NCBI RefSeq assembly: GCF_030731045.1 | Contig: NZ_JAVALS010000006.1 | Coordinates: 124,001 to 188,000 of the forward strand | From: Arthrobacter horti | GTDB lineage: Bacteria > Actinomycetota > Actinomycetes > Actinomycetales > Micrococcaceae | Length of the DNA: 64,000 nt | Direction: 5' to 3' | Shown here: in pieces, positions 1 through 64,000 of the stretch | Position numbering within the stretch: the first letter of the stretch is position 1 | Layout of the letters: every line of letters starts with the position of its first letter | Made by a program: the position numbers and the translations under genes | Notes under the pieces: generated by a model | Databases searched by the model: none | What the model saw: only the letters and a program-made list of their open reading frames with translations | What the model was told of the DNA's origin: nothing

Positions 1-750
1 AGTGACATCCACTTCGTGCCGGGTCAGACGAAGAAGGCCGAGTGGCTCCGCTCCCTGGACGCGCACGAACCGGATCTGGTGGTCAATACGGGGGACAACC
101 TCAGCCACAAGGATGCGATCGATCCGCTGCTGGACGCACTCCGCCCCCTGCTGGAGCGTCCCGGGGTATTCGTGGCCGGCTCCAACGACTACTACGGCCC
201 GCGGATGAAGAGCCCGCTGAGCTACTTCTCCGGCCCGTCCCGCCAGAAGCCGAAGCCGGTGGAACTGGACTGGCCCAAGCTCCGCTCCGGCTTCGGCATG
301 GCCGGCTGGGTGGATCTGAACAACCGCAACCAGTCACTGGTCTTCAACCGCATGCGGTTCGACTTCACGGGCATGGATGACCCTCACTTGAAGCGTGAGC
401 GTTTCGCCGGCTGGCCGCAGGGCAGCGCCAGCACCACGGCACCGTCGGTGCGCATCGGCGTCGTGCATGCGCCGTATCAGCGGGCGCTGGACGCCCTGAC
501 CGAGGCGGGCTCCCAGCTCATCCTGGCGGGCCACACGCATGGCGGTCAGGTCTGCATCCCGGGCTTCGGCGCGCTGGTGTCCAATTGCGATCTGCCCACC
601 TGGCGGGCGCGCGGGCTGCATGACTGGGAGAGCAACGGGAGCACGACGCCGGTCAACGTCTCCGCGGGCATCGGCACCTCACGCTTCGCGCCCTACCGTG
701 TCGCCTGCCGTCCGGAAGCCGTGATCCTGGACCTGGTGGCGAAGGCCTGA
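1..750 (+). CDS. Metallophosphoesterase, 5' end cut by window
   Basis: Calcineurin-like phosphoesterase; 249 codons are visible and the reading frame is open to base 1, so the N-terminus lies outside the window. Seen motifs, in order: SDIH at the very start (the first metal-binding Asp-x-His), NTGDN, GSNDY in the position of GNHE, and a C-terminal GHTHGGQV. This set matches the YkuE/YaeI group of metal-dependent phosphodiesterases, which are often membrane-anchored by an upstream helix that would be off the window. The physiological substrate cannot be read from sequence. It ends just before a long palindrome at 759-816. Family assignment is firm; function is open. Confidence 0.85.
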   Translation, partial: SDIHFVPGQTKKAEWLRSLDAHEPDLVVNTGDNLSHKDAIDPLLDALRPLLERPGVFVAGSNDYYGPRMKSPLSYFSGPSRQKPKPVELDWPKLRSGFGMAGWVDLNNRNQSLVFNRMRFDFTGMDDPHLKRERFAGWPQGSASTTAPSVRIGVVHAPYQRALDALTEAGSQLILAGHTHGGQVCIPGFGALVSNCDLPTWRARGLHDWESNGSTTPVNVSAGIGTSRFAPYRVACRPEAVILDLVAKA

Positions 751-758
751 GCCGTTCC

Positions 759-816
759 GGCGCCCTTCTTGACTCTGGGCGCCACAATTGGGGCACCCAG
801 AGTCAATTAGGGCGCC
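759..816. repeat. Long intergenic palindrome A (probable terminator)
   Basis: Arms GGCGCCCT-tc-TTGACTCTGGG and CCCAGAGTCAA-tt-AGGGCGCC pair across 759-816, with a few further inner pairs. It lies 8 bases after the phosphoesterase stop and about 155 bases before the ABC exporter, so it can act as a terminator. Unlike palindromes at 9579, 11175 and 21326 it does not have a 13-nt loop. Confidence 0.7.
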
Positions 817-971
817 GATCCGCTGTGGCTGTCGCACACGGGCCGAGAGCGCTCCTGCTGCCCACTCACGTTCATTCGCACATCCGGGCATAAACCCGCG
901 GCGTAGGCTGGTTGCCACAGGTAACGACACGCACGGCACAGCTGACCCGGAAGCGAAGCGAACACCCGACA

Positions 972-2837
972 ATGGCGCAGACACAGAGCACCTTCCTCCA
1001 CGCACTCACACGCCTCTATCCCCATCTCAAGCCGATCATGCCCCGGCTGATCATGGGGTTCTTCTCAGCTCTCGGTGCCAGCATCGTGGCCTTGGCCGTC
1101 CCCCAGGTGCTCAAGGTCCTCATCAACGACTCGCTCCACCCCGGCGGCCCGTCCAGCGAGGTGTGGATCGCGGTCCTCGCCGTCCTGGGCCTCGGCATCC
1201 TGGAGGCCGGCCTGATCGCCCTCCGCCGGCAGTTCGTCATCAGCCCCGCCACCACGGTGGAGAACGGGCTCCGCGTCTCCCTCTACCGGCACCTGCAGGA
1301 CCTGGCCGTCGACTTCCACGACCGCTGGGGCTCCGGCCAGCTGCTCTCCCGCGCCATGGCGGATCTGAACTTCCTACGCCGCTGGATGGCCTTCGGCGCC
1401 ATCATGCTGATGGTCACCACCTTGACGGTGATCATCGGCGTCGCCCTCATGTTCAGCATGAGCTGGCAGCTGGCCCTCGTCTTCCTGGCCGCCGCCGTCC
1501 CCATCGTCGCCACCGGTACGCGCTTCCGCCGCAACTTCCTGAAGGTGGCCCGCCGCAGCCAGGACCAGGCCGGCGACCTGGCCACCGCCGTCGAGGAGTC
1601 CGTCCACGGCATCCGCGTCCTGAAGGCCTTCGGCCGCGGCCGCGAGGCCCTGGAGAGTTTCAACGCCCAGGCCGAGGAGCTCCGCGAAACGGAGATCCTC
1701 AAGGCCCGCCAGCTCGCCTTCTTCTCGCTCATCTCCACGCTGCTGCCGGAACTGGCTCTCGGCGTCGGGCTGGTCCTGGGCATCGCGCTCACCGCGAGCG
1801 GCCAGCTCAGCATCGGCGCGCTCGTGGCGTTCTTCGCCACGGCCGCCGTCGTCGCCGGCCCGGTGGAGGCCATCGGCATGCTGCTCTCCATGGCCCTGAC
1901 CGCCAAGTCCGCCATCGACCGCCACTTCGAGGTCATGGACACCCCGGTGACCATCGCGAGCCCGGAGCGCCCGGAGCGCCCGGAACGTCCGGCGCACCTC
2001 CGCGGCGCCCTGTCCTTCCGGAACGTCAGTTTCGCCTTCGCCGACGAGTTGGACAAGGACACCCCCCACTTCCTCCTGCGCGGCCTCGACCTGGACCTTC
2101 ACCCCGGCGAGACCATGGCCCTGGTGGGCGTCACCGGCTCCGGCAAGTCCGCCCTCCTCCAGCTGGTCCCCCGCCTCTACGAGGTCACCGAGGGCTCCAT
2201 CACCATCGACGGCCAGGACCTGCGCGGATTCGGCCTCGAGGAGCTGCGCCGCATCGTCTCGGTGGCCTTCGAGGACACCACCCTCTTCTCCAACTCGGTG
2301 CGGGACAACGTCCTCCTCGGCGCCCCCGCGGACGTCCTGGCCGATGAGGAACGCGCGACGGCGGCACTCGCGGAAGCGCTCGACGTCGCGCAGGCTCACT
2401 TCGCGCACTCCCTCCCGGACGGTCTGGACACCCGGATCGGCGAGGAGGGTCTGAGCCTGTCCGGCGGACAGCGTCAGCGCATCGCACTGGCCCGCGCCAT
2501 CGCGGCCCGGCCCAAGGTGCTGGTCCTGGACGATCCCCTGTCCGCCCTGGACGTGGCCACCGAGGAACTCGTGGAGACCCGGCTGCGGGAGGTCCTGCGG
2601 GACACCACCACCCTGATCGTGGCCCACCGTCCCTCCACCGTGGCCCTCGCCGACCGCGTGGCGCTGCTGCAGGACGGCCGGATCGCCGACGTCGGGACCC
2701 ACAGCGAACTGCTGGCCCGCAACGAGCACTACCGCTACGTCATCGCCAGCCTGGACACCGGGCCGGTGGACCTGGACAGCGAGCTGGAAGAGGAACGCGA
2801 GCTGGGGAACGAACTCGAGGACGAGGTGAACGCATGA
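972..2837 (+). CDS. ABC exporter half-transporter, degenerate-site subunit
   Basis: ABC transporter with fused membrane and ATPase domains, about 621 aa: six-helix membrane domain in the first ~320 residues, then the nucleotide-binding domain. Seen motifs: Walker A GVTGSGKS, canonical LSGGQ signature, H-loop IVAHRPSTV. The Walker B is [11 protein letters not shown], with Asp in place of the catalytic Glu, and the Q-loop Gln is Glu (AFEDTTLF). This is the pattern of the degenerate-site partner in heterodimeric exporters such as TM287/288 or Bmr[13 protein letters not shown] linker precedes the ATPase. An upstream in-frame TTG at 912 is possible, but ATG 972 gives the usual N-terminus. The stop overlaps the start of the next gene (ATGA). 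Substrate unknown; drug or lipid export is usual for the family. Confidence 0.9.
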
Positions 2838-4729
2838 GCGCCCGGAAGACACCCCAGCCGGCCACCGCACGACCCACCACCCCCGGCTTCGGCACCTCCA
2901 ACGAGGACGACTCCCGCCTGGCCAAAGCCGAAAGCCGCGCCGTCCGGGCGCGCTCACTGCGTCTCCTGGGCTCCCTCATCCACCCCATCCGGGTGCGCTT
3001 CTGGCTGACCGTGGCCATGGTGGTGGTATCCCAGGCCGCCCACGCCGCGGGTCCCGCGCTCATCGCCTTCGGCATCGACCGTGCGCTTCCCGCCCTGAGC
3101 CACGGCGACTCCGCGCCGCTGGTCCTGGCCGGCATCGGGTACCTGCTTGCCGCCGTCGTGACCGCGTGGCTGACCGCGATGTACGTGACCAGCACCGCCA
3201 AGCTGAGCCAGGCCATGCTCCTGGACCTGCGGCTGCGTGTCTTCCGGCACACCCAGCGACTGAGCCTGGAGTTCCATGAGAAGTACACGTCCGGCCGCAT
3301 CATCGCACGTCAGACCTCGGATCTGGAGGCGCTGCGCGAACTGCTGGACTCCGGCGTGAGCTCGCTCGCCGCGGGCCTGATGTTCATGCTGTTCACCGCC
3401 GTGACCGTGTTCGGCCTCGACTGGCAGAGTGGCCTCATCATGCTGGGCGCCGCCGTCCCCGCCGCGTTCCTGACCCGCTGGTACCAGATCCGTTCCCAGG
3501 TGGCGTACCGCGAGTCCCGCGTGGTTTCCGCCAGGATCATCGTCCACTTCGTGGAGACCATGACCGGCATCCGGGCCGTGAAAGCGTTCCGCAAGGAGGC
3601 CCGGAACACGCGCGAATACACGGATCTGTCCGAGAAGTATCGTCGCGTCACGGTCCGGTCCATCAATCTCAACGGCATCTACCTGCCTGCGCTCGTCCTG
3701 CTGGGCAATGTGACCGTGGCCGTGGTCCTGGCCGTGGCCGGGTTCCGGGTGCTGCATGGCGAACTGCCCGTCGGCGTGCTGCTGGCACTGGTCCTGTCCG
3801 TGAAGCGCTTCTTCCAGCCGGTGGACCAGATGGCCATGTTCTACAACTCGTTCCAGAGCGCCCAGGCCGCGCTGGAGAAGGTGTCCGGACTCCTTGAGGA
3901 GGTGCCGACCGTCCGGCCGCCCAAGGAACCCGTCCCCCTGCCCGAGGCACACGGCAGGATCGAGTTCCGGGACGTCGAGTTCCAATACGGCGACGGCCCC
4001 GTGGTGGTGCCCGAGCTCAACCTGACCATCCCGGCCGGCCAGACGGTGGCCCTGGTGGGGCAGACCGGCGCCGGCAAGTCCACACTGGCCAAGCTCATCG
4101 CCCGCTTCTACGACGTCAGCTCCGGTTCCCTCACGCTCGACGGCGTGGAACTCTCCCGCATCGCCACGCCCGAGCTGCGGCGCGCCGTCGTCATGGTCAC
4201 CCAGGAGGCGTTCCTGTTCAGCGGCAGCGTGGCGGACAACATCGCGCTCGGCCGCCCCGGAGCCAGCCGGGAGGAGATCGAGGCGGCGGCCCGTGCCGTC
4301 GGCGCCGACGCGTTCATCCGCGCCCTGCCGGACGGCTACGACACGGATGTGAACAAGCGCGGCGGCCGTGTCTCCGCAGGTCAGCGGCAGCTCATCAGCT
4401 TCGCCCGCGCCTTCCTGGCCAACCCGGCCGTACTCATCCTGGACGAGGCGACGTCCTCGCTCGACATCCCGAGCGAACGCCTGGTGCAGGAAGGCCTGGC
4501 GCGCCTGCTGGGCGGCGGCGCCGCTGATGCGCACGACGACGGCGCGCGGCAGGCTGAGCGGCGCACCGCCTTGATCATCGCCCACCGGCTGTCCACGGTG
4601 GAGATCGCGGACCGTGTGCTGGTGGTGCACGACGGCCGGGTGGTGGAGGACGGCACGCCGGAGGAGCTGATCCAGGGCGGCGGGCGCTTCGCGGCCCTGC
4701 ACGGGGCGTGGAAGGACTCGCTGGTCTGA
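2834..4729 (+). CDS. ABC exporter half-transporter, partner subunit
   Basis: Second half of the heterodimeric exporter, 631 aa, translationally coupled to the upstream half by a 4-bp overlap. The membrane domain covers roughly residues 50-340 and the ATPase domain follows. Walker [11 protein letters not shown]-loop VTQEAFLF, Walker [13 protein letters not shown] with the catalytic Glu, and H-loop IIAHRLSTV are all canonical. The signature is VSAGQ instead of LSGGQ. Together with the degenerate Walker B of the partner this predicts one active and one inactive ATP site in the dimer. An extra ~20-residue polar segment (around [14 protein letters not shown]) sits between Walker B and the H-loop. 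Role: export of an unknown substrate at the cytoplasmic membrane. Confidence 0.9.
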
Positions 4730-4768
4730 GCCGACGTTCCCCGATTTCATCATTCGGCCGGGATCCGC

Positions 4769-4774
4769 TATTCT
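4769..4774 (+). promoter_or_regulatory. Possible -10 box for tRNA-Pro
   Basis: TATTCT lies about 40 bases upstream of the tRNA; the matching -35 (TTCATC at 4746-4751, 17-bp spacing) is weak. Actinobacterial promoters often have poor -35 boxes, so this is only a suggestion. Confidence 0.3.
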
Positions 4775-4811
4775 TGTAGGGTTGCTCCGGGGAAACCCGA
4801 GGACAACGGAT

Positions 4812-4888
<77 letters not shown>

Positions 4889-4891
4889 ATG

Positions 4892-4928
4892 AAAGCCCTG
4901 ATGAGAATTCGCTTCTCATCAGGGCTTT
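4892..4928 (+). terminator. Terminator of tRNA-Pro
   Basis: Perfect 16-bp stem (AAAGCCCTGATGAGAA and its complement) with a 5-nt loop, followed by a T-rich tail, 3 bases after the tRNA. A strong rho-independent terminator. Confidence 0.9.
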
Positions 4929-4946
4929 TGCTTTGCCCGGATATGC

Positions 4947-4982
4947 GGAAGCCCCGGAGACCAATGGATCTCCGGGGCTTCC
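4947..4982 (-). terminator. Terminator of the 95-aa protein gene
   Basis: 14-bp inverted repeat GGAAGCCCCGGAGA / TCTCCGGGGCTTCC with an 8-nt loop, just downstream of the stop codon of the minus-strand gene at 4998. Confidence 0.75.
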
Positions 4983-4997
4983 TGCGTCAGCGGCGGG

Positions 4998-5285
4998 TCA
5001 GCGCAGATCGGACTCCCAGGTGGTGCCGAACGGCACGTCCTCGGAGAGCTCCACCACCACGGTGTCGTGGTCGAGCCGGGTGACCAGCACGCCGCAGAAC
5101 CGGCTGGTGGAGGTGGCGACGAAGATGGCCTCCTCCACGGCGCGGCTGATGCCGTCCTGGAGCGAGTCAGCGTCCCCGGCCGTCAGGCGGACCATGAAGG
5201 CGGAGTCGCCGTCGGCGTCGCTCCATGCGAAATCCGGGGTCGCGGGAAGGGTCTGGGGTGCGGTCAGGGTGTCACTGGCGTTCAA
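4998..5285 (-). CDS. Small acidic hypothetical protein, 95 aa
   Basis: Small soluble protein of unknown function. It starts with TTG at 5285 behind an AAGGA ribosome-binding site and ends beside its own hairpin terminator, so it looks like a real monocistronic gene. The sequence is acidic, without membrane segments or cysteine motifs apart from one Cys near the centre (SRFCGVLV). The middle part (AVEEAIFVATSTSRFCGVL) and the end (VPFGTTWESDLR) look like a compact alpha/beta fold, but I do not recognise a family. Confidence 0.7.
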   Translation of the reverse strand: MNASDTLTAPQTLPATPDFAWSDADGDSAFMVRLTAGDADSLQDGISRAVEEAIFVATSTSRFCGVLVTRLDHDTVVVELSEDVPFGTTWESDLR

Positions 5286-5500
5286 TCGTCAATCCTTGTC
5301 GGCTCTGGCCACGGATCCAGGGTGGATCCGAAAGTGGCGGTTAACATACTGGGAGCGCGAGTGAAGATATGGTATGCCAAAGCTGGCCATTAATGCACGT
5401 ACCAAACCGTCCGGCCGGTTTACGACTGAGCAACATCCGGTTTCCCGGGATGAAATCCTAACCCACCGTCACGAGGACCCTCCAGGCCCGGAGACGACTG

Positions 5501-5529
5501 AAGGCCGGCGCCACAGGGGCGCCGGCCTT
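5501..5529 (-). terminator. Terminator of the repeat-peptide gene
   Basis: 12-bp inverted repeat AAGGCCGGCGCC / GGCGCCGGCCTT with a 5-nt loop, 25 bases after the stop codon of the peptide gene. There is no T-run, as is common in actinobacteria. Confidence 0.7.
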
Positions 5530-5554
5530 CAGGATGGAATGGATCCGCTGGGAT

Positions 5555-5758
5555 TCAGGAGGGGTCAGGCCAGTTGCCGACGGCCTGGATGCTGGCGGTG
5601 TGAACGCTGCTGGGGTCAGGCCAGTTGCCCACCGCCTGCAGGGTGTGGCTCGAGGAAGGGTCGGGCCAGTTGCCGACAGCGCTGACTGCCGGAGCACTCA
5701 GAGCACCCAGGCCCAAGGCCGCGATCAGCGCGGCGCCTGCTGCGAGTTTCTTAAACAT
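5555..5758 (-). CDS. Secreted peptide precursor with three VGNWPDPS repeats, 67 aa
   Basis: Tiny exported precursor. Residues 1-27 are a classical signal peptide (MFKK, a hydrophobic Ala/Leu/Gly core, then SAPAVSA as a signal-peptidase-I site). The mature part, only 40 residues, contains VGNWPDPS three times (residues 28-35, 43-50, 60-67), each preceded by Ala and separated by short spacers SSHTLQA and SVHTASIQA; the last copy is the C-terminus. This architecture resembles multicopy pheromone precursors. The start ATG 5758 follows a GGAAG ribosome-binding site; an in-frame start at 5812 would put 18 polar residues before the signal peptide and is rejected. The gene is divergent from an XRE-TPR regulator. 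Secretion and repeats are seen; a signalling role is inference, alternatives being an antimicrobial or structural peptide. Confidence 0.82.
   Translation of the reverse strand: MFKKLAAGAALIAALGLGALSAPAVSAVGNWPDPSSSHTLQAVGNWPDPSSVHTASIQAVGNWPDPS
5558..5677 (-). repeat. Three direct repeats encoding VGNWPDPS
   Basis: 24-nt units at 5654-5677, 5609-5632 and 5558-5581. They are nearly identical at DNA level (core GGCAACTGGCC), separated by 21 and 27 nt in frame. Spacer lengths differ by whole codons, so copy number could expand or contract by recombination. Confidence 0.9.
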
Positions 5759-5847
5759 GTTCTGCTCTTCCGTCCGGTGGTGGGTGATGCACGACGGCGG
5801 CGAGGCCGCCACCGCTTCAACAGCGAACTGTCATCGAATTTCAGGAC

Positions 5848-5866
5848 ACGGGGAATGAAACCCCGT
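5848..5866. promoter_or_regulatory. Inverted repeat in the peptide-gene leader
   Basis: ACGGGG-N7-CCCCGT lies between the likely minus-strand promoter and the peptide start codon. It could be an operator or a leader-RNA hairpin. Function not shown. Confidence 0.4.
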
Positions 5867-5867
5867 A

Positions 5868-5907
5868 TTGACAGACATTGTAAAGTAGGCACAAGCGAGA
5901 ATGTCAA
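5868..5907 (-). promoter_or_regulatory. Promoter/operator region between peptide gene and XRE-TPR gene
   Basis: Reading the minus strand, TTGACA (5907-5902) is followed by TACAAT (5882-5877) at 19-bp spacing, or TTTACA at 17 bp, a good sigma-70-type promoter for the peptide gene. The same segment is bounded by inverted repeats TTGACA (5868-5873)/TGTCAA (5902-5907) and GACATT (5874-5879)/AATGTC (5900-5905), so a dimeric regulator such as the adjacent XRE protein could bind over the promoter. Confidence 0.5.
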
Positions 5908-5948
5908 GGTTTTGGCATTCACAAACCGCCAAAGCTTGAGGAGGGGCA

Positions 5949-7208
5949 ATGGGCAGCGGATTCGGGGAGCGACTCCGGGCTGAACGCCTGGAACGTGGGA
6001 TGACACAGGCTGAACTGGGAAAGGACCTGTATTCACCCAGTTATATCTCCCTTCTGGAGACGGGCCGCCGGGAACCCACCCGGGATGTCATCCAGGAGCT
6101 CGCGCGACGCCTTGAACTGGCCCCCAAGGCGTTGGAGGAATGGAATAACCGAGTCACACAGAACGACGCAGATTACGTCCTCGCCGCCCTGTACGCCCGC
6201 CAGGCGTGGGATCTCCGTGACTACGACCTGGCCGCCCAGCACGCCGCGGAGGCCGCCCGGATCGCCCTGGACGCCAAGAACATCAGCGCCTGGTGGAACA
6301 TGCGGTACATGCAGGCCGAGTGCCTGCTCAAGCAGGGCAAGTACTCCGAATGCCAGGGGGTCGTGGAGCAGCTGGTGGAACACCGCCTGGCCGTGGAGAG
6401 CGCCGGGCTGGGCGTCCGGGCCCGCCAGATGCTGGCTGCCGTGTGCCACGGCCAGGGCCGCCTGGCCGACGCCGTCGAACACGCCCGTGAAGCCGTGGCC
6501 CTTGGCGCGCAGCTGCCCAAGGACTCCCCCATTTACTCCAGCGCACTGCGCATCTACATCGGCGCCCTCGCCGAGACGGGCCGTGTCGAGGAGGCCTGGG
6601 AGGCCTGCAAGATCCTGCAGAAGGAGGTCGGCTCCAGCTCCGTGGACCACCTGGCCGGCATCGTGGCCTGGGTGATCGGCAACGTGGCCTTCATGCGCCA
6701 CGACTACGAGGAGGGTGTGGCCCAGCACGAACGGGCCGCCAAACTCCTCTCCCCCGGCAATGACATCGAGCAGTGGGCCAACTTCAATAAGGCCTCCGCC
6801 GCCATGCGCCTGAACTCCGGGATCGTGGAGGACTCCACCCTGGCCGCCCTGGAACGGGCCGAGCTGGCCCATACGATCGTCAACGGCACCGTCCGTGACG
6901 GCCTGGAGCTGCGCTTCATCCGCGCCAAGTGGCTCTACCTCAACGACGAACTCCCCGCCGCGATCGCCATGCTCCGCGAGGTGATCGCCCAGGAGGACGA
7001 ACTCGGCATGCACGTCGCCGCGGAAGTCCACCTGCTCCTCGGCAAAGCCCTCAAGGCCACTGACGAGCTGCAGGAGGCCATGGCCTTCCTGTCCCGGGCC
7101 CAGCACCTCTTCGCCTCGGCCGGGGCCTCCGAAGGCATCCAGCAGGCCATGGACGCCATGCTGGAGATCCGCCTCGCCGAACGTCGCGCCAAGGCCGGCA
7201 GCACCTAG
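5949..7208 (+). CDS. XRE-family regulator with C-terminal TPR domain (RRNPP-like), 419 aa
   Basis: Two-part regulator. Residues ~5-60 are an XRE helix-turn-helix (FGERLRAERLERGMTQAELG, then SPSYISLLETGRREP). The remaining ~350 residues are helical with repeated alanine-rich TPR-like pairs (LAAQHAAEAARIALDAKN, AVEHAREAVALG and others), the architecture of PlcR, Rgg, PrgX and AimR, in which the TPR superhelix binds a short exported and re-imported peptide. Start ATG 5949 has a strong GAGGAGGGG ribosome-binding site. It is divergent from the repeat-peptide gene, with 190 bp between the start codons. Peptide binding is inference: the domain order and neighbour support it, but RRNPP systems are best known from Firmicutes. 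It could instead be a regulator with no peptide ligand. Confidence 0.88.
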   Translation: MGSGFGERLRAERLERGMTQAELGKDLYSPSYISLLETGRREPTRDVIQELARRLELAPKALEEWNNRVTQNDADYVLAALYARQAWDLRDYDLAAQHAAEAARIALDAKNISAWWNMRYMQAECLLKQGKYSECQGVVEQLVEHRLAVESAGLGVRARQMLAAVCHGQGRLADAVEHAREAVALGAQLPKDSPIYSSALRIYIGALAETGRVEEAWEACKILQKEVGSSSVDHLAGIVAWVIGNVAFMRHDYEEGVAQHERAAKLLSPGNDIEQWANFNKASAAMRLNSGIVEDSTLAALERAELAHTIVNGTVRDGLELRFIRAKWLYLNDELPAAIAMLREVIAQEDELGMHVAAEVHLLLGKALKATDELQEAMAFLSRAQHLFASAGASEGIQQAMDAMLEIRLAERRAKAGST

Positions 7209-7216
7209 GACATACA

Positions 7217-7260
7217 AAGGGGCCCGACGGCGGTACGCACGTACCGCCGTCGGGCCCCTT
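7217..7260. terminator. Bidirectional terminator between XRE-TPR gene and purC
   Basis: Perfect 21-bp inverted repeat (AAGGGGCCCGACGGCGGTACG and complement) with a minimal loop, between two convergent genes. Confidence 0.9.
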
Positions 7261-7287
7261 GGCGCGCTGTGGACGCAGGCCGAAAGG

Positions 7288-8199
7288 CTAGGCGCCAAAG
7301 CTGCGGCCGGTCAGCCGCTCGTAGGCCTCCACGTACCGGGACCGGGTCTTCTCGATGACCTCGGCCGGCAGGGCCGGCGGCGGGACGTCGGAGTTCTTGT
7401 CCCAGCCGGACTCGGCGGAGGTCAGCCAGTCGCGCACGAACTGCTTGTCGAAGCTGTCCTGGGCCTTGCCCGGCTCATACTCCAGGGCGTCCCAGAAACG
7501 GGAGGAGTCCGGGGTCAGGACCTCGTCACCCAGGGTGATGACACCCGTGGCGGGATCGGTGCCGAACTCCACCTTGGTGTCCGCCAGGATGATGCCGCGT
7601 TCACGGGCGATCTCCTCGGCGCGGGTGTACACCTGCAGCGTCAGCTCGCGGAGGCGGTCCGCCACATCGGGGCCCACCGTGGCGACGACGGCCTCGAAGG
7701 TGATGTTCTCGTCGTGCTCGCCCACCTCGGCCTTGGCGGACGGGGTGAAGATGGCGGGCTCCAGGCGGGAGCCGTCCACCAGGCCCTCCGGCAGCGGCAG
7801 CGAACAGACGGTGCGGGACTCGCGGTACTCGGCCAGGCCGGAACCGGTCAGATAGCCGCGCGCGATGCACTCCACCGGGAACATCTCCAGGCGCTTGCAC
7901 AGCATGGCCCGGCCCTCCACCTCGGCGGGGACACCCTCGGCCACCGTGGAGCCCAGCACGTGGTGCTCCACGCCGAGCTGCTCGAACCACCACAGGCTCA
8001 GCTGTGTGAGAACGGCGCCCTTGTCCGGGATGGTGGACTCCAGAACGTGGTCGTAGGCGCTGATGCGGTCGCTCGCCACCACCAGAACGCGGTCCGTGGC
8101 GGCATCCGGGCCGGTGGGCTCGTAGAGATCACGCACCTTGCCGGAGTAGATGTGACGGTATCCCGGAAGGTCCAGGACCTCGGTCTTCAGCCCGCTCAT
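7288..8199 (-). CDS. purC: SAICAR synthase
   Basis: Phosphoribosylaminoimidazole-succinocarboxamide synthase, 303 aa, joins CAIR and aspartate using ATP in de novo purine synthesis (cytosol). Seen family motifs: SGKVRDLYE near the N-terminus (phosphate-binding loop), ASDRISAYDHVL, PDKGAVLTQLS, MFPVECIARGYLTGSG, DTKVEFG and LGDEVLTPDSSRFW. Length is normal for actinobacterial PurC. Its ATG overlaps the purD stop by 4 bases, so it is translated with purD. Purine synthesis here sits 44 kb from the purine degradation cluster of the same window. Confidence 0.98.
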   Translation of the reverse strand: MSGLKTEVLDLPGYRHIYSGKVRDLYEPTGPDAATDRVLVVASDRISAYDHVLESTIPDKGAVLTQLSLWWFEQLGVEHHVLGSTVAEGVPAEVEGRAMLCKRLEMFPVECIARGYLTGSGLAEYRESRTVCSLPLPEGLVDGSRLEPAIFTPSAKAEVGEHDENITFEAVVATVGPDVADRLRELTLQVYTRAEEIARERGIILADTKVEFGTDPATGVITLGDEVLTPDSSRFWDALEYEPGKAQDSFDKQFVRDWLTSAESGWDKNSDVPPPALPAEVIEKTRSRYVEAYERLTGRSFGA

Positions 8200-9524
8200 G
8201 CCTGTGCCTCCTCTGCTGCCGCGGGACGGGCAGGCGTGCGGCGGGACTCCACCACGATCTCGCCGCGCGCCGCCTTGGCGGCGATGTCGCTGCGGTACTG
8301 GCCGCCGTCGAGCTCGATCAGTTCCATGCCCTCATAGGCGCGCTCCCGCGCCTCCACCAGATCGTCGCCGAGCGCGACGACGGCCAGCACGCGGCCGCCC
8401 GTGGCGATCACCTTGCCGTCCTCGTCCAGCGAGGTCCCGGCGTGGATGACGTGGACGTTCTGGACCGCATTGGCCTTCTTCAGGCCGCGGATCCGGTCGC
8501 CCTTGCGCGGGGTGTCCGGGTAGTTCTCGGCCGCCAGGACCACGCAGACGGCGCTCTCACGGGCCCAGCGGAGCTCCTCGGCCTTATCCAGCTCGCCCTT
8601 GGCCGCGGCCATCAGAAGACCGCCGAGCGGGGTCTTGAGGCGTGCCAGCACGGCCTGCGTCTCCGGGTCGCCGAAGCGTGCGTTGAATTCGATGACGCGC
8701 AGACCGCGCGAGGTGAGCGCCAGCCCGCAGAAGAGCACACCGATGAAGGGCGTGCCGCGGTGCGCCATCTCATCCACGGTGGGCTGTGCGACGCGCTCGA
8801 TGACCTCGGCCACGAGGTCCTCCGGGGCCCAGTCGAGAGGGCTGTACGCACCCATCCCGCCCGTGTTGGGGCCCTCGTCATTGTCGAAGATGCGCTTGAA
8901 GTCCTGCGCCGGGGCGAGGGGAACGGTGGTCTTGCCGTCGCAGAGGACGAACAGGGAGACCTCAGGACCGTCCAGGTACTCCTCGATCACCACGGTACCG
9001 CCGGCCTCGAAGCAGCTCTGCGCGTGAGCCAGGGCCTCGTCCCGGTCGGAGGTGACCACCACGCCCTTGCCGGCGGCCAGGCCGTCGTCCTTCACCACGT
9101 AGGGGGCGCCGAAGGTGTCCAGCGCATCGGCGGCCTCGGAGGCGTTGACGGCCACCTTGGCCAGGGCGGTCGGCACGCCGGCCTCCGCCATGATCTGCTT
9201 GGCGAACGCCTTGGAGGCCTCGAGCTGCGCGGCCTCCTTTCCGGGGCCGAAGACCGGGAAGCCGGCCTCCCGCAGGGCGTCGGAGACACCTGCGGCCAGG
9301 GGGGCTTCGGGACCGACGACGACGAGGTCTGCCTCCAGCTTCACCGCGAGGGCCGTGGCGGCCGCGGGGCTGTTGGCATCCACCGCGTGGCAGGGCACCA
9401 GCTGGGCGATCCCGGCGTTGCCCGGGGCCGCGTGGACCTCGGTCACCTGGGGGTCGGAGAGGAGGGAACGGACAATGGCGTGTTCGCGGCCACCCGGGCC
9501 AAGGACGAGAACCTTCACAGTCAT
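8196..9524 (-). CDS. purD: Phosphoribosylamine--glycine ligase
   Basis: GAR synthetase, 442 aa, ATP-grasp enzyme that joins phosphoribosylamine with glycine, second step of purine synthesis. Seen motifs: N-terminal LGPGGREHAIV, GPEAPLAAGV, GPGKEAAQLEASKAFAK, ATP-grasp VVKDDGLAAGKGVVV, the signature DNDEGPNTGGMGAYSP and EFNARFGDPETQ. The start was placed at ATG 9524 (MTVKVLVLG); the frame is open farther upstream but that stretch runs into palindrome B. The stop overlaps purC (ATGA), giving a purD-purC operon. Confidence 0.97.
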   Translation of the reverse strand: MTVKVLVLGPGGREHAIVRSLLSDPQVTEVHAAPGNAGIAQLVPCHAVDANSPAAATALAVKLEADLVVVGPEAPLAAGVSDALREAGFPVFGPGKEAAQLEASKAFAKQIMAEAGVPTALAKVAVNASEAADALDTFGAPYVVKDDGLAAGKGVVVTSDRDEALAHAQSCFEAGGTVVIEEYLDGPEVSLFVLCDGKTTVPLAPAQDFKRIFDNDEGPNTGGMGAYSPLDWAPEDLVAEVIERVAQPTVDEMAHRGTPFIGVLFCGLALTSRGLRVIEFNARFGDPETQAVLARLKTPLGGLLMAAAKGELDKAEELRWARESAVCVVLAAENYPDTPRKGDRIRGLKKANAVQNVHVIHAGTSLDEDGKVIATGGRVLAVVALGDDLVEARERAYEGMELIELDGGQYRSDIAAKAARGEIVVESRRTPARPAAAEEAQA

Positions 9525-9578
9525 CAAGGGTACTGGGCGGCCGTGACAGCCGCCCAGCCGGGCGGCTCGCGTGACGGC

Positions 9579-9647
9579 GGCCGTTGAGTGCTCAGTAGTG
9601 GCGGGTTCCCGGCCGCAACACCCGCCACTACTGAGCACTCAACGGCC
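9579..9647. repeat. Long intergenic palindrome B (28-bp arms, 13-nt loop)
   Basis: Perfect 28-bp arms at 9579-9606 and 9620-9647 around the loop TCCCGGCCGCAAC. It lies between two divergent starts (purD and the asparaginase gene), so it cannot be an ordinary terminator for either. The loop agrees at 9 of 13 positions with that of palindrome D at 21326, although the stems differ. Confidence 0.85.
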
Positions 9648-9679
9648 GGGCGGGGGCATGTGGGCCATAAACTGGCAGC

Positions 9680-10696
9680 ATGCCCCACACCTCACAGGCG
9701 ACGTTCGCCGCCGAGTCCGCCGTGGAACTCGCCGTCCTGGAGCGCAGCGGTTTCATCGAATCCCGGCACATCGGCTCCGCCGTCGTCCTCTCCGGTGACG
9801 GGCACGTGGTGACCGCACTGGGCGACGTGACGGCGCCGGTCTTCGCCCGCTCCACCCTCAAGCCCTTCCAGGCCCTGGCCACGATGCGCTCCGGGGTTCC
9901 GCTGCGCGGCGCCCAGGTGGCACTGGCATGCGCCAGCCACGTGGGCTCCCTGGAACATCTGGACGTGGTGGAGGGCATGCTCCGCGCGGGCGGGAGCACC
10001 GAAGCCCAGTTGCAGTGCCCGGCGGACTGGCCGCAGGACGAGACCGCCCGGAACTGGCTGGTCCGGACCGATCAGGGCAAACGCCGCGCGGCCTTCAACT
10101 GCTCCGGCAAGCACGCCGGCTTCCTCTGGGCGTGCACGGAGAACGAGTGGAACAAGGCCGGTTACCTGGAGCCCAACCACCCTCTTCAGCGTCTGGTGGT
10201 CCATGTGGTGGAGGAGTTCACCGGCGAGCGCGTGGCCCATCTGGGCACGGACGGCTGCGGCGCCCCGGTGGCCGCCGTCTCCCTCACGGGACTGGCACGC
10301 GCCTATTCGCGGCTGGCCAAGGCCCCGGGCGACCGGCACGCCGACGCCCGCGCGGCGACCATCGCCACCTCGATGCTCGACTACCCGTGGGCCGTCCAGG
10401 GCCAAGGACAGCCCAACACCGTGGTCATGGAGGAGCTGGACGTCCTGGCCAAGGGCGGGGCTGAGGGCGTCCTGGTCATGGCGGCGCCCTCGGGCGCATC
10501 CGTGGCCCTGAAGATGCTGGACGGCAACGCCCGCGCCGCGTCCCTGGTGGCCCTCACCCTGCTGACGGCGGCCGGAGCCCTGGAGGTCGGGAAGGTGGCG
10601 GCGGTCCTGGACCGAATCGTGGAGCCGGTGCTCGGCGGCGGACGGCCCGTGGGCCGGCTGCGCCTCGGCACTCCCGTCATGGCGCTGCTGGACTGA
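9680..10696 (+). CDS. Asparaginase (type II family, PF06089-like)
   Basis: 338 aa, matching the bacterial L-asparaginase II family that is unrelated to E. coli AnsA/AnsB. Seen: [12 protein letters not shown] near residue 60, the ALACASHVG stretch, the conserved block [14 protein letters not shown], and HPLQ / TDGCGAPV. Expected to hydrolyse asparagine to aspartate and ammonia in the cytosol; no signal peptide is visible. Activity for this family rests mainly on a few rhizobial members, so the substrate is somewhat uncertain. It is followed 40 bp later by the SCP-like gene in the same direction, probably co-transcribed. Confidence 0.85.
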
Positions 10697-10736
10697 CCGG
10701 ACGAACACAGGCCGGACGAACGAAGGAGACGGCAGC

Positions 10737-11165
10737 ATGGCAGTGGCACGACGCCGCATCGACCTCACCGAAGGCCGCGCGGCCCTCGCCGCCTGGGAGA
10801 GGGCCCACGCGGCCTCAGCGCCGGCGGAAGGCACTGCGACAACAGAAGGCGCAGCGACAACGGAAGGTGCTGCGCCGGCGTCGCGCCCCATGATCGCGAT
10901 GGCGGTGCGTTACGCGCTGGAGGAACTGACCGCCCGGGCACCCGGGAACTCCGTGGAGGTGCGGGTCCCGCCGTTCGGCGTGACCCAGTGCATCGAGGGG
11001 CCCCGCCACACACGCGGGACCCCTCCGAACGTCATCGAGACGGACGCCCAGACCTGGCTGGAGCTCGCCACCGGCTCGCTGAGCTGGGACGACGCCGTCG
11101 CGGCCGGACGTGTGATCGCCTCCGGCACCCGCGCCGACCTCAGCGAGTGGTTGCCCTTGCGCTGA
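10737..11165 (+). CDS. SCP-like (sterol carrier family) protein, 142 aa
   Basis: Small protein resembling the bacterial sterol-carrier-protein orthologue family of actinobacteria: a conserved VAVARRRID-type start, [33 protein letters not shown] (quoted in parts), and a C-terminal [10 protein letters not shown]...[11 protein letters not shown] block as in SCP2 folds. Ligand and role are unknown. Between residues ~22 and 42 lies a low-complexity Ala/Thr/Glu stretch with repeated TTEGAA, presumably a flexible linker of variable length. A clear AAGGAGA ribosome-binding site precedes ATG 10737. Confidence 0.75.
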
Positions 11166-11174
11166 CACCGACTG

Positions 11175-11219
11175 GGCACTTGATCGCAGTGTTTCGGACT
11201 GGCATTGCGATTAAGTGCC
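11175..11219. repeat. Intergenic palindrome C (convergent terminator)
   Basis: Arms GGCACTTGATCGCAGTG and CATTGCGATTAAGTGCC pair with two G-U wobbles; counting the inner closing pair as open leaves a 13-nt loop (11191-11203). Located between convergent genes. The stem shares GGCAC-TGATCGCAGT with palindrome D at 21326. Confidence 0.8.
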
Positions 11220-11255
11220 GTTTCGCGGGGAGGGCGGGGAACGGGGGGTTCGGCC

Positions 11256-12149
11256 CTACTTCAACCCGGACCGGACGAAGGCGTCCACCACGTAGCGCTG
11301 CAGGAACACGTAGATCAGGAAGACCGGCAGGCAGGCCATGGCGCTGGCCGCCATCACGGCGCCCCAGTTGTTGCCCTCGGCGCCCAGGAAGGCCCGGACC
11401 CCCACCTGCACCAGGTCCTGCGACTTCTGCATGATCAGGGTCGGCCAGAGGTACTCGTTCCAGGCGCTGATGAACAGCATGATCGCCAGTGCCGCGAGCG
11501 CGGGGCGCAGATTGGGGATCACCACCTGCCAGAGCGTCTGCCAGGCATTGCGGCCGTCCATCTGCGCGGCGTCCATGAGTTCCCGCGGGAAGGACTCCAG
11601 GTGCTGGCGCAGCATCATGACTGCGAAGGCCGAGCAGAGCTGCGGCAGAACCACACCGGCCACCGTGTTCAGAAGCCCCATCTGGGACACCATGAGGTAG
11701 TTGGGGATCATGGTCACCTGGAACGGCACCAGCCAGGAGCCCACGAACAACAGGTACAGGGCCTTTTTCCCGGCGAAGCTCCAGCGGGCGAATCCGTAGG
11801 ATGCCAGCACCGCCACCAGCAGCTGGGCCACGGCCAGCAGGGACGCCATCCCGAAGGTGTTCAGGAGCATGCCGCCCATGGGGATGGTCTTCCAGACGTA
11901 GGCGAAGTTGTCCAGGGTCACCGGCCCCGGCAAGGGCGAAGTGGACAGGGCTTCGTCCCCGGGCCGGAACGCCGTGACGAACATCCAGTACACGGGGTAG
12001 ATGGACACCACGGCCAGCAGGATCAGCAGCAGGTGGGCGGGCACCCGCCCCAAGCGGCCACGGGCCGCGGCCCGGCGGAGGGCGGACGTCCCTTCCCCCA
12101 CGCTGACGGTCTTCAGCGGGGCGTGGGGTTCAACGATGACGAAGGCCAT
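11256..12149 (-). CDS. Carbohydrate ABC transporter permease (MalG/UgpE type)
   Basis: Inner-membrane permease, 297 aa with six predicted helices. The cytoplasmic EAA loop is seen as MDAAQMDGRNAWQTLWQVVIP, which contacts the ATPase. It is the last gene of an operon read right to left: ATPase (16331), binding protein (14938), phosphatase (14147), phosphoesterase (13195), MalF-type permease (12219) and this one. Family membership is clear; substrate is inferred below as glycerol-phosphate-like or sugar. AAGGAGG precedes the ATG. Confidence 0.9.
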   Translation of the reverse strand: MAFVIVEPHAPLKTVSVGEGTSALRRAAARGRLGRVPAHLLLILLAVVSIYPVYWMFVTAFRPGDEALSTSPLPGPVTLDNFAYVWKTIPMGGMLLNTFGMASLLAVAQLLVAVLASYGFARWSFAGKKALYLLFVGSWLVPFQVTMIPNYLMVSQMGLLNTVAGVVLPQLCSAFAVMMLRQHLESFPRELMDAAQMDGRNAWQTLWQVVIPNLRPALAALAIMLFISAWNEYLWPTLIMQKSQDLVQVGVRAFLGAEGNNWGAVMAASAMACLPVFLIYVFLQRYVVDAFVRSGLK

Positions 12150-12218
12150 GACGGCCTCCTTCCTCTGTGGTCAGGAATTCCCCGGCAGACGGGAAGTCCT
12201 CAATGGTCATGACGGTTC

Positions 12219-13184
12219 TCAGTTGTCGTGGAAGCTCAGGCGCTCGGAAAGCTCCACGAAGAGCAATGCCACCAGACCGAACCCCACGAAGAAGAGCACC
12301 CCCGCGGCGGCGGACAGGCCGGCGTCGAAGTTGCGGAAGCCGAACTGATAGAGCAGGTAGTAGATGTTGGTGGACGAGTTCCCCGGCCCGCCCTGCGTGA
12401 CCAGGTCGATGATCGGGTACGTCCACTGGGCGGAGAGCAGGATGGTCATGAGCGAGAGGAACACCAGCGACGGCGAGAGCAGCGGCACTGTGATCCGCCA
12501 CAGGATCTGGCGGCGCCGGGCGCCGTCCAGGGCGGCCGCAGCAGCGTAGTCCGGGTTGATACCGGCCAGGCCGGCCGCGATCACCAGGACCCCGAAGCCG
12601 AGCATCTGCCAGCCGACGATCACGATCACGGACGTCATGGAGCCGTCCGGGTCACGGAACACGTCCCCCATCGGGTGCCCGAGGGCTGCGGCGATGGCGG
12701 GGATGGTGCCGGAGTCCGGCGCGAACAGCCAGCGCCACACCGCGCTCGACGCCACCGGGGTGACCAGGAACGGGACGAAGATCAGCGCTTGGTAGAACGT
12801 ACGGGCACGGCCCTGAACGGACCGGGACAGCAGCGCGAACACCAGCGGCAGCGCCACAGAGATCAGGAGGAACGCCCCGATGTACACCACGGTGTTCATC
12901 AGGGCCTGCCGCAGCTCCGGCAGGCTCAGGACCTTGGCGTACTTCTCCGTTCCCACGAACACCCTGGGCCGGGTGGGGATCAGGTTCCAGTCCTGGAAGG
13001 ACAGGCCCACGTTCTGCAGCAGCGGCCAGTAGGTCCAGAGGACCAGGAGGACGACCGCCGGCAGGATGTACAGGTACGGCACCAGGCGGCGGGCCAGCGG
13101 ATGCCGCGCGGCGGCGGCCCGGCCCGCGACCGCCTGCACAGGCGATGCGGCCGGACCACCGCCGGGGAGGACTTCAACGAACAT
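12219..13184 (-). CDS. Carbohydrate ABC transporter permease (MalF/UgpA type)
   Basis: Inner-membrane permease of ~321 aa. After a short cytoplasmic N-terminus the first helix is YLYILPAVVLLVLWTYWPLL; the EAA loop is seen as AAAALDGARRRQILWRITVP. Start chosen at ATG 13184 (MFVEVLPGG), 10 bases after the stop of the phosphoesterase gene; an upstream start at 13256 would overlap that gene heavily. Pairs with the MalG-type permease 69 bases downstream to form the membrane channel. Confidence 0.9.
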   Translation of the reverse strand: MFVEVLPGGGPAASPVQAVAGRAAAARHPLARRLVPYLYILPAVVLLVLWTYWPLLQNVGLSFQDWNLIPTRPRVFVGTEKYAKVLSLPELRQALMNTVVYIGAFLLISVALPLVFALLSRSVQGRARTFYQALIFVPFLVTPVASSAVWRWLFAPDSGTIPAIAAALGHPMGDVFRDPDGSMTSVIVIVGWQMLGFGVLVIAAGLAGINPDYAAAAALDGARRRQILWRITVPLLSPSLVFLSLMTILLSAQWTYPIIDLVTQGGPGNSSTNIYYLLYQFGFRNFDAGLSAAAGVLFFVGFGLVALLFVELSERLSFHDN

Positions 13185-13194
13185 CGGAAGGGTC

Positions 13195-14118
13195 CTACCG
13201 TGCCGCCACGAGGCCGTCGGCGTCGAGCTCGCCGGCTTCACGCTCGGCGGCCTCACGCTGAGCCTTGGCCTGCTCGATGTACGCCTGCAGCTGCACAGCC
13301 GAGAGCTCGTAGGTGGTGGCGTACTCGCCGATGGGGACGACGGTGTGCATGACCCGGTCGCCGTAGCTGTGCACCAGGTTGAAGCCCTGCGCGCCGTCCT
13401 GGCCCCGCATGCCGCCGGGTGCCACGTTGAGGTCCTGGGTGTAGCAGGTGGCGGAGGCCACGGAGACCGGGACCCCGGCGAAGGTGCTGAAGGTGTTGAA
13501 GTGCAGGTGACCGCCCAGGATGGCCGTCACGTCCGTGCCTTCGATGACCTCGGCCAGGCGGTGCTGGTCCCGGAGCTCCACCATGCGGATGGGGTCCAGA
13601 AGGGACGGGACCGGCGGGTGGTGCAGGGCGATCATGGTGCCGTGCGCGGCCGGGGTGGACAGGACGTCCTTGAGCCAGGCGAGCTGCTCGTCCGAGATCT
13701 CGCCGTGGTGCTCACCGGGGACGGTGGAGTCCAGGGCGATGATCCGCAGTCCGTTCACGTCGTACACCATGTCCACGCTCTCCTCCCCGGCCTCGGAGTC
13801 CAGGAGGAAACGGCGGAACGGGGTGCGGGTGTCGTGGTTACCCATGACCCAGATGACCTGGGCCCCGATCGCGGCGGCGGCCGGCTCCACCACGGCGCGC
13901 AGGCGCTGGTAGGCCTCCTCCTCGCCCGTGTCGGCCAGGTCTCCGGTGAAGACGATGGCCTCGGGACGGGCCGTGGTCCGGGCGAAGTCCTCGAAGAGGC
14001 GGCGGAGGTTGGCCTCGGTGTCCACGAGGTTGTAGAGCAGCCCGTTGCCGCCTACGAAGTGGGTGTCACTGATGTGCAGGATGAAATGCTCGGGGGCGGG
14101 GTGCTGGGAGGCGTTCAT
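13195..14118 (-). CDS. Metallophosphoesterase (CpdA/GpdQ/Rv0805-like)
   Basis: 307-aa class III phosphodiesterase-like enzyme with a complete dinuclear metal site: ISDTHF, FTGDLADTG, MGNHDT, LHHPP and GGHLHF. The DxH...GD...GNHD...H...GHxH series matches CpdA, Rv0805 (cyclic nucleotide) and GpdQ (glycerophosphodiester) enzymes. Sitting inside an Ugp-like transport operon, a glycerophosphodiester or other imported phosphodiester is a reasonable substrate (inference). No signal peptide is seen, so it acts on imported or internal substrate. A strong AAGGAG ribosome-binding site precedes ATG 14118. Confidence 0.88.
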   Translation of the reverse strand: MNASQHPAPEHFILHISDTHFVGGNGLLYNLVDTEANLRRLFEDFARTTARPEAIVFTGDLADTGEEEAYQRLRAVVEPAAAAIGAQVIWVMGNHDTRTPFRRFLLDSEAGEESVDMVYDVNGLRIIALDSTVPGEHHGEISDEQLAWLKDVLSTPAAHGTMIALHHPPVPSLLDPIRMVELRDQHRLAEVIEGTDVTAILGGHLHFNTFSTFAGVPVSVASATCYTQDLNVAPGGMRGQDGAQGFNLVHSYGDRVMHTVVPIGEYATTYELSAVQLQAYIEQAKAQREAAEREAGELDADGLVAAR

Positions 14119-14146
14119 GGGTTTCTCCTTGGGGGGTCTCAGGGGT

Positions 14147-14908
14147 TCAGACGGTGGTGACGAGCCGGGTTCTCAGGCGTTCGACGGCGGCCTGGTCCAG
14201 TCCGTGGGCCGCCAGCAGGGCGGTGATGCCGCCGTGCTCACGGTCCACGAGGTCCAGGGTGGCCGCCAGCGTTCCGGCGGGGCTGGCGAGGATCAGTTCC
14301 CTCAGTTCCGGCGCCAGCGGCCCCGGGTAGTGGCGTTCGACGGCGGCGAGCATGGTCTCCGCCCACTCGCCGGCCAGATTGGGCCCGCTCGTGGCGTAGT
14401 CGGCGAGCACCTGCTCGCGCGGCACCCCGACGGTCAGCAGGGCTGCTGCGATGACCATGCCCGTGCGGTCCTTGCCGGCGGTGCAGTGCACCAGCACGCC
14501 GCCGTCGGGCGCGTCGGCGATCAGCAGCAGCGCCTGGGCGAGCCGGTCCGCGTGGCGTTCGACGATGATCCGGTACACCGCTTCGAGGCTGATGGGCGCT
14601 CCGGCGCCCGGTACGGCGGCGTCCGTGAACACCGGGTGGTGGATCACTTCGGCGCCCAGGCCGTCGACGTCGCTGGGTGAGGAGGCGAGCTCCGTGGCGT
14701 CCCGCAGATCGATGATCCGCACGATGCCGTGGGCCGCGAAGGACTCCCGGCCGTCCTGGCCGAGTCGGTGCAGGGCGTCGGAGCGGAACAGGGCGCCGTC
14801 GCGGATCACACCGCCGGCGGCCGGGTAGCCGGCCGTGCTGCGGAAGTTGTGCGTTCCGGCCACCGGGAGGGCCGGGTTCGCGGAGGGTTCGGTGGAGATG
14901 GTGGTCAT
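14147..14908 (-). CDS. Tyrosine phosphatase-like protein
   Basis: 253-aa protein of the bacterial tyrosine/phosphoinositide phosphatase family (PF13350-like). The active-site P-loop HCTAGKDRTG is intact (Cys-x5-Arg), and an IIDLRDATE segment lies N-terminal, as in this family. Start placed at ATG 14908 with GGAG upstream; the frame is open to 15139 but that part overlaps the binding-protein gene. Located between the solute-binding protein and the phosphoesterase, so the operon pairs two phosphatases with one importer, suggesting stepwise dephosphorylation of an imported phosphorylated compound. Confidence 0.88.
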   Translation of the reverse strand: MTTISTEPSANPALPVAGTHNFRSTAGYPAAGGVIRDGALFRSDALHRLGQDGRESFAAHGIVRIIDLRDATELASSPSDVDGLGAEVIHHPVFTDAAVPGAGAPISLEAVYRIIVERHADRLAQALLLIADAPDGGVLVHCTAGKDRTGMVIAAALLTVGVPREQVLADYATSGPNLAGEWAETMLAAVERHYPGPLAPELRELILASPAGTLAATLDLVDREHGGITALLAAHGLDQAAVERLRTRLVTTV

Positions 14909-14937
14909 GGTGAAGGCTCCGGGGTGGGTGGGGACGC

Positions 14938-16296
14938 TCAGTGGATGAGGTCCTGGGCGCGCTTGGCGGCGTCGGTCATGGTCTGCTTGGGGTCCTTGCC
15001 GTAGTAGACGGCGTTCTCCACGGCGGTGGCCAGGATGTCGTCCACCTGGACGTAGCTGTTGCCCGGGTAGGAGACCCACGGCTGCAGCCGGTCCAGCTGG
15101 GCCAGGTTCGGGGCCAGCAGCGGGTTCTTCTGCGCCCACTCGTACAGCGAGCCGCCCTTCTCAGTCAGGCCGGTGCGCAGCGGGAGGTAGCCGATCTTGC
15201 TGGAGATCTCCGTGTAGGCCTTGTCGCTGGTCATCCACTTGATGAACTCCCAGGCCGCGCGCTGCTTGGCCGGGTCGGAGGAGAGGATGAAGAGGGCGGA
15301 GCCGGAGTTGGTGGGGACCGCCTGCTTACCGGCGAACCCGGGCATCGCGGCGTCCTTCAGCTGCCATCCGGCCTTCTTGGAGGCCTGCATGAGCATGCCC
15401 TGGAGGGCCGAGCTGGTCACCACCATGGCCGTGTCACCCTTGATGACGCCCTCGTACTGGGCGTTGATGTCCGCGTTGCGCAGCACCCCTTCCTTGCTCA
15501 GGGCTGCGAGCTTGCTCACAGTGTCCACCGCGGCGTCGGAGCCGAAACCGATGGTCTTCCGGTCATCGGAGAGCACCTGTGCGCCATTGGACTTGAAGAT
15601 GCCCTGCATGCACCAGCTGCCGCCCTTGCTGGTGCAGTTGAGGTCCAGGGCCGGCTTGCCGGTGACGGCGCTGACCTTCTTGGCGACGTCGGCCACCTTG
15701 TCCCAGGTGGACAGGTCCGGGTCGGTGACACCGGCCTTCGCCAACAGGCTCGCGTTGTAGAAGAGCACGGGGGTGGAGAAGACGTACGGGACTCCGTAGG
15801 TCTTCCCGTTCCAGTCGCCCAGGTGCTTGGCGTTGGGGTGGAAGGGGTGGGCGCCGTCCAGGTGGTCCTCCACGGCCTTGGCCCCCACCAGGTCGCTGAT
15901 GGGCTGAGCTCCGAGCTGGGTGGCGGCGAAGTCGAGCGAGTCGAAGGTCAGCTGAGAGACGTCCGGCGCGTGGCCGGCCAGCAGCTGCGTCTGGACGCTG
16001 CTGACGGTGTTGCTGCCGACGGCACCGCCGCCCTGAGGGGCCTGGGCGTGCACCGTGATGTTGGGGTGCGCTGTCTCGAAATCACCGATCAGGCCCTTGA
16101 TGGTGTCCGTCCAGACGCCGGCCTGGGCCAGGTTGTAACTCTCGAAGGTGATCTCCACCTTCTGGTCCTTGCCGAGTTCGGGGATGAGGCTGGCGGCCTG
16201 GTTCTGGCCGGTGCCGGCGCCGGTGCCGCAGGCACTGATGCCCAGGGCGGTCAGGGCGGCGAGGGTGCCCAGCAGGGTTTTGCGACGGGAAAGCAT
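14938..16296 (-). CDS. Carbohydrate ABC transporter substrate-binding lipoprotein
   Basis: Family-1 extracellular solute-binding protein (UgpB/MalE type), 452 aa. A lipoprotein signal peptide is seen: MLSRRKTLL, hydrophobic core, lipobox GISAC. The mature chain contains the usual FETAHPNITVHAQ and later SALFILSSDPAKQRAAWEFIKWM segments. It has the size of UgpB and the neighbouring ATPase and phosphatases favour glycerol-3-phosphate, glycerophosphodiesters or a related sugar phosphate, but the binding residues cannot be confirmed by eye. AAGGA precedes ATG 16296. Confidence 0.92.
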   Translation of the reverse strand: MLSRRKTLLGTLAALTALGISACGTGAGTGQNQAASLIPELGKDQKVEITFESYNLAQAGVWTDTIKGLIGDFETAHPNITVHAQAPQGGGAVGSNTVSSVQTQLLAGHAPDVSQLTFDSLDFAATQLGAQPISDLVGAKAVEDHLDGAHPFHPNAKHLGDWNGKTYGVPYVFSTPVLFYNASLLAKAGVTDPDLSTWDKVADVAKKVSAVTGKPALDLNCTSKGGSWCMQGIFKSNGAQVLSDDRKTIGFGSDAAVDTVSKLAALSKEGVLRNADINAQYEGVIKGDTAMVVTSSALQGMLMQASKKAGWQLKDAAMPGFAGKQAVPTNSGSALFILSSDPAKQRAAWEFIKWMTSDKAYTEISSKIGYLPLRTGLTEKGGSLYEWAQKNPLLAPNLAQLDRLQPWVSYPGNSYVQVDDILATAVENAVYYGKDPKQTMTDAAKRAQDLIH

Positions 16297-16330
16297 GGCA
16301 GTCCTTAGGAAATGGGGGCCGGAAGGCCCG

Positions 16331-17476
16331 TCAGGCGGGGAGGTTCTGATGGGTGGACAGGGGAAGGCCGGCGGTCTCCTCGAGCCACTCGAGGCGGCGT
16401 CCGCTCTCGCGGTCGAAGAGGTGCAGGCGGGAGGCCGGGGCGCTGAGCACGACGGCGGCGCCCTCCTCCCAGCGCTGCTCGCGGGGGCAGGTGGCGGTGA
16501 GGCGGTGCTCTCCCACGCGGCAGTGGATGAGCTGCTCGCGGCCGAGGTTCTCGGTGAGTTCGACGGTTCCGCGCAGGGCGGCACCCGTGGTGGGCGCGGC
16601 GGCGACCGACCCTGCCGCGTGCAGGACGAGGTGTTCGGGGCGGATGCCCAGCACGACGTCCCGCTCCGGGGTGGCTCCGGGCCAGAGGACCGCTTCGAGC
16701 TGAGGCGCCATGACCGTGACGGAGCCGTTGCTGGAGGCCAGCCGGGCGTCCATCAGGTTCATGGCGGGTGAGCCCATGAATCCGGCGGCGAAGACCGAGG
16801 CGGGGGCGTCGTAGAGCTCGGCGGGTGTGCCGTACTGTTCCAGGCGGCCGTCCTTCAGGAGGGCGATCCGGGTGGCCATGGTCATGGCCTCCACCTGGTC
16901 GTGGGTGACGTAGATGAAGGTGGCCCCGAGCCGGCGGTGCAGCGCGGCAAGTTCCTGGCGGGTGGCGGTCCGGAGCTTGGCGTCCAGGTTGGACAGCGGT
17001 TCGTCCATGAGGAACGCCTTGGGCTCCCGGACCAGGGCCCGGGCCACGGCCACGCGCTGGCGCTGGCCGCCGGAGAGTTCCTTCGGCTTGCGGTCCAGGA
17101 GGTGCCCGATCTCCACCATCTCGGCCACCTGGGCCACGCGGGCCGCGATGTCCTTGCGCGGCATGCCGCGGATGGTCAGCGGGAAGGCGAGGTTCTTCGC
17201 CACACTCAGGTGGGGGTAGAGCGCGTAGCTCTGGAACACCATGGCCAGGTCACGACGGCGGGAGGGCGCCGTCGTGATGTCCGCGCCGTCGAGCTCCAGG
17301 GTGCCCGAGGTGGGCTCCAGGAGCCCTGCGATCATGCGCAGGAGGGTGGTCTTGCCGCAGCCGCTGGGGCCCAGGAGGACCAGGAAGTCGCCGTCCTGGA
17401 CCTCGAGGGAGATGCCGTCCACGGCCTTGACGTCTTTGAAGGAGCGGGACAGCTGATTGAGCACGAGACGGCCCAT
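16331..17476 (-). CDS. Sugar ABC transporter ATPase (UgpC/MsmK/MalK type)
   Basis: 381-aa ATPase of carbohydrate importers. Seen: Walker A GPSGCGKTT, Q-loop VFQSYALYPHLSV, signature [19 protein letters not shown], Walker B FLMDEPLSNLDAKLR, H-loop YVTHD, and a C-terminal TOBE/regulatory domain (LGIRPEHLVL). First gene of the operon; a GGAGG site precedes the ATG and an inverted repeat at 17496-17522 lies just upstream as a likely operator for the neighbouring RpiR regulator. Forms the motor of the importer with the two permeases. Confidence 0.95.
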   Translation of the reverse strand: MGRLVLNQLSRSFKDVKAVDGISLEVQDGDFLVLLGPSGCGKTTLLRMIAGLLEPTSGTLELDGADITTAPSRRRDLAMVFQSYALYPHLSVAKNLAFPLTIRGMPRKDIAARVAQVAEMVEIGHLLDRKPKELSGGQRQRVAVARALVREPKAFLMDEPLSNLDAKLRTATRQELAALHRRLGATFIYVTHDQVEAMTMATRIALLKDGRLEQYGTPAELYDAPASVFAAGFMGSPAMNLMDARLASSNGSVTVMAPQLEAVLWPGATPERDVVLGIRPEHLVLHAAGSVAAAPTTGAALRGTVELTENLGREQLIHCRVGEHRLTATCPREQRWEEGAAVVLSAPASRLHLFDRESGRRLEWLEETAGLPLSTHQNLPA

Positions 17477-17495
17477 GGAAACCTCCGGAAATCTT

Positions 17496-17522
17496 GTTTC
17501 CTACATTTCGAAAGTAGGAAAC
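17496..17522 (-). promoter_or_regulatory. Inverted-repeat operator upstream of the sugar-phosphate ABC operon
   Basis: GTTTCCTAC-N9-GTAGGAAAC, with TTTCGAAA in the centre, 20 bases before the ATPase start codon. RpiR/MurR-type SIS regulators commonly bind such GTTTC/GAAAC-like repeats, and an RpiR gene lies directly upstream (17600-18502). Confidence 0.7.
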
Positions 17523-17599
17523 GTTCTGACTTCCAGGGTGGGGGCGGTGTGTTAACTCACGGCAACGCCCCGGGGAACGGCCCGGACCGGGCCAGGGAA

Positions 17600-18502
17600 C
17601 TATTCGTGGACGGGCGGCTCGGCACGCTCCACCATGCCGTAGACCACCCGCAGCACATCGGCCTTGGCCGCCGCGGCTTCCGCGGAGGACGCGCCGAACG
17701 CCGTGTGGAGGGCGGAGAGCAGCAGCATCTGGACGATGTTCCCCACCACGGTCTCATCGTTGAAGCTGTGGAACTCCGCTCCGGCCACGAGCGCATGCGT
17801 CGAGATCTCCGCCAGGGCGGACTTGCCGTAGCTGGTCACCCCGATGAGGGTGGCCCCGTTCCGGGCAGCGGCGCGGGCCGCCTCCAGCGTGAACAGGTTC
17901 ATGCCGCTGTCACTCACGGCCAGGCAGACATCCCCGGGGCCGAGGAGAGCGGCCGCGACATGCTGGGACACCACATCGGCCGGGGCCTCGCACACCCGTC
18001 CGCTGCCCAGGAACCGCAGCGCGATCGACTGCGCCGGCGGCAACGAGGCGCCGTTTCCCACCACCAGCAGACGGCCTGCCGAACGGATGGACGCGACGGC
18101 GGCGTCGAAGGCCGCGTAGTCCAGCGCGCCGAGCGCGTTGCGGATCTCATGAGCGGCCCGCGCGAACAGCGTGGTCACCGGATGCCTGGCGTCGCCGGGG
18201 CCCAGCCCCTCCAGTTCCGTGTCCCGGGCCGCGTCCCAGGCGGCCGCGCCAAGGTCCCTCAGGAGGATCTGCCGCAGATGCTGAAAGCCCTCCAGGCCCA
18301 GGCTCTTGCACGCCCGCACCACCGTGGCCGGCGAGGTCTGCGCATGGCCGGCCAGCTCGGCCACGGACGACTCGGACACGAGCTGGGGATTGTCGATGCA
18401 GAGCCGCACCACGCGCTGTTCACTGGGCACCAGCGAGGGCATCAGGGACTGAAGATAGGCGCGCATCCCGCCCAGGGGCGGTTCGGTGAGATGGTCGGTC
18501 AC
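17600..18502 (-). CDS. RpiR/MurR-family regulator
   Basis: 300-aa transcription factor: N-terminal RpiR helix-turn-helix (residues ~15-90, with SVAELAGHAQTSPATVVRACKSLGLEGFQ) and a C-terminal SIS domain (from ~130, GRLLVVGNGASLPPAQSIALRFL), which in this family binds phosphorylated sugars. It is directly upstream of, and on the same strand as, the sugar ABC operon, whose leader carries an inverted repeat; it most likely represses the operon until a sugar phosphate accumulates. The start is GTG 18502 with a weak ribosome-binding site. Confidence 0.9.
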   Translation of the reverse strand: MTDHLTEPPLGGMRAYLQSLMPSLVPSEQRVVRLCIDNPQLVSESSVAELAGHAQTSPATVVRACKSLGLEGFQHLRQILLRDLGAAAWDAARDTELEGLGPGDARHPVTTLFARAAHEIRNALGALDYAAFDAAVASIRSAGRLLVVGNGASLPPAQSIALRFLGSGRVCEAPADVVSQHVAAALLGPGDVCLAVSDSGMNLFTLEAARAAARNGATLIGVTSYGKSALAEISTHALVAGAEFHSFNDETVVGNIVQMLLLSALHTAFGASSAEAAAAKADVLRVVYGMVERAEPPVHE

Positions 18503-18550
18503 GCCCCACTCATATCAGATTCACATGACGCGGAAGGTGGCCGGCCCCTT

Positions 18551-19213
18551 TCAGGCGTCCACGCGCCGCCGGCGCGGCTCCGCCAGCTTCGTCGACAGCG
18601 CCGCGACGGCCACGAAGACGAACGCCGCCACCGCGATCACCAGGCTCATCACCAGCACGGGTCCGTAGCCGGAGGTGCGCGGGTCCAGGAACGGATAGGG
18701 GTACCAGTCCACGATCGGCCCGCGGACGAGGCTGTAGACCAGGTACAGCGCCGGGTAGATGAGCCACAGGAGCGCGCCGCGCAGGCGGATGCAGGGCCGG
18801 GGCAGGTCCACCAGCCAGTCGATCGCGGCGATGGTCGGGAGCGTGTAATGCAGAGCCACGTTGACCCAGGGCAACGGCACGTTCACGTCGATGTCCGTCA
18901 GCAGGAGGCTGTAGACCACCCCGGTGATGGAGATGTAGACGGTGGACGCCCCGCGCAGGAAGTCCAGCCGGCGCGAGGTCTCCCCACGCCAGGCCGCCGC
19001 AGCCGCGAGGGCCAGGGCCAGCACCACGATGATGTTGGACTGGATGGTGAAGTAACTGAAGAAGTTGCCCACCTTGTCCGCCCCCGCGCGGCCCACGAGT
19101 TCCACGAGCTGTGCGGTCAGGGCGGCCAGCCCGAGCAGCGCGAAGAACGCGCGAAAGAGGGCCAGGCCCCGGTTGACGGACGCTCCCCGGCGAGTGACAT
19201 CGATGCTGGTCAT
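18551..19213 (-). CDS. Pr6Pr-family membrane protein
   Basis: 220-aa polytopic protein with six predicted helices. The pattern NFFSYFTIQSNII, the TDIDVNVPLPWVNVALHYTLP loop (quoted in parts) and YPYPFLDP near the C-terminus are characteristic of the Pr6Pr family common in actinobacteria (related to FAR-17a/AIG1-like hydrolases of eukaryotes). Biochemical role unknown. Stands alone between the regulator and a sugar porter; the MFS gene upstream ends in its own terminator at 19242. Confidence 0.8.
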   Translation of the reverse strand: MTSIDVTRRGASVNRGLALFRAFFALLGLAALTAQLVELVGRAGADKVGNFFSYFTIQSNIIVVLALALAAAAAWRGETSRRLDFLRGASTVYISITGVVYSLLLTDIDVNVPLPWVNVALHYTLPTIAAIDWLVDLPRPCIRLRGALLWLIYPALYLVYSLVRGPIVDWYPYPFLDPRTSGYGPVLVMSLVIAVAAFVFVAVAALSTKLAEPRRRRVDA

Positions 19214-19241
19214 GAGGTGAGTCTAGGCGGCTCAGGAGACA

Positions 19242-19287
19242 ACGACGACGGCGACGCACCCCGCGCGGGGTGCGTCGCCGTCGTCGT
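19242..19287 (-). terminator. Terminator of the sugar MFS gene
   Basis: 22-bp perfect inverted repeat (ACGACGACGGCGACGCACCCCG and complement) around a central CG, immediately after the stop codon of the minus-strand sugar porter. Confidence 0.85.
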
Positions 19288-19295
19288 CGCTCAGC

Positions 19296-20690
19296 TCAGC
19301 GGGCGTCTTCCTTGGCCTCCCAGCGGCCGCCGTTCTCCCAGAACTGGCGGATGTCCTCCAGGTGCTTGCCCTTGGTCTCCGGGGCGAACTTGTAGACGAA
19401 GCCGAAGGCCAGCAGAGCCAGGACACCGAAGACCAGGAAGGTGCCCACGCCGCCCAGGCCGCTGAGCATCGGCAGGAACAGGAAGCCCACGATCACGTTC
19501 GCCACCAGGTCGCTGGTGAGCATGACGGAGGATCCGATCGAGCGCAGCCGCGCCGGGAAGCTCTCGCCGGCGTACACCCACACCAGGGCGCCGAAACCGA
19601 AGGTGAAGCCGACCGTGAAGAGCAGGACACCGATGAAGCCGAGTGCGGTCAGGATGCCACCGAACTTGTCGCCGCCGGCGATGAACACGGCCACCAGCAG
19701 GACGTTCGCGGCGATCATCATCGCGATGCCGCCCAGCAGGATCGGGCGGCGGCCCACACGGTCCACCAGAGACAGGGAGATGAACACGGCCACCAGGGCC
19801 ACGGCCTGGACCAGGGCGGGCAGGCCCAGGATGGCGGCGTTGCCTTCGAAGCCCATGGACTTGAAGAGGATGGGGCTGTAGTACACGATCGCGTTGATAC
19901 CGGTGATCTGGATGAAGAAGCCCAGGATCACCACGAACACGGTGGCCCGCAGGTACGGCTTGCGGAGCATCTCGCCGAAGGCGCCGCGCTTCTCCTCGGC
20001 CAGGGCGGCCTGCATGTCCGCGATCTCGCGGTCCACGTCGGCGTCCGGCTCGATGTTCGCCAGGGTGGCGCGGGCCTCCTCGACACGGCCTTTCATCACA
20101 TACCAGCGGGACGTGTCCGGGATGCGCAGGACCAGCAGGAACACCACCAGGGACGGGATGGCCGCGAGGCCGAGCATCCAGCGCCAGGCGCCGGAACCGG
20201 AGAGCGCCCAGGCCACGAGGTAGCCGAGGATGATGCCGAACACCGTGGCCACCTGGTAGGCCACCAGCATGGCGCCACGGATCTTCGCCGGAGAGCTTTC
20301 CGCCACGAAGACCGGGACCACCACGATGGACACGCCCACCGTCAGGCCGAGGAAGAGGCGGGCGATCACCAGGATCTCCAGATTGGGCGTCACGCCGCTG
20401 AGCAGAGCGAAGAGCGCATAGCCCGCGGCCACCAGCACCATGGACATCTTGCGTCCGAGCCGGTTGGCGAGCATGCCGCCGATCAGGGCGCCGACCACCT
20501 CGCCGATGACCACCGTGGTGGTCACCAGGCCCAGCCCGGCGTCGTCGAGCCGGAACTCATCCTTCAGGAAGAGCAGTGCCCCGCCGATGTTGGAGGAGTC
20601 GTATCCGTAGATGATGCCGACTGCTGCGGCGGTGATGCCCGCCAGGAGGCCCGCGCGGGGCGTCCTCTTGATGTCCTGGATAAGCGACAC
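19296..20690 (-). CDS. Sugar-porter family MFS transporter
   Basis: 464-aa MFS symporter of the sugar-porter group (GalP/XylE-like) with 12 helices. Seen signatures: YGYDSSNIGGALLFL in helix 1, NRLGRK and DRVGRRPIL in the inter-helix loops, QITGINAIVYYSP (substrate-binding helix 7), GESFPARLRS and the C-terminal PETKGK. The QQxTG-type motif is QITGINA, so binding of a hexose or pentose is likely, coupled to H+. GTG 20690 with AAGGAG seven bases upstream is a better start than GTG 20705. The AT-rich promoter region 20706-20886 precedes it. Confidence 0.9.
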   Translation of the reverse strand: MSLIQDIKRTPRAGLLAGITAAAVGIIYGYDSSNIGGALLFLKDEFRLDDAGLGLVTTTVVIGEVVGALIGGMLANRLGRKMSMVLVAAGYALFALLSGVTPNLEILVIARLFLGLTVGVSIVVVPVFVAESSPAKIRGAMLVAYQVATVFGIILGYLVAWALSGSGAWRWMLGLAAIPSLVVFLLVLRIPDTSRWYVMKGRVEEARATLANIEPDADVDREIADMQAALAEEKRGAFGEMLRKPYLRATVFVVILGFFIQITGINAIVYYSPILFKSMGFEGNAAILGLPALVQAVALVAVFISLSLVDRVGRRPILLGGIAMMIAANVLLVAVFIAGGDKFGGILTALGFIGVLLFTVGFTFGFGALVWVYAGESFPARLRSIGSSVMLTSDLVANVIVGFLFLPMLSGLGGVGTFLVFGVLALLAFGFVYKFAPETKGKHLEDIRQFWENGGRWEAKEDAR

Positions 20691-20705
20691 TGCTGTCTCC
20701 TTCAC

Positions 20706-20886
20706 GGTCTGGAATTCGTTACGAGCAGTCTAATCCCAGTGTGATTGATGTCGCATCATTTATGGCGATATTGATCATAATAAATCATTGATGTGTGCTT
20801 TTGATCACTTCTGGCGGCGAAGACCCCTCAGTCACACACTTGCGAAAGCAGGATTAGGATCAAAGGAACACCGGGCAGGAGGAATC
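20706..20886. promoter_or_regulatory. AT-rich divergent promoter region
   Basis: Between the divergent sugar porter and the DCC-family gene. It contains ATCATTTAT...ATAAATCAT and several TGAT/ATCA words (20750-20795), AT-rich against a high-GC background, likely regulator-binding sites. No further gene is seen. Confidence 0.45.
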
Positions 20887-21318
20887 ATGGACGTGATCTT
20901 CGACGGGCAATGCGGGTTCTGCACCCGTTGCGTCGGCTGGCTGCGCCGGCTGGACCGCAATGGCCGCCTCGCGTTCCACCCCTTCCAGGACCCGCTCACC
21001 CTGGACGCCTTCCGGCTGGACCTCGAGCAGGCCCGGTCCTCCGTCTGGGCGATCGGCACCCCGCAGCGGCACGACGACGCCGGCCCGGCCGGCGTGCGCC
21101 TCAGCGGCGCCGCGGCGATCGCCGCCGTCCTGGACACCGCCGTCGGCGGCCGGTTCTTCGGCGGCGTCTACCGGATCCCCGGCGTCGGGCCCGTCCTGGA
21201 GGCGGCCTACCGCTGGGTGGCGGCCCACCGCTACCGCCTGCCGGGTGCCACTCCGTGGTGCACCGAACACCCGATGGACTGCTCGGGCGCCGTGCCCGGC
21301 GCCGGCTGCGCCCTCTGA
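20887..21318 (+). CDS. DCC-family thiol-disulfide oxidoreductase-like protein
   Basis: 143-aa protein of the DUF393/DCC family. The name motif is seen as DGQCGFCTRCVGWLRRLDR close to the N-terminus (CxxCxxC, with D before it), in the position of a thioredoxin-type redox centre. A short, conserved middle section and a C-terminal part with three additional cysteines (PWCTEHPMDCSGAVPGAGC) follow; the latter might bind a metal. Physiological partner unknown. The start at ATG 20887 is set by a strong GGAGGA site. Function as a redox protein is family knowledge, not proven. Confidence 0.85.
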   Translation: MDVIFDGQCGFCTRCVGWLRRLDRNGRLAFHPFQDPLTLDAFRLDLEQARSSVWAIGTPQRHDDAGPAGVRLSGAAAIAAVLDTAVGGRFFGGVYRIPGVGPVLEAAYRWVAAHRYRLPGATPWCTEHPMDCSGAVPGAGCAL

Positions 21319-21325
21319 CCAGACG

Positions 21326-21382
21326 CGAGAAGGCACGTGATCGCAGTCCCCTGCGGGAACACTGCGATCACGTGCCTTCTCG
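21326..21382. repeat. Intergenic palindrome D (22-bp arms, 13-nt loop)
   Basis: Perfect 22-bp arms at 21326-21347 and 21361-21382, loop CCCCTGCGGGAAC, between the convergent DCC-family and MFS genes, where it can serve as a bidirectional terminator. The stem contains GGCACGTGATCGCAGT as in palindrome C; the loop resembles that of palindrome B. Confidence 0.88.
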
Positions 21383-21397
21383 GTGAAGGGGCTGCGC

Positions 21398-22783
21398 CTA
21401 GGCGGCGGCCTGCGGCGCCGCTTCCCGCTCCTCCCTGGTGGGGATCTGCTCGATCCGGCCGAGCACCACGACGTAGAAGAACACGCCGATCACCAGCATG
21501 ATGCCGGCCACGATGAACGCCCAGGCGAAGCTTCCGGTGAGCTGCACGATGAAGCCGGTCACGATCGGGGCAGTGGTGCCGATGAGGTTGTTCACCGTGT
21601 TCATGACGGCTCCGGTCGCACCGACGGCGCCCTCCGGGGCGATCAGGGCCGGGAGGGAGTTCGTCACGCTGAAGGCGATGGTGATGCCGGTGGTCCCCAG
21701 CGTGATCCAGACGAGCGACCAGAAGAGGTCGTGAGTGAACGCGGTTCCCACGATCGTGATGGCGAGCACCATGCCGCCGATGATGAACACCCGGCGGACC
21801 GCCGTGCTGGACTTGCCGTTCTTGATCATGCGGTCCAGCCAGAATCCCGGCAGCAGGTACTGGACCACCACGGCGACCAGCCACGGGACGGCCGTGACCA
21901 GTCCGGACTTGGCGACGTCCATGTGCATCTGGGACTGCAGGAAGCCCGGCAGCCAGGTCAGCAGCATCCACTGCACATAGCCGGCACAGCCCAGGCCGAG
22001 CGACATGCCCCAGACCTTGCGCTGGCGCAGGATGTAGCCGAGGTTGGCGAGCGGGTTCGGCCGCGGGGCGTCCTCATGCTGCGCGCCGCCGGAGAGGATG
22101 TGGTCCAGCTCGCCGTCGCTCAGCTTGCCCGCACGGTTCATCGCCTTCGGGTCGCGGTAGCGGAAGAAGAAGACTGCCGTGTAGATGAGGCTGAGCACAC
22201 CGATGGTGATGAACGCGCCGCGCCATCCGAACACGGCGACCGCGGCACCGACGATCGGGAAGCCGATCACATTGGACAGCCGCTGGCCACTGTCGAAGAT
22301 CACGGTGGCCATGCCGCGCTCATTGCGCGGGAACCAGTAGCTGGTGACCTTCATGGCGCCCGGGAAGATCGGAGCCTCCGCGAGGCCGAGGATCAGGCGG
22401 GCGACGAGGAGCAGACCCATGCCGCTGATCGCGGCGGTGAGGAAGCAGGAGATCGCCCAGAGCGTCGTGGCGACCCGCATCACCCACTTGATGCCGATCT
22501 TGTCCAGCAGCATTCCCATGGGGATCTGCATGAGGGCGTAGGACCATCCGAAGCTGCCGAGGATGATGCCGATCTGGCCCTCGGTCATGCCGAACTCCAT
22601 GCGCATGTCATGCTCGGCGACCGACATCGAGCTGCGGTCGATGTAGTTGATCAGCACGGCGAAGAACAGCAGGAAGCCGATCGACCAGCGTACCCAACCG
22701 ATCTTCCCCGCCCGGCTGGCCGCGTTCCCCCTTGTGGGCGCCGTGGCAGCACTTCCCGATGTGGCCGTTGTGTCGTCAGACAT
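21398..22783 (-). CDS. MFS transporter, anion:cation symporter (ACS)-like
   Basis: 461-aa MFS permease with 12 helices. The helix-1 region FFAVLINYIDRSSMSVA, the loop LLDKIGIKWVMRVATTLW and FWLDRM are typical of the ACS group (glucarate, hexuronate, tartrate, phthalate porters), which import organic anions with H+. The start is ATG 22783 (MSDDTTA) with AAAGGAG upstream; an in-frame upstream ATG at 22873 lacks such a site. Its neighbour 380 bp upstream on the same strand is the SDR/racemase/NCS1 cluster, so it may supply a related acid. Confidence 0.88.
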   Translation of the reverse strand: MSDDTTATSGSAATAPTRGNAASRAGKIGWVRWSIGFLLFFAVLINYIDRSSMSVAEHDMRMEFGMTEGQIGIILGSFGWSYALMQIPMGMLLDKIGIKWVMRVATTLWAISCFLTAAISGMGLLLVARLILGLAEAPIFPGAMKVTSYWFPRNERGMATVIFDSGQRLSNVIGFPIVGAAVAVFGWRGAFITIGVLSLIYTAVFFFRYRDPKAMNRAGKLSDGELDHILSGGAQHEDAPRPNPLANLGYILRQRKVWGMSLGLGCAGYVQWMLLTWLPGFLQSQMHMDVAKSGLVTAVPWLVAVVVQYLLPGFWLDRMIKNGKSSTAVRRVFIIGGMVLAITIVGTAFTHDLFWSLVWITLGTTGITIAFSVTNSLPALIAPEGAVGATGAVMNTVNNLIGTTAPIVTGFIVQLTGSFAWAFIVAGIMLVIGVFFYVVVLGRIEQIPTREEREAAPQAAA

Positions 22784-23087
22784 TTTGCTCCTTTGCAATG
22801 TCGCAACTCCCGATGCGTGGAAATCCGGGAAGGCAGTCCCGATTTCCGGTCGAATCAATGTAATCCGCATCACACTAATTCCACAAGGAGAAAACCTGTT
22901 CTCGCCTGACGGAAACAGTAATATCTGCTTTATTTGGAATCACTCAAAATTCCGGGAGGCTTCTCTCGCTCTGAATTCATCAGATGACCCGATTACTCGA
23001 ATAACTACTCCTCAGTGACTCATTTCCGGCGCTGAAAGCGACCATTTGACCCGCGTTCCCCGGGGCGTGAGAACACTCCCGTTAACG
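22784..23087. other. Gene-free AT-rich stretch
   Basis: About 300 bases with markedly lower GC than the surroundings, upstream of the MFS gene. I see no plausible coding region. It probably holds the MFS promoter and regulatory sites; a GGAATCACTCAAAATTCC imperfect inverted repeat lies around 22938-22955. Confidence 0.5.
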
Positions 23088-23144
23088 CGAAACGCCAGGT
23101 GAGCGCGGTCCAGAAGCCTGGAACCGTGCTCACCCGGCGTTTCG
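23088..23144 (-). terminator. Terminator of the SDR operon
   Basis: Long hairpin: CGAAACGCC, GGTGAGC and CGGTCCAG on the left pair with CTGGAACCG, GCTCACC and GGCGTTTCG on the right. Lies just after the SDR stop codon at 23162. Confidence 0.8.
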
Positions 23145-23161
23145 GATGTGGGGCGCGCCTG

Positions 23162-23917
23162 TCAGCCGCGGCCCACGAACGGCATGCCCGCCGCCGTGAC
23201 CAGGAGGTTGCCCACGCTGGCGCTGGCAGGCATCGAAGCCATGAGCAGCACGGCACGCGCGGCGTCCTCCACGGGGAACATGGGCTCCACCTTGCGGGAG
23301 CCGTCCGCCTGGAGAGCGCCGTCGCCCACGCCGATCACGTCCATGATCTCGGTGCGGGTGTTGCCGATGTCGATCTGGCCGCACGTGATGCCGTACGGCC
23401 GCCCGTCCAGTTCAATGCTCTTGGTCAGCCCGCTCATGGCGTGCTTGCTCACGGTGTAGGCCACCGAAAGCGGGCGCGGGGAATGCGCGGAGATCGAGCC
23501 GTTGTTGATGATCCGGCCGCCCTGCGGCTCCTGCGCCTTCATGGTGCGCACGGCCTCGGCCGCGCACAGGAAGGAACCCGTGACGTTCACACGCAGCGTG
23601 TCCTCGAAGCCCGCGGCGTCGATGGTGTCCACCGCCCCGCTCGGCCCGAAGATGCCCGCGTTGTTGAACAGCACGTCCACCCGGCCGAAACGCTCGCGCG
23701 CCGCGGCGAAGAGGCGCGCGACGTCGTCGGCGTCGGTCACGTCGGTGGGCACCACGAGGGCGTTCCCCGCCCCCGCCGCGGTCTCCTCGAGCGCGTCCGC
23801 CCGGCGGCCGGCCAGGGCCACCCGCCAGCCGTCGGCGAGGAAGAGACGTGCGACGGCGCGCCCGATGCCGGAGCCGGCGCCGGTGACGACGGCGACCTTC
23901 TGTGCTGCGTCAGTCAT
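23162..23917 (-). CDS. SDR-family NAD(P)-dependent oxidoreductase
   Basis: 251-aa classical short-chain dehydrogenase. Rossmann motif TGAGSGIG near residue 13, NNAG around 86, and the active-site YTVSK with an upstream Ser. Arg/Asp preference after beta-2 is AGRRAD, which suggests NADP(H) rather than NAD(H) (inference). Last gene of the operon NCS1 permease - racemase-like - SDR, 10 bases after the racemase stop. It may reduce or oxidise a hydroxy or keto intermediate of the imported compound. Confidence 0.88.
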
Positions 23918-23927
23918 CGTGATGGCC

Positions 23928-24653
23928 TCAGCCCTGCGTGATCGGCCAGCCGATGACCTTCTTGGGGCGCGGGGTCCCGTAGGTGCGCACCTTGGACGTG
24001 GTCAGGCCCAGGCGGACCAGGGACTCGGCGATGGTCACGGCGGCGGCGACGCCGTCCACCACGGGGACGCCGCAGCGTTCCTTGATCTTCTCCTCCAGGT
24101 TGGCCATGCCACCGCAGCCGAGCACGATCACCTCGGCCTTGTCCTCGGTCACGGCCAGCTCGGCCTGACGGACGATGGCCTCCACGGCCAGTTCCGGGTT
24201 CTCCTCGAGCTCCAGCACGGCCATGCCGCTGGCACGGACGGACGCGCAGCGGTCATCCAGGCCGGCCAGCTTCAGGCGGTCCTCGATGAGCGGCACGGCG
24301 CGGTCCAGGGTGGTGACCACGGAGTACTTGTGGCCCAGGAACATGGCGGTGCTCGCGGCGGCCTCGGTGATGTCCACGACGGGGACGTCCAGCAGTTCCT
24401 GCAGGCCCTCGCGGCCGTGCTCGCCGTAGCCGGCCTGGACGACGGCGTCGTACTCGCCCTCGTAGTTGACGATCGAGTCCATGACGGCGATCGCTGCGAG
24501 GTAGCTTTCGAAGTTGCCCTCACAGGAGTCCGCGCCGAAGCGCGGCGTGATGCCCACGATCTCCGTGTCCGGGCCGGCCGCGGCGCGTGCCTGCGCCGCG
24601 ATGGAGTCCGTCATGGTCTGCGTGGTGTTGACGTTGGCGACCAGGATCTTCAT
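23928..24653 (-). CDS. Asp/Glu/hydantoin racemase family protein (one catalytic Cys missing)
   Basis: 241-aa member of the Asp/Glu/hydantoin racemase family. N-terminal ILVANVNTT matches hydantoin and allantoin racemases. These enzymes use a pair of cysteines: the second is kept (Cys180 in VLGCGGM), the first, normally near residue 76, is replaced ([11 protein letters not shown]). A one-base racemase would be impaired, so it may instead be a lyase or isomerase, or use another base such as the nearby Glu78/His79. The upstream NCS1 permease has hydantoin/allantoin-type contact residues, so a cyclic ureide substrate remains possible. A GGAGG site precedes ATG 24653. Confidence 0.8.
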
Positions 24654-24749
24654 GTGTTCCTCCGTGCGATGTGGCGGGGCTCGATGTTGGCGTCCCGCCG
24701 GTTGCTCTGCTGCTAATTCTGACGCACTGGAATCAGTGCCGGGAATGCG

Positions 24750-26315
24750 TCAGTGGGTGCTTGCGATGGCGATGGTTTCGCCGTCGGTGTCGGTGTAGCG
24801 GGTGCCGCGTTCGGCGATGAGGTAGTAGACCAGGGCCGCGACGCCGGCGCCGAAGAACCAGGCGAACGGGGCGACTTCTTCCAGGGCGGGGACGAAGGCG
24901 ATGGTCAGGGCCACGGCGGCGGCGATGAGCAGGGCCGTGACGGCCTTGGGGTTGAAGCCCTTGCGGTAGAAGTACGGGGCGGCCGGGTCCTGGGTGTAGA
25001 GCTTGGTCACCTCGACCCGGCCGCGGCGCACCAGCCAGTAATCGGCCATGATGACCCCGAACAGGGGGCCGAGGAGGGCGCCCAGGCCGCCGAGGAAGTA
25101 CACGATCACGATCGGGTTGTTGTACAGGTTCCAGGGCAGGATGATCAGCCCGATGGTCCCGGACACCCAGGCGGCCCGGCGGAAGTCCAGGTGCTTGGGG
25201 AACAGGTTCGTCAGGGCGTAGACCGGGGCGACGAAGTTCGCCATCAGGTTCACCGCGACCGTCAGGACCAGCAGGGCCAGGCAGGCGGCCACGAGCAGGA
25301 CGGTGTTGGGGATCAGCTGCACCACATCCGAGGGCGAGGAGATCAGCTTGCCGTTGATCTTGAACTGGCCCCCGGCCAGGACCACGGTGATGGCACCGAA
25401 GAGGAGCATGTTGATCGGGATGCCCCAGAAATTGCCCTTCACGATCGACTTACGGGTGGTGGCGTTCCGGGTGAAGTCACAGAAGTTCAGCACGAACGTG
25501 CCGTAGATGGACACCCACAGGGCCCCGCCGGCGAAGACGTTGCGCCACATCTCCCCGGTGTCCATGGGTTTGATGCCCTGAACCTGGATGCTGCCCCCGG
25601 CCTGGACGAACACCCAGATCGCCAGGGCCGCCATGGTCACCAGGATCACGGGACCGGCGAAGGCCTCGTACTTGCGGATCATCTCCATCCCGTAGCTGAC
25701 GATGATCAGCTGGATGATCCACAACGCACCGAACGCGATCCAGCCCAGGGAGGACAGGCCCAGGATGGAGTTCTGGTCCATCGGGGCCAGGCCCGGGATG
25801 AGCTTGATCAGCATGATCCGCAGGATCACACTGGCCAGGTAGGTCTGGATGCCGAACCAGGCCACCGCGACCGCGCCACGGATCAGACTGGAGATCTGAG
25901 CCCCCCGGATACCGAAACTGATCCGGCTCATCACCGGGAACGGCAGACCCGTCTTCTGGCCCATGAACCCGGAGAAGTTCAGCAACAAGAACAACAGCAC
26001 CGCACCGACCCCGAGGGCCAACAGGATCTGCCACGCCCCCATCCCCAGGGCGAACAGGCCCACCGCGAAGGCGTAGTTACCCAGCGAATGCACATCATTG
26101 GCCCACAAAGTGAAAATGCTGTACGCACTCCAGGTGCGCCCGGCCCTACGCGTCGGGGCCAGATCCTTGTTGTACAGATGCTCACTGAGCTCAACACCGG
26201 CCGCCTCCGAAAGCTTCGGAAGATCGCCGGTGAAATCGTGGTGGACGGCTGAGTCGATACCCGGTTCGGCTGTCATGACCGGCATGACGTCCGCGACACT
26301 GGGGTTCGTCTGCAT
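24750..26315 (-). CDS. NCS1 family cyclic-ureide/nucleobase permease (Mhp1-like)
   Basis: 521-aa Na+/H+ symporter with 12 helices. Residues characteristic of hydantoin/allantoin permeases are visible: WFGIQTYLA (the Trp and Gln that contact substrate in Mhp1) and NFCDFTRNA (the Asn of helix 8). Start ATG 26315 (MQTNPSVAD) has CAGGAGA upstream; a longer reading frame to 26384 lacks a signal. First gene of the operon leading to the racemase-like and SDR genes, so imported hydantoin, allantoin, uracil or a related ring compound is probably the operon's substrate. Confidence 0.88.
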   Translation of the reverse strand: MQTNPSVADVMPVMTAEPGIDSAVHHDFTGDLPKLSEAAGVELSEHLYNKDLAPTRRAGRTWSAYSIFTLWANDVHSLGNYAFAVGLFALGMGAWQILLALGVGAVLLFLLLNFSGFMGQKTGLPFPVMSRISFGIRGAQISSLIRGAVAVAWFGIQTYLASVILRIMLIKLIPGLAPMDQNSILGLSSLGWIAFGALWIIQLIIVSYGMEMIRKYEAFAGPVILVTMAALAIWVFVQAGGSIQVQGIKPMDTGEMWRNVFAGGALWVSIYGTFVLNFCDFTRNATTRKSIVKGNFWGIPINMLLFGAITVVLAGGQFKINGKLISSPSDVVQLIPNTVLLVAACLALLVLTVAVNLMANFVAPVYALTNLFPKHLDFRRAAWVSGTIGLIILPWNLYNNPIVIVYFLGGLGALLGPLFGVIMADYWLVRRGRVEVTKLYTQDPAAPYFYRKGFNPKAVTALLIAAAVALTIAFVPALEEVAPFAWFFGAGVAALVYYLIAERGTRYTDTDGETIAIASTH

Positions 26316-26572
26316 GGTGTCTCCTGTTTCAGATGCTGACGGCTCGCATCCGCCGCGCCCATCCCCCGGTGGATCGGCTTCCATAATGCGAAACTCTTTT
26401 ATTGAAGAATGGAATACAGGATATGGCCGGGATCACAGGCGGTCAACGCGAACCGAGCGTCCTCCGTCACATCCGGGATACCAAAGGGAGGGCCTTGAGG
26501 CACTGTGAGCCACGTCTCCCCTGGTCACTCCGGCATGAGCCGCGTCACGCTAGGAACTTCCTGGGAACAGCG
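26316..26572. other. Divergent intergenic region, NCS1 permease / aceE
   Basis: The 370-base gap between the two divergent starts. No gene is apparent. The part close to aceE holds the promoter listed separately; the part close to the permease includes an AT-rich block (26385-26425) that probably contains the permease promoter. Confidence 0.5.
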
Positions 26573-26601
26573 TTGACTGAGGGCTCGGTGCCCGATAATC
26601 T
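26573..26601 (+). promoter_or_regulatory. Promoter of aceE
   Basis: TTGACT at 26573-26578 and TAATCT at 26596-26601, 17-bp spacing, followed by an AT-rich start region (GATATACAGAATTATTTTTT). It sits 85 bases before the chosen GTG start. Confidence 0.6.
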
Positions 26602-26685
26602 CGATATACAGAATTATTTTTTCGTATGTCGGAAAGACGCCGGAACCCGGCGCCAGCCCAACCGTTCAATGAAGAGAGGTCACCT

Positions 26686-29433
26686 GTGGCTGCTGATGAA
26701 ATCACGCCCTCGATCCTGAGCACACTCACCAACGCCCTGCCGGATTCCGATCCGGAGGAGACCGGCGAGTGGGTCGAATCCTTCGACGCGCTGGTGCGTG
26801 AGCAGGGAACCGGCCGCGCCCAGTACGTGATGCGCTCCCTGCTGCAGCGCGCGGGTGCCCAGTCCGTGGGCGTGCCGATGGTGACCACCACCGACTACGT
26901 GAACACCATCCCGGCAGACCAGGAGCCCGCGTACCCGGGCAACGAAGAGTACGAGCGCGCCTACCGCCGCGCCATGCGCTGGAACGCGGCGATCATGGTG
27001 CACCGCGCCCAGCGCGCCGACATCGGCGTCGGCGGCCACATCTCCACCTACGCCGGTGCCGCGACCCTCTACGAAGTCGGCTTCAACCACTTCTTCCGCG
27101 GCAAGGACCACGCCGGCGGCGGCGACCAGGTCTTCTTCCAGGGCCATGCCTCCCCCGGCATGTACGCCCGCGCCTTCATGGAAGGCCGCCTGTCCGAAGA
27201 GGACCTGGACGGCTTCCGCCAGGAGAAGTCGAAGGAAGGCCACGCCCTTTCCTCCTATCCGCATCCGCGCCTGATGCCCCACTTCTGGGAGTTCCCCACC
27301 GTGTCCATGGGCATCGGCCCCATGAACGCCATCTACCAGGCCCAGTCCAACCGTTACCTGCACAACCGCGGCCTGAAAGACACCAGTGACCAGCAGGTCT
27401 GGGCGTTCCTGGGCGACGGTGAAATGGACGAGCCGGAAAGCCGCGGCCTGCTGCAGCTGGCCGCCAACGAGGGCCTGGACAACCTGAACTTCGTCATCAA
27501 CTGCAACCTCCAGCGCCTGGACGGCCCCGTCCGCGGCAACGGCAAGATCATGCAGGAACTCGAGGCGTTCTTCCGCGGCGCCGGCTGGAACGTCATCAAG
27601 GTCGTCTGGGGCCGCGAGTGGGACGAGCTCCTGGCCAAGGACACCGACGGTTCGCTCGTCAACATCATGAATGACACGGTGGACGGCGACTACCAGACCT
27701 TCAAGGCGGAGAACGGCGGGTTCATCCGCGAGCACTTCTTCGGCCGCAGCGCCCAGACCAAGGACCTGGTGGCGGATCTGACCGATGACCAGATCTGGAA
27801 CCTCAAGCGCGGTGGTCACGACTACCGCAAGGTCTACGCCGCCTACAAGGCCGCCACCGAGTTCAAGGGCAAGCCGACGGTCATCCTGGCCAAGACGGTC
27901 AAGGGCTACGGCCTGGGTGCTCACTTCGAGGCCCGCAACGCCACCCACCAGATGAAGAAGCTGACCATGGAGGACCTGAAGGCCTTCCGCGATCTGCTCC
28001 GCATCCCCATCAGCGACGAGGTCCTGGAGAAGGACCTTTACCGCCCGCCGTACTACCACCCGGGCATGGACGCACCGGAGATCCAGTACATGATGGGCCG
28101 CCGCGCGGTCCTGGGCGGTTCCGTCCCGGAGCGCCGCCCGGAGCACGTCGAGGTCAAGCTGCCGGACGCCAAGTCCTACGAGGTGGCCAAGAAGGGTTCC
28201 GGCAAGCAGAAGGCCGCCACCACCATGGCGTTCGTCCGCATGCTCAAGGACCTCCTGCGTGACAAGGACTTCGGCAAGCGCCTGGTCCCCGTGGTGCCGG
28301 ATGAGTCCCGCACCTTCGGCATGGACGCGTTCTTCCCGACCGCGAAGATCTACAACCCCAAGGGACAGAACTACCTGTCCGTGGACCGCGAGCTCGTCCT
28401 GGCGTACAAGGAGTCCCCGCTCGGGCAGCTGATCCACCCCGGCATCAACGAGGCCGGCGCCGTCGCCGCGTTCACCGCCGCCGGCACCGCCTACGCCACC
28501 CACGGCCAGCCGCTCGTGCCGATCTACGTGTTCTACTCGATGTTCGGCTTCCAGCGCACCGGCGACTCCTTCTGGGCCGCCGCGGACCAGATGACCCGTG
28601 GCTTCATCATCGGCGCCACCGCCGGCCGCACCACCCTGACCGGTGAAGGCCTGCAGCACGCCGACGGCCACTCGCCGCTGCTCGCGAGCACCAACCCCGC
28701 CGTCGTCACCTACGACCCGGCCTACGGCTACGAGATCGCGCACATCTTCCGTGACGGTCTGGAGCGCATGTACGGCCCGGACTCCGCGGACCGCAACCTC
28801 ATGTACTACCTCACGGTGTACAACGAGCCGATCCACCAGCCGGCCGAGCCGGAGAACCTGGATGTCCAGGGCGTCCTCAAGGGCATCTACAAGGTCTCCG
28901 CGGCCGAGAACCCGGACGGCAAGCCGCGTGCTCAGGTCCTGGCCTCCGGCGTCTCCGTGCCGTGGGCGCTGGATGCCCAGCGCATCCTGGCCGAGGACTG
29001 GGGCGTGGCCGCCGACGTCTGGAGCGTCACCAGCTGGAACGAACTGCGCCGCGACGGCCTGGCCGCCGAGGAGCACGAGTTCCTGAACCCGGGCGCCGAG
29101 GCCCGCGTGCCGTTCGTGACCAGCCAGCTGGCCGGTGCCGAGGGCCCCGTGGTGGCCGTGTCCGACTACATGAAGGCCGTGCCGGACCAGATCCGCCAGT
29201 TCATCCCGAACGAGTACGCCGTGCTCGGTGCGGACGGCTTCGGCTTCTCCGACACCCGCCAGGCCGCCCGCCGCTTCTTCAAGAACGACACCCACTCCGT
29301 CGTTGTGAAGACCCTGCAGATGCTGGCCCGCGAGGGCAAGGTCAATGCCCAGGCCCCGGCCCAGGCCATCGAGAAGTACCGCCTGCTGGACGTCAACGCC
29401 GGCACCACCGGCGGCGCGGGCGGCGACGCCTGA
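26686..29433 (+). CDS. aceE: Pyruvate dehydrogenase E1 component, homodimeric
   Basis: AceE-type decarboxylase of the pyruvate dehydrogenase complex, 915 aa, oxidatively decarboxylates pyruvate and passes the acetyl group to lipoyl-E2. Seen: the [23 protein letters not shown] and [22 protein letters not shown] blocks (quoted in parts), the TPP-binding [32 protein letters not shown] (in parts), and C-terminal MLAREGKVN. The start was put at GTG 26686, eight bases after GAGAGG, giving an N-terminus MAADEIT like actinobacterial AceE; ATG 26626 has no ribosome-binding site. Monocistronic, with its own promoter and terminator; E2 and E3 are elsewhere, as usual in actinobacteria. Confidence 0.96.
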
Positions 29434-29444
29434 TCCACCGCCAC

Positions 29445-29486
29445 AACGAAGAAGGCCCTCTCCGGACGGAGAGGGCCTTGTTCGTT
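29445..29486. terminator. Bidirectional terminator between aceE and the stress protein gene
   Basis: AACGAA-G-AAGGCCCTCTCCG / CGGAGAGGGCCTT-G-TTCGTT, nearly perfect 20-bp hairpin with a tiny loop, between convergent genes. Confidence 0.88.
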
Positions 29487-29496
29487 CAGGAGCGGA

Positions 29497-29928
29497 TCAC
29501 TCCGAGGTCTCGGCGATGTAGACGTTGCAGGACGCCTCATGCGCCACGGAATTCGCCACGCTGCCGAGAACCCGGGCCAGGCCCTTCATCCGGCGGTTGC
29601 CCACCACGATCAGGTCAGCGCCATGCTTCTCCGCGTGGGCGATCAACGCCTCGGCCGGAGAACCTCCCACGATGAACGCCTGGACGTCCGTTCCGTCCGC
29701 CGCGAGGTTCCCGGCCACCGCGCTCACCGTCGCCTCGGCCTTGGCCTGCGCATCCGGCAGAACCACGGCACGCTCATAGCCGGCACCGTGCAGCGACACC
29801 TGGGGGCTGTCGTAGGCCGTGACCACGTGCAACTGGGCCCCGAAGGCCTTGGCCAGGGACTTGGCCTTCTCTGCCGCCCGCGCGGCGGTCTTGCTTCCGT
29901 CGACTCCGACGACGATGATGTCCGGCAT
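29497..29928 (-). CDS. Universal stress protein (UspA family)
   Basis: 143-aa single-domain Usp. N-terminal DIIVVGVDGSKTA and C-terminal VVGNRRMKGLARVLGSVANSVAHEASCNVYI are seen (quoted in parts). The ATP-binding motif is normally G-x2-G-x9-G[S/T]; here the second Gly is Arg (GNRRM), which may weaken nucleotide binding. Start at ATG 29928 has AGGAGG; the frame is open to 30045 but without any signal. Likely a cytosolic stress-response protein. Confidence 0.88.
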   Translation of the reverse strand: MPDIIVVGVDGSKTAARAAEKAKSLAKAFGAQLHVVTAYDSPQVSLHGAGYERAVVLPDAQAKAEATVSAVAGNLAADGTDVQAFIVGGSPAEALIAHAEKHGADLIVVGNRRMKGLARVLGSVANSVAHEASCNVYIAETSE

Positions 29929-30165
29929 GTTTTTCCTCCTCTGAGAGTGAATTCCGCTCAACCGTACCGTGCCGGACACCCGGGCGGGAGCCTCCGGACA
30001 GTCACATTCGGTATCCAGGCCACGCGCGGGTATGAGTGTGCTCACAGCCGAGGCCCCGCCCCCGTGGGGGCGGAGCCTCAGTGCCGGTCTCTGCCTGACC
30101 GTGTACGACGTCGGCCGCTCACCGGAGCGGGCTGCGCACCGCCGTCGTCGTCCTTGTGCGCCGCC

Positions 30166-31461
30166 TCAGCGCGTGCTGACCTGGCGGGAGGAATCCACCG
30201 TCTGGCGGACCAGTGCGCCGGCCTGCTCCGGGGTGAGCCACCGCGGGTAGGCCGGGATCTCGTCGATGGCGTCGTTGAGGGCCTTGTACACGGCCTCGAC
30301 CTCCACCTCGTTCAGTTCCAGCCCCAGGTTGGTGGCCAGCTGGCGCACCATGCCGCGGGTGCTCAGGCGGTCCCAGACCCAGCGGATGTCCGCGCCGACC
30401 ACGTCGGCGTGCAGGCAGCCGGAGATCGGCGGGAACGTCCGCACGCCGTCGCGCAGGGAGTTCAGAACGTCCGCCGTGGTGCTCTTGAGGTAGGCGTATT
30501 CGCCCGTGACCGGCTTGAGCGCGGGGTTCGGGAGGCCGGTCTCCCGGTACACCAGATCGGACAGCGCCTGCAGGCCCTCCAGCTTGATGCCCGTGTCCAC
30601 GCCGTAGAGGACCTCCAGGCTGGTGGCCACCTCCTCCAGCGGTGGGAAGCCGCAGCGGTAGGAGACGCCGTTGACGGACACGTCCGGGCCGGCGCCCGCC
30701 GCCGCGGCCGCAATGGCGCCCGCCGTGCCGAGACCGAAGTCGTCGTGCACGTGCATGGTCAGCGGGACCTCCTTGACCAGCCCGGCCCGGAAGCGGCGGA
30801 TGAACACCCGCATGGCCTCCGGGCTCAGGCTGCTGGTGGAGTCCATGAGGTCGATGCGCTTGGCTCCGAGGGCCACGGCCTCATTGGCCGCGCGCATCAT
30901 GCTGTCGAAGCCGCGCCGCCCGGCCTGGGCCAGGGTCACCGTCCACTCGAGCCCGCTTGAGGTGGCGTACTCCGTCACCTCGGCGAGCTGGCGGAACTGA
31001 CGGGCCTCGGCCTCCGGGGAGGAGGCCTCCACGATGCCCGGGGCGATGACCTTGGCGCCCAGGGAGAGCAGGAGGTCCACGGTGGACTTCGGATCGATCC
31101 GCGGGGTGCCCTCGCCGTTGCCGAGCAGCGTGTCGGCGTAGACGTTGCAGGTGAACTTGAAGCCTCCGGCGAGGATCTCACGCACCATGGCCAGTTCCCG
31201 GGCGTTGGGGACGTCGTCGCCCCACCAGTCCAGGTTCAGGCTCTCATCCTTGATGCCGATGTCCTCCAGCCCCTGCGCGATCCGGAGGAAGCCGTCCAGG
31301 GTGGTCTGGGCGCCGGCCGTGTAATTCGTCTTGCGGAGGGTGCTGTCGATCAGGCCCAGCGGGCTGGGGAAGTCGAAGTCACGGGTGACCTCCTCGTCGA
31401 AGTTGACCGGGCTGACCCAGTGGCTCCCCTCCACCCGGAATTCACGGTTGGGGTTGATCAT
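30166..31461 (-). CDS. HMGL/isopropylmalate-synthase-like protein with diverged active-site loop
   Basis: 431-aa protein of the DRE-TIM metallolyase superfamily (LeuA, HMG-CoA lyase, homocitrate synthase). The metal-binding HxH is kept (MHVHDDFGLGT) and a Gly-rich NGVSYRCGFPPLEEV takes the place of the usual NGIGERAGNxxLEE. The first loop, normally DxTLRDGxQ, reads IDSTLRKTNYTAGAQ: the Asp/Gly are lost and it is longer. It therefore probably catalyses a different acyl-transfer or retro-aldol/Claisen reaction, not leucine synthesis. It is the last gene of catabolic module 1, after the TIM-barrel gene, and starts at ATG 31461 behind AAAGGA. Confidence 0.72.
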   Translation of the reverse strand: MINPNREFRVEGSHWVSPVNFDEEVTRDFDFPSPLGLIDSTLRKTNYTAGAQTTLDGFLRIAQGLEDIGIKDESLNLDWWGDDVPNARELAMVREILAGGFKFTCNVYADTLLGNGEGTPRIDPKSTVDLLLSLGAKVIAPGIVEASSPEAEARQFRQLAEVTEYATSSGLEWTVTLAQAGRRGFDSMMRAANEAVALGAKRIDLMDSTSSLSPEAMRVFIRRFRAGLVKEVPLTMHVHDDFGLGTAGAIAAAAAGAGPDVSVNGVSYRCGFPPLEEVATSLEVLYGVDTGIKLEGLQALSDLVYRETGLPNPALKPVTGEYAYLKSTTADVLNSLRDGVRTFPPISGCLHADVVGADIRWVWDRLSTRGMVRQLATNLGLELNEVEVEAVYKALNDAIDEIPAYPRWLTPEQAGALVRQTVDSSRQVSTR

Positions 31462-31528
31462 GTCTCGTCCTTTGCTTCAGTTCAGGGTCGCGCTGTCCGG
31501 TGACCGCGCGGTTCGGTGACGACGCCGC

Positions 31529-32680
31529 TCAGTGGCCCGCGGCGGCGTGCTGCACCAGCGGCGTGTGCAGGGGGTAGCCCGCGTCGCCGATGATCTGCCG
31601 GGCCATGCGGGCACCGGTCTTGATGCACTCCACGGCCTCGGCGTACTCGTACGGCTGGGTCAGATAGTTGCGCCAGTCCGCAACCTCGCCCGAGGTGACG
31701 CGCTGCTCGTAGTGGTGGACCATGTCCAGGTACGCGGCGAGTTCCTCCACGCTCAGGTCGGGGTGCCCCACCAGGAACTCCGGGTTGAAGGCCTCGATCA
31801 CACGCGGCCGCTGGGCCGGGGTCTTGTCCAGATAGGACTGCGGGTTCTCGATGGTCACGTTCATGGTCGGGTTGGCGGCGACGATGATCGGCAGGACGCC
31901 GGCGAAGTCCACCACACCCTCACCGTACGGCCGCAGCTGGTGGACCAGCCCGCCGTCGTCGTGCGCCACGTAGGCGTCCTTCAGGTGCGTCTGACGGACG
32001 TACAGCGCCACGCGCCGTGCCGCGTAGACGGGATGCTCCATGCGCTGCAGGACGTTGGCGGTGTCGTAGACGATGCCGGTGACGTCCGGGCCCACGGCCT
32101 CCACCAGGCGGACCAGCTCGAAGCTGGTGATCTCCTCGTGGGTCTCCAGGTTCATGTGGATGCCCAGGTCACGGGCGATCGGGGCCAGGCGGTGCAGGAA
32201 CTTCTCCGTCGCGGCCAGCTGATCGCTCCAGTCCACGTCCGTGCGGAAGCGGTCATAGGCGAAGCGGCCGAAATAGGAGCCCTTGAAGTTGGCGGTGGCC
32301 ACCCACAGCTCGCGGCAGCCGATGGCCGCCGCGGCCTCCATCATGCGGCGGAAGCCCAGCACGATGTCGCCGTCACCGATGGATCGCAGCTCGGGCGCCT
32401 CCGGGTTGGCGAAGGGGTTGACCTTGCCGAGGCCGGTCTCCAGGTAGAGGTCCAGGTCATCCGCCCGCTGGCGGAGCTCCTTCAGTTCCCCGGCGTCCAG
32501 GGTGGGGCTCATGTCCAGGATGGTGCGGAAGAACAGGCCGTCCATGCCCAGCTCGTGGGCGTGGTCGATGGTGGCGAGTGCGCCGCGCTTGGCGGCCTCC
32601 GGGATCTTCTTCCCGTCGACGCCCACGCGGATGCGGTGGGTCGAGGCGGTCCCTGCGGGACCGGTGGCGATGGCGGTCAT
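31529..32680 (-). CDS. Sugar-phosphate isomerase/epimerase-like TIM-barrel protein (module 1)
   Basis: 383-aa xylose-isomerase-like (AP-endonuclease-2 fold) protein. Probable metal ligands are seen as the Glu of NLETHEEITSF, the Asp of YDTAN, the His of QTHLKDA and the Glu of TIENPQ, as in this family (E-D-H-E). It is a close paralogue of the module 2 protein (41657-42784), with the same order of motifs and long identical runs. Its ATG shares one base with the stop of the upstream DppF gene (TGATG). Reaction unknown: isomerase, epimerase or dehydratase of an imported compound. Confidence 0.82.
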   Translation of the reverse strand: MTAIATGPAGTASTHRIRVGVDGKKIPEAAKRGALATIDHAHELGMDGLFFRTILDMSPTLDAGELKELRQRADDLDLYLETGLGKVNPFANPEAPELRSIGDGDIVLGFRRMMEAAAAIGCRELWVATANFKGSYFGRFAYDRFRTDVDWSDQLAATEKFLHRLAPIARDLGIHMNLETHEEITSFELVRLVEAVGPDVTGIVYDTANVLQRMEHPVYAARRVALYVRQTHLKDAYVAHDDGGLVHQLRPYGEGVVDFAGVLPIIVAANPTMNVTIENPQSYLDKTPAQRPRVIEAFNPEFLVGHPDLSVEELAAYLDMVHHYEQRVTSGEVADWRNYLTQPYEYAEAVECIKTGARMARQIIGDAGYPLHTPLVQHAAAGH

Positions 32681-33501
32681 CAGGCAACCTTTTCGTTGAG
32701 CCGCTCCAGCGCCCGCTGACGGGCGATGGTCGGGTTGGGGTTCGGGACGGCGGCCAGCAGCGCCTTGGTGTACGGGTGGGTCGGGTTGGCGAGCACCGTC
32801 TCGGACGGGCCCTCCTCCACGATCTGGCCCGTCTGGATGACGGCCACCTGGGAGCAGATCTGGCGGACCACGGCCAGGTCGTGTGCGATGAACAGGACGG
32901 TGAAGCCCAGTTCCTCCTGCATGTCCTGCAGGAGGTTGAGGACCTGCGCCTGGACGGAGACGTCCAAGGCGGAGACCGGCTCGTCACAGATCAGGAGCTT
33001 GGGCCCGACGGCGAGTGCCCGGGCGATGGCGATGCGCTGACGCTGGCCGCCGGAGAAGGAGCGCGGGTAACGCTCCAGGTCACGCTCGCTCAGGCCCACC
33101 ATGTTCAGCAGCTCGGCCACACGTTCGCGGCGCCGGGCGCGGCCCGGCACGAGCTTGTGGACCTGGAGTCCCTCCCCCACCAGCTGCTCCACGGTCATGC
33201 GCGGGTTGAGGCTGGCGGTGGGGTCCTGGAAGACGAACTGGACTTCACGCCGGATGCGCTTGAGGGTCTCGCCCTTGGCCTCCGGGATGTTGATGCCGTC
33301 ATAGCTCACCGTGCCGCTGGTGGGCTTCTCAAGGCCCATGATGCTCTTGATGATGGTGGTTTTGCCGGAGCCGGACTCCCCCACCAGGCCGGTGATGGTG
33401 CCGGCCTCGACGGTGAGATTGACATCCCGGAGCGCCTTGACGGGCTCGCGGCCCAGCGAATGGAACGTCTTGCACACATCACGCAGTTCAAGCAGGCTCA
33501 C
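32680..33501 (-). CDS. Peptide/nickel-type ABC transporter ATPase, DppF-like (module 1)
   Basis: 273-aa ATPase of an oligopeptide-type importer: Walker A GESGSGKTT, QDPTASLNPRM, signature [15 protein letters not shown], Walker B LLICDEPVSALDVSVQAQVL, H-loop IAHD. Second of the two ATPases; paired with DppD-like at 33503 with only one base between stop and start. The next gene's start overlaps its stop by one base. Substrate not deducible, but the enzymes in the operon suggest a non-peptide amide or ureide as well as a peptide. Confidence 0.92.
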   Translation of the reverse strand: MSLLELRDVCKTFHSLGREPVKALRDVNLTVEAGTITGLVGESGSGKTTIIKSIMGLEKPTSGTVSYDGINIPEAKGETLKRIRREVQFVFQDPTASLNPRMTVEQLVGEGLQVHKLVPGRARRRERVAELLNMVGLSERDLERYPRSFSGGQRQRIAIARALAVGPKLLICDEPVSALDVSVQAQVLNLLQDMQEELGFTVLFIAHDLAVVRQICSQVAVIQTGQIVEEGPSETVLANPTHPYTKALLAAVPNPNPTIARQRALERLNEKVA

Positions 33502-33502
33502 G

Positions 33503-34531
33503 TCACTGCTCCTTTCCGGCGGCGGGGTAGAGGTGGCAGGCGACCATGCCGCCCTCGGGGGCGGGCCGCAGCTCGGGGATCTGTTCCCGGCACAGGTCGA
33601 AGGCCTGGGAGCAGCGCGGGTTGAAGGCGCAGCCGGTGGGGCGGTTGCCCGGGTGCGGCGGGGCGCCGGCGATGGTGAGCAGACGGGGAACCGTCTGATC
33701 GATGCGGGGCACGGCCTGCAGCAGGCCCTGGGTGTACGGGTGGGCCGGGTTGTTGAACAAGGTGTCCACGGACGCCTCGTCCACCTTGCGGCCGGAGTAC
33801 ATGACCGCCACGCGGTCCGTGAAGCCGGCCACCGTGCCGAGGTCGTGGGTGATCAGGAGGACGGCCAGGCCGCGTTCCTTGGACACCTTGTCCATCAGGG
33901 TGAGCACCTGTTCCTGGACGCGGACGTCCAGGGCGGTGGTCGGCTCGTCCGCGATGATGAGGGACGGATCGGAGATGAGGGCCATGGCGAGCACGACGCG
34001 CTGGCGCATACCGCCGGAGAACTCGTGCGGGTAGGCCTTCATGCGGACCGCGGCGTTCGCGACGCCCAGCTCCTCCAGGACGGACTTGGCACGGCGTTCC
34101 GCCTCCGCCCGGTCGACGCCTGCGACGCGGAGCGGTTCCATCACCTGGTCACCGATGGTCATGAGCGGGTTGAGCGCGCCCATGGGGTCCTGGAAGACCA
34201 TGCCGATCTTGTGGCCGCGGATTCCGACCATCTGCTTCTCGCTGAGCTTGAGCAGATCCTGGCCGTCGAAGTCGATACTGCCGGTGAGCCGGAAGTCCGG
34301 GTCCAGGCGCATGATGCTGCGGGCCGTGACGGACTTGCCGGAGCCGGATTCGCCCACCAGGGCGACCCGGTCGCCCGGGGACATGTCCAGGCTGAAACGG
34401 TCCACCAGGCGAAGCGGGCTGTTCTTGCTGCCGGCTTCGATGGTGAGGTTGCGGACGGACAGCAGGGTGGTTGCGTCGGGACGGGACACGGTGGTCTCCT
34501 GCTTCGGACTGTGGATGAGTGTTGTGTTCAT
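33503..34531 (-). CDS. Peptide/nickel-type ABC transporter ATPase, DppD-like (module 1)
   Basis: Up to 342 aa; Walker A GESGSGKSV, QDPMGALNPLMTIGDQV, signature FSGGMRQRVVLAMAL, Walker B LIIADEPTTALDV, H-loop LITHD. The C-terminal oligopeptide domain is present with GCAFNPRC and a later Cys. ATG 34531 has GAGG eight bases upstream; GTG 34489 with AGGAG seven bases upstream is an equally good start (328 aa). Works with the DppF-like ATPase at 32680. Confidence 0.92.
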   Translation of the reverse strand: MNTTLIHSPKQETTVSRPDATTLLSVRNLTIEAGSKNSPLRLVDRFSLDMSPGDRVALVGESGSGKSVTARSIMRLDPDFRLTGSIDFDGQDLLKLSEKQMVGIRGHKIGMVFQDPMGALNPLMTIGDQVMEPLRVAGVDRAEAERRAKSVLEELGVANAAVRMKAYPHEFSGGMRQRVVLAMALISDPSLIIADEPTTALDVRVQEQVLTLMDKVSKERGLAVLLITHDLGTVAGFTDRVAVMYSGRKVDEASVDTLFNNPAHPYTQGLLQAVPRIDQTVPRLLTIAGAPPHPGNRPTGCAFNPRCSQAFDLCREQIPELRPAPEGGMVACHLYPAAGKEQ

Positions 34532-34542
34532 GGTGGCTGACC

Positions 34543-35415
34543 TCAGCGCTTACGAAGTGCGGGGTTGAAGCGGACCTGGAGGATGTCGCCCAGGAGACCG
34601 AACGCGACTGCCGTGATGGCGATGGCGACGCCGGGGGCGAAAGCGGCCCACGGAGCGGTGGCGATGATGCCCTTGGCGCTGGTGACCATGGCGCCCCATT
34701 CGGCGCTCGGCGGCTGAGCACCGACACCCACGAAGGAGAGGCCGCCGAGGATCAGGATGGTGTTGCCGATGTCACCGGCCCACTTGACCAGGAGGACGTC
34801 CATGGAGTTCGGCAGGACGTGACGAAGCATGAGGCGGGTCCGGGAGACGCCCAGCACGCGGGCGTTCTCGACGTAGGCCTGGCTCATGGTCTCGCGCATG
34901 ACGCCGCGGAGCACGCGTGCCGTGACGGGCCAGCCGGTGAGGATCATGGCGATGATGGCCGAGTTGAGGCTCGGGCCGAGGGCCGCTGCCACACCGAGGG
35001 CGAAGATGATCGGGGGGAAGGCCAGTGCTGCGTCCACGACGCGCATGACGACTTCGTCGACCCACTTGCCGCCGAGGGTGGCGATGGTGGCCACCAGGAT
35101 GCCCACGATGGAGAAACCGGTGACGATGGCGACCGCCGAGAGCAGCGAGGCCTGGGCGCCTGCGATGATGCGCCAGAAGACGTCACGGCCCTGTTCGTCG
35201 GTGCCCAGCCAGTGCTGGGAGCTGGGCGGTGCCAGTGCGCTCAGGATGTCCGAGCGGTAGACCTGGGACTCGGGAGCGATGAGGGGCCCGACGAGGGCCA
35301 GGATCAGCAGAAGCACCACCACGATGGGGATGACGATCTGCGTTCCCGGGATCCCGCTGATGGAACGGAGCCAGTTGCGGCGTTCCGGGGAGAACTTGGT
35401 GAGAGTTGTAGCCAT
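34543..35415 (-). CDS. Peptide-type ABC transporter permease, DppC-like (module 1)
   Basis: 290-aa inner-membrane permease. Motifs LGTDEQGRDVFWRIIAGA near the N-terminus and the EAA-like loop VENARVLGVSRTRLMLRHVLPNS are characteristic of DppC/OppC. Six predicted helices. Paralogue of the module 2 permease at 45870. Ends 11 bases before the DppD-like gene. Confidence 0.92.
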   Translation of the reverse strand: MATTLTKFSPERRNWLRSISGIPGTQIVIPIVVVLLLILALVGPLIAPESQVYRSDILSALAPPSSQHWLGTDEQGRDVFWRIIAGAQASLLSAVAIVTGFSIVGILVATIATLGGKWVDEVVMRVVDAALAFPPIIFALGVAAALGPSLNSAIIAMILTGWPVTARVLRGVMRETMSQAYVENARVLGVSRTRLMLRHVLPNSMDVLLVKWAGDIGNTILILGGLSFVGVGAQPPSAEWGAMVTSAKGIIATAPWAAFAPGVAIAITAVAFGLLGDILQVRFNPALRKR

Positions 35416-35428
35416 GGGATTCAGGCTC

Positions 35429-36466
35429 CTAGCCCAGCTGCCCGGCGCGGAGGCGCGGGTCTCGGATCAATTGCAGGACGTCGACGACGAAGTTGGAGGC
35501 GACCACCAGGACGCCGATCACCAGCACGCCGCCGAGGACTGCGAAGGTGTCTTTCTGGGCCACGGCGTTGGTGAGGTAGGAACCGATTCCCACCAGACCG
35601 AACACCGACTCCACGAGGACCGCGGCACCGACCATGGCTCCGAACTGGATACCGACCAGGGTGATCGAAGGGCCGATGGAGTTCGGCAGGACGTGCTGCG
35701 TGACGAGCTGGCGCTGCGGGATGCCCTTGGCACGGGCCACCGTGAGGTGTTCACGGGCCAGGACCTGCACCAGCTCGGCACGGAGCATCCTGAAGAGCTG
35801 AGCTCCAAAGGGGAGCGCCAGGACGATGGCCGGGAGAATGAGGTGCTGGAAGCCGTCCCAGGCGGCCATGGGGTTGCCGGCCAGGAGGGAGTCCAGGACC
35901 ACGGAACCGGTCCGGTTGGGGACGCTGATGCCGCGGGAGAGACGTCCTGAGATGGGGAAGATCTCCGCCTTGGTGCCGAGGCCGTACTGCAGGAGCAGGG
36001 CGAGCCAGAAGGTCGGCAGACCGGCGCTGATGACCACGAGGATCTTGATGGTGTAGTCGGTGCGGCCGTCACGGTGCAGTGCGGCCAGCGTGGCCAGCGG
36101 GGTGACCACCGTGATCACGATGATCACGGCGAGGACCACGAGCTCGATGGTCTGGGGCAGCACCTGCTGGATGCCCTGGGCCACGGACATGTGGGTGGAG
36201 ATCGACGTTCCCAGGTCACCGTGCAGGAGGCGCCCGATGAAGGTCACGAACTGCACGGGGAGCGGCTGGTCGAAGCCGAGGCTCTTACGGATGGCCTCCA
36301 CCTGTTCGGGGGTGGCGTTCTCACCGGCGGCCACACGGGCCTCGTCACCCGGGATGAGCTTGACCATGAAGAACACGAACGCGGTCAGGCCGACCAGCGT
36401 CACCACCGAGGTGGCGAATTTTCTCAGGAGGAAGACGGCTGTCTGCTGCTTCGGGTTGTTGGCCAT
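35429..36466 (-). CDS. Peptide-type ABC transporter permease, DppB-like (module 1)
   Basis: 345-aa inner-membrane permease with the DppB hallmarks: VFFMVKLIPGD early, GRLLHGDLGTSI, the EAA loop around EHLTVARAKGIPQRQLVTQHVLPNSIG (in parts) and a C-terminal ELxxDxL-type end. It is the paralogue of the module 2 permease at 46769; the string RLLHGDLG is shared. The start is 6 bases from the SBP stop. Confidence 0.92.
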   Translation of the reverse strand: MANNPKQQTAVFLLRKFATSVVTLVGLTAFVFFMVKLIPGDEARVAAGENATPEQVEAIRKSLGFDQPLPVQFVTFIGRLLHGDLGTSISTHMSVAQGIQQVLPQTIELVVLAVIIVITVVTPLATLAALHRDGRTDYTIKILVVISAGLPTFWLALLLQYGLGTKAEIFPISGRLSRGISVPNRTGSVVLDSLLAGNPMAAWDGFQHLILPAIVLALPFGAQLFRMLRAELVQVLAREHLTVARAKGIPQRQLVTQHVLPNSIGPSITLVGIQFGAMVGAAVLVESVFGLVGIGSYLTNAVAQKDTFAVLGGVLVIGVLVVASNFVVDVLQLIRDPRLRAGQLG

Positions 36467-36471
36467 GACGA

Positions 36472-38052
36472 TCAGCCCACCCGGACGTTGAAGAAGGACA
36501 TCGGAGTGGCAGCCCAGTCGAAGGTGATGCCCTTCAGGTCCTTGCGGTACCCGACCGGGAAGGACACCTGGTACATGTTCGCGGTCACGGAGTCGGCGGC
36601 GACGTCGCTCTCGACCTGCTTGTACAGATCGCAGCGCTTGGCTTCATCGGGCTGAGTGCGGGCCTGGGCCAGGAGGGAGTCGACCTTCGGGTTGGTGTAG
36701 GCACCCTTGTTGGTGATGCCGATGCTCTTGGAGTTGTACAGCTTGTCCAGGGCGGCACCGGGGTCCGGGCTCATGATGTAGTCGTTCAGCAGCATCATCG
36801 ACGGGATGGTGGACGGGCTGGAGAGCGTCTTCAGGTAGTCCGGGAAAGCGATGGGCACCAGGTTGACGTTGACTCCCAGGTCCTTGAGGTTGGACTGGAA
36901 GAGCGTGGCCAGCTGGGTCTGGACGGAATCCACGGACTGGTAGCGGAGCTCCAGGGTCTGGTTGCCGAGGCCGGCGAGCAGCTGCTTGGCCTGGGCGGTG
37001 TCCTGGGCCGAGGGGGCGGACCCGTCAGGACGGCAGGTGAACGAGTCGGAGATGACGCCGGAGGCGATCGATCCGTTGCCGTTCTCGATCTTGGCGTAGC
37101 CGCCGGCGTAGTCGAAGGCGAGCTTGAGGCCCTGACGGATCTTGGGATCCGCAGTGGCTCCCGTGGACGTGTTGAAGAACACCTGGGTCAGACCGGAGGT
37201 CTTGAGGAAGGCGACGTCCACGCCCGGCTGGCCCTTGATGGCGGCGGCGTCGATCGCGGAGATGCCCAGGGCGATGTCGACGTTGCCGGCCTTGAGCTCG
37301 TCACGCTCGGTGGCGCTCTCATCGATGCGGCGGAAGGTCATCTGCGTGGGCCGCTTGTCGTCGAAACCCCAGTACTTGTCGTACCGGGTGACGGCGGTGC
37401 CGTCCGCGGTGGAGGTGCCGGTGCCGACGAATGGGCCGGTGCCGGCTTCGTGGGACTGCAGCCAGCCCTGGCCGTCATCCTTGCCGGCGTTCTTGGTGAC
37501 CAGGTCGGCCTCCATGACGTAAACGTTGGCGAGGCCGTTGATGAAGAAGGCGTTGGGGGCCTTCAGATTGATCACCACGTGCTTGTCATCCACCACGGTG
37601 GTGGAGTCGTAGCCCTGGAGCTGGGAGGCGATGCCCTGGCCCAGTCGGACGTAGCGGTCCAGGCTGAACTTGACGTCCTTGGCGGTCATGGTGGTGCCGT
37701 CGTGGAAGGTGACGCCGTCACGCAGGGTGAAAGCGATGGACTTGGCATCCGGGGCCACCTTGAACTCGGTGGCCAGCGCGCCGACCATCTTGTTCTGGGC
37801 ATCGAACTTGATGAGGGGTTCGTAGACGATGTTGTCCACCATGTTCGTCTGTGCGTAGTCGGCGCGCAGCGGGTCCATGGTGTTGAACTCGTGCTTGAAG
37901 GCCACGACGATCGCGTTCGAGCCGCCGCTGGCGTTGCCGCCACCGCCGCCCGCGCCACCGGCGGTGCAAGCGGTCAGCATCGAGGCGACAAGCGGAACGG
38001 TCAGGATGGCCGCACGCGTGGTGGGCCGGAAGTGACGGATGTTGAAAGACAT
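36472..38052 (-). CDS. Family-5 solute-binding lipoprotein (module 1)
   Basis: 526-aa extracellular binding protein of the peptide/nickel/opine class (SBP_bac_5). Lipoprotein signal: SMLTAC lipobox, followed by a Gly/Ser-rich linker. The typical TLRDGVTFHDGTTMTAKDVKFSLDRY stretch (in parts) is seen, and WLQSHEAGTGPF marks the family. Sequence order parallels the module 2 protein at 47810. Ligand unknown. Preceded by AGGAG at 38052. Confidence 0.92.
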   Translation of the reverse strand: MSFNIRHFRPTTRAAILTVPLVASMLTACTAGGAGGGGGNASGGSNAIVVAFKHEFNTMDPLRADYAQTNMVDNIVYEPLIKFDAQNKMVGALATEFKVAPDAKSIAFTLRDGVTFHDGTTMTAKDVKFSLDRYVRLGQGIASQLQGYDSTTVVDDKHVVINLKAPNAFFINGLANVYVMEADLVTKNAGKDDGQGWLQSHEAGTGPFVGTGTSTADGTAVTRYDKYWGFDDKRPTQMTFRRIDESATERDELKAGNVDIALGISAIDAAAIKGQPGVDVAFLKTSGLTQVFFNTSTGATADPKIRQGLKLAFDYAGGYAKIENGNGSIASGVISDSFTCRPDGSAPSAQDTAQAKQLLAGLGNQTLELRYQSVDSVQTQLATLFQSNLKDLGVNVNLVPIAFPDYLKTLSSPSTIPSMMLLNDYIMSPDPGAALDKLYNSKSIGITNKGAYTNPKVDSLLAQARTQPDEAKRCDLYKQVESDVAADSVTANMYQVSFPVGYRKDLKGITFDWAATPMSFFNVRVG

Positions 38053-38271
38053 GGGGGGCTCCTGGAGTCCTGTCAGTGAAGAGGTGTTTCGGGGGGACGG
38101 ACAGCGCCTGCGCTGTTTCCGGTGTCGCCGGGCGGACGGAACCTTGGGTCAAGGGCCGCTGGGCGGATCAAGTTTCCTTTGGAGTGCTGTGCGGTCAGCG
38201 GGTGGGCCGCTGAGCGTGGGCGCAGCAGGCGGGATGGGACGGCGCCTGCGGCGCCGGGCGGGGCGAGGAGA

Positions 38272-39516
38272 TCAGAGCTGCCAGATCCCGCGTGGAGACT
38301 CGGTGATCCATTCGGCGCCGTCCGCCGTGACGAGAGCCATGTCGCCTGCGACGATGCAGCCCAGTCCGGGAACGGTGAAGTTGGGGTGGACTTCGATGAC
38401 CATGCCGGGTTCGATCAGAACACCGTCAGAGTCGAGGGACTTGTCCCTGAGAGGGTTGAGGTCCCGGGCCATGCCGGGCTCGACATAGCTGAGGCCGAGC
38501 CCGTGGCAGCTCTGGAAACGGAAGGGATCCGTCTCCCGGGTGAAGGGGGCGTGCTCGGCGTACATGTCCTCGATGACATCGATGACGCGGTGCAGGGGCT
38601 CGCCGGGACGCATGGCCGCAAGGGCCGCGTCCTGGATGTTCAGGAGGATCTCGGAGTACTTGACGAGCTCTGCGCTCGGGGTTCCCCGGACTCCCATCCT
38701 GAGGCACTGGCCGAAGTAGCCTTCGTAGGACGTGGTGGTGCCCATCTGCACACGGTCACGGTCGGTGACCTCGGCGGGCAGTTCCATGAACTCGAAGTAC
38801 GTGGTGGGGGGCTCCTCACCGACGGACAGCCAGCAATTGGCCAGGTCCGCGCCGAGGAGACGCCCGGTGTGTTCGATCTCCGCCACGATCGACGGGCCCG
38901 AGGCGCCGGGCCGGGTCGATTCGGCGAAGGCCGCTGCGACCATGGCGTCGGAGATACGGGCGGAGATGCGGAACATCTCGACCTCCTCCGGGGTGCGGGT
39001 CAGACGCAGACGGTCGAGGACGTCCTCCGCGGCCACGGTCTCGAAGCCACCGAGTTCCTGCTCCACACCGGCGAAGGCCGCGTGGGTCAGTTCCTCGGTG
39101 CCGACCAGACCGATCCGGGAGCCTGCGGCGATGCCGGCCTGGGCCAGGAACTTGGCAGCGGCGGCGGGGTGGAGCCGCTGTTCGCCGGTCTGGATGACCT
39201 CACCGAACCAGCCGGCGCGGACACCGAACTCGCGGGTCTCGTGAGCCCCGAAGGTGAGGATCGCGGCCGGGCCGGAAGCGGTGAGCACCACGGTGGACGG
39301 GGTCGGCTTGGCGGCGTAGCCGGCCAGGTACTGGACGTAGCCGGCGGTGCGGGTGCGGGAGCCCAGCATCCGGGGGCTGGCGAAGGCCACCAGGGCGTCG
39401 ATGCCCTGCTCGAGGAGTGCTGCGCGGATCCGGGCAACGCGGGCCTGGAGGACGGAATCGGGAATCCGGGCCGTGTAGCGCTCCAGCATTGCGGTGGCGC
39501 TGCTCTGAGTGGTCAT
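38272..39516 (-). CDS. M24-fold ('pita-bread') hydrolase lacking metal ligands
   Basis: 414-aa creatinase/aminopeptidase-P-like protein with an N-terminal creatinase-type domain and a C-terminal pita-bread domain. Metal-dependent members have D-D-H-E-E; here the His is kept (CHGLGLSY), but the first Asp pair aligns with Gly and Gln (MGTTTSYEGYFGQCLRM), the first Glu with His (EVHPN) and the last with Ala/Gly (IVAGD). A metal-free mechanism as in creatinase is therefore likely; peptidase activity is doubtful. Start ATG 39516 (MTTQSSA); the frame extends upstream without signal. It heads module 1. Confidence 0.75.
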   Translation of the reverse strand: MTTQSSATAMLERYTARIPDSVLQARVARIRAALLEQGIDALVAFASPRMLGSRTRTAGYVQYLAGYAAKPTPSTVVLTASGPAAILTFGAHETREFGVRAGWFGEVIQTGEQRLHPAAAAKFLAQAGIAAGSRIGLVGTEELTHAAFAGVEQELGGFETVAAEDVLDRLRLTRTPEEVEMFRISARISDAMVAAAFAESTRPGASGPSIVAEIEHTGRLLGADLANCWLSVGEEPPTTYFEFMELPAEVTDRDRVQMGTTTSYEGYFGQCLRMGVRGTPSAELVKYSEILLNIQDAALAAMRPGEPLHRVIDVIEDMYAEHAPFTRETDPFRFQSCHGLGLSYVEPGMARDLNPLRDKSLDSDGVLIEPGMVIEVHPNFTVPGLGCIVAGDMALVTADGAEWITESPRGIWQL

Positions 39517-40053
39517 TGGACGCCATCCTGGGGGTTGCCGGTGCGGGGGGATTCGATGCCATTTCTGGCGACCAGTGCTGGGGAGACAGTGGGCCGCGGC
39601 AGCGCGGCTTCCGTCTTCCGCCGTGCCGAACTCGCCTTCGGCACTGCAGCGTCTGTGTGGTTCATGGTTCAGAGCCAATCTGTCTTGGGTGAAGCCCCGG
39701 GGGGTGGGGATGAAATAAATGTAAGCTTCGTCACATTCTTCTGCAAGAGAAGAAGTGGAAATTGTGGGATGAATTTTTTCCATTCCTTATGGCTTGGTAT
39801 TCCAAGGAAGGCAGAAACTCCCGGATCGCAGGGCCTGAGACCTCCATCACACCACTTCCGAGTCTCGCCGCACACGCGGTCCCGGGGCGATTGTTACGGG
39901 ATCCCAAGCTCTTGGGATACCGAATAGCCCCTCTAGGGGGCGGTTGCGACGGGCCTCTCAGCGACATCCACGCCTCGCAGCCATGTTTCTGTATACGATT
40001 CCAGCCCATCGGGGACGCCTTCTCCCCCGCCCAGCCACGCCTAGAGTGGCCCC
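39517..40053. other. Gene-free intergenic region upstream of module 1
   Basis: 537 bases between the divergent M24-like gene and the MocA-like gene, with an AT-rich block at about 39700-39790. No credible ORF. It contains the perfect inverted repeat at 39901-39918 and probably the promoters of module 1 and of the MocA-like gene. Confidence 0.6.
39901..39918. promoter_or_regulatory. Perfect inverted repeat, candidate operator
   Basis: ATCCCAAG-CT-CTTGGGAT, in the divergent region upstream of module 1 and the MocA-like gene. A homodimeric regulator could bind; which one is unknown. Confidence 0.5.
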
Positions 40054-40671
40054 ATGAACGACACCTCGCGCACCACCGCCGTCCTTCTCGCCGCCGGCGC
40101 CGGAACCCGCCTCGGCCTAGGCCCCAAGGCGCTGCTGAAGCGGCGCGGGACGGCCCTCGTGGAGCATCTCGCCGCGGTATTGCACGACGGCGGCTGCTCA
40201 CGCGTCGTCGTCGTGCTCGGCGCCCAGGCGGAGCGCGTGCGGCGCGAAGCGTCGTTGGACGGCTGCACCGTGGTGGTCAATCCGGCATGGGAGGAGGGCA
40301 TGGGAACGTCGCTCCGCGCAGGCCTCGGAGCCGTCCCCGCAGGCGAGAACGCCCTGGTGGCGCTGGTGGACCAGCCTGCGCTGGCCGTGGAGGCCGTACG
40401 GGCCGTTCTGGGCGCTCACCGGCCCGGACAGGTCACCGCGGCCGCCTATCCGGATCCTGACGGCGCACTGCGCCGCGGGCACCCCGTCCTGTTCGATGCC
40501 TCACTGCTGGCCCGGGTGGCCGCTTCCGCCTCCGGGGACGAGGGCGCCCGCCGCTTCCTGCAGACCCACGCAGGCCTGGTGGCACTGGTCGACTGCGGGG
40601 CCTGGGGCGACGGGCGGGACGTGGACACCCCCGAGGACCTGCGCCTCCTGGAGCCGGATCCGGGGTCCTGA
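40054..40671 (+). CDS. MocA-like molybdenum cofactor cytidylyltransferase/nucleotidyltransferase
   Basis: 205-aa nucleotidyltransferase with GT-A/MobA fold: LLAAGAGTRLGLGPKALL at the N-terminus (nucleotide-binding signature), VNPAWEEGMGTSLRAGL and LVDQPAL (metal-binding Asp). MocA makes the cytosine dinucleotide form of the molybdenum cofactor used by xanthine dehydrogenase family enzymes, such as the one at 51906-55724 in this window, which fits. It could also be another member such as a MobA-type enzyme. Located alone between the two catabolic modules. Confidence 0.82.
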   Translation: MNDTSRTTAVLLAAGAGTRLGLGPKALLKRRGTALVEHLAAVLHDGGCSRVVVVLGAQAERVRREASLDGCTVVVNPAWEEGMGTSLRAGLGAVPAGENALVALVDQPALAVEAVRAVLGAHRPGQVTAAAYPDPDGALRRGHPVLFDASLLARVAASASGDEGARRFLQTHAGLVALVDCGAWGDGRDVDTPEDLRLLEPDPGS

Positions 40672-40828
40672 GAGTCTCCGCCGGCCACTGGGAATGAGCG
40701 GGAATATCCGATTTTCTCCGGAATCTGAAGCATTTCTTCGAGACCTCGCTCAGCATTCTTTCAGAGAAGGTATACCAGGAAGCTCATGGCTCCGGAGGCC
40801 GCCACCGACCCGCGGACGGGCCTGGAAC

Positions 40829-40864
40829 GCAGGAGGTCCCGCCCCAAGGGGCGGGACCTCCTGC
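40829..40864. terminator. Bidirectional terminator between MocA-like gene and module 2
   Basis: Perfect 17-bp inverted repeat GCAGGAGGTCCCGCCCC and complement around AA, between the convergent MocA-like gene (+) and the racemase-like gene (-). Confidence 0.88.
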
Positions 40865-40908
40865 GTCGACGGAACGGTGCTGACGAGACGGCACCGGTGG
40901 AACGGGCG

Positions 40909-41595
40909 TCAGCCGAGGCTTGCGGCCTTGCCGGGCTCCCAGCGGAAGTCCCGGTGTTTGCTCGTGGTGAGCGAGAGGTGCGCGAGCGATTCGCACCAGG
41001 TGACCGCCGTCGTCAGTGGATCCACCACGGGGACGCCGCACTCACGTGACAGGTGCTCCTGCACACCCAGCAGGCCGGCGCCGGCCAGGACGATCACGTC
41101 CGCACCGCCGGCGAGCAGGGCCTGCGCGGCCGGCACGAACGTCGCAGGATCCGCAGGGTCCGCCCCCACGGCCACGTGGATGCCCCGCAGGCGCGAGGAC
41201 AGGCCCATGGCCGCCACGCTCTCCCGTACGGGGCCCACCACCAGGTCCGAGGTGGCCAGGATGCCCACCTCGCTCCCCAGCAGGCAGGCGGCCATCATGC
41301 CGGCCTCGGTGATGTCCACCACCGGCACGTCCATGAGCTGCCGGGCGCCCTCGCGGCCGTGCTCGCCGAAACCCACCATGACCACGCCGTCGCACCGTCC
41401 GCGCCAGCGCGCCATCACCTGCAGGCTGGCGGCGGCGCTGATGAAGCTGTCGTAGAAGCCGACCACGCGCTCCGCACCGAACTCGGGCGTGGCCACCTCC
41501 ACCGTGGTGGAGGACGCCGCCACGGACTGCGCGACGGCGCGGATCCGCTCACTCGTGGCCGTGGAGGTGTTGCAGTTGACCAGCAGCAGCCGCAT
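40909..41595 (-). CDS. Hydantoin-racemase-family protein lacking both catalytic Cys (module 2)
   Basis: 228-aa relative of the protein at 23928, with the same N-terminus (RLLLVNCNTS) and the GEHGREG motif, so the two share a subfamily. Both catalytic cysteines of hydantoin racemases are replaced: the first by Gly/Phe (VGFGEHGREG) and the second, Cys180 equivalent, by Gly (VLAGAGLLG). Two cysteines exist in other places (8 and 104). It may be a binding protein, use a different mechanism, or be non-enzymatic. Start ATG 41595 with a weak signal; the frame is open upstream into the TIM-barrel gene. It is the last gene of module 2. Confidence 0.72.
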   Translation of the reverse strand: MRLLLVNCNTSTATSERIRAVAQSVAASSTTVEVATPEFGAERVVGFYDSFISAAASLQVMARWRGRCDGVVMVGFGEHGREGARQLMDVPVVDITEAGMMAACLLGSEVGILATSDLVVGPVRESVAAMGLSSRLRGIHVAVGADPADPATFVPAAQALLAGGADVIVLAGAGLLGVQEHLSRECGVPVVDPLTTAVTWCESLAHLSLTTSKHRDFRWEPGKAASLG

Positions 41596-41656
41596 GGGCC
41601 GCCGCTCTGTGCCGGGCGCCCGCCCGCCCACGGGGTCCGGCTCAGTGACGGAGTGC

Positions 41657-42784
41657 TCAGCCACGCGCCGCCGCCAGCCGCGCCTTGGCCTCCTCCGGGC
41701 CCTCCAGGGCGATGCCATGGCGGCGGCACACGTCCAGGACGTAAGCGTGGGAGTCGGACACCCATTCCCAGCATTCCTTCTCGCCCCAGACGCGCCGGTC
41801 GAACTCGTCGAAACCGGGGACCTCGCCCGCATCGACGCGGTCGCTGAACGCGTTGCCCAGGCGGACGAACTCCGCCAGTTCCTCATCGCTGAGGTCCGGG
41901 TGGCCCGCGCGCCAGACGGGGTCGTTGAGCTCCAGTCGGCTGCGGACGTCCTGGCTGGCGAGGTCGGGGAACGTCACGCCCTCGGCACGGACGAAGGCGA
42001 CCTCCAGGGAGAGGTTGAGGTCCGGGTTGTGCTCGGCGAGCAGCGGGATGATCGGGTTCAGGTCCACCACGCCCTGGCCGTTGGGCCGGGACTGGTACTT
42101 GAAGCCGTCATGCGCACGGATCAGGACGGCGTCCTTGATGTGGGTCTGGCGGACGTACGGGGCCACGCGGCGCGCCGTCTCCTCCGGGACCTCGCCGCGC
42201 TGCAGCGGGTTGGCGGTGTCGTAGGTGATGCCGACGACGTCGGGGCCCACCTCTTCGATGAGGTGCACCAGCTCGAAGGAGGTGATCTCCTCGTGCGTCT
42301 CCAGGTTGATGTGCACGCCATTGTCCCGGGCGATGGGAGCCAGGCGCTTGAGGAGGCGCTCGATGCCTTCCAGCTGCTCGTCCCACGGCACGTCCGTCCG
42401 GAAGCGGTCGTACATGTGATAGCCGGGGAAGTTCTTGATCCCGCCGGTGGCGGACCACAGCTCGTACACGCCGATCCGGGAGCACGCCTCGATGATCTTC
42501 CGGAAGCCGAGCAAGGTGTCGCCGTCGCCGAGGGCACGGAGCTCCGGGCTCTCGGCCAGGGCGTACGGGTTCGTCTTGCCCAGGCCGGACTCGAGGTACA
42601 GCCCCAGATCATCCGCGCAGTCACGGATCTCCCGCAGGTACCCCGGGTCCAGGGTGGGGCTCAGGTGGAGGGTGGAGCGGAAGTAGAGGCCGTGCAGGCC
42701 TCTCTCCGAGGCCTGCTGGAGCTGCTCCACGGGGGTGAGGCGCCCGGCTCCGGGCAGCTTCACGGCGTCGCTTCCAAGTCGCAT
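41657..42784 (-). CDS. Sugar-phosphate isomerase/epimerase-like TIM-barrel protein (module 2)
   Basis: 375-aa xylose-isomerase-like protein, clear paralogue of the module 1 protein (31529): shared runs include LETHEEITSFELV, YDTAN, YVRQTH, DRFRTDV and the LYLESGLGK N-terminal stretch (LYLETGLGK in module 1). Ligand candidates are conserved as Glu (NLETHEE), Asp (YDTAN), His (QTHIKDA) and Glu (LSLEVAF). A C-terminal extension of ~60 residues follows the barrel. ATG 42784 has AAAGGA upstream. Substrate unknown, presumably the compound imported by the module's transporter. Confidence 0.82.
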   Translation of the reverse strand: MRLGSDAVKLPGAGRLTPVEQLQQASERGLHGLYFRSTLHLSPTLDPGYLREIRDCADDLGLYLESGLGKTNPYALAESPELRALGDGDTLLGFRKIIEACSRIGVYELWSATGGIKNFPGYHMYDRFRTDVPWDEQLEGIERLLKRLAPIARDNGVHINLETHEEITSFELVHLIEEVGPDVVGITYDTANPLQRGEVPEETARRVAPYVRQTHIKDAVLIRAHDGFKYQSRPNGQGVVDLNPIIPLLAEHNPDLNLSLEVAFVRAEGVTFPDLASQDVRSRLELNDPVWRAGHPDLSDEELAEFVRLGNAFSDRVDAGEVPGFDEFDRRVWGEKECWEWVSDSHAYVLDVCRRHGIALEGPEEAKARLAAARG

Positions 42785-42830
42785 GGTGAGTCCTTTCAGG
42801 TCGTGCCGCCGAGAGCGGCGTGCAGCGGGT

Positions 42831-44003
42831 TCAGCTGAGGGAGCCGGCCATCCGCCGGACCGCCTCCTCCACCAGATCGGGGTGGGTTCCGAAGTTGAGG
42901 CGCACGAAGCCCTCTCCCCCGGCGACGAATTCGAGTCCGCCGCTCAGGGCCACGCGGGCGTGTTCCAGGAAGTGCGCGGCCGGGTCCGGGCCGAGGCCCA
43001 GTGGGCGGCAGTCGATCCACGCCAGGAAGGACGCCTCCGGCCGGACGATCCGCGCCTCGGGAAGGTGTGTGGCCACGGCCTCCAGGAGACGGTCCCGGGC
43101 GACGGACAGGTCCTCCCGGAGCCCCAGCAGCCACTCGCGCCCGTCGTTCAGGGCGCTCACCTGGGCCAGGACGCCCAGCTGGCTGGCCCCGCGGGACAGG
43201 GAGAGCGGCAGCCGCTCCAAGGTGCTCACGCCGCCCGTGGCGGCGATCGCCGCGGCGATCTTGGCCCCGGCCAGGTTCCAGGCCTTGGAGGCGGAGAACA
43301 GGATGACGGCGTCCGAGCCAGCCGCTACCTCCAGATACGGCACGTGCGTCGCCCCGGCGAGCGCCATGGGGCTGTGCACCTCATCCGAGATGACCTGCAC
43401 CCCGAACCGTGCGGCGAGGGCCGCGAGCGCTTCGAGCTCCGCGCGGGTGTGGGCCACGCCGGTTGGGTTGTGGGGGTTGCACAGGACGTACACGCAACCC
43501 GCCGAGCGCGCGGTGGCGTCCGCGAACGCGTCCTCGATCGCCGTGAGGTCCAGGCGCCAGTCCGCACCGAGCGGGACGGGCCGCACCGTGCGCCCGGCCT
43601 CCACGGCGGACTGTGCGAGCGGGCCGTACACCGGGGTGCTCATCATGACCTCGCCCTGGACCCCGCCACGGAGGATCTCGGTCAGGCCGGCCACCACATT
43701 GGCGAAGGTCCTGACCTGCTCGCGGGCCACGGGCACGCCCCAGACGTCCGCCGCGTACGCGGCCACGGCCTGCTCGTACGGTTCGGACCAGGCGTACCCC
43801 AGGTCACCGGCGTCGACGACGGCGCGCAGCTCGTCCAGCACGCACGCCGGCGGTGCGGCGTCCATCTCAGCCACCCAGAGCGGCAGGACGTCCGGCGGGT
43901 AGGCGCGCCATTTGACGCTGCGCCGGCGGGACAGGGCCGCCGTGTCCAGCGAGAGCAGCGGATGCCGCTGCTCCGGTGAGCCGGCCTCCTGAGCCGCGCT
44001 CAC
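42831..44003 (-). CDS. MalY/PatB-type PLP-dependent aminotransferase (module 2)
   Basis: 390-aa fold-I PLP enzyme. The cystathionine beta-lyase/MalY-type start (LPLWVAEMDA), CNPHNPTGVAHTRAEL, the SDEVHSPMAL block and the PLP-lysine sequence SASKAWNLAGAK are all seen. MalY/PatB members are often C-S lyases or aminotransferases. The start GTG 44003 overlaps the DppF-like stop (GTGA). In a module with an importer and an epimerase-like enzyme, it could remove or transfer the amino group of an imported amino acid derivative. Confidence 0.86.
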   Translation of the reverse strand: MSAAQEAGSPEQRHPLLSLDTAALSRRRSVKWRAYPPDVLPLWVAEMDAAPPACVLDELRAVVDAGDLGYAWSEPYEQAVAAYAADVWGVPVAREQVRTFANVVAGLTEILRGGVQGEVMMSTPVYGPLAQSAVEAGRTVRPVPLGADWRLDLTAIEDAFADATARSAGCVYVLCNPHNPTGVAHTRAELEALAALAARFGVQVISDEVHSPMALAGATHVPYLEVAAGSDAVILFSASKAWNLAGAKIAAAIAATGGVSTLERLPLSLSRGASQLGVLAQVSALNDGREWLLGLREDLSVARDRLLEAVATHLPEARIVRPEASFLAWIDCRPLGLGPDPAAHFLEHARVALSGGLEFVAGGEGFVRLNFGTHPDLVEEAVRRMAGSLS

Positions 44004-44851
44004 GCCGTCGTCCCTTCCGCGGCCGCTCGCCGGGCCGCACGGGCGGCGAGCCGGACCGCGAGGCGCTCCTTGGCCACCTCCGGGTCCGGGACCGGGACCG
44101 CCTCCAGCAGCGACTGCGTGTACGGGTCCGCCGGTTGGGACAGCACGGTGCCGGCGTCCCCGGACTCCACGATGCGACCGCGGTTCAGGACGTGGACCAC
44201 CGAACACACCTGCTTGACCACGGCCAGATTGTGGGCCACGAACAGCAGGGACAGATTCAGATCACGCTGCATGTCCACCAGGAGACCGAGGACCTGCGCC
44301 TGGACGGAGACGTCCAGGGCGGACACGGGTTCGTCGCAGACCAGCAGCTTCGGCTGCACCGCCAGGGCGCGGGCGATGGCGATGCGCTGCCGCTGGCCGC
44401 CGGAGAACGACGCCGGGTAGCGCGGCAGATCGCGCTCGGCCAGGCCGACCATCTCGAGGAGGCGCCCGGCCTCCTCACGCCGCCGGGCGGCGTCGCCGTA
44501 GAGCTCGTGGACGATCATCCCCTCACAGATGATGTCCTCCACCCTCATGCGCGGGTTCAGGCTCGCGGTGGGGTCCTGGAACACGAGCTGGACGTCCTTG
44601 GCCAGGCGCCTGCGGTGGTTGAAGCCGGACTTCGCCAGGGACTCGCCCTCGAAGAGGATCTCGCCGGAGTCCGCGCTCTCCAGGCCCATGATGCAGCGGA
44701 TGATGGTGGTCTTGCCGGAACCGGACTCGCCCACCAGGCCCGTAATGGTGCCGGGCTCCACGGTGAAGCTCACATCGTCCAGGGCCTGGGAGCGGCGGCG
44801 GCCGCGGCCGAAGGACTTGGAGAGGGACCTGACCTCCAGAATGCTGCTCAT
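44000..44851 (-). CDS. Peptide/nickel-type ABC transporter ATPase, DppF-like (module 2)
   Basis: 283-aa ATPase: Walker A GESGSGKTT, QDPTASLNPRM, signature [15 protein letters not shown], Walker B LLVCDEPVSALDVSVQAQVL, H-loop VAHN. Very similar to the module 1 ATPase (32680). The start overlaps the stop of the DppD-like gene by four bases. Confidence 0.92.
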   Translation of the reverse strand: MSSILEVRSLSKSFGRGRRRSQALDDVSFTVEPGTITGLVGESGSGKTTIIRCIMGLESADSGEILFEGESLAKSGFNHRRRLAKDVQLVFQDPTASLNPRMRVEDIICEGMIVHELYGDAARRREEAGRLLEMVGLAERDLPRYPASFSGGQRQRIAIARALAVQPKLLVCDEPVSALDVSVQAQVLGLLVDMQRDLNLSLLFVAHNLAVVKQVCSVVHVLNRGRIVESGDAGTVLSQPADPYTQSLLEAVPVPDPEVAKERLAVRLAARAARRAAAEGTTA

Positions 44852-45873
44852 GACGCGTTCCCTTCCAGGGCGAACAGGTGACAGGCCACGGTGCCGCCGG
44901 ACGGCAGCGGGCGCTCCGCGGGCACCTCCACCTCGCAGATGTCCATGCGGAACGGGCAGCGGGGGTGGTAGGCGCAGCCGCTGGGGCGTGCGCCCGGGTG
45001 CGGCGGCACGCCGGGGATGCCCACCAGGTGCTCGATGCGGTGATCGATCCGCGGGACCGCCTCGATCAGGCCCCTCGCGTACGGATGGGCGGGCTCCCGG
45101 AAGAGCCGCCCGGCGTCGTCGTCCTGGATCTTGCGGCCGGCGTACATGACGGCGACGCGGTCCGCGAAGCCCGCCACGATGCCCAGGTCGTGGGTGATGA
45201 GGATGACGGCGAGGTTCCGCTCGGTGGACACCTCGTGGAGGAGGTCGATGACCTGCTCCTGCACGCGGACGTCCAGGGCCGTGGTGGGCTCGTCCGCGAT
45301 CAGGAGTTGAGGCTCCGCGATCAGAGCCATGGCCAGCACCACCCTCTGGCGCATGCCGCCGGAGAACTCGTGCGGGTAGGCCTTCATCCGCTCGGCCGCC
45401 CTGGCGACGCCCAGCTCTTCCAGGATGGCCGCCGCCGCGCGTTCCGCCTCCTGGCGGCCGGTCCCCCGGACGCGGAGCGGCTCCGCGACCTGCTCGCCGA
45501 TGGTCTGCAGCGGGTTCAGGGCACCGAGCGGGTCCTGGAACACCATCGCCACCGTGGAGCCACGCAGGCGGGACATCTGCCGCTCGCTCAGGCGGGTCAC
45601 CTCCGTGCCGGCCACCTTGATGCTGCCCGTGGTGCGGTACGTGTCGCCGAGCCGCAGGATGGAACGCGCCATGACCGACTTGCCGGACCCCGACTCGCCG
45701 ACCACCGCGAGGCGCTCGCCGGGGCGGACGGTGAGGGAGACATCGTCGAGCAGGCGGATGCGGCCCGCGGGAGTGTCGACGTCGACGCAGAGGCCGGCGA
45801 CGTCCAGCGCGGGCGCAGCCTGGGCCGGCTGTCCGGGTGCCGTCTGGCCGGGGGTGCCGGGGTCCGGCGTCAT
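44848..45873 (-). CDS. Peptide/nickel-type ABC transporter ATPase, DppD-like (module 2)
   Basis: 341-aa ATPase: Walker A GESGSGKSV, QDPLGALNPLQTIGEQV, signature FSGGMRQRVVLAMAL, Walker B LLIADEPTTALDV, H-loop ITHD; C-terminal cysteine cluster GCAYHPRCPFRMDIC. Its start overlaps the DppC stop and its stop overlaps DppF, so four transporter genes are translationally coupled. Confidence 0.92.
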   Translation of the reverse strand: MTPDPGTPGQTAPGQPAQAAPALDVAGLCVDVDTPAGRIRLLDDVSLTVRPGERLAVVGESGSGKSVMARSILRLGDTYRTTGSIKVAGTEVTRLSERQMSRLRGSTVAMVFQDPLGALNPLQTIGEQVAEPLRVRGTGRQEAERAAAAILEELGVARAAERMKAYPHEFSGGMRQRVVLAMALIAEPQLLIADEPTTALDVRVQEQVIDLLHEVSTERNLAVILITHDLGIVAGFADRVAVMYAGRKIQDDDAGRLFREPAHPYARGLIEAVPRIDHRIEHLVGIPGVPPHPGARPSGCAYHPRCPFRMDICEVEVPAERPLPSGGTVACHLFALEGNAS

Positions 45874-46772
45874 GACTTTCCTCCCACTCGCGTGAACTGA
45901 CCGCTCACTTCAGGGTTGAGCCGCACCTGCAGGGATTCACCCAGCAGGCCGAAGGTGACGGCCGTGATGGTGATCGCCATGCCGGGGGCGAAGGCCGCCC
46001 ACCAGGCGGTGGACATGTAGGCCTGGGAGGAGGCGATCATGGCCCCCCATTCGGCGCTCGGCGGCTGGGCGCCGACGCCCAGGAAGGAGAGCGCCCCCAG
46101 GACCAGGATGGTGTTGCCGATGTCCCCGGCCCACTTGACGATCAGGACGTCCAGCGAGTTCGGGATGACGTGTTTGATCATGAGGCGCCGACGGGTGACG
46201 CCCATGATCAGGGCGCCCTCCACGAACGGGAGCACCATGGTCTCCCGCATGATGGTCCGCAGCAGCCGTGCCGTGTACGGCCAGCCGGTCACGATCATGG
46301 CGATCATGGCCGAGTTGAGGCTGGGGCCCATGGCGGCGGACAGGGCCAGGCTGAGCACCATGGACGGCACGGCCAGGCCGGCGTCCGTGATGCGCATGAG
46401 GACCTCGTCCACCACGGGTCCGCCGACGGTGGCGATGGCCGCCACCAGGACGCCGATGAGGGAGAAGCCGATCACGACGCCGATGGACCCCAGGATGCTG
46501 TACCGCGCACCGGCCAGGACCCGGGAGAACACGTCCCGGCCCTGTTCGTCGGTGCCCATCCAGTGGGAGGCGTCCGGGGCTTTGGAGGCCTGGGCGATAT
46601 TGGCGTCCAGGATGTCATGCGGGGTGATGTACGGGCCGATCACGGCCAGGATCACCAGGCAGACGGCCACGATGGCCACCACCCGGTCCATGCCCCGGAT
46701 CTGGGCCAGCGCCGTGAGCGGCCGCCGCCAGCGGGAGACCGTGGGCGCGGACGTCGGCAGGGTCTGGGTCAT
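45870..46772 (-). CDS. Peptide-type ABC transporter permease, DppC-like (module 2)
   Basis: 300-aa permease with MGTDEQGRDVFSRVLAGA and the EAA-like VEGALIMGVTRRRLMIKHVIPNS. Paralogue of 34543-35415, sharing the stretch WAGDIGNTILVLG (ILILG in module 1) and the VGAQPPSAEWGAM sequence. Confidence 0.92.
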   Translation of the reverse strand: MTQTLPTSAPTVSRWRRPLTALAQIRGMDRVVAIVAVCLVILAVIGPYITPHDILDANIAQASKAPDASHWMGTDEQGRDVFSRVLAGARYSILGSIGVVIGFSLIGVLVAAIATVGGPVVDEVLMRITDAGLAVPSMVLSLALSAAMGPSLNSAMIAMIVTGWPYTARLLRTIMRETMVLPFVEGALIMGVTRRRLMIKHVIPNSLDVLIVKWAGDIGNTILVLGALSFLGVGAQPPSAEWGAMIASSQAYMSTAWWAAFAPGMAITITAVTFGLLGESLQVRLNPEVSGQFTRVGGKS

Positions 46773-47797
46773 CGTCCTCCTCCATTCTGAGCGGCCCGCA
46801 CGCGCGGATCGCGGACGGCTTGCAGCAGGTCCACCACCAGGCTGGCCGTCACCACCACCAGGCCGGTCACCAGGACCGCGCCCAGGAGGGCGTTCACATC
46901 AGCGGAGCCCACGGCGTTGGTCAGATAGGAGCCCAGGCCCGGGAGGGCGAAGATCGATTCCACCAGGACCGCGGAGCCGACCATCATGCCGAACTGGACG
47001 CCCAGGATGGTGATGGCCGGGCCGATGGAGTTCGGCAGCACGTGGTGCATGACCAGGGTCAGGGGTGGCACGCCCTTGGAGCGCGCCACCGCGATGTGCT
47101 CCCGGGCCAGGACCCGGATGATCTCCGTGCGGAGGGCGCGGAACAGCTGCGCCCCGAACAGGACCGCCAGGACGGCGGATGGCATGAGCAGGTGCAGGAA
47201 CGCGTCCCAGCCTGCCTCGGCGCCGCCGGAGATCGTGGCGTCGATCAGCATGAATCCGGTCACCCGGTCCACGCTGTACTGCCGGGACACCGCTCCGGAG
47301 AGCGGCAGGATCTGCAGTTTCCCGCCGATGAAGAACTGGACCAGCAGGGCCAGCCAGAACGTGGGGATGCCGGCCGTGAAGACCGCACTGGTCCTCAGGG
47401 CCTGGTCCCCCGCACCGCCGCGACGCAATGCTGCGATCGTCGCGGCGGGCAGGGCCACCACCAGCATGAGGATGATGGACATCAGGACCAGCTCGAAGGT
47501 GGTGGGCAGGGCGTCGAACAGCCCTTCCGTCACCGGCGAGTGCGTGGAGATCGACATGCCCAGGTCACCGTGGAGCAGACGCCCCAGGTACAGGAAGAAT
47601 TGGATGATGACGGGCTTGTCCAGCCCCAGGTTCTCCCTGGCCGCGGCGATCTGGTCCGCCGTCGCGTTCTCCCCGGCCGCCACGCGTGCCGGGTCGCCGG
47701 GTACGAGGGTGCTGATGAAGAAGACGGCGGCGGCCAGCGCGATCAGGGTGATGACACCCAACGCGACCCGCCGCGACACCAGGCGTACGATCCACAT
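46769..47797 (-). CDS. Peptide-type ABC transporter permease, DppB-like (module 2)
   Basis: 342-aa permease with VFFISTLVPGD, GRLLHGDLGMSI and the EAA loop EHIAVARSKGVPPLTLVMHH; paralogue of 35429-36466. Four-base overlap with the DppC-like gene; SBP stop is 13 bases upstream. Confidence 0.92.
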   Translation of the reverse strand: MWIVRLVSRRVALGVITLIALAAAVFFISTLVPGDPARVAAGENATADQIAAARENLGLDKPVIIQFFLYLGRLLHGDLGMSISTHSPVTEGLFDALPTTFELVLMSIILMLVVALPAATIAALRRGGAGDQALRTSAVFTAGIPTFWLALLVQFFIGGKLQILPLSGAVSRQYSVDRVTGFMLIDATISGGAEAGWDAFLHLLMPSAVLAVLFGAQLFRALRTEIIRVLAREHIAVARSKGVPPLTLVMHHVLPNSIGPAITILGVQFGMMVGSAVLVESIFALPGLGSYLTNAVGSADVNALLGAVLVTGLVVVTASLVVDLLQAVRDPRVRAAQNGGGR

Positions 47798-47809
47798 GGC
47801 GCTCAGCCG

Positions 47810-49363
47810 TTATCCGACGCGCAGATCGGCGACACGGATCGGGCGGGCGTCCGGGTTGAGGCGGACGCCGGTGAGGCCGTCACGGTAGCCGACGATCGCG
47901 TCCACGGTCAGCAGGTTGAGCACGGGACGGTCCTGGAGGATCTGCGTCTCGGCCTTCGTGTAGAGGGCGCAGCGTGCCGTGGCGTCCGCGGTCTTGGAGG
48001 CCTGGTCCAGCGTGGTGTCCACCGTCGGGTTGCTGTAGGCGCTGCGGTTGGTGGTGCCGATCTTGGACGTCGTGTACTGCTGGAGCAGCGCGGCGCCGGG
48101 CTCCGGCATCGGGACGCCTTCCAGGGCGAGCATCATCTGCGGGACCGTCTTGGGATCGCTCAGCTTGGCCAGGTAGTCCGGGAAGCCGATGGGAACCAGA
48201 TCCAGCTGGACGCCGATCTCACGCAGGTTCGATTGCATGAGGGTGGCGATGTCCTGGTCCAGGGGCACCACGGGCTGGAAGTTCAGCGTCAGCTTGGTGA
48301 CGCCGGCCTCCGACATGAGCTGCTTGGCCTTGGCCAGGTCCTGCTGGTGCTCGCCGCCGTCGGGCATGCACGGCAGGGTGTTGGGCAGCAGGCCCTTGGA
48401 GACCTGGCCGTGGCCCTTGCGGATGTTCTGCAGGGCGCCCTTGTAGTCGAAGGCCAGCTGCAGTGCCTCGCGGACCCGGGGGTCGGCGGTGGGGCCGTTC
48501 TGGTAGTTCAGGTAGATGTAATCGGAGCTCGGCGCGGTCAGGCTGTCCACCTTGACCTTGGTGCCCTTGAGGGCGTCCGCATCGGCCGCGTTGAGGCCGA
48601 AGGCGACGTCGATGCTGCCGTCCAGGAGGGACTGCTTCTCCGTGGCGCTCTGGTCGATGCGCTTGAAGGTGATGCCGCCGGCGCGCTTGGCGTCGAACTG
48701 CCAGTAGTCCGGGAAGCGCTTGAGGACGATGTCCCCGGAGGTCTGCTTCTTGTCCAGGGAGAAGGGGCCGGTGCCGGCGTCGTGGCTCTGCAGCCAGGCC
48801 TGGGCGTGGTCCGCGGCCTCGTTGGGCTTGACCGTCTTCTCAGAGACGATGTAAACGAGGGAGAGCCAGTCGAGGAAGATGGCGTCCGGCTTGGTGAGGT
48901 TGACCGTGAAGGTGCTGTCGTCCTTGATGTCCACCGACTTGTAGGAGCCGAGGTAGCCGGCCACACCGCTGCCCACAGCGCGGTAACGCTCGATCGAGTA
49001 CTTCACGTCCTCCGAGGTCAGCGGGGAGCCGTCGTGGAACTTGACCCCCTTGCGCAGGGTGAAGGTGATGGACTTGGCGTCCGGCGCCACGGTGTAGGTC
49101 TCCGCGAGCTGGCCGCTGAGCTTGTTGGTGTCGTCATAGGCCACCAGCGTGTCGTACATGTTCTGGATGACGTACCCGGTCTGGGTGCGGGTGGCCACCG
49201 GGTCCAGCGTGTCGAGCTGGCCGAAGTACGCCACCACCAAGGACGTCTTGGAGGCATCCGCGGAGCCGCCGGCGTTCTGGGATCCGCCGGAGCAGGCGCT
49301 CATGGCGGCCATGGTACTGAGGGAGAGTGCGAGGACCGTGGCGGTCTTGAGGAACTTGGGCAC
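47810..49363 (-). CDS. Family-5 solute-binding lipoprotein (module 2)
   Basis: 517-aa SBP_bac_5 lipoprotein. The signal peptide begins PKFLKTATVLALSL and ends with lipobox MSAC. The block TLRKGVKFHDGSPLTSEDVKYSIERY (in parts) parallels the module 1 protein, and WLQSHDAGTGPF matches it closely. Start GTG 49363 follows TAGGAG; the frame is open far into the amidohydrolase gene and that longer version is rejected. Probably delivers the substrate to the permease pair at 46769/45870. Confidence 0.9.
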   Translation of the reverse strand: MPKFLKTATVLALSLSTMAAMSACSGGSQNAGGSADASKTSLVVAYFGQLDTLDPVATRTQTGYVIQNMYDTLVAYDDTNKLSGQLAETYTVAPDAKSITFTLRKGVKFHDGSPLTSEDVKYSIERYRAVGSGVAGYLGSYKSVDIKDDSTFTVNLTKPDAIFLDWLSLVYIVSEKTVKPNEAADHAQAWLQSHDAGTGPFSLDKKQTSGDIVLKRFPDYWQFDAKRAGGITFKRIDQSATEKQSLLDGSIDVAFGLNAADADALKGTKVKVDSLTAPSSDYIYLNYQNGPTADPRVREALQLAFDYKGALQNIRKGHGQVSKGLLPNTLPCMPDGGEHQQDLAKAKQLMSEAGVTKLTLNFQPVVPLDQDIATLMQSNLREIGVQLDLVPIGFPDYLAKLSDPKTVPQMMLALEGVPMPEPGAALLQQYTTSKIGTTNRSAYSNPTVDTTLDQASKTADATARCALYTKAETQILQDRPVLNLLTVDAIVGYRDGLTGVRLNPDARPIRVADLRVG

Positions 49364-49371
49364 CGTGACTC

Positions 49372-50835
49372 CTAAGAAAGAGGGGCTGATGGGAACGTGG
49401 GAGGGAAGAGGGTGTCGACGTCGCGTCCGTGGACGTCGCGCTCGGGATAGCGGCTCTTCATGCGGTCGAAGAGCTCCTGCGCCTCGCGGCGCAGAGCGTC
49501 CAGATCCAGGCCGGGGATCACGCCGTCGCGCATCACCGTGCGGCCGGCGACGACGGTCATGGTGACGTCGCGCGCGGTGGCGTGCATGAGGAGGGTGCGG
49601 ACGGGGTCCTCGATGAGCCCGACGGCGGGGTGGTCGAAGGAGAACACCGTCAGGTCCGCCTGGGCTCCCGGCTGCAGGCGGCCGAGATCGGGGCGGCCGA
49701 GGGCGTCGGCGCCGCCCGTGGTCGCCGAGCGGAGCAGATCGGCGGGGGAACCGGCGTCGAAGCTGGATTCCATGATCTTGGCCAGGTTGCTGGAGAGCTC
49801 CATGCCGCGGATCAGGTCCGGGGGGAAACAGTCGGAGCCGAAGGCCATGGGGACACCGGCGTCCACATAGCGGTCGAAGCTGTCGATGACGTAGCCCAGC
49901 CGGGCCTCGGTGAGCGGGGTGTGCACCACGGAGGCCCCGGAGGAGGCGAAGCGGCGGAGTTCGTCGTCCGTGGGGCGGCCGGCCGACTCCAGGCTCATGT
50001 ACTTGGCATGGGGCACCAGGAGACGCTCGTTCATCATGCCGATCTCCTCCAGGAGATCCATGGGCGTCATGCCGTGGGCGGCATCGATGAGCTGCAGCTC
50101 CCGCATGCTCTGCATGCAGTGCAGCCGCACGCGGACGTCCAGGGCGGTGGCCAGCTCGTGGGTCTTCTCCAGGAGCTCCCGCGTCATGGTCTCGATGCGG
50201 CAGGGCGCGAAGACGGGCTGGATCAGATCGGGCAGCCCGGCGGCGTGCTCGGCGAAGCGGCGGGCGCCGTCCAGGCCCTCCTCCCCTTCGGCGGCGGACC
50301 ACATGACGTCCGGGGTGCCGTCCTGGCGGGTGACGTGAACGCCGCCGCGGTAGCTGGGGCCGAGGTAGACGCGCAGGCCGAGTTCCAGGGCCTCCTCGCT
50401 CATGTCGACGAAGTCCTGGTAGGTCTCCGCCCAGGAGCTGTGCACCTCGGAGGCGATCGGCATGGCCGTGGTGACGCCGTGCAGGATGAGTTCCGCCATG
50501 GCGAACTTGCGGATTAGCCGGCGTTCCTCCTGGGTGAAGACGTCCTGGCGGCGGTTGGTGAAGTAATCCTCCGACCACTGGTGGCCCTTGCGCAGCTCCG
50601 GGTCGCCCCAGCAGTCCAGGATGATGTGGTCCAGGTCCGCCACGGCGTCCAGGTCGATGAGGCCGGGGACGATGAAGGAGTTCCCCAGGTCGATGGACTC
50701 ATCGACCTGGCCGTCATAGGACGGGCCCACGTGGACGATGCGGTCATCCTCGTAGACCACCGAGGCGTCCCGGTGGATGACGTGGTCGCCCTCGTGATGC
50801 CCCAGGACGTATCGGGCGTGCAATCGGGTACGCAT
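49372..50835 (-). CDS. Amidohydrolase superfamily protein with altered first metal motif (module 2)
   Basis: 487-aa amidohydrolase of the TrzN/AtzA/chlorohydrolase-like type by overall layout: N-terminal beta-strand domain, barrel, C-terminal ADLTVFSFDHPAVGLIEDPVRTLL. Catalytic sites usual in this superfamily: HxH after GLID is replaced by DLDAVADLDH, while later His (RVRLHCMQ, LLVPHAKYM) and the Asp in FGSDCFPPD are kept. So the first two ligands are missing or supplied differently; the chemistry is unclear. Start ATG 50835 (MRTRLHARY) with GGAG. It is the first gene of the module after the GntR regulator. Confidence 0.78.
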   Translation of the reverse strand: MRTRLHARYVLGHHEGDHVIHRDASVVYEDDRIVHVGPSYDGQVDESIDLGNSFIVPGLIDLDAVADLDHIILDCWGDPELRKGHQWSEDYFTNRRQDVFTQEERRLIRKFAMAELILHGVTTAMPIASEVHSSWAETYQDFVDMSEEALELGLRVYLGPSYRGGVHVTRQDGTPDVMWSAAEGEEGLDGARRFAEHAAGLPDLIQPVFAPCRIETMTRELLEKTHELATALDVRVRLHCMQSMRELQLIDAAHGMTPMDLLEEIGMMNERLLVPHAKYMSLESAGRPTDDELRRFASSGASVVHTPLTEARLGYVIDSFDRYVDAGVPMAFGSDCFPPDLIRGMELSSNLAKIMESSFDAGSPADLLRSATTGGADALGRPDLGRLQPGAQADLTVFSFDHPAVGLIEDPVRTLLMHATARDVTMTVVAGRTVMRDGVIPGLDLDALRREAQELFDRMKSRYPERDVHGRDVDTLFPPTFPSAPLS

Positions 50836-50958
50836 ACAGGTGCTCCGGCTCTGCCGCACGGGGCGGCTGGTGAACGGGCGAGCGGGCCCGGACGGGGTGG
50901 GCGAGGGCTCGCAGGATGGCTGGGAGTGCTGACGGACGGCTGGGCCCGGCGGCCCGGC

Positions 50959-51663
50959 TCAGGAAGGGTGTTTGCGGACGAGTTCGTCTTGTTCGTTGAT
51001 GATCCCGGTGGCGATGGTGGCCGCGAGGCCCGGATCCCGGTCCCGGATGGCGTCGAGGAGGTCCTCGTGATCGTGGGCCAGGTGGTCCGGTCCCAGGTAG
51101 GTACGGACCTCCATGCTGGTGCGGATGGCTCCGAGCAGTCCGTAGTAGATGTCGTGCAGGATGCCGTTGTGCGCGGCTTTGGCGACGCCGAGGTGGAAGT
51201 CGAGGTCCAGGGAGACGAATTCCTCTTCGGCGGCCTGGGCCGCTGCGACCCGTCGCCGGGCGAGGATGTCCTCCAGTTCGTCGAGGTCCTCCGTGGTCCT
51301 GGCCAGCGCCGCCGCCCGGGCGGCCGCCACGTCGAGTCCCTTGCGGACGTCGATGACCTCCTGTCCGTTGGCCTGCTGGCCGCGCCGGGCGAGGACGCCA
51401 CTCGCTTCGTTGACCGCGATGACGTAGGTGCCGTCACCCTGCCGGGATTCGAGGAGTCCTGCGTGCACCAGCGCACGGGTCGCCTCGCGGATGGGTGAGC
51501 GGCTGACGCCCAGTTCATCGGCGAGTTCGATCGCGGTGGGGAGACGGTCCCCGATCTGCCAGGTGCCCGCCGTGATCTGGGCCAGGAGCTGCTCCGTGGC
51601 CTCCTCGACCAGGGTCCGTCGCGCGATGGACTTCATGCCGCTCGGTTTGCGTGGTTCGGTCAC
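50959..51663 (-). CDS. GntR/FCD-family regulator (FadR type)
   Basis: 234-aa GntR regulator: N-terminal winged helix (EEATEQLLAQITAGTWQIGDRLPTAIELADELGVSRSPIREATRAL, quoted in parts) and C-terminal FCD ligand domain with the DxxFH-type metal site seen in LDLDFHLGVAKAAHNGIL and a later DHEDLLDAI. FCD domains often bind carboxylic acids. The start GTG 51663 is fixed by the excellent GGAGGTGATC site upstream. It lies directly upstream of, and on the same strand as, module 2 and is its likely regulator. Confidence 0.9.
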   Translation of the reverse strand: MTEPRKPSGMKSIARRTLVEEATEQLLAQITAGTWQIGDRLPTAIELADELGVSRSPIREATRALVHAGLLESRQGDGTYVIAVNEASGVLARRGQQANGQEVIDVRKGLDVAAARAAALARTTEDLDELEDILARRRVAAAQAAEEEFVSLDLDFHLGVAKAAHNGILHDIYYGLLGAIRTSMEVRTYLGPDHLAHDHEDLLDAIRDRDPGLAATIATGIINEQDELVRKHPS

Positions 51664-51852
51664 AGAGATCACCTCCGCTGTGCGTTGAGCCTGATCCATT
51701 GACCTTGTGGGTCCGAGGCGTCCTCCTGGACGGTGACGCACAGCACTGTGGGCCGCATCACGGACTTATTCTATGCAGATGTATGAAGACCTGACCAGAG
51801 GATATTTCGTCGCGTGACCTGTTTTTCCCCACGGGCCCTCCGGACGCCGAAA

Positions 51853-51881
51853 AGCGCCACCGGGCTTCACCCGGCGGCGCT
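51853..51881 (-). terminator. Terminator of the xanthine dehydrogenase gene
   Basis: Hairpin AGCGCC-A-CCGGG / CCCGG-C-GGCGCT with a 5-nt loop, 25 bases after the stop codon. Confidence 0.7.
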
Positions 51882-51905
51882 CTTCTCTCAGTCCCGGACC
51901 GTCGC

Positions 51906-54900
51906 TCAGGCGATCGCCAGTCCCGCATCCTTGAGCGCCAGGTACACCGAGTCCTGCGTCAGCGGCAGCGTGCTGAACCGCAGCCCTGTGGCGTTCCGGA
52001 GCGCGTTCGCCAGCGCCGGCGCCACCGGGTTGAAGGGGCTCTCACTCATGGACTTGGCACCCAGCGGACCCGTGGCGTCAGCCGTCTGAGCGAAGTAGAC
52101 CTCGCTGCGGGGCGTGTCCGCGAACGTGGGGATGTGGTACTGGCGCAGGATGTCCGTGAACACCTTGCCGGTCTGGTCGATCCGCACGGCCTCGTACAGC
52201 GCCGCGCCGAGCGCCTGGGCGATGCCGCCCTCCACCTGGCCGCGGCACTGGCGAGGGTTGACCACCTTGCCGGCGTCGGCGGCCTGGACGCTCTGCAGGA
52301 TGCGGATCTCGCCCGTCACCCGGCTCACGGCCACCCGGAAGCCGTGCACATTGAACGCCACGGAGCGCGGCGTGCCACCCCACTCGCCGTCGGACACCAG
52401 GGAGATCCCGCGCTCGACGGCGGCCGTGTGCAGCGCCTCAAGGCTCACCGTCCCGCTGTGGTGAGTCACGCCGTCGGGCCCCAGGGTGCAGTCCGTCACC
52501 GGGGCGCCCAGCAGCTCCGCGCCCAGTCCGCGCAGCCGCTCGGCGAGCGCGGTGGCCGCGATCAGGGTGGCCTTGCCGGCCACCACGGTGCCGGTGGATC
52601 CGAAGGCACCCGTGTCATGGCCGACGATGGCCGTGTCCGACTGCCGGAAGTCGACGGCGGTGGTGCTGGTGCCGAGGGCCTCGGCAGCCAGCTGGGTGTG
52701 CACCGTGGTGGTGCCGTTGCCGAACTCGGCGGTGCCGAACTCCACCAGGTAGCGGCCGGCGTCCGTCAGCGAGACGCGGCTGTGGGAGAAGTGGCCGCGC
52801 GGCGGGACCGTGTCGATCATGGAGAGCGCGCTGCCCTCCCCCACCAGCCAGTCATCGCCGAGCGTCTCGCCGAAGGAGGCCTCCCGCTCGGCGCCGCGGC
52901 GCAGCGCGTCCTCGGCCAGTTCGATGCACTGGTCCAGGCCGTAGCTGCCGTACAGCACATCCTCCTCCGGCTCGCTGTGGGAGGAGAGCATGGGGTCTCC
53001 CTTGCGGACCATGTTCCTGCGGCGGAACTCCCAGGGGTCCATGCCGATGCCGTGCGCCACCTCGTCCATGGCGGATTCCACCGCGAAGATCATCTGGCTC
53101 AGACCGTAGCCACGGAACGCACCGGCGGGGACGGTGTGCGTGTAGACGGCGCGGGCGTCCAGTTTCTTGTTGGCGCAGTTGTAGACGGCCACGGACTCCC
53201 CGCAGCCGTGGAACATGACGCCCGGGCCGTGGTTGCCGTAGGCGCCCGTGTTGGTCAGGACGTCCAGCTGCAGGGCCGTCAGGGTGCCGTCCTTCGTCGC
53301 GGCGGCCTTGACTTTCATGTGGAAGGGGTGGCGCGTGGTGGTGGCGGTGAACTGCTCGGTCCGGGTGAATTCGAGCTGGACGGGGACGCCGAGTTCCAGG
53401 GCGGCGAGCGAGGCCAGGTCTTCGGTGATGACCTCCTGCTTGCCGCCGAACCCGCCACCCACGCGGCCGGTGAAGACGCGGACGGAGTCGCGGGGGCGGT
53501 CGAAGACGCGCGCCAGGGTGCGCTGCGACAGGAACGGCACCTGCGTGGACGAACGGACCGTGAGCACTCCGTCCTCCACCCACGCGATGGAGCAGTGGGT
53601 CTCCAGGGCCACGTGCTGCACGCGGTGGGTGCGGTACTCCTTCTCGTGGACGAAGTCGGCGGCGGCGAAGGCCGATTCCACGTCGCCCAGTTCGGAGTGC
53701 AGCTCGGCCAGGACGTTCTCCGCCGGACGCGAGATCCGGGCCACTTCGCCGTCTTTCTCACCGTGCACCAGAGGAGCGCCGGGCAGAATGGCCTCCTCCG
53801 GCGTGAAGACGGCGGGCAGCACCTCATACTCGACGGCGAGCGCGCGGACGCCGGCCTCGGCGGCCTGGACGGAATCGGCGACCACGGCGGCCACCCGCTG
53901 CCCGATGAACCGCACCACGGTGTCCAGCATCCGCATATCGTCCGGGTCGTCCTCCACCAGTTCGTGCTGGGCCGTGGAGTAGTACAGGTCCGGGACGTCC
54001 TCCGAGGTGAAGACGCGCACCACACCGGGCACGGCCAGGGCCGCCGCGGTGTCGATCGACAGGACGCGCGCATGAGCGTGCGGCGAGCGCAGCAGCTTCA
54101 TGTGGAGCAGGCCCGGGAAGTCCTCCGGATCCACGTCCAGCGTGTACTTGACCTGCCCTGTCACCACGCCGGGGCCGGCCGGGGCCGGGACGTTGTCCCC
54201 CATGCCGCCGCTGCGGCCTTCGTTGTCCCGCCGGGCCTCCTCGCTCAGGGAGTCCCCGGCGATCGAGTCCGCGATGGCCCGGTAGCCCGTGCAGCGGCAG
54301 AGGTTGCCCTTGAGGTTCCGGGGCAGGTTCTCCTTCTGCTCCTCGCTGAAAGTGGCCGCTGTCATGATCATGCCGGCCGTGCAGAAGCCGCACTGGAAGC
54401 CCTGAGTCTGAAGGAACTGCCGCTGCATCGGGTGGAGGGCGTCCGCGGCGGCCGGTGCGGCGTCGTCGTCGTCCCCGTGCGAGCAGGTGGCGGCCAGCCC
54501 TTCGATGGTGGTGACCTCATGCCCACCGGCGACGGCGGCGGGGTAGATGCAGGAGTGCACGGGCTTTCCGTCCACGTGGACGGTGCAGGCGCCGCAGTCA
54601 CCGCCGTCGCAGCCCTTCTTCACCCCGGTGTTGCCCTGCTCCCGCAGGAAGGTCCGCAGGCACTGCCCGGCGCGGGGCTCCACGGTGGCCGGGGCGCCGT
54701 TGATGATGATGGCACCCGCCCTCTCCGTGCCCTGCCCCTCCGCTGAAACAGTGTTTTTCCGCTGAAACAGTGGGTTTAAACCACTGTCTGATGGGAAATC
54801 CACTGTTTCAGCGAGGGTGGCGGGTGCGGAGAGCGGCGCGGGGGGCCAGAAGTCCCCGGAGACGACGACGTCGCCGTCGCCATCCGTGAGCGGCTCGCCG

Positions 54901-55724
54901 CCCAGCTCGGCCAGGATCTCGCGGGCCAGGCGGTGAGTCATGTCGCGGCGCCAGGCGCGGAGGCCGTGGATGTCGTCGTGCCAGAGCGTGTCCGGGACCG
55001 CCTCCTTGACGGCGACGGCGAGTGCCGCGGCGTCGGGCAGGCCGGCGGACCGCAGCTGCACCGGCCGCTTGGTGGAGGCCGTGACGGTCAGGACGAACGT
55101 CCCATCCTCATCCAGCCGTCCGATCAGGAGCACGCCGGAGCGGCCGAGCTTGCTCAGGGACAGGCGCCGGAAGGCCACGCGTGCCCGGAGCGCGGCCGCC
55201 GGAAGGAACACGCTGCGCAGCAGCTCACCGGGGGCCAAGACATTCTCCATCTCGCCCGTGACGAAATCGGCCACGGGGACCCGGCGGGAGGAACCGTCCG
55301 GGGACAGGATCAGGGCCACGCCGTCGAGTCCGGCGGCCAGGGAGATCATGGGCCCGGCGGGCAGGGAGGTGCAGATGTTGCCGCCCAGGGTGGACATGTT
55401 CCAGATCTTGAAGGACGCCACGAAGGAGTCGGCGCAGGCGCGAAACAGGGACAGCCCCGGCCACGCGACCCCCTCAGGAGACGTGCCGCCCAGCTCCTCC
55501 GGGAGCGCGTAGACGCGGGCCACGGTGCAGGTGGCGGCGAGGTCCAGTCCGTCTTCGCTTGCAGTCACGGGCTCCCAGCCGGCCTCATGCAGGCTGAGCA
55601 GGCGCTTGAGCGTGCTGCTGCCGTACGAGTAGAGGACCGTGCCGCCTGCCAGCCAGGCGTCCCCGTCGCGCCACTGCGCGGGGTCGTCGGTGGCCACCAC
55701 CTGCTCGATGGTGTTCATGTCCAT
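51906..55724 (-). CDS. Xanthine dehydrogenase-family single-chain enzyme, domain order FAD-2Fe2S-Mo
   Basis: 1272-aa molybdenum hydroxylase. Residues 1-~300 form the FAD domain (CoxM-like; SFKIWNMSTLGGNICTSLPAGP seen in parts). Residues ~330-490 hold both [2Fe-2S] clusters: CDGGDCGACTVHVDG plus C, then CGFCTAG and CRCTGY. The remainder is the molybdopterin domain with GGFGGKQE, RGYGLSQM and SMSESPF (the active-site Glu). Usual orders are 2Fe2S-FAD-Mo in one chain or separate subunits, so this permuted fusion is unusual. A palindromic repeat encodes the linker (residues ~303-328). Start ATG 55724 has GGAGG five bases away. Hypoxanthine/xanthine oxidation to urate is inferred from the cluster. 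Confidence 0.88.
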   Translation of the reverse strand: MDMNTIEQVVATDDPAQWRDGDAWLAGGTVLYSYGSSTLKRLLSLHEAGWEPVTASEDGLDLAATCTVARVYALPEELGGTSPEGVAWPGLSLFRACADSFVASFKIWNMSTLGGNICTSLPAGPMISLAAGLDGVALILSPDGSSRRVPVADFVTGEMENVLAPGELLRSVFLPAAALRARVAFRRLSLSKLGRSGVLLIGRLDEDGTFVLTVTASTKRPVQLRSAGLPDAAALAVAVKEAVPDTLWHDDIHGLRAWRRDMTHRLAREILAELGGEPLTDGDGDVVVSGDFWPPAPLSAPATLAETVDFPSDSGLNPLFQRKNTVSAEGQGTERAGAIIINGAPATVEPRAGQCLRTFLREQGNTGVKKGCDGGDCGACTVHVDGKPVHSCIYPAAVAGGHEVTTIEGLAATCSHGDDDDAAPAAADALHPMQRQFLQTQGFQCGFCTAGMIMTAATFSEEQKENLPRNLKGNLCRCTGYRAIADSIAGDSLSEEARRDNEGRSGGMGDNVPAPAGPGVVTGQVKYTLDVDPEDFPGLLHMKLLRSPHAHARVLSIDTAAALAVPGVVRVFTSEDVPDLYYSTAQHELVEDDPDDMRMLDTVVRFIGQRVAAVVADSVQAAEAGVRALAVEYEVLPAVFTPEEAILPGAPLVHGEKDGEVARISRPAENVLAELHSELGDVESAFAAADFVHEKEYRTHRVQHVALETHCSIAWVEDGVLTVRSSTQVPFLSQRTLARVFDRPRDSVRVFTGRVGGGFGGKQEVITEDLASLAALELGVPVQLEFTRTEQFTATTTRHPFHMKVKAAATKDGTLTALQLDVLTNTGAYGNHGPGVMFHGCGESVAVYNCANKKLDARAVYTHTVPAGAFRGYGLSQMIFAVESAMDEVAHGIGMDPWEFRRRNMVRKGDPMLSSHSEPEEDVLYGSYGLDQCIELAEDALRRGAEREASFGETLGDDWLVGEGSALSMIDTVPPRGHFSHSRVSLTDAGRYLVEFGTAEFGNGTTTVHTQLAAEALGTSTTAVDFRQSDTAIVGHDTGAFGSTGTVVAGKATLIAATALAERLRGLGAELLGAPVTDCTLGPDGVTHHSGTVSLEALHTAAVERGISLVSDGEWGGTPRSVAFNVHGFRVAVSRVTGEIRILQSVQAADAGKVVNPRQCRGQVEGGIAQALGAALYEAVRIDQTGKVFTDILRQYHIPTFADTPRSEVYFAQTADATGPLGAKSMSESPFNPVAPALANALRNATGLRFSTLPLTQDSVYLALKDAGLAIA
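54741..54813. repeat. Palindromic repeat inside the xanthine dehydrogenase gene
   Basis: The 13-mer CGCTGAAACAGTG occurs twice directly (54741-54753 and 54760-54772) and once inverted (CACTGTTTCAGCG, 54801-54813), with an inner CAGTGG/CCACTG around TTTAAA. It is in frame and encodes the linker between the FAD and [2Fe-2S] domains, with no stop codon in the coding frame. Confidence 0.85.
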
Positions 55725-55817
55725 GGCATCCTCCTCAAGGTGCTGCGCCGGTTCCCTGTGCCTCATCGCACCCCGGGGAACCGGCTCTCGTCAATGCTGT
55801 TGTTCGTCGGTGTGAAG

Positions 55818-56990
55818 TCAGTGGTGGATGGGCCCCGCACCGCGGGACAAGGAGATCCCGGACGGGAACGCTCCGTCCACCGGGCCACGCCGGATCACCG
55901 CCACGAGCTCGGCGGCGATGGACACGGCCACTTCGCCCGGGGTCACGGCCCCCAGGTCCAGGCCGATCGGCGAGTGGAGCCGGTCCAGCAGACCGGGTTC
56001 CAGCCCCTGCTCCAACAGGGCGGCACGCCGGTGCCGGTCGCTCCGCCGGGAACCGAGCGCCCCTACGTAAGCGAGGTCCAGGCGGAGCCCCTCCGTCAGG
56101 AGCGGCACATCGAATTTGGGGTCGTGGGACAGGACGCACAGAATGCTGCGCTCGTCCAGAAGTCCCTGTGCGGCCTGCTCCGCCAGGTAGCGGTGCGGCC
56201 AGGAGCGCTCCACGGCGTCCGCCGCGGCGAAACGCTCCTGCGCCGCGAAGCTCTGCCGCGCGTCACAGAGCGTGACGTCATACCCCAGGAGTTTCAGGGC
56301 CGGGATCAGCGCCTCGGAGAAGTCGTTGGCGCCCACGACGACGGCGCGCGGCGCCGGGAGGCGGCTCTCCACGAAGAGCTCCACGGGCTGGGCGTCGGTG
56401 CCGTGGCAGCCGAGCGGCGGCGCCACCCGGACCAGGCCGGACACGCCCTGCCGGATGAGGGCCTCCACCGAGGCGAAGGCCCTCTCCAGGACCTCGTCCT
56501 GCACGAGCGAGGCCTCGGCACCCAGGCCGAGCAGCGTCACCCAGGCAACCCGGGGCAGGGTGCGCACCACGGACGGCGCGGAGACCGCGAGGGTGGCGAC
56601 GGCGTCGTCGTCGTTCCCGTCCAAGCGGCGCACGAGTGCGACGGGCGCCGACTCAAGCGCCTCCCGCGCCTGGGCGTCCAGGCGGCTGAGGTGCACTTCC
56701 AGCTCGCCGCCGCAGCTGAGCCCGACGGCGAACGCGTCCTCGGCGCTGTAGCCGAAGCGTTCACGCCGGACGCCGCCGCAGGCCAGGACGTCCTGGGCCG
56801 CGGCGACGACGGCGCCCTCCACGCAGCCTCCGGAGAGGCTGCCGAGGATCTGGCCGCCCGCGGCGACCAGCATGGAGGTTCCGGTGGGGCGCGGTGTGGA
56901 ACCGCTCGCGGCCACGATGGTGGCCACCACCAGTTCCTCACCGGCCAGGGCGGGTGCCCAGGCGCCGAGGTGTCTGCCGAGTTCCAGCAC
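55818..56990 (-). CDS. XdhC/CoxI-family molybdenum cofactor insertion protein
   Basis: 390-aa XdhC: a conserved N-terminal block (GSTPRPTGTSMLV, GGCVEGAVV, LSCGGELEV) and a C-terminal Rossmann domain with PRAVVVGANDFSEAL, LSHDPKFDVPLL and YVGALGSRR. XdhC proteins bind the cofactor, promote its sulfuration and insert it into the dehydrogenase, consistent with the gene just downstream on the same strand, only 93 bases away. GTG 56990 follows GGAGGAGC. Confidence 0.9.
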   Translation of the reverse strand: MLELGRHLGAWAPALAGEELVVATIVAASGSTPRPTGTSMLVAAGGQILGSLSGGCVEGAVVAAAQDVLACGGVRRERFGYSAEDAFAVGLSCGGELEVHLSRLDAQAREALESAPVALVRRLDGNDDDAVATLAVSAPSVVRTLPRVAWVTLLGLGAEASLVQDEVLERAFASVEALIRQGVSGLVRVAPPLGCHGTDAQPVELFVESRLPAPRAVVVGANDFSEALIPALKLLGYDVTLCDARQSFAAQERFAAADAVERSWPHRYLAEQAAQGLLDERSILCVLSHDPKFDVPLLTEGLRLDLAYVGALGSRRSDRHRRAALLEQGLEPGLLDRLHSPIGLDLGAVTPGEVAVSIAAELVAVIRRGPVDGAFPSGISLSRGAGPIHH

Positions 56991-57023
56991 CGCGCTCCTC
57001 CTTCCTTTCCGTCGTTCCGTCGA

Positions 57024-58553
57024 TCAGGCGCCCATGAGGGCGTTGATGGGCCCGCGGGCGAAGTAGACCAGGAAGCCCGCGGTCACCACCCACATGAGCC
57101 AGTGGACCTTCTTGGCCTTGCCGGACGCCGTGGCGATGACGGACCAGGAGATGAACCCGGCGCCGATGCCGTTGGCGATGGAGTAGGTCAGCGGCATGGT
57201 CACGATCGTCAGGAACGCGGGCAGTGCCACGGAGAACTTGTCCATCCGGATCTCCCGGATCTGGGCCATCATGAGGGCGCCGACCACCACGAGTGCGCCG
57301 GAAGCGACCTCGAGCGGGACCACGGAGGTCAGGGGCGTCAGGAACATGGACCCGATGAACAGGGCGCCGGTGACCACGGAGGCCAGGCCCGTGCGGGCGC
57401 CCTCACCGATGCCGGCGGCCGAGTCGATGTACACCGTGTTGGACGATCCGCTGTTCACGCCGCCCAGCACCGCACCGAAGCCCTCGATGATGAAGGCGCT
57501 CTTCAGGCGGGGGAAGGTTCCGTCCTTGTAGGACAGGTCCGCGCTCTTGGCCAGGCCGGTCATGGCGCCCATGGCGTCGAAGAAGTTGGTGAACACCAGG
57601 GTGAAGACCAGCATGATGGCGGCCAGGCCGCCGATCCGGCTGAAGGATCCGAAGAGGTCCACCTTGCCCACCAGGGACAGGTCCGGCAGGGAGACGAGCT
57701 GCCCCGAGATGACGGGGGTGTTCAGGTGCCAGCCGCCGGGGTTGGTGGGGCTGGAGGCTCCGATGTGGAAGACCTGCTCGGCGACCACGGCCAGAATGGT
57801 GGTGGCGACGATGCCGATGAGCAGACCGCCCTGGACCTTGCGGGCCACCATGATGCCCATGAGCAGCAGGCCGATGATGAAGATCAGGGTGGGGATGGTG
57901 GCGATGGAGCCGTCCGTGCCGAGCTGGACCGGCGGGCCGCCCTGGGTGCGGGTGACGAAGCCGGAGTCCACGAAGCCGATGAAGGCGATGAACAGGCCGA
58001 TGCCCACGGTGATGGCGGCCTTGAGCTCCTTGGGCACGGCCTTGAAGATGGCCGTCCGGGCGCCGGTGATCCCGAAGAGCACGATCAGGACGCCGTTGAT
58101 GACCACCAGGCCCATGGCCTCGGGCCAGCTGACCTCGTGGATCACGGAGACGGCCAGGAAGGAGTTGATGCCCAGGCCTGCGGCGAGGCCGAACGGCAGG
58201 CGCGCCACCAGGCCGAAGATGATGGTCAGGATGCCGGCGGTGAGGCCGGTGACCGCACCCACCTGGAGGGCCGGCAGCCAGCCGCCCACGACGTCGCGTG
58301 GCGCGCGGTCGGCGGAGAAGCCGCCCAGGATGAGGGGGTTGAGGACCACGATGTAGGCCATCGTGAAGAAGGTGACCACACCGCCGCGGATCTCACGGGC
58401 CACCGTGGAGCCGCGCCGGGTGATTTCGAAGAAGCGGTCCAGAGGGGACAGGCCGCCTGGGCCGGCGTCCTTCCCGCCCTGGGGCTCGTTCAGGGACGTC
58501 CCGCCTTGAATACCGGTCTGGGTTGAATCAGTCTGGGTTGAGGTGATGGACAT
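57024..58553 (-). CDS. NCS2 (AzgA-type) purine permease
   Basis: 509-aa permease of the AzgA branch: N-terminal EITRRGSTVAREIRGGVVTFFTMAYIVVLNP (in parts), GLGINSFLA, FTNFFDAMGAMTGLA and GGVNSGSSNTVYIDSAAGIGEGARTG, with the charged residues usual in TM3/TM8/TM10 of the family. AzgA proteins bring in adenine, guanine and hypoxanthine with H+. Start ATG 58553 (MSITSTQ) with GAGGCGGG upstream. Sits between XdhC and guanine deaminase, matching a guanine/hypoxanthine supply role. Confidence 0.9.
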   Translation of the reverse strand: MSITSTQTDSTQTGIQGGTSLNEPQGGKDAGPGGLSPLDRFFEITRRGSTVAREIRGGVVTFFTMAYIVVLNPLILGGFSADRAPRDVVGGWLPALQVGAVTGLTAGILTIIFGLVARLPFGLAAGLGINSFLAVSVIHEVSWPEAMGLVVINGVLIVLFGITGARTAIFKAVPKELKAAITVGIGLFIAFIGFVDSGFVTRTQGGPPVQLGTDGSIATIPTLIFIIGLLLMGIMVARKVQGGLLIGIVATTILAVVAEQVFHIGASSPTNPGGWHLNTPVISGQLVSLPDLSLVGKVDLFGSFSRIGGLAAIMLVFTLVFTNFFDAMGAMTGLAKSADLSYKDGTFPRLKSAFIIEGFGAVLGGVNSGSSNTVYIDSAAGIGEGARTGLASVVTGALFIGSMFLTPLTSVVPLEVASGALVVVGALMMAQIREIRMDKFSVALPAFLTIVTMPLTYSIANGIGAGFISWSVIATASGKAKKVHWLMWVVTAGFLVYFARGPINALMGA

Positions 58554-58566
58554 GGTGGCACCCGCC

Positions 58567-59052
58567 TCAGTAATCGATCCGGGAGTCGAGCGTGTTCCAG
58601 GTGGAGAACGGGTCCATCCGGTGGGGGCCGTCGGCGGCCAGTTCTTCGCGGACCACGGGCATGAGGTCCCGCGTCTCCGGCTTGTCGAAGTAGTCGTAGA
58701 AGACGGCGTCGTCGAATCCGGCTGAGGCCGCGTCATGGCGGTCCGCGGCGAAGACCACGCGGGAGACGCGGGCCCAGAGTGCGGAGGCGAGGCACATGGG
58801 GCACGGCTCGCAGCTGGTGTACAGCGTGGCGCCGCTCAGATCAAAGGTGCCCAGGGCCGCACAGGCGGTGCGGATCGCCGTGACTTCGGCGTGGGCGGTG
58901 GGGTCGTTGTTCGCGGTGACGCGATTGACGCCTTCGAAGCGGTGGCCGTCGGCGGTGACGACCAGGGCGCCGAAAGGTCCCCCGAGGTTCAGGACATTGT
59001 TGGTTGCCAACTGGACGGCTGCGGCCAGTTCGTGCGTGGCGGTGGTGCTCAT
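58567..59052 (-). CDS. guaD: Guanine deaminase (GuaD, cytidine-deaminase fold)
   Basis: 161-aa zinc deaminase. Zinc-binding HAEVTAI and SCEPCPMCLASALW are seen, and the C-terminal half (FDDAVFYDYFDKP) is like B. subtilis GuaD, in which the C-terminus swaps into the active site of the other subunit. Converts guanine to xanthine and ammonia, feeding the xanthine dehydrogenase. GGGAG lies upstream of ATG 59052. Some tRNA adenosine deaminases look similar, but the GuaD tail and context favour guanine. Confidence 0.9.
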   Translation of the reverse strand: MSTTATHELAAAVQLATNNVLNLGGPFGALVVTADGHRFEGVNRVTANNDPTAHAEVTAIRTACAALGTFDLSGATLYTSCEPCPMCLASALWARVSRVVFAADRHDAASAGFDDAVFYDYFDKPETRDLMPVVREELAADGPHRMDPFSTWNTLDSRIDY

Positions 59053-59443
59053 TGCAGAGACTCCCTTGCGTGGGCTGGAACAGACCGCAAAGAACCCCTG
59101 AAGGCGGGGAGACCAGTCGACCTGTATCCAACGTAGTGCTGTGAAGGATTGTAAGTACGCCTGGTAGATAGCGTCCCGTGATCCGGGGTGCCCGCCTTTG
59201 GCACCAACAAATGTAGCAAGCGGATGTGAGCAGCGCCACAGTTTTTTCGAAATTAGTTTTCCGCCTAACGGAATAGTGGCGCTGATCTGCGGCGATGTCC
59301 CGAAAATTCCCGGCGCGTCCCCCGGGCACCCGCCGTCGTCGTTGACCTCCCACCCCCGCCGGCCCTACGCTGGCCACACCTGGATCAGCAGACAGGGCGA
59401 TAACTGAGCTGGCTTACCGTTTCCCATGGAAAGGACGCTGGCC
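59053..59443. promoter_or_regulatory. Divergent promoter region of the purine cluster
   Basis: 390 bases between guanine deaminase (minus) and 8-oxoguanine deaminase (plus), with an AT-rich block at 59240-59275 that includes TTCCG-N5-CGGAA (59259-59273). Probable regulator sites; no gene is seen. Confidence 0.5.
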
Positions 59444-60799
59444 ATGAGCCGCATCTGGATCAAGAACCCCCTCGCCCTCTACACCGCCTCCGCGGACACG
59501 CAGGACGTCTCCGGCGGACTGGTGGTTCAGGACGGGGTGATCGCCGAACTGCTGAGCGCGGGCCAGAGCCCCGCCGCCCCCGTGGATGAGACCTTCGACG
59601 CCTCCGCGCACGTCGTCACACCGGGTCTGATCAACACGCACCACCACTTCTACCAGACGCTCACACGCGCCTGGGGCCCTGCCGCGAACGCCAAGCTGTT
59701 CCCCTGGCTGCAGAACCTGTACCCGGTCTGGGCGCGCCTGACCCCGGAGAGCCTGGACCTCGCGGTCACGGCGGCACTCGCTGAGCTGCTGCTCTCCGGA
59801 TGCACGACGGCGGCGGATCACCACTACGTCTTCCCCGCCGGCCTGGATGACGCCATCGACATCGAGGTGGGCGCCGTGCGCCGCCTCGGCATGCGCGCCA
59901 CCCTGACCCGCGGCTCCATGACGCTGGGCGAGGAGGACGGCGGTCTGCCGCCGCAGAGCGTGGTGCAGGACGCGGACACCATCCTGGCCGACTCGGAGCG
60001 GCTCATCGCGAAGTACCACTCCACCGCACCGGACGCGGATGTCCACATCGCCTTGGCTCCCTGTTCCCCCTTCTCCGTGACCCGGGAGATCATGGCACAG
60101 AGCGCGGAACTCGCGGCCAGGCACGGGGTCCGCCTGCACACGCACCTGGCCGAGACCCTGGACGAGGAGGACTTCTGCCGCGAGATGTTCGGCCTGCGCA
60201 CGGTCGACTACCTGGAGAGCGTCGGCTGGCTCGGCCCGCAGAGCTGGCTCGGCCACGGCATCCACTTCGACGACGCCGAGGTGGCCCGGCTGGGTGCCGC
60301 GGGCACCGGCGTCGCGCACTGCCCGACGTCGAACATGCGCCTGGCGTCCGGCATCGCCCGAGTGGTGGAGCTCGAGGACGCCGGCGCCCCGGTGGGGCTC
60401 GGCGTGGACGGTTCCGCGAGCAACGACGCATCCAACATGATCCAGGAGGCCCGCCAGGCGCTGTACCTGCAGCGGCTGCGCTACGGCGCGGACATCCCCG
60501 TGGAGCGTGCGCTCGGCTGGGCCACCCGCGGCTCCGCCCGGGTGCTGGGCCGCGACGCCCACCTCGGATCCCTCGAGGTGGGCAAGCAGGCGGACCTGGC
60601 GTTCTTCCGCCTGGACGGCCTGCGCTTCTCCGGCAGCCACGACCCGCTGGCCGCGCTGCTGCTGTGCGGTGCGGACCGCGCGGACCGCGTCATGGTCGGT
60701 GGCGCCTGGCGCGTGGTGGACGGGGAGATCCCGGGCCTGGACCTGGAAGATCTGGTGCGCCGCCACAGTGCGGCTGCGCGCCGCATCGTCATGGCCTGA
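59444..60799 (+). CDS. 8-oxoguanine deaminase-type amidohydrolase
   Basis: 451-aa amidohydrolase with a full metal site: TPGLINTHHHFYQTLTR, HTHLAETLDEE, LGHGIHF and GLGVDGSASNDASN, the last two closely matching 8-oxoguanine deaminases and relatives. Such enzymes remove the 6-amino group of 8-oxoguanine giving urate, so the product feeds the uricase 750 bases downstream. Start ATG 59444 with AAAGGA upstream; ATG 59426 is less well placed. A close alternative substrate is isocytosine or cytosine. Confidence 0.85.
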   Translation: MSRIWIKNPLALYTASADTQDVSGGLVVQDGVIAELLSAGQSPAAPVDETFDASAHVVTPGLINTHHHFYQTLTRAWGPAANAKLFPWLQNLYPVWARLTPESLDLAVTAALAELLLSGCTTAADHHYVFPAGLDDAIDIEVGAVRRLGMRATLTRGSMTLGEEDGGLPPQSVVQDADTILADSERLIAKYHSTAPDADVHIALAPCSPFSVTREIMAQSAELAARHGVRLHTHLAETLDEEDFCREMFGLRTVDYLESVGWLGPQSWLGHGIHFDDAEVARLGAAGTGVAHCPTSNMRLASGIARVVELEDAGAPVGLGVDGSASNDASNMIQEARQALYLQRLRYGADIPVERALGWATRGSARVLGRDAHLGSLEVGKQADLAFFRLDGLRFSGSHDPLAALLLCGADRADRVMVGGAWRVVDGEIPGLDLEDLVRRHSAAARRIVMA

Positions 60800-60810
60800 G
60801 CCGAGGCGAC

Positions 60811-60848
60811 GAAGAGCCCCCGCGCCGACTCTGGCGCGGGGGCTCTTC
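60811..60848. terminator. Bidirectional terminator between the deaminase and the 68-aa gene
   Basis: Perfect 16-bp inverted repeat GAAGAGCCCCCGCGCC and complement, 6-nt loop, between convergent genes. Confidence 0.88.
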
Positions 60849-60893
60849 ACCGTCTTCACGACGGCGGCCGATGCCGCCGTCGTCGTCGTTTCC

Positions 60894-61100
60894 TCAGGAA
60901 CCGGCGGCGGGCTTGCGGAAGAAGGGGAGGCCCTTCACCCAGCGGTTGCCGCGGTTCTTCTCCGCCTCGGCCTCACGGGCCCGGCGGTACGCCGGCAGGC
61001 AGAAATCGGGATCCGTCCCACCGAGAGGCAGGTAGACCTCCTGCGTGCGTGCCTGTGCCGCCAGTTCATGAATCCGCGTGGTGCTGCTGCGATCCTGCAT
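60894..61100 (-). CDS. Small protein of unknown function in the purine cluster, 68 aa
   Basis: Small basic soluble protein on the minus strand, between the deaminase and uricase genes on the plus strand. It has its own AAGGAGAAG ribosome-binding site and ATG 61100. The sequence begins with a helical, charged half and ends with NRGNRWVKGLPFFRKPAAGS. No motif is recognised. Its shared intergenic region with uricase suggests common regulation, and the two genes are divergent, so it may assist or regulate uricase. Unknown otherwise. Confidence 0.7.
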   Translation of the reverse strand: MQDRSSTTRIHELAAQARTQEVYLPLGGTDPDFCLPAYRRAREAEAEKNRGNRWVKGLPFFRKPAAGS

Positions 61101-61202
61101 TGATCTTCTCCTTACCTTCTCGCCCAGGGAGTCCGCCGTCGGGCGGACGATCCGTAGCTGACATTCCGCTCGCTGAACCTTGATGTTTTCGCATTACGGA
61201 AG

Positions 61203-61226
61203 AACTTTTTTGTTCTACGAAAAGTT
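61203..61226. promoter_or_regulatory. AT-rich inverted repeat 1 upstream of uricase
   Basis: AACTTTT at 61203-61209 and AAAAGTT at 61220-61226 flank a core TTTTTTG-TTCTAC that also appears at 61316-61329. Likely a regulator site for the small gene and the uricase gene. Confidence 0.5.
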
Positions 61227-61315
61227 TAGGGAGGGTCGGGCCGGGCCGTCAAGACCCCCAACGGGGCGAACCCTCGGCGCCGGCGGAGCTTGCGAGAGCA
61301 GACTGTCACAAAAAG

Positions 61316-61338
61316 TTTTTTTGAACTACTCAAAAAAA
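61316..61338. promoter_or_regulatory. AT-rich inverted repeat 2 upstream of uricase
   Basis: TTTTTTTGA-ACTAC-TCAAAAAAA, perfect 9-bp arms. It shares TTTTTTG..CTAC with repeat 1 about 110 bases upstream. Two copies in one 450-base region suggest a cooperative operator. Confidence 0.55.
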
Positions 61339-61549
61339 GTGATTTACAACACGGCGGAAGCGTGCCAGGATGGATGCAGTTCGTGATGCAGATCACGAAT
61401 CACCTGAGAGCAGCAGGCAGGGTCGTAATGAGCTGGCATTCACGGATGTCGGCTCTTTTTTTGTAGCCGGGGTCCGCCACAACAGGCGCCTCGCGGCGCA
61501 CGACACTACTCGGTGGACAGTGAAGTCCACCAGGAAAGTTGAGAAGACC

Positions 61550-62464
61550 ATGAGCAGCAGCAACATCGTCCTCGGCAAGAACCAGTACGGCAAGGCCGAG
61601 AACCGCGTCGTCAAGATCACCCGCGACACCGACCGTCACGAGATCGAAGACCTCAACGTCACTTCCCAGCTCCGCGGCGACCTCACCGCGGCCCACATCG
61701 ATGGCGACAACGCCCACGTGGTCCCCACCGACACCCAGAAGAACACCGTCTTCGCCTTCGCCCGTGATGGCATCGGCTCCCCCGAAGAGTTCCTCATCCG
61801 CCTCGCCAACCACTTCACCGGCGAGTTCGAGTGGATCACGGGTGGCCGTTGGGAAGCCGAGCAGTACGCCTGGGAGCGCATCATCGCCAACGGTGAGGAG
61901 CACAACCACTCCTTCGTCCGCAAGGGCCAGGAAGTCCGCAACTCCGTGGTCACCAAGGATGGCGACAACATCTACGTCATCTCCGGCCTGAACGACCTCA
62001 CGGTCCTCAAGTCCACCCAGTCCGGCTTCGTGGGTTACCCGAAGGACAAGTACACCACCCTGCAGGAGACCACGGACCGTATCCTGGCCACCGAGGTCTC
62101 CGCCCGCTGGCGCTACAACAACGAGGCCGTCGCCAACGGTTCGATCGACTTCAACGCCGTCTACGCCGACGTGAAGGCCCTCCTCCTGGAAGGCTTCTCC
62201 GAGGAGTACTCCTACGCGCTGCAGCAGACCCTCTTCCAGATGGCTCAGAAGGTCTTCAACGCTCACCCCGAGATCGACGAGCTGCGCTTCTCCACCCCGA
62301 ACAAGCACCACTTCGTGGTCGACCTGACCCCCTTCGGTCTGGACAACCCGGGCGAGGTCTTCTTCGCCGCGGACCGTCCGTACGGCCTGATCGAGGCCAA
62401 CTTCGAGCGCGAAACCATCTCCGACCCGGGCAACTCCTGGGACGGCATCGTCGGCTTCTGCTGA
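61550..62464 (+). CDS. Urate oxidase (uricase)
   Basis: 304-aa cofactorless uricase that oxidises urate to 5-hydroxyisourate. Motifs seen in both T-fold halves: N-terminal KNQYGKAENRVVKITRD, the catalytic Thr in VVPTDTQKNTVFAFA, HNHSFVRKG, the signature SGLNDLTVLKSTQSGFVGYPKDKY (in parts), ATEVSARWRY and PNKHHFVVDL, with the last residues GFC. These blocks are like those of Arthrobacter globiformis uricase as I remember it. Start ATG 61550 (MSSSNIV) follows GAGAAG; the frame is open upstream without signal. HIU hydrolase and OHCU decarboxylase are not in the window and may follow it. Confidence 0.96.
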   Translation: MSSSNIVLGKNQYGKAENRVVKITRDTDRHEIEDLNVTSQLRGDLTAAHIDGDNAHVVPTDTQKNTVFAFARDGIGSPEEFLIRLANHFTGEFEWITGGRWEAEQYAWERIIANGEEHNHSFVRKGQEVRNSVVTKDGDNIYVISGLNDLTVLKSTQSGFVGYPKDKYTTLQETTDRILATEVSARWRYNNEAVANGSIDFNAVYADVKALLLEGFSEEYSYALQQTLFQMAQKVFNAHPEIDELRFSTPNKHHFVVDLTPFGLDNPGEVFFAADRPYGLIEANFERETISDPGNSWDGIVGFC

Positions 62465-62475
62465 CCCACTGATCT

Positions 62476-62547
62476 CACCCGGGCTGCGCGTCAGGCGCCC
62501 AGAAGTGCCTGCTCTGCACCGCTGCGGCGGCCGGCGCAGCCCGGGTG
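62476..62547 (+). terminator. Terminator after uricase
   Basis: 14-bp arms CACCCGGGCTGCGC and GCGCAGCCCGGGTG with a large (44-nt) loop, starting 12 bases after the uricase stop. Confidence 0.65.
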
Positions 62548-62755
62548 AACCCCTTCACTCACCGCATCCTCGCACCCTCCCGCAGCAACGCTGCCCCGTA
62601 CCGCACCTCGCCGTACCCTGAGTCCACCGTGCGCCCGGCAATGGCGCCCCCGCACGGTCCCCTTTCTTCGGCCCCCGGCTTCCCGCCGACGTCGGCCGTC
62701 CCCGCCGCAATGCCGCGGCCCATCACCACATCATTAGGCAGACAGGAAGTCTGAA

Positions 62756-64000
62756 ATGAGCGCAACAACCGTCAAACCGACCACCACCCGGCCCGAGGAC
62801 GAACGTCTTCCGATCGGCTCGACCATCGCGTACGGCCTGCAGCACGTCCTCACCATGTACGGCGGCATCATCGCCCCGCCGCTGGTGATCGGCCAGGCCG
62901 CGGGCCTGAAGCCGGACCAGATCGGCGTGCTGATCGCCAGCTGTCTCTTCATGGGTGGTGTGGCGACCCTGCTGCAGACCCTCGGCGTCAAGTTCTTCGG
63001 CTCGCAGCTGCCGCTGGTGCAGGGCGTGTCGTTCGCCGGCGTGGCCACCATGAGTGCCATCGTCTCCCAGGGTGGCGGCCTCCCGGCCGTGTTCGGTTCG
63101 GTGATCGTCGCGTCAATCATCGGCCTGGTCATCGCACCGTTGTTCTCGCAGATCCTGCGGTTCTTCCCGCCCGTGGTGACCGGCACCGTCATCACCACCA
63201 TCGGTCTGACCCTTCTGCCGGTGGCCGCCAACTGGGTCATGGGCGGCAACGCCAAGGCTCCGAACTACGGCAGCGTGGCCAACCTGGGCCTGGCCGCGGT
63301 GACCTTCGTGATCGCCCTGGTCCTGTCCAAGGTCGGCAGCGGCACCGTCTCCCGCCTGTCCATCCTGCTGGCCATGGTCATCGGCACCGTGATCGCCCTC
63401 TTCACCGGCCAGGCCGACTTCTCCAAGGTGGGCACCGGGGCCATCTTCGCCCTGCCGACCCCCTTCGCCTTCGGTCCGCCGACCTTCAACATCGCGTCGA
63501 TCATCTCCATGTTCATCGTGATCCTGGTGACCCTGACCGAGACCAGCGCCGACATCATCGCCGTCGGTGAGATCGTGGGCACCAAGGTGGACCGTCACCG
63601 CGTCGCCAACGGCCTGCGCGCCGACATGATCTCCAGCGCCGTCGCTCCGGTGTTCGGCTCCTTCACCCAGAGTGCCTTCGCTCAGAACGTCGGCCTGGTG
63701 GCCATCACCGGCATCAAGAGCCGCTTCGTGGTGACCGCCGGCGGTGGCATCCTGATCCTCCTCGGCCTGTTCCCCGTGGTCGGCCGTGTGGTCCAGGCCG
63801 TGCCGATGCCCGTCCTCGGTGGTGCTGGTGTGATCCTGTTCGCCACCGTGGCCGCCTCCGGCATCCGCACCCTGTCCGCCGTGAGCTACAAGGGCAACAT
63901 GAACCTGATCGTGGTGGCCTCCTCCCTCGGCTTCGGTCTCCTGCCCGTCGTCAGCCCGAACATCTACGACAAGTTCCCGGCCTGGTTCATCACCATCTTC
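62756..64000 (+). CDS. NCS2 urate/xanthine-type permease, 3' end cut by window
   Basis: First 415 codons of a nucleobase:cation symporter-2 of the UacT/UapA/PbuX branch. N-terminal TIAYGLQHVLTMYGGIIAPPLVIG, SLFMGGVATLLQTLG, TETSADIIAVGEIVG (the TM8 Glu) and FTQSAFAQNVGLVAITGIKSR, whose QNVG motif is typical of urate/xanthine porters, are seen (quoted in parts). Start ATG 62756 has AGGAAG upstream. It most likely imports urate or xanthine. The frame stays open to base 64000. Confidence 0.92.
   Translation, partial: MSATTVKPTTTRPEDERLPIGSTIAYGLQHVLTMYGGIIAPPLVIGQAAGLKPDQIGVLIASCLFMGGVATLLQTLGVKFFGSQLPLVQGVSFAGVATMSAIVSQGGGLPAVFGSVIVASIIGLVIAPLFSQILRFFPPVVTGTVITTIGLTLLPVAANWVMGGNAKAPNYGSVANLGLAAVTFVIALVLSKVGSGTVSRLSILLAMVIGTVIALFTGQADFSKVGTGAIFALPTPFAFGPPTFNIASIISMFIVILVTLTETSADIIAVGEIVGTKVDRHRVANGLRADMISSAVAPVFGSFTQSAFAQNVGLVAITGIKSRFVVTAGGGILILLGLFPVVGRVVQAVPMPVLGGAGVILFATVAASGIRTLSAVSYKGNMNLIVVASSLGFGLLPVVSPNIYDKFPAWFITIF

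Follow-up and report, generated by a model that had tools for sequence, protein, structure and literature searches.

A candidate peptide-pheromone system with a repeated Trp-Pro core and an XRE-TPR receptor in Arthrobacter horti

PlcR of the Bacillus cereus group controls a regulon of many genes, and Rap acts as a phosphatase. The streptococcal pairs ComR-XIP and Rgg-SHP have receptors of the same general plan. As set out in a survey of such systems (PMC10075063), the RRNPP signature comprises a propeptide of 10-100 aa that is exported by Sec (by PptAB for some), and a receptor of 250-500 aa that contains TPRs and is encoded by an adjacent gene. According to that paper, the survey covered only complete Firmicutes genomes, with viruses, and actinobacterial signals are typically small molecules (PMC10075063).

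When examining the window, i.e. the whole 64,000-nucleotide stretch of A. horti DNA that was analyzed, we observed a divergent gene pair resembling this signature. Four of the five RRNPP_detector criteria given in PMC10075063 have a direct counterpart here: the propeptide is 67 aa, the receptor is 419 aa, TPR_19 and TPR_14 score above their cut-offs, and the genes lie 190 bp apart. The fifth, Sec export, was judged by a simple hydropathy rule, as were all signal peptides in this work, including those of relatives, and some family members are leaderless. Sequence comparison gives good support to the reading of the pair as a pheromone system, and we put the probability that it consists of a peptide pheromone and a cytoplasmic receptor that function in the manner of Firmicutes RRNPP systems at roughly 0.8.

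The precursor reads MFKKLAAGAALIAALGLGALSAPAVSA followed by VGNWPDPSSSHTLQAVGNWPDPSSVHTASIQAVGNWPDPS, and 40 aa remain past the likely AVSA cleavage point. Its ATG, with GGAAGAGCAGAAC upstream (read by eye), is a better start than the GTG at 5812, from which a mechanical ORF list derives 85 aa. The sequence-only reading had described a 67-aa product with a signal peptide and three VGNWPDPS copies, each preceded by Ala and the last forming the C-terminus, and the ORF translation confirmed this description. A search of the organism's own genome (93.85% completeness) for AAYTGGCCNGAYCC gave three sites, all of them the precursor copies, and the reversed control gave none.

Table 1. Positions of the features discussed, numbered from the first letter of the window.
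Feature	Position	Strand	Basis
Pair of ABC exporter-type genes, side by side (membrane + ATPase)	912..4729	+	Pfam; conserved, 67/70 and 66/70 named loci
Perfect 15-bp hairpin directly past the peptide gene, possible terminator	5498..5532	-	Inverted repeat I3; absent from terminator scan
W-P peptide precursor, 67 aa	5555..5758	-	ATG at 5758, stop 5555-5557
VGNWPDPS copy 3, precursor C-terminus	5558..5581	-	Direct repeat family D1
VGNWPDPS copy 2	5609..5632	-	Direct repeat family D1
VGNWPDPS copy 1, begins right after the likely cleavage point	5654..5677	-	Direct repeat family D1
Signal-peptide part MFKKLAAGAALIAALGLGALSAPAVSA	5678..5758	-	From sequence
40-bp element TTGACA-N28-TGTCAA, likely to serve as operator and as promoter of the peptide gene	5868..5907	.	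Conservation
XRE-TPR receptor/regulator, 419 aa	5949..7208	+	Pfam; AlphaFold model pLDDT 89.6
Helix-turn-helix domain, residues 5-65	5961..6143	+	Pfam HTH_31; PDB profile match PlcR 2qfc, residues 4-57
TPR superhelix, residues 71-417	6159..7199	+	AlphaFold model, structure comparison
21-bp hairpin in the receptor-purC gap, may terminate transcription from both sides	7217..7260	.	Inverted repeat I1; absent from terminator scan
purC and purD, conserved neighbours	7288..9638	-	Pfam; each in 66/70 named loci

The XRE plus TPR layout proposed for the regulator was borne out by Pfam, with bit scores of 44.3 for HTH_31 (cut-off 27), 42.1 for HTH_3 (23), 30.1 for TPR_19 (25), and 28.6 for TPR_14 (23.5), and the proposed spacing of 190 bp between the receptor start at 5949 and the divergent precursor ATG is exact. 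The lack of a TPR fold in a structure model had been named as a reason to abandon the reading; the AlphaFold model predicts a TPR superhelix (pLDDT 89.6), in which W241/N245 and W276/N280, spaced one repeat, are invariant in a conservation count that excluded L170 and L171, two entries with very long tree branches. Structures matching the model include Rap, NprR, AimR, and PlcR, and unrelated TPR proteins match equally or higher: APPBP2, MalT, LGN, and APC/C subunits fit the fold as well as or better than Rap. TPR folds are generic in this respect. Along its TPR part, the receptor may share descent with a known Firmicutes receptor family; its sequence profile matches PlcR and Lmo0325 along the HTH only, and unrelated TPR proteins have the same likeness of fold.

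To examine the linkage in close relatives, as the sequence-only reading had recommended, we compared their loci, and synteny was found. In 69 of 70 named loci, the receptor has a GNWPDP precursor divergent from it; one receptor orthologue is that of the soil strain Paenarthrobacter aurescens TC1 (L037). The three genera with close receptors account for 36 genomes in a draw of 245 from the family, and every one of these 36 has both genes, the remaining 209 giving scattered motif matches in 17 only, with one or two each. The 69 precursors are 58-98 aa long and carry one to six GNWPDP copies, and 59 of them stop one residue past the last copy. One locus (L059) has a single intact copy and a decayed one; no close relative was found to have lost the repeats while keeping the regulator, an outcome that had been named as telling against the pair. 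The motif is conserved at the protein level: third codon positions are free across 216 motif copies from 72 loci (Gly C141/T60/A10/G5; first Pro C83/G74/T58/A1; Asp C112/T104). Eight stretches of viral contigs matched a pattern, none of them a relative; phage records gave no match at 1e-10, and plasmids no match to the window receptor at 1e-15. Thus, nothing in these searches points to the close group having arisen from a mobile element.

The inverted repeats noted earlier upstream of the peptide gene were confirmed in the form of a single conserved element of 40 bp. In 71 of 73 close loci it lies no more than 300 bp upstream of the receptor. Among the distant loci, it occurs in five of the 17 XRE-type ones that have a Sec precursor and in none of 26 TPR-only ones. 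Each of nine genomes contained one site when up to three mismatches were allowed (reversed control 0), so no wider regulon is visible in these nine genomes. A consensus promoter scan gave no sigma-70-like site in 5400-7400. When read by eye, the minus strand has TTGACA-N17-TTTACA within the element.

The more distant receptors (85 entries) were chosen from search lists and not at random, and some loci are included twice (e.g. L078 = L148). A Sec-type W-P precursor accompanies 45 of them, comprising 28 of 28 TPR-only and 17 of 57 XRE-type entries, and a further seven of the 85 have a leaderless W-P ORF only. Distant receptors have 43 distinct signal-peptide ORFs with an ATG start lying divergent from them, and W-P was present in 42 of these vs 12 of 84 signal-peptide ORFs elsewhere (within the last ten residues in one of the 84); control windows of the divergent-ORF count gave W-P in four of 17 ORFs, two of which are neighbouring W-P systems. 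TPR-only receptors are about 342-374 aa in this picked set. For one of them (L172) no Pfam TPR family scored above cut-off, yet its model is a TPR superhelix.

All 28 fetched relatives without a DNA-binding domain face a signal-peptide precursor, and 25 of the 28 precursors end one residue after W-P. This position at the very end, as well as the range of one to six copies in the close group, argues against a divergently regulated small peptide with a structural role at the cell surface or in biofilms; a weakly rodlin-like leader region (sub-threshold; E 0.016, 15.1 bits vs a cut-off of 75) and the GT2 glycosyltransferase or GGDEF-EAL genes beside some TPR-only receptors are consistent with such a peptide, which we regard as hardly probable. 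Since the same W-P core is found beside TPR-only receptors, some of which lie near these genes (GGDEF-EAL at L210 and L214), an output other than DNA is suggested, i.e. members devoid of a DNA-binding domain may act via cyclic-di-GMP or exopolysaccharide.

Beside the more distant receptors, the repeat varies (GNWPDA, GIWPDS, VGDWPH, TGNWPN) with W-P retained. On the receptor tree, the residue before W requires 17 changes, where 300 shuffles averaged 28.3 (minimum 24), and the residue after P requires 20, where the shuffles averaged 32.0 (minimum 27). The corresponding values without the close group were 17 vs 27.1 (23) and 20 vs 29.1 (24). For the tree, L216 was dropped, the reading frame of L166 was corrected, and receptors L181, L206, L148, L152, and L199 were left out, as their automatic reading frames were wrong; the branches of L170 and L171 are very long. 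Entry L216 is itself doubtful, having a GTG start and an internal DWP. Repeat and receptor, for which a test of co-variation had been recommended, thus change together in distant relatives that have a precursor. A universal pairing is contradicted by 32 of 57 distant XRE-type entries, beside which a W-P peptide, Sec-type or leaderless, was not found.

This matched change also bears on the possibility that the product is a secreted antimicrobial or a modified natural product (multi-core RiPP), with the XRE-TPR protein merely a local regulator. The leader followed by repeated cores and the adjoining ABC exporter pair would suit a RiPP; the Pfam-tested neighbours (two ABC exporters, purC, purD) and tRNA-Pro, however, include no modifying enzyme. 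Moreover, TPR proteins with different gene surroundings are also paired with the core, which varies along with them; a product directed at some other target would leave this unexplained. We consider a RiPP very improbable. The ABC exporter pair may be part of the peptide system. The 95-aa ORF at 4998-5285 gave no Pfam match.

At the class level (loci L226-L252, L227 being the same place as L170), a Sec W-P ORF was found within 1 kb in 10 of 27 loci; that of L240 runs in the same direction as the receptor, and several start with GTG or TTG. Weaker leaderless W-P ORFs occur at L234 and L236, and 15 of the 27 loci have none. Among the matches listed for Streptomyces plasmids (12 of 36 records), four of the seven loci fetched have a W-P precursor; some of these plasmids carry DIGWP versions, and one has a leaderless ORF ending in DDDIDWP. 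Of the 39 receptor entries that lack a Sec W-P precursor, seven face leaderless divergent ORFs, with ends such as QVGDWPD or GGIGDWPHA(A/D), and Arthrobacter/Sinomonas-type genomes contain orphan leaderless mini-ORFs, e.g. MSSIGNWPDPM.

Leaderless ORFs of these three sorts would fit a peptide that acts inside the cell, as a self-signal or co-factor read without export and re-import, the leader limiting its level. On the other hand, all 69 close-group precursors have a signal peptide, which would be needless for an internal ligand, and we find this explanation unlikely. Since some orphan motif ORFs are devoid of a signal peptide, export may not always be needed or may not be by Sec, and the existence of both Sec-leader and leaderless precursors suggests that the same code may serve between and inside cells.

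For the preferred reading, that of a pheromone and its cytoplasmic receptor, we propose that Sec would export the precursor and that proteases would free from each precursor a number of short peptides sharing a (V/I)GNWPDP(x) core. Uptake could be by an oligopeptide permease, which the 11 SBP_bac_5 genes of the genome make possible. The peptide would then dock on the concave side of the TPR superhelix and alter the action of an XRE dimer on the single 40-bp site; the target would be the peptide gene and perhaps the receptor's own gene. Export, processing, uptake, binding, and the sign of regulation are inferred. The sequence-only reading had also offered a quorum or competence signal: comparison supports the peptide-signal part, and competence was dropped, as nothing was found for or against it.

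It is, in our view, fairly probable that Actinobacteria share a large peptide signalling family with a Trp-Pro core, whose TPR receptors are of at least two kinds: DNA-binding XRE-TPR proteins, which have an operator at their own locus or, on Streptomyces plasmids, lie beside biosynthetic genes, and TPR-only proteins tied to cyclic-di-GMP and exopolysaccharide genes, with precursors of one to eight copies that have a Sec leader or are leaderless. This large actinobacterial family of peptide-receptor pairs is apparently undescribed: no paper on such a system was found among open-licence PMC papers, so far as their text was available, a description elsewhere being possible, and no open-licence PMC paper searched contains NWPDPS, GNWPDP, GDIGWP, IGWWPN, VNNWPY, VGDWPH, or DIEWP.

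A pair with the RRNPP signature in an Arthrobacter-type family would bring peptide communication to a phylum of soil and antibiotic producers, with relatives extending to another family of the same order and to Streptomyces. Since the letters of the peptide can be read from the genome, synthetic peptides are testable at once. The matched changes of peptide and receptor would provide pairs of natural specificity. With the TPR-only branch that lies next to GGDEF-EAL genes, control of cyclic-di-GMP by a peptide could be tested directly, and the cases on Streptomyces plasmids could give access to biosynthetic genes.

Among described systems, PlcR-PapR shares with this locus an N-terminal XRE-type HTH, a TPR superhelix, and a small adjacent precursor, and PlcR was retrieved with a profile (2qfc, E 4.8e-6, for the HTH part only) as well as with Foldseek (3u3w, E 6.3e-6). 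It differs in that the identity to the window receptor is 15% in the Foldseek alignment, and in that here the W-P core has up to six copies (close group), the host is actinobacterial, and each genome has a single 40-bp site. Rap-Phr of Bacillus and phages resembles the TPR-only pairs in combining a small precursor with a receptor devoid of a DNA-binding domain (VIA Z 24 for Rap vs the window receptor and 19-20 vs the TPR-only model), whereas the actinobacterial TPR-only receptors are about 342-374 aa long and have, in some cases, GGDEF-EAL or GT2 neighbours. Leaderless short precursors are common to ComR-XIP/Rgg-SHP and the W-P family; the peptide and receptor sequences differ, the close group has Sec leaders, and no competence link was seen. 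AimR-AimP of arbitrium phages likewise joins a TPR receptor to a short peptide (VIA Z 20-21), whereas W-P relatives were absent from the viral contigs and phage records searched. Finally, gamma-butyrolactone signalling in Streptomyces is cell-cell signalling in Actinobacteria as well, but its signal is a small molecule made by enzymes.

The sequence-only reading had noted a precursor with three VGNWPDPS copies, each preceded by alanine and the last forming the C-terminus, and a divergent XRE and TPR protein 190 bp away. The open reading frame and Pfam matches above the cut-offs bore out both. The precursor starts with a basic MFKK and a hydrophobic stretch, and the residue pattern makes cleavage likely after AVSA, exactly where VGNWPDPS begins. 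Since one hairpin follows the peptide gene and another lies between the receptor gene and purC, each gene may form a unit of its own; neither hairpin was reported by the terminator scan. Two oligopeptide-binding protein genes also lie in the window.

Features of the peptide-receptor locus and transport genes in the window
Feature	Position	Strand	Basis or remark
Perfect 15-bp hairpin	5498-5532		3' of peptide gene
W-P (Trp-Pro) peptide precursor, 67 aa	5555-5758	minus	ORF reading
40-bp element, TTGACA-N28-TGTCAA	5868-5907		
XRE-TPR receptor, 419 aa	5949-7208	plus	XRE-type HTH and TPRs (Pfam)
21-bp hairpin	7217-7260		between receptor and purC
SBP_bac_5 gene	36727-37791	minus	oligopeptide-binding
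SBP_bac_5 gene	48068-49120	minus	oligopeptide-binding

A receptor scan of named genomes found 70 close loci (L-numbers denote loci of relatives), with titles naming Arthrobacter, Paenarthrobacter, Pseudarthrobacter or Sinomonas. In 69 of these, a minus-strand GNWPDP ORF is divergent from the receptor (the repeat of L018 is mostly GIWPDP); only L078, a 52% relative, departs from this pattern. The 69 precursors are 58-98 aa long, contain one to six copies in 1, 29, 13, 22, 3, and 1 loci, respectively, and end one residue past the last GNWPDP in 59 loci. Three further genomes of the window's genus have four copies with differing spacers. Among 216 motif copies from 72 loci, third codon positions vary freely, and only these are informative, because the search that found the copies itself fixed the first and second positions. 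In a 245-genome draw from the window's family (judging by the named relatives, that of Arthrobacter and Sinomonas, Micrococcaceae), tallied by hand from receptor and motif tables, every one of the 36 genomes from genera g1, g7, and g10 contained both a receptor of at least 64% identity and the DNA motif. Motif matches occurred in only 17 of the remaining 209 genomes, one or two each and scattered, and the reversed control pattern matched 4/245. The linked presence that the sequence-only reading suggested testing is found across these relatives. A neighbourhood of two ABC exporter genes, purC, and purD is retained in 66-67 of the 70 loci, so general synteny alone could explain adjacency in the close group.

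The receptors without an XRE domain (TPR-only; 342-374 aa as picked) bear on this explanation. A Sec precursor (a signal-peptide ORF by hydropathy rule) faces all 28 entries, and 25 of the precursors terminate exactly one residue past W-P (e.g. SIGWWPN, RVNNWPY, LVNWWPH, RVGYWPF, LIDDWPH, GIWPY). Their contexts differ from that of the window's pair; examples of adjoining genes are GGDEF-EAL genes (Pfam; L203, L208, L210, L214), a gene for GT2 (Pfam; L207), and gltX-like ORFs (by eye), and adjacency there is therefore not due to purC/ABC synteny. With the same rule throughout (ATG start, 35-170 aa), W-P occurred after residue 20 in 42 of 43 distinct signal-peptide ORFs divergent from distant receptors, compared with 12 of 84 elsewhere in the loci, where only 1/84 had it among the last ten residues.

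Several further features accompany TPR-only receptors. A small ORF and then a larger one follow the receptor in L210, L214, L219, L220, L221, and L222; the small ORF is DUF7793 in L210 (the only one tested) and the larger is GGDEF-EAL in L210 and L214 (the only two tested). All but L221 also have a large ORF upstream of the pair, which in L210 and L214 is a histidine kinase with a GAF domain. A long ORF ending LYHGDRRLNRD lies no more than a few kb from the receptor in L204, L207, L212, L213, L217, and L218; it is a GT2 glycosyltransferase in L207, the only one tested, and these ORFs possibly serve exopolysaccharide synthesis. Tandem receptor/peptide pairs with unlike cores occur in L200 (LIDDWPH and VGNWPG) and L213 (MIDNWPN and VGNWPD), and offer a natural series for studying specificity.

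Distant XRE-TPR receptors with a divergent Sec precursor have approximately 35-53% identity, and their repeats are altered yet recognisable: GNWPDS/G/A (L135), VGIWPNS (L136), VGNWPDA x6 (L137), FVGNWPDAV x5 and x4 (L138, L139), WIWPDS/A (L140), GIWPDS (L141), TGNWPN x4 (L142), VGEWPH (L150), VGDWPH or VGNWPH in six to eight copies (L153, L154, L188), and VGNWPDR x5 (L168). We counted residue changes on a 63-receptor tree against 300 shuffles. The residue before W required 17 changes (shuffle mean 28.3, minimum 24) and the one following P required 20 (mean 32.0, minimum 27); with the close group left out, the counts were 17 (mean 27.1, minimum 23) and 20 (mean 29.1, minimum 24). The residue two before W was less telling (8 changes, mean 11.6), and without the close group shuffles reached the observed value (mean 11.5, minimum 8). 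Co-variation of repeat and regulator holds for the residues flanking W-P, and shows that the peptide letters follow receptor descent, which by itself is no proof of contact.

The 40-bp element lies at most 300 bp before the receptor in 71/73 close loci and, with unchanged spacing, in L135, L136, L140, L141, and L142, which are 5 of the 17 distant XRE-type loci where a Sec precursor is present. It was found in none of 26 TPR-only loci, as expected since those proteins lack the HTH. Allowing up to three mismatches, nine genomes had one site each, and the reversed control had none. Most simply, the receptor would act on a single putative operator at the locus that encodes it, and any direct targets outside this locus would carry a different site. 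Reading the minus strand by eye gives TTGACA-N17-TTTACA, possibly the promoter of the peptide gene; this site is absent from the output of the consensus promoter scan.

The structure model of the window receptor (mean pLDDT 89.6, pTM 0.77) has the anticipated TPR fold, and TPR-only L172 was modeled at pLDDT 92.5 and pTM 0.85. VIA gave the window receptor 24.4 with Rap (rmsd 4.6, 338 aligned), 23.0 with NprR (4.5, 331), and 20.9 with AimR (5.6, 294), and Foldseek matched PlcR-PapR-DNA at E 6.3e-6. The unrelated APPBP2 (28.1) and MalT (26.8) scored above Rap, and the top match of L172 was LGN (26.9; Rap-CSF 20.0). Thus, the predicted fold is consistent with a TPR superhelix that binds peptides and is not specific to RRNPP, the Firmicutes peptide-receptor family. 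Invariant residues in all 61 receptors, with and without XRE, include W241, N245, H260, W276, N280, R287, and W328; N245 and N280 are 35 residues apart, an equivalent place on successive repeats. In RRNPP receptors, paired asparagines contact peptide backbones.

Among the 85 distant entries, picked non-randomly with some loci twice, 45 have a Sec W-P precursor, seven without one face a leaderless ORF with a terminal W-P motif, and one is doubtful. For the other 32, all XRE-type, no W-P ORF of either kind was found within the 700-900 bp searched; these receptors may be orphans, have partners elsewhere, or have another role. At the order level, the close-group profile had matches at 1e-40 in 17/297 genomes, of which 15 were from the window's family and two from another (f17), where the divergent precursors carry PTVGGSWPT x3 (L170) and a C-terminal MSDTWPA (L171). 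At the class level, a wider profile found matches in 38/394 genomes at 1e-25, and 10 of 27 loci read had a Sec W-P ORF within 1 kb, with motifs such as VDIEWPNP..VDIEWPVV (L230), GDISWP/DDISWP x3 (L241), and C-terminal TLDWPWI (L233) and LNWPKCC (L231). In L231, L242, L244, L248, and L252, the divergent Sec peptides have CC as their last residues, some containing W-P and some not (LNWPKCC, DWPVMCC, GIGNTCC, PPTCC, VDMCC); they may represent a cysteine branch within the family.

An L241-like receptor occurs on 36 plasmid records (35 Streptomyces, 1 Kitasatospora). Seven of the plasmid loci were read. In L270 (NZ_CP108701.1), a Sec precursor annotated as hypothetical carries DIGWP x3 and adjoins an ATP-grasp gene. 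The W-P ORFs of L266, L268, and L269 are leaderless, with ends DIGWPKH, DIGWPKR, and DIDWP, and lie near an FAD monooxygenase, ketosynthase plus NRPS, or condensation-domain gene, and L267, L271, and L272 had no W-P ORF. Close-group genomes also contain orphan mini-ORFs that carry the motif and lack a signal peptide (MSSIGNWPDPM, MNRIGNWPDPM, and others). By analogy with SHPs, which leave the cell via PptAB according to the available text of PMC10075063, leaderless members could be exported by another route, or they could act intracellularly. In L115, L120, L121, L124, L127, L130, and L133, the orphan ORFs come after a gene whose product ends in FDPGSSPD/FDPGSTPD or a variant (VDPGSSPD in L115, FDPGSTPG in L130), and this C-terminus could itself be a signal. 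In the L120 and L121 ORFs, IGNWPDPM occurs together with IGWWPDLM or IGWWPNAT. These ORFs are similar to the precursors opposite TPR-only receptors, and a cross-signal between the two receptor classes is possible.

The gene pair, its conservation and co-divergence, the unique site, and the predicted fold are the observed basis of a model in which the precursor would be exported by Sec and proteolysis would free several peptide copies. The peptide would then be taken up (the genome has 11 SBP_bac_5 genes) and bind the TPR domain, altering XRE action at the 40-bp site. Four of the five RRNPP_detector features, as given in the available text of PMC10075063, were found here, and the fifth, Sec export, was seen by a simple rule only. 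That study covered complete Firmicutes genomes and viruses; the available text of an actinobacterial quorum-sensing review (PMC4748050) names no such system, and our search of open-licence papers found no description of one. Thus, we rate the W-P peptide/receptor pair as apparently new for Actinobacteria and probably RRNPP-like in its working, a likeness claimed apart from common descent with the Firmicutes family.
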